Counted from the first letter of the stretch, positions 1 to 17,470 are shown. The stretch is DNA of 17,470 bases from Candidatus Korarchaeum sp. (GCA_020833055.1 JAJHQZ010000016.1:1-17470); one strand, 5' to 3'. Notes: generated by a model not told the origin, from the sequence alone. A program made the numbers and translations.

Positions 1-105
1 CCTGAAGGTAGAGGATTCTGGAAAGTAGCTGTCATATATATTGGGACCTCGATAGGCGAGAAATCTGACATAGTAGGGGCGAGAATCACCGATTTAAAAG
101 TTTAA
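1..105 (+). CDS. C-terminal end of an unidentified protein (5' end outside window)
   Basis: Frame 1 is open from the first base and ends at TAA 103-105, giving 34 residues with protein-like composition (ending GARITDLKV). The 5' part lies outside the window, so no family can be assigned. The stop sits inside the A/T-rich promoter region of the following HTH-CBS gene, 24 bases before its start, so the two genes could also be partly co-transcribed. An open frame of this length can occur by chance, so confidence is moderate. Confidence 0.45.
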   Translation, partial: PEGRGFWKVAVIYIGTSIGEKSDIVGARITDLKV

Positions 106-109
106 ATAA
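93..109 (+). promoter_or_regulatory. TATA-box region for the HTH-CBS gene
   Basis: Two overlapping A/T-rich elements, TTTAAAAG (93-100) and TTTAAATAA (101-109), lie before the ATG at 130. The second is centred about 25 bases upstream of the ATG, the normal archaeal TATA-to-start distance. The transcript is therefore probably leaderless. No Shine-Dalgarno is visible before the ATG, which agrees. Confidence 0.55.
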
Positions 110-115
110 TAAATG

Positions 116-129
116 ATTCCAATAGGAAT
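116..129. repeat. Inverted repeat ATTCC-N4-GGAAT, candidate operator
   Basis: A perfect 5+5 base inverted repeat with an AATA spacer fills the gap between the TATA box and the ATG at 130, which is also the expected transcription start. A protein bound here would block initiation. The downstream gene encodes an HTH protein, so autorepression is the simple inference. Binding itself is not shown by the sequence. Confidence 0.45.
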
Positions 130-681
130 ATGCTGAGAGATCTGAGTTCCATCGGGAAGGAAAGGAAATTGCTCGGGATAAGCCAGAGGGAGCTAGCGAA
201 AATGGCCGGAGTGAGCCAATCCCTCATTTCGAAGGTGGAGAATGGTCAGATGGTCCCGAATTACGATGTAGCTTTGAGGATAATCAGAGCTCTGGAACTC
301 GTGAGGGAAAAGAAAGGACTCTCTAGAGCTAGGGAGATAATGAGTTCCCCTGTCATAAGCGTCTCCCCCAAGGATAGCTTGAGGAAAGCGATATCTCTCA
401 TGGAGGAGCACGGTATATCTCAACTTCCGGTGATTTCGAATGGGAAGGTTGTAGGTTCATTGACGGAGGAAGCGATAATAAACAGGATAGGCTCTATATC
501 GATGGAGACGCTAGTGGAGGAAGTCATGGGGAGCCCTTTTCCAATATTCCCCCCGGATACTTCTGTCGCACTGATAAAGGAGGCGCTCCTCTACTACCAA
601 GCGGTCCTGATACAAGAGAATGGAAGTATAGTGGGGATAATCACGAAGTCCGATCTCGTGAGGAACTTGGAGAGGATCTGA
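130..681 (+). CDS. HTH (XRE-type) transcriptional regulator with CBS domain pair
   Basis: 183 aa. Residues 8-58 form an XRE/Cro-type helix-turn-helix (GISQRELAKMAGVSQSLISK followed by VENG, the recognition region). Two CBS domains follow: about 68-122 (MSSPVISVSPKDSL, then GISQLPVISNGKVVGSLT) and about 130-183 (ending GSIVGIITKSDLV). In other proteins CBS pairs bind adenine nucleotides, so the known role of this layout is a transcription factor that senses adenylate or SAM-like ligands; the actual ligand here is unknown. The start at 130 is supported by a TATA box 25 bases upstream and no competing ATG. An inverted repeat just before the start suggests autoregulation. The 3' end overlaps the convergent RDD-SpoIIM gene by 41 bases. 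Confidence 0.88.
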   Translation: MLRDLSSIGKERKLLGISQRELAKMAGVSQSLISKVENGQMVPNYDVALRIIRALELVREKKGLSRAREIMSSPVISVSPKDSLRKAISLMEEHGISQLPVISNGKVVGSLTEEAIINRIGSISMETLVEEVMGSPFPIFPPDTSVALIKEALLYYQAVLIQENGSIVGIITKSDLVRNLERI

Positions 682-2065
682 TGATCAAGTATATGATTAT
701 AGCTTCAGCTATTGAGAAGGCAATATCGAAAGCGGGGTATTTCGAGATCCATCTAGTTACGAAACCCTCAACGAATGCTGCGTAGAGGAGGAGGATAAAT
801 GAGAGAATTATGAGGTCAACGGACTCCATAGCAGCTTCCCTAGCCCGGGGCCACTTCTTACTATCTAACATATGCTTGGAGATCCTGATGCCCACTGCAG
901 TAGAGATGAATATTGAAGAGAGCTCCGGCACACCATGGGGGAGTATGAGGAGTAAGGCCTCAACGGGGTCTCTCGAGATCGACAGGACGAACCCGACTAA
1001 GAAGCCGTTTACCGTTAGGGTGAGGAAAGGCATGAAGAGCAAGGGAGCTAAGCCGAGGGTGGCTAGGACTACCCTGAGGTTGTTCAGGAATATCACGATA
1101 GATATCGTCAGAGGGCTCTCCTCACTCGGTATCACATCCTTCCCGAATATCTCCTTGATCAAGCTCTCCATCCACTCAGGCTTCAGATAGTAAGCCAGGA
1201 TGGATGAGATCAGGAAGATAGCTACAGATAGCAGGAAGTAAGGGGACGACCTCTTGAAACTACTCCCCCAGGAGAATCTAATCTTACCGCTTTTCTCAGC
1301 TTTTTTGTAAAGTGCCCTTATTATCCTAGCCCTGTTCCTCAATATCTCACTGCATTCCCCTGAGCAGAGCTCCGATGCCCTCTCATATACCCTAGCGATG
1401 CCCTCAGCTCCCAATGTCTTGAGCTGCAGAGAGGGGTTCGATATGAAGTACGCTACTCTATCTATCAGCTCCTCCCTCTCCCCCAGGATCTCAGCTACAT
1501 ACTCCCTCATTTCAGCCCTGGGGATCCCCTGAGGCTTAATCTCCGTATCCCCAAGCTCAAGGGCCACAGCCTTAACTATGCTCTCCCCTATCTCTCTCCT
1601 CAGTCCAGATCCGGGGAGAGGGATCTCTATCCTGACGAATTTCTTTGAGACAACAGCTGTATTAGCTAGCAGATCCCCGATCCTCCTCCCTCCCTTGATC
1701 AAGAACAGAGGTAAGTAGAGAGCTAAGATGTCCGCTAGCCTGAAAGAGTTCCTTAGGAAAGATTCCCTCAGGGAGAGGTTGCACATCCCATTCAAGGATA
1801 TCACTTTGAGATCGAGGGCTCTCTTCCCTATCGTCGTGGAGAAGATGCCCTCTAGCAGTGTGAAGTACAGAATGAAAGTTAAAGTAGCGATCGATGATGT
1901 TATTACGATGTTCATCAAGCTCTGCTGCAAGAGCAAAAGGACAATTAATGGCATCTGAATTATAGTTATCACAATTAAATCTATCAAATGGGCCAAGAAT
2001 CTCTCAGTATTCTCAGATGGTCTCAGGGAAGCGAGAGGATCCTCATACATATGGGAGGGCATCAT
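641..2065 (-). CDS. RDD domain-SpoIIM (DUF95) fusion membrane protein
   Basis: 474 aa. Residues 21-140 are an RDD domain: Arg22 and Asp29 in the first helix, the GKRALDL motif at 80-86 after the second helix, and a further hydrophobic segment near 110-123. A soluble, charged, helical linker spans about 145-270. From about 275 the protein matches the SpoIIM/stage II sporulation M family: FLNNLRVVLATLG, the NGFLVG turn, and PHGVPEL with PHG at 376-378, followed by more membrane helices to 465. The two domains are often encoded by neighbouring genes, near MoxR ATPase and DUF58 genes; here they are fused and those partners are absent. Function is unknown; transport or envelope roles are proposed for the families. 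Start GTGAA-type Shine-Dalgarno (GGTGA, 2077-2073) sits 7 bases before ATG 2065; a second ATG follows directly. Confidence 0.85.
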   Translation of the reverse strand: MMPSHMYEDPLASLRPSENTERFLAHLIDLIVITIIQMPLIVLLLLQQSLMNIVITSSIATLTFILYFTLLEGIFSTTIGKRALDLKVISLNGMCNLSLRESFLRNSFRLADILALYLPLFLIKGGRRIGDLLANTAVVSKKFVRIEIPLPGSGLRREIGESIVKAVALELGDTEIKPQGIPRAEMREYVAEILGEREELIDRVAYFISNPSLQLKTLGAEGIARVYERASELCSGECSEILRNRARIIRALYKKAEKSGKIRFSWGSSFKRSSPYFLLSVAIFLISSILAYYLKPEWMESLIKEIFGKDVIPSEESPLTISIVIFLNNLRVVLATLGLAPLLFMPFLTLTVNGFLVGFVLSISRDPVEALLLILPHGVPELSSIFISTAVGIRISKHMLDSKKWPRAREAAMESVDLIILSFILLLYAAFVEGFVTRWISKYPAFDIAFSIAEAIIIYLIIRSSPSSSRDRTS

Positions 2066-2090
2066 GCCACTTCACCATCCATCACCGGAA

Positions 2091-2102
2091 AGATAAAAAA
2101 GG
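2091..2102. promoter_or_regulatory. A/T-rich element shared by two divergent genes
   Basis: AGATAAAAAAGG lies between the start codons of the minus-strand RDD-SpoIIM gene (2065) and the plus-strand thioredoxin-fold gene (2122). Read plus, it is about 26 bases from ATG 2122, predicting a leaderless transcript. Read minus (CTTTTTTATC), it is about 30 bases from ATG 2065, leaving room for little more than the GGTGA Shine-Dalgarno. One TATA-like tract may therefore serve both directions. Confidence 0.4.
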
Positions 2103-2121
2103 GTATTGGCTCATTGATCGT

Positions 2122-2448
2122 ATGAGCGTAAAGGTATCCGTATACTATACCCCGGAATGCCCGGCTGATGAGTTCCTCAAGGAATTGAGGGAGACGCTAA
2201 CAGAGGCCGGCGTATCCTATGAGATAGAGGAGATAGTCTTAGTGAGCGATGATGAAGCTGTGGAGCATAAAGTCCTCGGGGTACCGACTGTGAGGATAAA
2301 CGGTGCGGATGTGGATCCTAACTTCGAGGATAAAGGGATTTACAGAGCTGCTTGCACGAGGTTGTATAAGTGGAAAGGTAATGTCTACAGCTTTCCCCCG
2401 AAGGAGATGATATTGGAGGCCCTGAGGAGATTGGGAGTCCGGAAATGA
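2122..2448 (+). CDS. Thioredoxin-fold protein (glutaredoxin-like, single N-terminal Cys)
   Basis: 108 aa. It opens with a beta strand and YYTPECPADEFLKEL, matching the position of the thioredoxin active site but with only one cysteine (C-P-A-D instead of C-x-x-C). The second half has GVPTVRINGADVDP, the cis-proline strand of thioredoxin folds, and a second Cys near residue 82 (YRAACTRLYKW). The GVPTVRING...DVDP pattern resembles small thioredoxin-like proteins annotated next to alkylmercury lyases. The role is probably redox or metal-thiol chemistry, but no substrate can be named. A longer in-frame start exists at 2017, but it would overlap the divergent gene; ATG 2122 is preferred because of the TATA tract 26 bases upstream. 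It overlaps the HD gene by 4 bases (ATGA). Confidence 0.7.
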   Translation: MSVKVSVYYTPECPADEFLKELRETLTEAGVSYEIEEIVLVSDDEAVEHKVLGVPTVRINGADVDPNFEDKGIYRAACTRLYKWKGNVYSFPPKEMILEALRRLGVRK

Positions 2449-3206
2449 TTCCTGAATTGGAGGAGGAGATATGCGAATTCTTGAAATCTGAGAAGCTCAT
2501 CAAGATATTTGAGTATCTGAAGGGAGATCCTAGGATAAGGGGTCTCCTAGAGATGTCAAATATAGTCCTCGTTCACAGGCTCAAGTACAACGATCACGGT
2601 ATGATGCACGCTATGATAACCACTAGGAACTCCCTGAAGATCCTGGATATACTATCGGGGGAAGTAGTTAATGAGGATTGGCGTGATCTCGAAGACTCTA
2701 AACTCATAGTAATGACAGCTAGCTTCCTACATGACATAGGGAACTCTATTATGAGGGAAGAGCATGAGATACTCAGCGTTATCCTCGCTAAACCCTTCGT
2801 AGAAGAGATACTCTCCTATTTTTACGATGACAGTTCGAAGGCCGTTAAAATAGGCAGTATGATATACGAAGCCATAATGTGTCACATGGGGAGGTTCGAG
2901 CCCACGAGCGTAGAAGCTGGTATAGTGGCTACAGCCGATGGGTGCGATATGGAGAAGGAGAGAGCTAGGCTCCCCTTCCAATTGGGCCGTCATGATATCC
3001 ATAAGTTCTCGGCTTTAGCTGTAGAGAGGGTCGATATAGGGAGGGGTGAGGAGAAGCCCCTGAGGATAACCGTAGGGATGAAGGACCCCAGCGGGACCTT
3101 CCAGATAGAGGAGATCCTACTGAAGAAGATAAAGGGGACGAAGTTCGAGAGGTTCGTGGAGGTGTACGCTGATATAGCGGGCTCCGAGAGGATAAGGTTC
3201 ATCTAA
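2445..3206 (+). CDS. HD-domain metal-dependent phosphohydrolase
   Basis: 253 aa. HD superfamily signature: His51/His55 (DHGMMHA), the central His96-Asp97 (FLHDIGN), His107, His147 (MCHMGR) and Asp165 (ATADGCDM) are in the order expected for a one- or two-metal HD site. The family hydrolyses phosphate esters or nucleotides; the substrate here is not evident. The C-terminal 60 residues form a beta-rich extension (PLRITVGMKDPSGTFQIEEI) that may add specificity. The start ATG overlaps the stop of the thioredoxin-fold gene (ATGA, 2445-2448), so the two are probably translationally coupled. The stop overlaps the stop of the convergent 107-aa gene (CTAA, 3203-3206). Confidence 0.85.
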   Translation: MIPELEEEICEFLKSEKLIKIFEYLKGDPRIRGLLEMSNIVLVHRLKYNDHGMMHAMITTRNSLKILDILSGEVVNEDWRDLEDSKLIVMTASFLHDIGNSIMREEHEILSVILAKPFVEEILSYFYDDSSKAVKIGSMIYEAIMCHMGRFEPTSVEAGIVATADGCDMEKERARLPFQLGRHDIHKFSALAVERVDIGRGEEKPLRITVGMKDPSGTFQIEEILLKKIKGTKFERFVEVYADIAGSERIRFI

Positions 3207-3526
3207 GGGCCCTCATCCCCCGCTTCTCTAAGCAGTCTCTCAGCTACCTTGAGCAAGAAAGCCGCAGAAGCTATAATAGAGTTGAGTTGAGATCCCTCTA
3301 AGCAGAACTTGAATGATCCCTCTATCCTATCAGCCATCTCCAGGAAGAAATCAGGATACCCTCTAGTCGCTGAGTACTCAGCTAAGCTTATCGAACAATC
3401 CCATTCAGGGGCTATGAGCTTCATCGTGCGTATAGATATTTCCCTGATGATACTCAATGCCCTCCCCTCATCGTGAGCTGCTAGCTTTTTAGCTTCCTCT
3501 AATTCCCTCCTCAAGGAACTTATCAC
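3203..3526 (-). CDS. Hypothetical helical protein, 107 aa
   Basis: No family recognised. The protein reads as nearly all alpha-helical and charged, starting MISSLRRELEEAKKLAAHDE, with two Cys (about residues 44 and 74) and a conserved-looking aromatic patch around SATRGYPDFFLEMADRIEG. The layout of two long helices with a central R/E-rich segment is loosely like HEPN-type helical bundles, but I cannot confirm this. Its ATG overlaps the stop of the upstream membrane protein gene (3523-3526), so it is translated from the same message and may act with that protein. Confidence 0.65.
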   Translation of the reverse strand: MISSLRRELEEAKKLAAHDEGRALSIIREISIRTMKLIAPEWDCSISLAEYSATRGYPDFFLEMADRIEGSFKFCLEGSQLNSIIASAAFLLKVAERLLREAGDEGP

Positions 3527-4110
3527 CAGTATCCCCTGCCCCTCCTCGGCCTCCTCCTGGGGATCGGCCTCTCATATAGATAACTGTTCAAGAACCCGGA
3601 AGCGATGAGAGTTATCGCCAGGAGGAGAGCTAGATATTTCCCAATACCCTCCCCCCATCTCACATAACTCTGCCCCGCATCCGATTGGAACATGAGGAAA
3701 GCGGACCTAGGAGCCTCTAAAGCGAGGAAGGAGAACTCGTAGAAGAGGAAGGAGAGGAAAATGAGTGTTGCAGCTATGAAATAAGCCCTTGAGGACTTAC
3801 TGAATATCGCGTAAATTGTGGAGAGGAGGGATAGAGAGATGAAGAGAGTGCACAACATTAAGAAGAATTTAGAGATGCCTATCCTGTAAGATACACCTGG
3901 AGGGATCCTTCTCTCCTCAGATAACCACTTAAATATATCTAGGGATAATGAGAGAGAGGACTTATTTCCCGAGGACCATACGAAGGTTATGGGATTACCA
4001 TTGTACTTGAAATAACCGCCGACATTAGGTAAGTAACAATCCATCCACCACCAAGTCGATGTGAGCGTTAAGAGGAACAGGATGAGGGAGATGACCCCGA
4101 GCCAGTTCAT
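3523..4110 (-). CDS. Hypothetical membrane protein, four predicted helices
   Basis: 195 aa, family not recognised. Hydrophobic segments lie at about 4-20, 83-104, 109-131 and 160-178. The first is followed by an extracytoplasmic-looking loop rich in Trp, Asn and Ser (WWWMDCYLPNVGGYF). The C-terminus is strongly basic (PIPRRRPRRGRGYW), which by the positive-inside rule is likely cytoplasmic. It heads a two-gene operon with the 107-aa helical protein (ATGA overlap). A T-rich element at 4144-4151 on the minus strand, about 36 bases before the ATG, could be its TATA box. Confidence 0.7.
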   Translation of the reverse strand: MNWLGVISLILFLLTLTSTWWWMDCYLPNVGGYFKYNGNPITFVWSSGNKSSLSLSLDIFKWLSEERRIPPGVSYRIGISKFFLMLCTLFISLSLLSTIYAIFSKSSRAYFIAATLIFLSFLFYEFSFLALEAPRSAFLMFQSDAGQSYVRWGEGIGKYLALLLAITLIASGFLNSYLYERPIPRRRPRRGRGYW

Positions 4111-4112
4111 CG

Positions 4113-4250
4113 CTACGCACCGGTATCTTGATGCATGAGAGCGTAAAAAAGTTCCTCCTCCAATGTCTGAGCTGTAGATCCAGGGAGCGAGTTATAGTCG
4201 ACAGCTTCCGAGATACCTAATTCTACAATTCTAGGCCTCTTAAAATACAG
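4113..4250 (-). CDS. Possible small ORF (45 codons, no standard start)
   Basis: Between TAA 4259-4257 and TAG 4115-4113 the minus strand is open and reads as plausible protein (KRPRIVELGISEAVDYN, then SLPGSTAQTLEEELFYALM). It ends 2 bases before the ATG of the membrane protein gene. There is no ATG, GTG or TTG near its 5' end; a GGAGG lies directly at the 5' end beside a CTG. It could be a small protein with an unusual start, the remnant of a degraded gene, or chance. No relative recognised. Confidence 0.2.
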   Translation of the reverse strand: MYFKRPRIVELGISEAVDYNSLPGSTAQTLEEELFYALMHQDTGA

Positions 4251-4255
4251 GCCTC
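4233..4255. repeat. Paired AGGCCTC repeats flanking a TATA-like tract
   Basis: AGGCCTC occurs at 4233-4239 and again at 4249-4255, separated by TTAAAATAC. Each copy contains the self-complementary AGGCCT, so the pair is both a direct and an inverted repeat. It lies upstream of nadE in the 183-base gap 4111-4293. It could be a regulator site around a promoter element; chance is possible because the units are short. Confidence 0.3.
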
Positions 4256-4262
4256 CTTACAT

Positions 4263-4272
4263 CATTAAAAAA
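4263..4272 (+). promoter_or_regulatory. TATA box of the nadE-UDG operon
   Basis: CATTAAAAAA is centred about 26 bases before ATG 4294, predicting a leaderless nadE transcript. The purine tract GAAGGGAGA after it lies 13 or more bases from the ATG, too far for a good Shine-Dalgarno. A second A/T tract at 4239-4247 is an alternative that would give a short leader containing the purine tract. Confidence 0.45.
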
Positions 4273-4293
4273 GAAGGGAGATAGTTAAGTAAT

Positions 4294-5082
4294 ATGCTCA
4301 CACTAGAATCCCTTAAGCTGGACATGGGGAAAGTCAAGGAGATAATATCCGGATTCATCAGGGGAATGGTAGCGGGGTCAAGAGCGGGAGGCATCGTCCT
4401 GGGGATAAGCGGGGGTGTGGATTCAGCAGTACTTACTAAGCTCTGTGTCGATGCTCTGGGTAGCGAGAGAGTATTCGGACTGATACTCCCGGATACTAGG
4501 GTGACTCCAGAGGAGGATATTAAGGACGCTATAGATCTAGCGGAATCTCTCAAAATAAAATACTGGAGAAGGGATATAGATGATATCATAGATTCCTATA
4601 AAAGATCCGAATTTTACATACATGATCATAAGCTAGCCCTCGGGAACTTGAGGGCTAGAGTGAGGATGTCCCTCCTGTACTACGTAGCCAATTCGAGGAA
4701 CTTGTTAGTCGCTGGGAGCGGTGACAGGAGCGAGATCCTCATAGGATACTTCACTAAATACGGGGATGGGGGAGCTGATCTCCTGCCCATAGGGGACCTA
4801 TACAAGACGCAAGTCAGGTGGATGGCAGAGTGGTTAGGTTTACCAGAGCGTATAGTTAAGAAACCGAGCAGCCCGAGGCTTTGGGAGGGCCATATGGCTG
4901 AAGAAGAATTAGGAATACCTTATGAAAGGATAGATCTTATTCTTCATGGCTTATTTGATCTTAGGATGGATATAGATACCCTCAGGGAGGAGTTCGGATC
5001 TGATGTAGATAGAGTGATGGAGATGCACTCTAAGAGCGCTCACAAGAGGACCATGCCACCGATAGCCAGGGTAAGAATTTGA
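4294..5082 (+). CDS. nadE: NAD+ synthase, ammonia-dependent
   Basis: 262 aa. It amidates nicotinate adenine dinucleotide to NAD+ using ATP and ammonia, the last step of NAD synthesis, in the cytoplasm. The PP-loop SGGVDS is at 39-44. GSGDRSE (141-147), YFTKYGDGG (152-160) and PIGDLYKTQV (165-174) are the deamido-NAD and ATP binding segments. SPRLWEGHMAEEELGIPYE is the usual specificity loop, and the end AHKRTMPP closes the site. There is no glutaminase domain, so free ammonia is the nitrogen donor; length is typical of the short class. The TGA overlaps the TTG start of the uracil-DNA glycosylase gene by 4 bases, indicating an operon. Confidence 0.95.
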   Translation: MLTLESLKLDMGKVKEIISGFIRGMVAGSRAGGIVLGISGGVDSAVLTKLCVDALGSERVFGLILPDTRVTPEEDIKDAIDLAESLKIKYWRRDIDDIIDSYKRSEFYIHDHKLALGNLRARVRMSLLYYVANSRNLLVAGSGDRSEILIGYFTKYGDGGADLLPIGDLYKTQVRWMAEWLGLPERIVKKPSSPRLWEGHMAEEELGIPYERIDLILHGLFDLRMDIDTLREEFGSDVDRVMEMHSKSAHKRTMPPIARVRI

Positions 5083-5660
5083 GGCTCGAGGATTTAGCTG
5101 AGGAAATAATGAGATGTGAGAAGTGCCCCCTTCACTTAAATAGAAAGAGGGCAGTCCCCGGGGAGGGAAATCCAAATTCTAGGATAATGTTCGTTGGAGA
5201 AGCTCCGGGAAGGAACGAGGATGAGATGGGGAGGCCCTTCGTTGGGGCTGCGGGTAAGCTGCTGGAGGAGTTACTGAGCTCGATAGGTCTCAGGAGGCAT
5301 GATGTATTCATAACGAACGTCGTGAAATGCAGACCCCCAAATAATAGAGATCCAAGGCCCGAGGAGATAGAGGCATGCCTCCCCTATCTCAAAGCTCAGA
5401 TCGAGTTGATAGATCCCGAGATACTAGTTCCACTGGGGAGGCACAGCGTGGGGGTCCTCTTGGGGAGGATAGGGGAGATCTCCATAATGAGAGTTAGAGG
5501 CAGGGTATACGAGGTCGAAGTATTCGGGGCCCTCCGGAAAGTACTGCCCACTCTCCATCCAGCGGCCGCTCTCTACAACCCGAGGCTGAAGCCCCTCATA
5601 AGGGAGGACTTCGAGAAACTGAGATCTTTGATCTCGAGCGGGCTGGAGGGATGGCTATGA
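5079..5660 (+). CDS. Uracil-DNA glycosylase, family 4 ([4Fe-4S])
   Basis: 193 aa. It removes uracil produced by cytosine deamination, an important repair step in thermophiles. Cys13, Cys16 (CEKC), Cys84 and Cys100 are the four [4Fe-4S] ligands of family 4. Motif A is GEAPGRNEDEMGRPFVG at 40-56, the uracil-binding Asn is in FITNVVKCRPP (Asn80), and the DNA intercalation motif is HPAAALYNP (160-168). The start is TTG at 5079, whose TTGA overlaps the nadE stop; the upstream CCAGGG gives a weak Shine-Dalgarno and no in-frame ATG fits. Co-transcription with nadE looks like convenience rather than a shared pathway. Confidence 0.95.
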   Translation: MRLEDLAEEIMRCEKCPLHLNRKRAVPGEGNPNSRIMFVGEAPGRNEDEMGRPFVGAAGKLLEELLSSIGLRRHDVFITNVVKCRPPNNRDPRPEEIEACLPYLKAQIELIDPEILVPLGRHSVGVLLGRIGEISIMRVRGRVYEVEVFGALRKVLPTLHPAAALYNPRLKPLIREDFEKLRSLISSGLEGWL

Positions 5661-5759
5661 GGAACCCTCGGAATCCCTTCCTCTACTTTATTGAATGATC
5701 GACGCATGAAATCATGGATCGCTCAAGTTTCATCCTTTGCATTCATTTCAGCAGTAATG

Positions 5760-5769
5760 GATTTATTAA
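5760..5769 (+). promoter_or_regulatory. TATA box of the glutamine synthetase gene
   Basis: GATTTATTAA is centred about 25 bases before ATG 5790 and supports that codon as the start of a leaderless message. The gap 5661-5789 between the glycosylase stop and this start holds no other gene that I can support. Confidence 0.5.
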
Positions 5770-5789
5770 GTGAGCGATCTCAGATTTTC

Positions 5790-7076
5790 ATGCTAGAGGA
5801 AATAATATCTAAGATATCGGAGGGGAGGATCAAGAGAGTTGAGCTCGAGTACGTAGACTTACTCGGTTACCTGAGGAGCTGCTTATTATCAGCTGAGAAG
5901 TTCCTGGAATCTAGAACAGGATCCTTCGATGCTAGTAGTGTCAAGATATCGAGCATAAGCGATAGCGATGCCCTCCTAATACCGGATCCTTACACATCGA
6001 TAGTGATAGGGGAGGACTGCAGGATGCTCTGCGAGATATGGGAGGGGATGGGGAGCAGGAGGTCGTCTAAAGATCCGAGATTCATCGCGAGGAGGGCCGA
6101 GGAATTCCTAATCTCACAGGGGTATAGAGGTCACTTAGGGGTCGAGATGGAATTCTTCGTCCTGGATGATGACTTGAAACCTATCTCGAATAGATGGAAC
6201 GGTAGGAAGAATTACATGATCTCGCCACCCCTCGATCCCCTCAGGGATTTTGAGATAGAGGCAATGGAGAGGCTGTCCAGAGCTCAGCTCAAGCCGGAGG
6301 TTATTCATCATGAGGTCTCGACAGGCCAGCTCGAAGTATCATTAGCTGCGGATAGCTTGATGAGGGCAGCTGACTCCACAATAAGGGCTAAGAGGGAGAT
6401 AAGGGAAGTAGCTAAGGAAATGGGTCTAATAGCGACATTCATGCCTAAGCCTGTCCCTGGGATGAATGGGAGCGGTATGCACTTTCACATGAGCTTATGG
6501 GATGATAAGGGGAACTTATTCTACGATCCGAATGATGGATACGCTGAGTTGAGTCAATTAGCTAGGTACTTCATAGGGGGCATCATAGAGCATATAGGCT
6601 CTCTCACAGCTATAGTCGCGCCCACTGTGAACAGTTACAGGAGGCTCTTACCCGGATTCGAGGCCCCTGTTTACGCGAGTTGGGGAAGGGGGAATAGGAG
6701 CGCTGCCATAAGGATTCCAGTTTACAAGAGAGGATCACCGATGTCGAAGAGGATAGAGTTCAGGGTACCGGATCCCAGCTGCAATCCTTACTTGGCCTTC
6801 TCAGCTACTTTCATGGCTGGTATAGACGGGATAAGGAGGAAGATAGATCCAGGGGATCCGACTGACTTCAATGTCTATGAGAGAAATGAGGGATTAAAAA
6901 GACTTCCTAGGAGTTTAAATGAGGCTCTTGATGAATTAGAAAGCGATAATTCCTACCTGAAACCTGTATTCGAGAGCGATACGCTGGAAAGTTACTTGGA
7001 GATGAAGAGGAGGGAAGTCATGGAACTTAGCCAGTGGCCGAGTGATGCTGAGTACGAGAGCTACCTCTCAGTATGA
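5790..7076 (+). CDS. glnA: Glutamine synthetase, type I
   Basis: 428 aa from ATG 5790. It joins ammonia to glutamate with ATP. The N-terminal beta-grasp begins MLEEIISKISEGRIKRVELE and covers about 1-95. Catalytic motifs follow: VEMEFF (Glu119, Glu121, metal site), GQLEVS (Glu182), GSGMHFHMSLW (His231/His233, metal and ATP), NSYRRLLPGFEAP (Arg284, glutamate), GRGNRSAAIRIP (ATP and phosphate) and RIEFRVPDPSCNPY (Glu323). I see no adenylylation-loop tyrosine motif, so control by adenylylation is unlikely. An in-frame TTG at 5691 and ATG at 5706 would add a 28-33 residue tail with no family counterpart; the TATA box 25 bases before 5790 and the family start pattern favour 5790. It shares a neighbourhood with the putative 2-oxoglutarate-forming operon. 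Confidence 0.93.
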   Translation: MLEEIISKISEGRIKRVELEYVDLLGYLRSCLLSAEKFLESRTGSFDASSVKISSISDSDALLIPDPYTSIVIGEDCRMLCEIWEGMGSRRSSKDPRFIARRAEEFLISQGYRGHLGVEMEFFVLDDDLKPISNRWNGRKNYMISPPLDPLRDFEIEAMERLSRAQLKPEVIHHEVSTGQLEVSLAADSLMRAADSTIRAKREIREVAKEMGLIATFMPKPVPGMNGSGMHFHMSLWDDKGNLFYDPNDGYAELSQLARYFIGGIIEHIGSLTAIVAPTVNSYRRLLPGFEAPVYASWGRGNRSAAIRIPVYKRGSPMSKRIEFRVPDPSCNPYLAFSATFMAGIDGIRRKIDPGDPTDFNVYERNEGLKRLPRSLNEALDELESDNSYLKPVFESDTLESYLEMKRREVMELSQWPSDAEYESYLSV

Positions 7077-7088
7077 TTCGACTATCAT

Positions 7089-7136
7089 CTAAATACTTTA
7101 AGGCGGATCGGAGTTCCTCATGCATCAAACTTATAA
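7089..7136 (+). promoter_or_regulatory. Two TATA-like boxes before the surface protein gene
   Basis: CTAAATACT (7089-7097) lies about 26 bases before in-frame ATG 7120. TTATAA (7131-7136) lies about 26 bases before the ATGATG pair at 7159/7162. Each could drive a leaderless message from its own start codon. The second gives the more typical signal peptide. Confidence 0.4.
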
Positions 7137-7158
7137 GTCCCTCCAGCTCGGCATATCG

Positions 7159-8715
7159 ATGATGCCCAAGAGCTTACATATCTCCCTCTTGATATCCCTG
7201 CTGACCTTGAGCCTCATCCCGGTCTCCGCGGTCGATTTCGACATAAGCATATCGCCGACTTACGCTAAGATAAGAGCTGGAGAGACAGCTAGCTTCACAG
7301 TGAGACTGATAAAGCTTAATCCGGCTTTCTCAAATGATGTATACCTCACGGTCTTCTATGAGCCTCCGTATAGTTCTGTCAGCTTTCTCGACAATCCTCT
7401 CAAGCCAGGAGTCGTCGAGACAACGATAATGAATGTGATAACTTCTGAGAAGACTCCTCCAGGGACCTACACTATAACTGTTAGGGGAAGGGATACGACA
7501 GGAGCATCAGTTTACGAGGAAGTGACACTAGAAGTCCTACCACCGGAGCCCCAGTTCATCTTATCTATATCCCCATCCAGACTATCCGTTTACAGAGGCG
7601 AGAGGGCTAACTTCACAGTTTACGCAACTCCGACATATGGATTCGTGGGCCCGATATACCTGAAGCTGATATGCCCCCTCTGCACATCCTATGTATTCAC
7701 CCCCAATCCCATGTGCCCCACATGTCCTCCCTCATACTGTCCAGCGCTGCCCTGCGCTTACTACTCCTCGACGCTCTCCATAGATACTTCCGGCATGGCC
7801 CCAGGGGATTACAGCGTAGTAGTCGAGGGGTGCAGCGGAAGCTCATGCTACAGAGCTTATGCGACTCTAACTGTCTTAGAGGCTCCCAGGCCTGAGAACA
7901 TAAATTTAATAGTTTATCCACTGACTCTAGTCGTGAAACCAGGGGATAACGTCAAGGTAGATGTGACGATAAGCATCCCAGGTGGCAAGAGCCCGGATCC
8001 CCTAACGCTCAGGGTCTACGCACCACAGGGCTGGTACTTGAGTTACTACCCGACGAAGTTCTACGAGACTTCCACAGTCCAGTTGTGGATCTCAGTACCC
8101 AAGGGCACGCTACAGGGGACCTATAACATAGGGATCGAGTTATACAAAGGGGAGACACTCTTGAAGAGCAGGAGCGTTGTAGTAATTGTGAAGGGAATTG
8201 AACAAGCTAAAATATCGGTATTTGTCGCTCCTTACGAAGTAATACTGACGAGAGAATATCCTAAGGCCCAGATAGCTGTATTAGTCACTTACAGTGGGGA
8301 GATAGAGGATGTCACTCTCTCCCTACTCGGACTGCCCACTGGGATAAGCTATTCCATACCACCGAAGCTCAAACCGGGACAATTGGGGGTAATAAACTTG
8401 ACATTGACTGATGCTAAGGAAGGGAATTATTCAGCATCTCTCGTCGCGACTATAGATGGGTTATCGGCATCTACTAATTTCAGGGTGATCGTCAAGGGTG
8501 TTCAAGCTGAGGCTAAGACGACTACGCTCACCGAATCTACTACTTTAACTGAAACGAAGAGAGAGACCGTTACTTTGACAGTTGAGAGGGGTCTCGCAGC
8601 TACGGACTATCTGCTGATAGCTATAGCTTTCCTCCTGCTGGTCCTCATATTAGCATTACTGCTCAGGAGAGGCGCCGGAGGTGTTGCTCAGGCTCCCGGA
8701 AGCACTCAAGCGTGA
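7159..8715 (+). CDS. Secreted, membrane-anchored multi-domain (Ig-like) surface protein with Cys-rich domain
   Basis: 518 aa from ATG 7159. A signal peptide (basic, then LLISLLTLSLIPVSA) is followed by four beta-rich Ig/NEW3-like repeats, each opening with a strand and a G-E/D turn: about 26-127, 132-240, 247-346 and 351-452. The second repeat holds eight cysteines (about 172-230, including CPLC and CPTC) while the others hold none, suggesting disulfides or a metal site. A Thr/Glu stalk (TTTLTESTTLTETKRETVTL) leads to one transmembrane helix near 481-502, two arginines and a short Gly/Ala tail. This is the layout of an archaeal type I surface protein; the ligand is unknown. ATG 7120 gives a longer N-terminus. 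The next gene begins 7 bases after its stop, so they are probably co-transcribed. Confidence 0.75.
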   Translation: MMPKSLHISLLISLLTLSLIPVSAVDFDISISPTYAKIRAGETASFTVRLIKLNPAFSNDVYLTVFYEPPYSSVSFLDNPLKPGVVETTIMNVITSEKTPPGTYTITVRGRDTTGASVYEEVTLEVLPPEPQFILSISPSRLSVYRGERANFTVYATPTYGFVGPIYLKLICPLCTSYVFTPNPMCPTCPPSYCPALPCAYYSSTLSIDTSGMAPGDYSVVVEGCSGSSCYRAYATLTVLEAPRPENINLIVYPLTLVVKPGDNVKVDVTISIPGGKSPDPLTLRVYAPQGWYLSYYPTKFYETSTVQLWISVPKGTLQGTYNIGIELYKGETLLKSRSVVVIVKGIEQAKISVFVAPYEVILTREYPKAQIAVLVTYSGEIEDVTLSLLGLPTGISYSIPPKLKPGQLGVINLTLTDAKEGNYSASLVATIDGLSASTNFRVIVKGVQAEAKTTTLTESTTLTETKRETVTLTVERGLAATDYLLIAIAFLLLVLILALLLRRGAGGVAQAPGSTQA

Positions 8716-8722
8716 TACCCGG

Positions 8723-9517
8723 ATGCTCAAGCTCGAGGATATCAGGAAATTAATAAACTCTATTTTAGAGAGTGAAGTCCTGAGCAGAGGGATGAGATTC
8801 AGACTACCTGCCCCCGTAGCAGTAGGAGGAGCGGAAGATCCCCTCTGGACTGAGATAAAGCTCTTGCATCCTTGGATGAAGACGCCTCAGGAGCTCTTGA
8901 GTGGGGCGAGGAGTGTCGTGGTGTTCGCCCTCCCAATAAGTGATGAAGCGATAAGAAGTAATATCAGCGGGGATGAGCCGTCTTTCGAATGGTTAAGAGA
9001 TTACGTTGCTGCTAATGAGATTCTATGGAATGCCTCTTGTAAATTAGCGGATTATCTTAAGAATTTAGGTTACAAGAGTTTACCTCTAAGACCGACGCAC
9101 GACTTCGATAATGTAGAACTTAGATCGAGTTGGAGCCACAGGCACGCAGGTTACGTCTGCGGCTTGGGGACCTTCGGCTTGAACAACTTACTCATAACTG
9201 AGAGGGGCTGTGCTGTTAGAATATGCACAGTCATAACTGAGGCCCTTATAGAGAGATCGGAGAGGCCCAGGCATGAGTACTGCTTAGCTAAGCTCGGTTA
9301 CAGTTGCGATGCTTGCTTGAGGAGATGCCCTATAGGGGCTTTAAACGATTGGAAGTCGATGAAGGGGAAATGTTATGAGAGATTACTCTCTTTCTCTGAA
9401 AAATGGCCAATTCTAGGGGAAGCTGATGCTTGCGGCAAGTGCTCCGTCGGTATCCCGTGCGCTACCCAGATCCCGAGGTTGTACGAAAATCGTAATAGAA
9501 AGATCGCTATGATTTAG
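8723..9517 (+). CDS. QueG-like protein with two [4Fe-4S] clusters
   Basis: 264 aa. The central part matches epoxyqueuosine-reductase-like proteins: HRHAGYVCGLGTFGLNNLLI (about 139-158) and ERGCAVRICTVITE. Iron-sulfur ligands are Cys195, Cys198 and Cys202 (CDACLRRCPIG), Cys217, and Cys237, Cys240 and Cys246 (CGKCSVGIPC). The second motif is spaced C-x2-C-x5-C, as in archaeal relatives of QueG rather than bacterial QueG, so epoxyqueuosine reduction should not be assumed; an electron-transfer or reductase role is a safer call. The start ATG 8723 has GTGAT (8712-8716) 6 bases upstream, overlapping the stop of the surface protein gene; an earlier in-frame start at 8681 would overlap that gene. The stop is followed by a T run at 9538-9542. 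Confidence 0.85.
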   Translation: MLKLEDIRKLINSILESEVLSRGMRFRLPAPVAVGGAEDPLWTEIKLLHPWMKTPQELLSGARSVVVFALPISDEAIRSNISGDEPSFEWLRDYVAANEILWNASCKLADYLKNLGYKSLPLRPTHDFDNVELRSSWSHRHAGYVCGLGTFGLNNLLITERGCAVRICTVITEALIERSERPRHEYCLAKLGYSCDACLRRCPIGALNDWKSMKGKCYERLLSFSEKWPILGEADACGKCSVGIPCATQIPRLYENRNRKIAMI

Positions 9518-9537
9518 ATTGGTTCGATCTTCGTATA

Positions 9538-9542
9538 TTTTT
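9538..9542 (+). terminator. T5 run, possible archaeal terminator
   Basis: TTTTT in an A/T-rich setting (TATATTTTTC) lies 21 bases after the QueG-like gene and before the strong promoter of the citrate-branch operon. Archaeal RNA polymerase can terminate on short T runs without a hairpin; no hairpin is seen here. Confidence 0.4.
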
Positions 9543-9555
9543 CGCATCTGCTGAA

Positions 9556-9573
9556 CGAAATGCTTATATATAA
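9556..9573 (+). promoter_or_regulatory. Strong BRE plus TATA promoter for the citrate-branch operon
   Basis: CGAAA (9556-9560) resembles a transcription factor B recognition element and is followed by TTATATATAAT (9564-9574), the best TATA box in the window. The expected transcription start is about 9591-9595, leaving a leader of roughly 70 bases before the TTG at 9663, unlike the mostly leaderless genes around it. Confidence 0.6.
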
Positions 9574-9600
9574 TTCCTAATCCCGTATCCCAAAACTATC

Positions 9601-9636
9601 GAATCGATTCACGTTATACGTCTATGTAACATCGAT
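9601..9636. repeat. Cluster of short palindromes in the operon leader
   Basis: Directly after the expected start of transcription come GAATCGATTC (9601-9610, perfect), ACGT-TAT-ACGT (9611-9621), ATGT-A-ACAT (9624-9632) and ATCGAT (9631-9636). They could be protein-binding sites controlling the operon or a weak RNA fold. No known riboswitch is recognised. The leader also contains a minimal ATG-TAA at 9624-9629. Confidence 0.35.
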
Positions 9637-9662
9637 CTCTTGAACTGTGAGGGGGATGAGAA

Positions 9663-10943
9663 TTGAGATGGTACGAGTGGTTCTTCCCCGAGCTGGATAT
9701 ACCTAGGTTAGCTAGGAGGCTCCCCTCACATGACCTAGTGATAACAGATACTACTCTGAGGGACGGTCAGCAGGGGAGCAGGCCATTCAGCAAGGATGAG
9801 TGCATCAAGATATACTCTATCCTATCAGAGCTAGACAGTGGGAGCGGGGTCATAAGGGATATAGAACTATTTCCATACACACCGAAGGATAGGGAAGTAA
9901 TAAAGGTCCTCAGGGATTTCGGGACTACGCCAAATCCTATAGGGTGGGTCAGGGCGAGAATTGAGGATCTGAAGCTCGTGAAGGAGTGCGGCCTAGATAC
10001 TACGGTGCTCCTCACTTCAGTCTCCGATTACCATATCCACTACAAGCTAAAGATGAGCAGGACTGAAGCCAGGGAGAAGTTCTTATCAGCGATAAGGGAG
10101 GGCTTGAGGATGGGATTGAGGCTCAAGGTAGCTATGGAGGACATAACTAGATCAGATATTTACGGCTTCGTCCTCCCATTCATAGAGGAAATCTTGAGGA
10201 TCTCGGAGAGGGAAGGAGGGGAGGTGAGCTTCAAGATCTCGGATACCTTGGGCCTAGCCCTCCCCTTTCCGGAATCTCCCCTTCCTAGAGGGGTTCCCAG
10301 GCTCATAAGAGTTCTTATAGAGGAGATGGGATTGAGAAGCGAGCAGATCGAGTTCCATGGTCACAACGATTTTCACCTAGTTGTAGCGAACCATCTGGCT
10401 GCTTGGCTCTACGGTGCCTCTATATCGAACTGCACGCTCATGGGCATAGGGGAGAGAGCGGGCAACTGCCCTCTCGAAGCTATAGCTATAATGCACTCAC
10501 AACTATCAGGAGAGAGGAAGCTCAATCTCAAGGCATTGAGTAAAATAATAGATGTATTCAGTGAGATGGGATTCAGGATACCGGAATTCTATCCCATACT
10601 CGGGGAAAATGCGTTCAAAACTAAAGCGGGGATTCATATAGATGGTTTGCTGAAGAATCCAGCTATATACCTTCCGTTCGATCCAGCTATCATCGGGAGG
10701 CCCTATTCGATTGAGATCTCACCCTACTCCGGGAGGTCTGGGATAATCTACTGGCTGGCGAGGAAGCTCAATATCGAGGAATGGGAGAGCCTGAAGGAGG
10801 ATCCCAGAGTGGAGCTAGCCTATAGGGAGATGCTCAAGATCTTCGAAGAAGGGAGGACTGAGCCATTGAGTGAAGAGGAAGCTCTCTCCCTCCTCAAGAA
10901 GTACTTCCCGGAGCTCTCTGAGGTGAGTGAGTTATGCCGATGA
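9663..10943 (+). CDS. Re-citrate synthase-type protein (isopropylmalate/homocitrate synthase family)
   Basis: 426 aa DRE-TIM metallolyase. The barrel has DTTLRDGQQ (29-37, catalytic Arg33 and metal Asp), ED (159-160) and HGHNDFH (232-238, metal His pair), then GIGERAGN (261-268). Several stretches match Re-citrate synthases rather than leucine-pathway enzymes: DGQQGSRPF in place of DGEQSPG, VIRDIELFPYTPKDREVI, LTSVSDYHIHYKL and EDITRSDIYGFV. There is no LeuA C-terminal regulatory domain. The predicted reaction is acetyl-CoA plus oxaloacetate to citrate; homocitrate or isopropylmalate synthesis is the alternative. Start TTG 9663 follows a GAGGGGG tract; two ATGs nearby (9656, 9668) are out of frame, and an in-frame stop at 9657 excludes an earlier start. 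First gene of the operon. Confidence 0.85.
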   Translation: MRWYEWFFPELDIPRLARRLPSHDLVITDTTLRDGQQGSRPFSKDECIKIYSILSELDSGSGVIRDIELFPYTPKDREVIKVLRDFGTTPNPIGWVRARIEDLKLVKECGLDTTVLLTSVSDYHIHYKLKMSRTEAREKFLSAIREGLRMGLRLKVAMEDITRSDIYGFVLPFIEEILRISEREGGEVSFKISDTLGLALPFPESPLPRGVPRLIRVLIEEMGLRSEQIEFHGHNDFHLVVANHLAAWLYGASISNCTLMGIGERAGNCPLEAIAIMHSQLSGERKLNLKALSKIIDVFSEMGFRIPEFYPILGENAFKTKAGIHIDGLLKNPAIYLPFDPAIIGRPYSIEISPYSGRSGIIYWLARKLNIEEWESLKEDPRVELAYREMLKIFEEGRTEPLSEEEALSLLKKYFPELSEVSELCR

Positions 10944-11857
10944 CTATGTCCGAGAAGGTATTATCGAAGAAGGCTGGCAGGAGAGCATATCCCGGGGAGC
11001 ATATAGTCGCGGACGTCGATCTAGTTTACGCCCATGACGGGACGGCGCCTTTAACTATAGAGATGATCGAGGAGCTAGGGCTGAGGGAACTGAGGAGCAG
11101 AGCTATATTCGCGATAGACCATGCATCTCCGCCCCCCAATGTGGATGCTGCCGCTAATCACAGGAGGATGAGGGACTTCTCCTCCAGATGGGGCGTGAGG
11201 ATCTTCGATGTAGGGGAGGGGATCTGTCATCAAGTGATCCCGGAGAGGGGATTAGTTAAGCCCTGGGATCTAGTCATAGGGGCGGATAGTCATACAGTGA
11301 CTCTAGGAGCCCTAGGAGCTTTCGCTACCGGAGTGGGAAGTACAGACGCTGCTATAGCGATGCTAACTGGGAAGATCTGGCTCAAAGTACCTGAGAGTAT
11401 CGCAGTTAAGGTAGATGGCACTCTGAAGAACTATGTCACAGCGAAGGATGTGATCCTAGAGGTCATAGGGAAGCTGGGTAGCGATGGAGCGAATTACAAA
11501 GCTGTTGAATTCTTGGGATCTGCAGTGGAGGCTATGAGCCTCGACTCCAAGATGGTCCTAACTAATATGAGCGCCGAGATGGGAGCTAAGGTAGCTATGA
11601 TACCGACGGATGGGAGGACCTCAGAATGGCTGAAGGAAAGGGTGGGCCATTTCGAGGGTATATGGCCGGATGAGGAAGCTAATTACTCGGCATTCTATGA
11701 ATTCTCAGCTGGGGAGATAAAGCCCAACGTCTCCCTCCCTAATAGCGTGGATCGCGTAGCCCCAGTTGAGGAAGTCGAGGGGGAGGAAGTGGACTTAGTG
11801 TTCATAGGCTCGTGCTCAGGGGGAGGTTCGAGGACTTCCTATTGGCCTCTAGGATAA
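10934..11857 (+). CDS. Aconitase/LeuC-type hydro-lyase large subunit, N-terminal part (frameshifted)
   Basis: 307 codons, covering about two thirds of a LeuC/homoaconitase-type large subunit. DHASPPPNVDAAANH (62-76), GADSHT (116-121) and ATGVGSTDAA (131-140) are family hallmarks. The frame runs to GSCSGG (Cys294, first [4Fe-4S] ligand), then changes to unrelated residues and stops at 11857. The rest of the protein continues in the -1 frame (next entry). Read through, the gene would be 443 aa, near the family norm. In context it should isomerise citrate to isocitrate; isopropylmalate or homocitrate are alternatives. Start ATG 10934 has GAGGTGA 7 bases upstream and overlaps the previous gene by 10 bases; ATG 10940 is a second option. 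No LeuD-type small subunit gene is in the window. Confidence 0.85.
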   Translation: MPMTMSEKVLSKKAGRRAYPGEHIVADVDLVYAHDGTAPLTIEMIEELGLRELRSRAIFAIDHASPPPNVDAAANHRRMRDFSSRWGVRIFDVGEGICHQVIPERGLVKPWDLVIGADSHTVTLGALGAFATGVGSTDAAIAMLTGKIWLKVPESIAVKVDGTLKNYVTAKDVILEVIGKLGSDGANYKAVEFLGSAVEAMSLDSKMVLTNMSAEMGAKVAMIPTDGRTSEWLKERVGHFEGIWPDEEANYSAFYEFSAGEIKPNVSLPNSVDRVAPVEEVEGEEVDLVFIGSCSGGGSRTSYWPLG

Positions 11858-12264
11858 TGAGGGGGAGGAAGTTGAAGGAAGGGGTTAGATGCATAGCGGT
11901 ACCAGCATCTAAGGAGGTTCAGATGAAACTCATCGATTCCGGCCTTATGAGATCGCTCCTGGAGTTCGGTTGTACGGTAGGCCCTCCCACATGCGGGCCA
12001 TGCATAGGGGCTGTAATAGCCTCTAGCTTCGCTAGGATATTCTACAGGAATGCTGTGAACGTAGGTCTGCCGGTGATAGAGGCTGAGATAGAAGCCGATC
12101 AATGGGATATAGTCAAAGTGTATCTTGAGGAGGGGAAGATAGAGAATATCACAAAATCCCTCGTCTTCACTTTCAAATCTTTCCCCAGGGAGATACTGGA
12201 GATATTCGAGGAGGGCGGCATCGTGGAGTACTTCAGGAAGAGGGGTAAGTTCCCCTGGGAGTGA
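11812..12264 (+). CDS. Aconitase/LeuC-type hydro-lyase large subunit, C-terminal part (frameshifted)
   Basis: Continuation of the same gene in the -1 frame after the G run. It begins in the family motif GRFEDFLLASRIMRGRK and contains VPASKEV and PPTCGPCIGA, whose two cysteines (codons at 11992 and 12001) are the second and third [4Fe-4S] ligands. It has no start codon or Shine-Dalgarno of its own, so it is not an independent gene. Its TGA is 5 bases before ATG 12270 of the dehydrogenase gene. Confidence 0.85.
   Translation: MLRGRFEDFLLASRIMRGRKLKEGVRCIAVPASKEVQMKLIDSGLMRSLLEFGCTVGPPTCGPCIGAVIASSFARIFYRNAVNVGLPVIEAEIEADQWDIVKVYLEEGKIENITKSLVFTFKSFPREILEIFEEGGIVEYFRKRGKFPWE
11819..11823 (+). 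other. Frameshift site in the hydro-lyase gene (run of five G)
   Basis: The family motif GSC(T/S)xGR(L/F)EDL is recovered exactly only if the five-G run had six G: Ser-Gly-Gly-Arg-Phe-Glu-Asp-Phe. As written, the frame breaks here. A missing G in a homopolymer points to a sequencing error or a slippage mutation. Programmed -1 slippage is possible, but no classical heptamer is present. Confidence 0.85.
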
Positions 12265-12269
12265 TAGGG

Positions 12270-13265
12270 ATGAGGATAGCGGTGATAAAGGGGGATGGTG
12301 TCGGACCTGAGATAATGGGGGCAACTCTATCCCTACTCGAGAGGTATATTGAAGCAGATTTCATTGAGATAAAAGCCGGAAAATCTTATTTCATTGAAGA
12401 AGGAAAGCCAATTGAGGATAATGCTATTGAAAAAATAAGAGGATGCGATTCACTTCTCAAGGGTCCAGTAGCTACTCCAACGAAGGGCCCAAGTTATCCT
12501 AGTGTCAACACACTTCTGAGGAGGGAGTTCAAGCTATACGCGAACGTGAGGCCCTTCAAGAGCTACGAGGGTATCTCGATTAGGAGGATCGACACGATAT
12601 TAGTGAGGGAGAATCTGGAGTGCCTTTACTACGGATGGGAAGTGGAGGATGAGGATAGGGCTATAGCGATGAGAGTCATAACTAAAAGGGGTGCTGAGAG
12701 GATCTCAGAATTCGCATTCAATCTAGCTAAGAGGGAGGGGAGGAGGAGGGTGACCGCCATACATAAGAGGAACGTACTCAAGAGGACGGATGGCCTCTTC
12801 CTAGATGCCTTCTATAGAGTGGCATCTAAGTTCGATCTGAGTGCTGATGATGAAATAGTGGATGCGGCCGGCTATAAATTGGTCAAACTGGATAACGCTT
12901 TCGATGTGATGGTCGCCCCTAACCTCTATGGGGACATACTATCCGATGTAGCAGCGGGAGTAGTGGGAAGCATAGGGCTCTGCGGTTCAGCTCAAATAGG
13001 TGAGGATTTCGCAGCATTCGAGCCCATCCATGGTACTGGAGAGGATATAGCTGGGAAGGGGATAGCAAATCCCATAGGGATGATAATAGCAGCCTCAATG
13101 ATGCTGGATTGGCTTTGGGAGAGAGGAAGGAGCCCTAAGAGAGGGGAAAAGATAAGGGAAGCAATAGACTCCGTGATAATGGACAGGATACTCACTCCAG
13201 ATCTGGGAGGTGACTTCAGGACGGAGCAAGTCGTGGAAAAAATAGTGGATAGGTTGAGGGACTAG
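12270..13265 (+). CDS. NAD-dependent isocitrate dehydrogenase-type beta-decarboxylating dehydrogenase
   Basis: 331 aa from ATG 12270. Family features: GDGVGPEI (8-15), RENLECLYYG (113-122), Lys166, the metal aspartates in NLYGDILSD (218-226) and the nucleotide loop HGTGEDIAGKGIANP (254-268). The substrate helix reads PSVNTLLRREFKLYANVRP: Ser78-x-Asn80 is the pair that binds the gamma-carboxylate of isocitrate, as in mitochondrial NAD-IDH (SMNLLLRK), and is absent in isopropylmalate dehydrogenases. Asp259-Ile260 replace the Lys-Tyr pair of NADP enzymes, so NAD is the expected coenzyme. The product would be 2-oxoglutarate, CO2 and NADH. Homoisocitrate is the alternative substrate. A GTG at 12261 would overlap the previous stop; ATG 12270 matches the family N-terminus. 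Confidence 0.88.
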   Translation: MRIAVIKGDGVGPEIMGATLSLLERYIEADFIEIKAGKSYFIEEGKPIEDNAIEKIRGCDSLLKGPVATPTKGPSYPSVNTLLRREFKLYANVRPFKSYEGISIRRIDTILVRENLECLYYGWEVEDEDRAIAMRVITKRGAERISEFAFNLAKREGRRRVTAIHKRNVLKRTDGLFLDAFYRVASKFDLSADDEIVDAAGYKLVKLDNAFDVMVAPNLYGDILSDVAAGVVGSIGLCGSAQIGEDFAAFEPIHGTGEDIAGKGIANPIGMIIAASMMLDWLWERGRSPKRGEKIREAIDSVIMDRILTPDLGGDFRTEQVVEKIVDRLRD

Positions 13266-13819
13266 CCCCTCCCGTAGAGGCCGATTAGTTGAGCCTCCCC
13301 TATGACATGCCCCTTCATCGCTCTCTCAACATCCCCTCTTTTAGCTCCGGGCGGCAGATCCAATTTCGTATCGAGAGCGTATAACTTGAAGAAATACCTG
13401 TGAGGTTTCCCTCTCGGAGGGCAAGGACCACCGTAACCGTATGCCCCGAAATCGTTCCTCCCCTGATACCCATACTTGACCTCCTTCCCCCGGGGCACTC
13501 CCTCGGGGAGGGAGTTGAGGTCTCCCGGTATGTTGTAGAGGACCCAGTGAGTGAAGGTGCCCGCAGGAGCGTCTGGATCGTCTACTATGAGGACGTAACT
13601 GACAGTCCCCTCCGGCTTCCCCTCCCAACTCAGTGGCGGGGATATGTCATCACCGTCGCAAGTGTACTTCTTAGGTATAGTCTCATTATTGTTGAAAACA
13701 GACCTCAGGGTGAAGTTCCCCATAACCTTCCCCCCACGCCTAGATCCGCCAAGACCCCATAAAATTAGAGCTATCAGTAGGATAGCTATCAGCAGGAAGA
13801 TGAGGGATCTCGACTTCAT
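13262..13819 (-). CDS. Membrane-anchored PEBP (YbhB/YbcL, Raf kinase inhibitor-like) protein
   Basis: 185 aa. Residues 1-22 are a hydrophobic anchor or uncleaved signal (SLIFLLIAILLIALIL) followed by basic GGSRRGGK; no lipobox Cys is seen. The PEBP domain follows: SPPLSWEG, DDPDAPAGTFTHWVLYN (80-96) and GYGGPCPPRGKPHRYFFKLY, which form the anion-binding pocket. Bacterial and archaeal members are of uncertain function; protease inhibition and ligand binding are proposed. The stop overlaps the dehydrogenase stop in the palindrome CTAG (13262-13265). A TATA box about 27 bases upstream predicts a leaderless transcript separate from the nuclease gene behind it. Confidence 0.92.
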   Translation of the reverse strand: MKSRSLIFLLIAILLIALILWGLGGSRRGGKVMGNFTLRSVFNNNETIPKKYTCDGDDISPPLSWEGKPEGTVSYVLIVDDPDAPAGTFTHWVLYNIPGDLNSLPEGVPRGKEVKYGYQGRNDFGAYGYGGPCPPRGKPHRYFFKLYALDTKLDLPPGAKRGDVERAMKGHVIGEAQLIGLYGRG

Positions 13820-13824
13820 CCAAT

Positions 13825-13851
13825 CTTCCGGAAGTACGGGGAGATAAACTT
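13825..13851 (-). promoter_or_regulatory. Promoter of the PEBP gene with a palindrome
   Basis: Read on the minus strand, AAGTTTATCT (13851-13842) is centred about 27 bases before ATG 13819. A perfect 10-base palindrome CTTCCGGAAG (13825-13834) lies between the TATA box and the start, overlapping the expected initiation region, a position suited to a repressor. Confidence 0.45.
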
Positions 13852-14458
13852 AACTCCTCGATGTGATTAACTCAGCCCATCCCTTAACTTGGACGTAATC
13901 CTTAGCCCACTTCGGGATCTTACCCTTGCTTCTCATATCCTTTAAGAGACTTCCGAGCTTATCTGGGGTGATCCCGAGTATAGAAGCTGCTTCTAAGAAG
14001 TCAGAAGATCTAGCTATAGCTCTCAATATCTCGATATCCCTCTCGTCCAATTCAGATGGGTATAAGATAGATGGTAGTACTTCCATCAACGCGGATCTAA
14101 CTTCCTCCCTCACGATCCACCTCAACTCCTCTGGGTCAGATATCATTAAGTCATCGAGGGCTATGACCTCTATTCCGAGCTCCTTAGCTAGAGCCTCAGC
14201 GGCAGCGTCAGAGAACCCCCTGCAAACTATAAGAGGCTTTAAGTTCAGGAGGAGAGCATTAACATAAGCTTGCCTAACTCCACCCACATCAAGCTTCCCA
14301 TTCTTCACTTCAACAGCGTAAAGCTCTCTTCCTTTCTCAACTATTAAGTCGACATCGCTTATCTCATATCCCCCTACTCTCACTGGTACTAGCTCAGCTC
14401 TTATCTCGAATCCCCTAGATCTCAAGATAGATTTAGCAGCGGATAGTGAGCTCCTCAT
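13850..14458 (-). CDS. PD-(D/E)xK nuclease-fold protein with C-terminal helical/wHTH domain
   Basis: 202 aa. The N-terminal domain has the restriction-endonuclease core: GYEISDVDLIVE (Asp37), then LYAVEVKNGK (Glu50-x-Lys52) and Gln63 in the next helix. It is therefore a candidate metal-dependent nuclease, as in archaeal RecB-like small nucleases. Residues about 70-100 complete the fold (LKPLIVCRGFSDAAAEALA). The C-terminal part, from about 140 (DERDIEILRAIARSSDFLEA), looks like a winged-helix or similar DNA-binding module. The ATG follows the TGA of the KaiC-like gene after a single base, so the two are coupled. A role in DNA repair, recombination or nucleic-acid defence is inferred from fold and partner only. 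Confidence 0.75.
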   Translation of the reverse strand: MRSSLSAAKSILRSRGFEIRAELVPVRVGGYEISDVDLIVEKGRELYAVEVKNGKLDVGGVRQAYVNALLLNLKPLIVCRGFSDAAAEALAKELGIEVIALDDLMISDPEELRWIVREEVRSALMEVLPSILYPSELDERDIEILRAIARSSDFLEAASILGITPDKLGSLLKDMRSKGKIPKWAKDYVQVKGWAELITSRS

Positions 14459-14459
14459 A

Positions 14460-15227
14460 TCACTTCACCAAGACGATCCCCTTCCCACTCTCAACTTCGA
14501 AAGTCAACCATTCTGTCCTGTGCTTTGATCCACTCATCCTCCTGACCCTGATCTGCTTGACTAGAGCGTTATTCACTACCTCCGGATTGAACCTGAGGTC
14601 TATTACACCATCCGAGAAGACCTCTATCTGGAACCTGAAGTCATCGTAGAATCCGAAGTGAAAGCTGTATATGATGGGGATCCCGTAGTACCTGCAGAGT
14701 AAAGCTTTAGCTGTCTTCATGAGATCTAGGAGTATTGAAGCATCAGGAGCTATCGTGAGGAATTCTGTCATAGAATCTATTAGGACTACTCCTCTTCCCT
14801 TAATTTCCTTAGCTCTGCTGAATATCTCCTCCCACACGCTCTCAGGGTTCCTAGGATCCTCAGCCTCTATCACGCTCTCCTCGAGGTAGGGCTCTATCTC
14901 GATATCGAAGCCCCTCAGCCTGTAGGAGAAGCAATCCAAGAACTTGAGCTTCCCCTCCTCTAAGTATCTCCTGATATCGAAACCTAGGGCATCGAAGCTC
15001 AAGATCCTGGAGAAAGGTAGGTCCTCGAGTAAGACGAAGAGGACATCTTCTCCTCTTTGTAAGAACCTGTAAGCTAATTCGTTCAGTATGACGCTTTTCC
15101 CAGTTCCAGTCTCACCGAAGATGCCAATGAGACTCCCTCTGATCATTCCATCTGGTATTAAAGCATCTAACGGCTCCAACCCTAACTTAATCCTCTCCAA
15201 GCTGTCACCTATCCACTGACTCATCAC
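14460..15227 (-). CDS. KaiC/RAD55-like RecA-superfamily ATPase
   Basis: 255 aa, single RecA-type domain. Walker A is GETGTGKS (38-45), LLEDLPFSRI follows the second strand, and Walker B is GVVLIDSMTE (146-155). IIYSFH near 185-190 is the sensor strand. The C-terminus has the KaiC-type pair VRRMSGSKHRTEWLTFEV, contacting the neighbour's ATP in hexamers. Single-domain archaeal KaiC/RAD55-like proteins are linked to recombination, signalling or motility depending on context. The gene order here (nuclease after, methyltransferase before) favours nucleic-acid work but does not prove it. Start is GTG 15227 with GTGAT (15240-15236) 8 bases upstream, or the adjoining ATG 15224. Confidence 0.88.
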   Translation of the reverse strand: MMSQWIGDSLERIKLGLEPLDALIPDGMIRGSLIGIFGETGTGKSVILNELAYRFLQRGEDVLFVLLEDLPFSRILSFDALGFDIRRYLEEGKLKFLDCFSYRLRGFDIEIEPYLEESVIEAEDPRNPESVWEEIFSRAKEIKGRGVVLIDSMTEFLTIAPDASILLDLMKTAKALLCRYYGIPIIYSFHFGFYDDFRFQIEVFSDGVIDLRFNPEVVNNALVKQIRVRRMSGSKHRTEWLTFEVESGKGIVLVK

Positions 15228-15236
15228 AATTATTAA

Positions 15237-15881
15237 TCACTTCCTCACTACCGCTACGTGATTCTCAGCGAAGAATCTCGATCTAAAGCTCCTCTTATGG
15301 TACTTAATCTCAGAGAATCCCGCCTTCCTCAGGAGGGAGAGGAACTCCGATCTCGTGAATAAGTGATAATAACGCATGAAGACCCTCTCCCCCTTCCTCC
15401 AAGGTACGTAGACATCGCGGAAATTCCCACCTTTTATAAAATTCAAGAACATTTCAGGGAATTTTTTGAAGAATCTAGGTTGAAAAAGAGCCCAAACAGA
15501 TATTATCGCCTTCCCACCATCCTTCAAGACCCTCCTGACTTCCATAAGAGATCTCAAGCGGAGATCGTCCTCGAGATGATGTAATGTAGCTATGTAAAGT
15601 ACTGTAGAGAAGGATCCGTCTCTGAAGGGTAGGAAAGCTGCATTGCATTGGACTCTCTCCCCTGAAAAAATCCTAGAGGCTACATTGAGCATCCCCAAAG
15701 ATATATCAGCGCATATCACCTCAAAACCTCTCTTCATTAGGTAAGAAGCATTTCTACCGCTTCCGCATCCTAAATCGAGGACGGGTCCTGAGTCTACGAG
15801 TTCAACCTCAGGCCAAGGTCTCGATCTGAGGTGAAAGTAACTTTCCGCGATCTCGTCATATACCCTCGCTATCTCGCTCAT
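15237..15881 (-). CDS. Trm9/ABH8-like SAM-dependent tRNA methyltransferase
   Basis: 214 aa. Class I methyltransferase: LDLGCGSGRN (35-44) binds SAM and HHLED (101-105) is motif IV-V. Three stretches are typical of the Trm9 family, which methylates carboxymethyl groups on wobble uridine 34: IARVYDEIAESYFHLRSRPW at the N-terminus, FRDVYVPWRK (155-163) and RYYHLFTRSEF (170-180). The likely role is therefore tRNA wobble-uridine modification; a general methyltransferase is the fallback. The partner Trm112 is not in the window. ATG 15896 is a longer alternative start; ATG 15881 matches the family N-terminus and has an A/T-rich element about 26 bases upstream. The stop is 9 bases before the KaiC-like gene. 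Confidence 0.83.
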   Translation of the reverse strand: MSEIARVYDEIAESYFHLRSRPWPEVELVDSGPVLDLGCGSGRNASYLMKRGFEVICADISLGMLNVASRIFSGERVQCNAAFLPFRDGSFSTVLYIATLHHLEDDLRLRSLMEVRRVLKDGGKAIISVWALFQPRFFKKFPEMFLNFIKGGNFRDVYVPWRKGERVFMRYYHLFTRSEFLSLLRKAGFSEIKYHKRSFRSRFFAENHVAVVRK

Positions 15882-15902
15882 ATCACAACTAACCATACAA
15901 TC

Positions 15903-15910
15903 AAATTAAC
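15903..15910 (-). promoter_or_regulatory. Possible TATA box for the methyltransferase-ATPase-nuclease group
   Basis: GTTAATTT on the minus strand is centred about 26 bases before ATG 15881. It is a weak match but is the only A/T-rich element at the right distance in the 15897-15968 gap. Confidence 0.3.
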
Positions 15911-15954
15911 GGCGGCTCTATAACTATCTCTGAAGGGAAGCTTTGGGCTTCAGC

Positions 15955-15959
15955 AAAAA
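15955..15959 (-). terminator. T5 run after the dehydrogenase gene, possible terminator
   Basis: On the minus strand CTTTTTG occurs 9 bases after the stop of the saccharopine-dehydrogenase-like gene. A small hairpin (GAAGC/GCTTC, 15937-15951) follows. This may separate that gene from the methyltransferase operon. Confidence 0.35.
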
Positions 15960-15968
15960 GAGTGAGGA

Positions 15969-17120
15969 TTAGGTAGATGGGGGTATCACCCTGGACTCCG
16001 TCACTCTCTCAACTATCCTGATACCCCTCCAGGAGAGCCATTCTGCCATGAGGGCGAAGAGGTTCTCATCCATCCCGATAACTTCAGGAGGTAGCACGCC
16101 AGGGCCTGGGATAGAGCCCTCAGCGATCAACTTAACTATACCTGTCGCGAAGAAGGCAGTAGTCCTAGAGAGCGCTGTCAAACCAGTGGTCTCATCGTAT
16201 CTATCTACCATCCTGTACTCTATCTCCATGTTGCTGGGGCTCCTCCTACCCTTAGCTTGCACTATCAAAATGACTAAGTCTTTGGAATCTCCCTTGAGCC
16301 TCTCCTTGAATAACTTAGCAGTCAACTGAGCTGGAGATATGCTATCATTACTCGATATCGGCTCCTTACTGAAGTAGCCCAGTGTCCTCAGGAGCTCTAT
16401 CTTCTCCGCGTGCCCCGGCCATCTTAGCGTCTTCTCCGCCATGAACTCAACTCCCTTCAATGTCCTCAACATGGTCCTCAACCCATCCGTCAGGAAAGCT
16501 TCTAATTCCCCTACTTCAGGTACGTATAACCTCTCTAGATCGCTCAGAGCTGGTTTCTTCATCAGAGATCCGTTCTCGATCAATCTAGCATCTCTAATGT
16601 ATTCCTCTATTAGGTCCTCGGGGCTCCAAGTCACTAAATAGCCTAGAGGGGGGATCGGCCTCTCAGGGATACCCCCAACATATATCTTGAGTTCCCTCAC
16701 TTCCTCGAGTTGAGCGTAAGCCCTCCCAGCCATCATATTGCTGAGCCCGGGGGCGACACCGGCGTCGGGGACTATGGTCACGCCCGCCTCACCTGCTTGG
16801 ACGTGATAGTACATCGGATCGTCCTCAGAGTAAGATACATCGACTAAATCTGTCTTGGCCTTTATAGAGGCCACCCAAGAGAGCTTCCCGAACCTCCCTG
16901 GGAGGGAATTAACAGCTATGTCCACATCCTTCATTATCCTGTAAAAATCGTCTACATCCCTCAACTCCACTCTCTTAAACTCCGCTTTACCCGCTATTTT
17001 AGATGCTGCCTCTAGATTCGAAGGGTTCGCGTCCACTACCAGGAGGTTGGATCCCGTCACCCTCTCATAGAGATCGTATATTATCGCCTTTCCAACTGAA
17101 CCAGCTCCTAAAACTGCCAC
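15969..17120 (-). CDS. Saccharopine/lysine dehydrogenase-like oxidoreductase
   Basis: 383 aa. The N-terminal Rossmann fold starts AVLGAGSVGKAI, with an acidic NAD-type residue in LLVVDANPSN (29-34). NSLPGRF (71-77), DLVDVSYSEDDPMYYH (91-106) and PDAGVAPGLSN (118-128) are the family segments seen in saccharopine dehydrogenases and in the archaeal/bacillar lysine 6-dehydrogenases. The C-terminal half holds a typical catalytic domain with IYVGGIPERPIPPLGY. Lysine deamination or saccharopine cleavage are the main options; I cannot choose. Start GTG 17120 removes the first residue of the usual RVAVLGAG strand; a stop at 17144 leaves only ATT 17126 as a longer option, and GAGGGGTG sits 7 bases before that ATT. 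Confidence 0.85.
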   Translation of the reverse strand: MAVLGAGSVGKAIIYDLYERVTGSNLLVVDANPSNLEAASKIAGKAEFKRVELRDVDDFYRIMKDVDIAVNSLPGRFGKLSWVASIKAKTDLVDVSYSEDDPMYYHVQAGEAGVTIVPDAGVAPGLSNMMAGRAYAQLEEVRELKIYVGGIPERPIPPLGYLVTWSPEDLIEEYIRDARLIENGSLMKKPALSDLERLYVPEVGELEAFLTDGLRTMLRTLKGVEFMAEKTLRWPGHAEKIELLRTLGYFSKEPISSNDSISPAQLTAKLFKERLKGDSKDLVILIVQAKGRRSPSNMEIEYRMVDRYDETTGLTALSRTTAFFATGIVKLIAEGSIPGPGVLPPEVIGMDENLFALMAEWLSWRGIRIVERVTESRVIPPST

Positions 17121-17160
17121 CCTAATGGGAGGACACCCCTCTCATACACCACTAGGGGGA

Positions 17161-17170
17161 TACTTATAAG
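17161..17170 (-). promoter_or_regulatory. TATA box of the dehydrogenase gene
   Basis: CTTATAAGTA on the minus strand predicts transcription from about 17139, giving a leader of some 13-20 bases before the coding start and including part of the purine-rich GAGGGGTG. Confidence 0.5.
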
Positions 17171-17209
17171 CTTTAGCTGATCAATGAGCCAGCGAGTTAC
17201 GTAAAAATG

Positions 17210-17470
17210 TTAAACGTCTTCCTCCATCCCCAGATACTTGCGGACTAGCTGATAGTAGTTCTCAATGCTCCCATACCTCTCTATGAAGCTCTCCATTATA
17301 TCGTAACCGTAATTCCTCTTGAAGAGCTCCCTACCCTCTTCAGTCATATCGGCTGGAGTCCAAGGTGGATAATTTATCAGCTCAACCTTAACTTCCTCCA
17401 CCTCCGGGATCGCTTGCTTAATGCTTTCCTCAACTATTCGAAGCAGAGTCATGGAGTAGGGGCAACCTGG
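17210..17470 (-). CDS. MIP18/PaaD-like (DUF59) iron-sulfur assembly protein, C-terminal part
   Basis: The frame stays open to the window edge, so the N-terminus is missing; 86 residues are visible. The first visible residues PGCPYS and the following PPWTPADMTEEGRELF are the conserved Cys turn and the Pro-Trp motif of the MIP18/PaaD family, which helps insert [Fe-S] clusters. VEEVKVELINYPPW is the strand before it. The C-terminal 35 residues (YGYDIMESFIERYGSIENYY) form a helical tail beyond the usual domain. An internal ATG at 17452 is not the real start because the Cys motif precedes it. It ends 61 bases after the promoter of the dehydrogenase gene begins, so it is a separate unit. Confidence 0.78.
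   Translation of the reverse strand, partial: PGCPYSMTLLRIVEESIKQAIPEVEEVKVELINYPPWTPADMTEEGRELFKRNYGYDIMESFIERYGSIENYYQLVRKYLGMEEDV

Follow-up and report, generated by a model that had tools for sequence, protein, structure and literature searches.

The operon on the plus strand at 9556-13265 of the window, the whole 17,470-nucleotide stretch of Candidatus Korarchaeum DNA analyzed here, belongs to a family of gene modules that, judged from sequence, most likely supply 2-oxoadipate for LysW-dependent lysine synthesis, and it appears to be decaying in this genome. Such a module would elongate a 2-oxoacid by means of a condensing synthase, a hydro-lyase of two subunits and an oxidative decarboxylase, converting 2-oxoglutarate and acetyl-CoA through homocitrate and homoisocitrate to 2-oxoadipate. 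Its synthase would have been recruited from the Re-citrate-synthase lineage rather than from the usual LysS lineage. We infer with moderate confidence the substrate, the pathway and the cell's dependence on lysine from the linkage of the module to LysW genes in relatives, its coexistence with classical citrate synthase, a changed substrate pocket, and the loss of the LysW cluster in the same genome that carries the damaged operon.

The operon is tightly packed and spans 9563-13265, with all features on the plus strand. By direct reading, a putative archaeal TATA-like box, CTTATATA (9563..9570), lies about 100 bp 5′ of the first gene. This gene (9663..10943) is intact, starts with TTG and encodes a 426-aa DRE-TIM 2-oxoacid/acetyl-CoA condensing synthase of the HMGL-like family (PF00682, 138 bits). 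The hydro-lyase frames overlap its 3′ end, beginning with the 5′ part of a homoaconitase/aconitase-type large subunit (10934..11857; TIGR02086, 361 bits, positions 1-296 of 411), which falls in the archaeal isopropylmalate/homoaconitate large-subunit group. The last gene (12261..13265, starting at GTG 12261 or ATG 12270) is an intact beta-decarboxylating dehydrogenase of the Iso_dh family (PF00180, 272 bits), with a Ser-Val-Asn motif (PSVNTLLRREF) and the Asp-Ile cofactor pair in GEDIAGKGIANP, just as the sequence-only reading had described it. All NCBIfam matches of the operon frames lie under their curated cut-offs, and the hydro-lyase and dehydrogenase score below every aconitase and isocitrate dehydrogenase equivalog cut-off. 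The top-scoring equivalog models for the dehydrogenase are homoisocitrate ones, yet these too stay below cut-off. Relative to G010, a genome of the same genus assembled as a single 1,590,757-bp contig, dN/dS is 0.09 for the synthase and 0.13 for the dehydrogenase, and both genes remain under constraint.

The hydro-lyase, by contrast with that of G010, is broken. All four operon genes are intact in G010, whose synthase is 97% identical to that of the window and whose hydro-lyase subunits measure 415 aa and 164 aa. In the window, ORF 10934-11857 loses the reading frame in its GSC motif (~11824), family position 296 of 411, where one A is missing from the GSCSGGR motif (11823..11824; GGGGGAGG in the window, GGGGGAAGG in the aligned G010). 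The large subunit continues to CGPCIGA in a fused ORF (11812..12264), a single frame that matches NF001614 positions 301-365 and then NF040625 positions 79-158, the C-terminal half of the small subunit. This fusion results from a deletion of ~397 bp between two copies of the 10-bp sequence GCATAGGGGC in G010, of which a lone copy (12002..12011) marks the junction. The deletion removed the small-subunit GSSREH site, and this motif is absent in every frame of the window. Thus, the compact operon proposed from the sequence alone is real but not intact: an aconitase-superfamily large subunit is present where a LeuC-type one had been named, but its gene is frameshifted and fused to a small subunit that had not been listed and of which only the tail is left in the window. 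With the hydro-lyase broken, an oxidative citrate route cannot run from the operon in this genome.

It is quite unlikely that the breaks are assembly errors and that the operon, whatever its substrate, is intact in the living cell. The deletion ends do fall within a 10-bp repeat, and the breaks are read from an assembly, with one genome per species. Against this, over ~10.9 kb aligned to G010 the only other clear intragenic frameshift is at 9478, where a 1-base indel alters the last residues of the upstream gene (8681-9517) at its C-terminal end. Furthermore, a second lysine locus decays independently in the window genome. The 16-kb lys region of G010, which carries lysYZWXJK elsewhere in that genome, maps to two flanks on a single window-genome contig (C8), between which 85 bp stands in place of the 4.44 kb that contain lysYZWXJ and the beginning of lysK. 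The lysK remnant contains an internal stop and is spread over three frames at 81-95% identity. Decay at two unlinked lysine-related loci makes a pure assembly artefact less likely, and presents the window genome as one in which a biosynthetic pathway is being lost at both.

LysX was not found in the window genome, which is the exception among synthase-bearing genomes of the genus; this co-loss is observed in one genome. Together, the hydro-lyase breaks and the deletion of the LysW cluster suggest that the cell probably imports lysine. The window genome holds three DRE-TIM genes: the window synthase, the leu-operon LeuA, and a LeuA-like paralogue of ~500 aa on contig C11 (L049:4967-6451), which also occurs in G001 (L135). 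The paralogue adjoins LeuA on the synthase tree, lacks the catalytic Arg (DSTLTLGE instead of DTTLRDGE) and both metal-binding His, and from these residues is probably non-catalytic. Since the other two are LeuA and this paralogue, no candidate for homocitrate synthase is seen apart from the window type.

The link between the synthase module and the LysW cluster is found in relatives of the window genome and not within the genus itself. In G022, a genome of the same family, lysK-lysJ-lysX-lysW is divergent from lysY-lysZ-synthase-large-small-dehydrogenase, with only a few bases between lysZ and the synthase frame. The Desulfurococcales genome AUK064 has the arrangement lysJ-lysX-lysW divergent from lysY-lysZ-Lrp-synthase-large-small-dehydrogenase, in which an Lrp-type regulator gene is inserted. 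The two synthases are sisters, so the LysW linkage counts as one event on the tree. As in the LysW-dependent alpha-aminoadipate pathway of Thermus, Sulfolobus and Thermococcus, both genomes cluster a synthase, a LysT/U-type hydro-lyase and a dehydrogenase with LysYZWXJ(K) (PMC3356886, PMC10433800). Unlike in that pathway, the synthase lies outside the LysS clade and the dehydrogenase carries Ser-x-Asn. It may be added that G022 (L045) and AUK064 (L051) belong to different orders; a near-identical lysine cluster with sister synthases across orders suggests that the whole cluster moved by horizontal transfer.

Other LysW clusters qualify this association. Genomes of the G001 type encode an ArgX-type and a LysX-type ligase within one operon, which implies a separate lysine role. 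In G019, a LysW cluster lies beside genes reading as argG, argH and carAB without the synthase operon, indicating that arginine clusters do not regularly include this operon. The LysW cluster of G025 carries the same LysX motif, but that genome has neither an aconitase-family nor a dehydrogenase-family gene, and so LysX with this motif can occur in the absence of the 2-oxoacid elongation route. As proof of a lysine role, the LysX motif HWITNTARG had to be downgraded: it also occurs in Thermococcus LysX, reported to be bifunctional (PMC10433800), and in the arginine-linked LysX of G019.

Annotations routinely confuse Re-citrate, homocitrate and isopropylmalate synthases. The window synthase was placed in a maximum-likelihood tree of 81 synthases. 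It forms a clade with Korarchaeum-type and Desulfurococcales sequences (100/99), whose sister comprises sequences from Clostridia, Nitrososphaerales and Methanomethylicota (98/96); those from Chloroflexi and methanogens branch outside both. The window clade is nested in a Re-citrate-synthase-like family on starred branches (100/98 to 100/99), and Re-citrate-synthase-like proteins are the closest non-archaeal kin of the window synthase. In this tree, the window synthase lies outside LeuA/IPMS, NifV, the C. kluyveri-like aconitase-linked group and the LysS clade, to which the lysine homocitrate synthases 6ktq and 3a9i belong. The Re-citrate-synthase affinity claimed from the sequence alone is therefore borne out by the tree, where the family label rests on taxonomy, gene context and the two-clade description in PMC12016533, the tree itself holding no experimentally proven member. 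Several Clostridia relatives (~40% identity) adjoin an aconitate hydratase (NF005558, 913 and 987 bits against a cut-off of 612) or an NADP isocitrate dehydrogenase that exceeds the NF006156 cut-off; with these neighbors, the wider family is credibly Re-citrate synthase. A conserved order is also apparent in Clostridia (L059:6315-6971, L063:6242-6937, L058:6335-6973), where a GntR-like regulator comes after the Re-citrate-synthase-like gene and precedes an NADP isocitrate dehydrogenase or aconitase gene.

As far as can be told, the Re-citrate synthases of Dehalococcoides, C. difficile and Heliobacteria, which have been grouped as one type (PMC12016533), belong to the same DRE-TIM subfamily as the window synthase. 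The window clade shares with them a Trp at the position of Thermus His72, and differs in having V/I-K/R/M-A/S/T where they have an invariant G-R-H, as well as in its LysW linkage in two genomes. The Clostridium kluyveri type (e.g., L093) follows the same synthase-aconitase-IDH plan, but at ~32% identity it forms a separate clade beside NifV and has the pocket W-A-S-N.

The substrate pocket sets the window clade apart from the remainder of its family. In Thermus homocitrate synthase numbering, the pocket was read at positions 72, 92, 133 and 135, of which 72, 133 and 135 have roles in 2-oxoglutarate binding in the published Thermus structure. The pocket is W-G-R-H in 29/29 other family members and in 0/19 members of the window clade, which instead have W-V/I-K-A, W-V-R-S, W-V-R-A or W-V-M-T; the residues of the window protein itself are W95, V115, K155 and A157. 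Lysine homocitrate synthases have H-A-R-T, H-D-R-S or Y-V-R-T, and the small A/S/T at position 135 of the window clade resemble this lysine type. Whether or not a genome has classical citrate synthase, the pocket is altered in the same way. The 29 pocket-invariant relatives and the 19 changed ones offer a natural comparison for the residues that set the 2-oxoacid. The Trp at the Thermus His72 position was dropped as an oxaloacetate marker, since NifV-type homocitrate synthases also have it. The dehydrogenase of every operon examined, LysW-linked ones included, has Ser-x-Asn, which is the isocitrate dehydrogenase pattern; the homoisocitrate dehydrogenase of Thermococcus (compared through the PDB 5hn3 sequence) has Ser-x-Ile, and that of Thermus has neither. 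In the dehydrogenase tree, the operon enzymes form their own clade, a placement that is not decisive.

The genomic background bears on whether the operon replaces citrate synthase. The window genome (1.39 Mb, 99.5% complete) contains no classical citrate synthase (PF00285), as the sequence-only reading would require, and outside the operon the aconitase family is represented only by leuC and leuD, beside leuA and leuB on contig C2. PF00285 is absent from five operon-bearing genomes of the genus (G000, G005, G010, G011 and G012), and none was seen in G007 at 78% completeness. Nine others (G001-G004, G006, G008, G009, G014 and G015) have PF00285 together with the operon, a coexistence not expected if the operon only replaced citrate synthase. 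Some clostridia do have both kinds of citrate synthase (PMC6115520). A full AcnA-type aconitase is present in 6/9 of these PF00285-bearing genomes, several of which also have a second, longer isocitrate dehydrogenase. Genomes G001-G015 of the genus thus fall into two groups, one that has classical citrate synthase, often together with AcnA and the longer isocitrate dehydrogenase, and one that has none of the three. In genus genomes of either group from which the whole stretch was recovered, the operon genes are open, the operon being cut by contig ends in the fragmented genomes G004, G006, G007 and G009.

The sequence-only reading had assigned the operon to an oxidative branch, in which Re-citrate synthase, aconitase and NAD isocitrate dehydrogenase would produce 2-oxoglutarate for glutamate. 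This is a real though minor possibility for the operon, whose copy in the window is broken. The nesting of the synthase among Re-citrate-synthase-like proteins, the aconitate hydratase and NADP isocitrate dehydrogenase neighbors of its ~40%-identity relatives, the Ser-x-Asn of the dehydrogenase and the five genomes lacking classical citrate synthase all favor it, and another archaeon, Ignicoccus, has been cited as a user of Re-citrate synthase (PMC12016533). These points are countered by the LysW linkage in relatives, by the nine genomes that keep the operon beside classical citrate synthase, and by pocket residues that are changed in 19/19 clade members whichever citrate synthase complement they have. 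Moreover, a glutamate-dehydrogenase-family gene in both G000 and G010 provides another likely source of 2-oxoglutarate, and the glutamine synthetase (5691-7076) invoked as support is not adjacent to the operon and adds none. An operon devoted to making 2-oxoglutarate from oxaloacetate, which the broken hydro-lyase also contradicts here, is therefore not upheld; the earlier call was right about the family, as the tree nesting and the Clostridia neighbors attest, wrong about gene integrity, and probably mistaken about function. A citrate branch is not to be inferred from family membership alone, and gene context and co-loss point to lysine. The lysine role has its own difficulties, namely the isocitrate-type Ser-x-Asn, a synthase outside the lysine homocitrate synthase clade, and the G025 LysW cluster that occurs without the module, and some citrate activity may possibly exist besides it.

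A bifunctional module that converts oxaloacetate to 2-oxoglutarate, and with the same enzymes carries this on to 2-oxoadipate, would serve both glutamate and lysine. It would reconcile an isocitrate-type dehydrogenase and Re-citrate-synthase ancestry with LysW linkage and a variable pocket, but genomes with classical citrate synthase have no need for it, and we regard it as rather improbable. A broader proposal, in which the archaeal clade represents a Re-citrate-synthase lineage in the midst of a change of substrate, with the operon making both 2-oxoglutarate and 2-oxoadipate, is doubtful; if true, homocitrate synthase would have had two evolutionary origins within LysW-type lysine synthesis. 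That the operon is a second leucine-pathway (isopropylmalate) operon is extremely unlikely. All of its families do fall within the LeuA/LeuC/LeuD/LeuB superfamilies, but a complete leuA-leuC-leuD-leuB set already exists on C2, separate in the genome and in separate clades, the tree parts the operon synthase from IPMS on starred branches, and PSVNTLLR of the operon dehydrogenase corresponds to REVILPLR in the C2 LeuB.

Two further features of the region can be noted. A saccharopine-dehydrogenase-like gene (15969-17120; PF16653 and PF03435, with no NCBIfam match) lies near the operon on the opposite strand. Synonymous divergence from G010 (window 6587-17470 against L031) is patchy: dS is 0.03-0.16 in the operon and the gene after it and rises to 0.58-0.74 further downstream, which suggests recombination between lineages.
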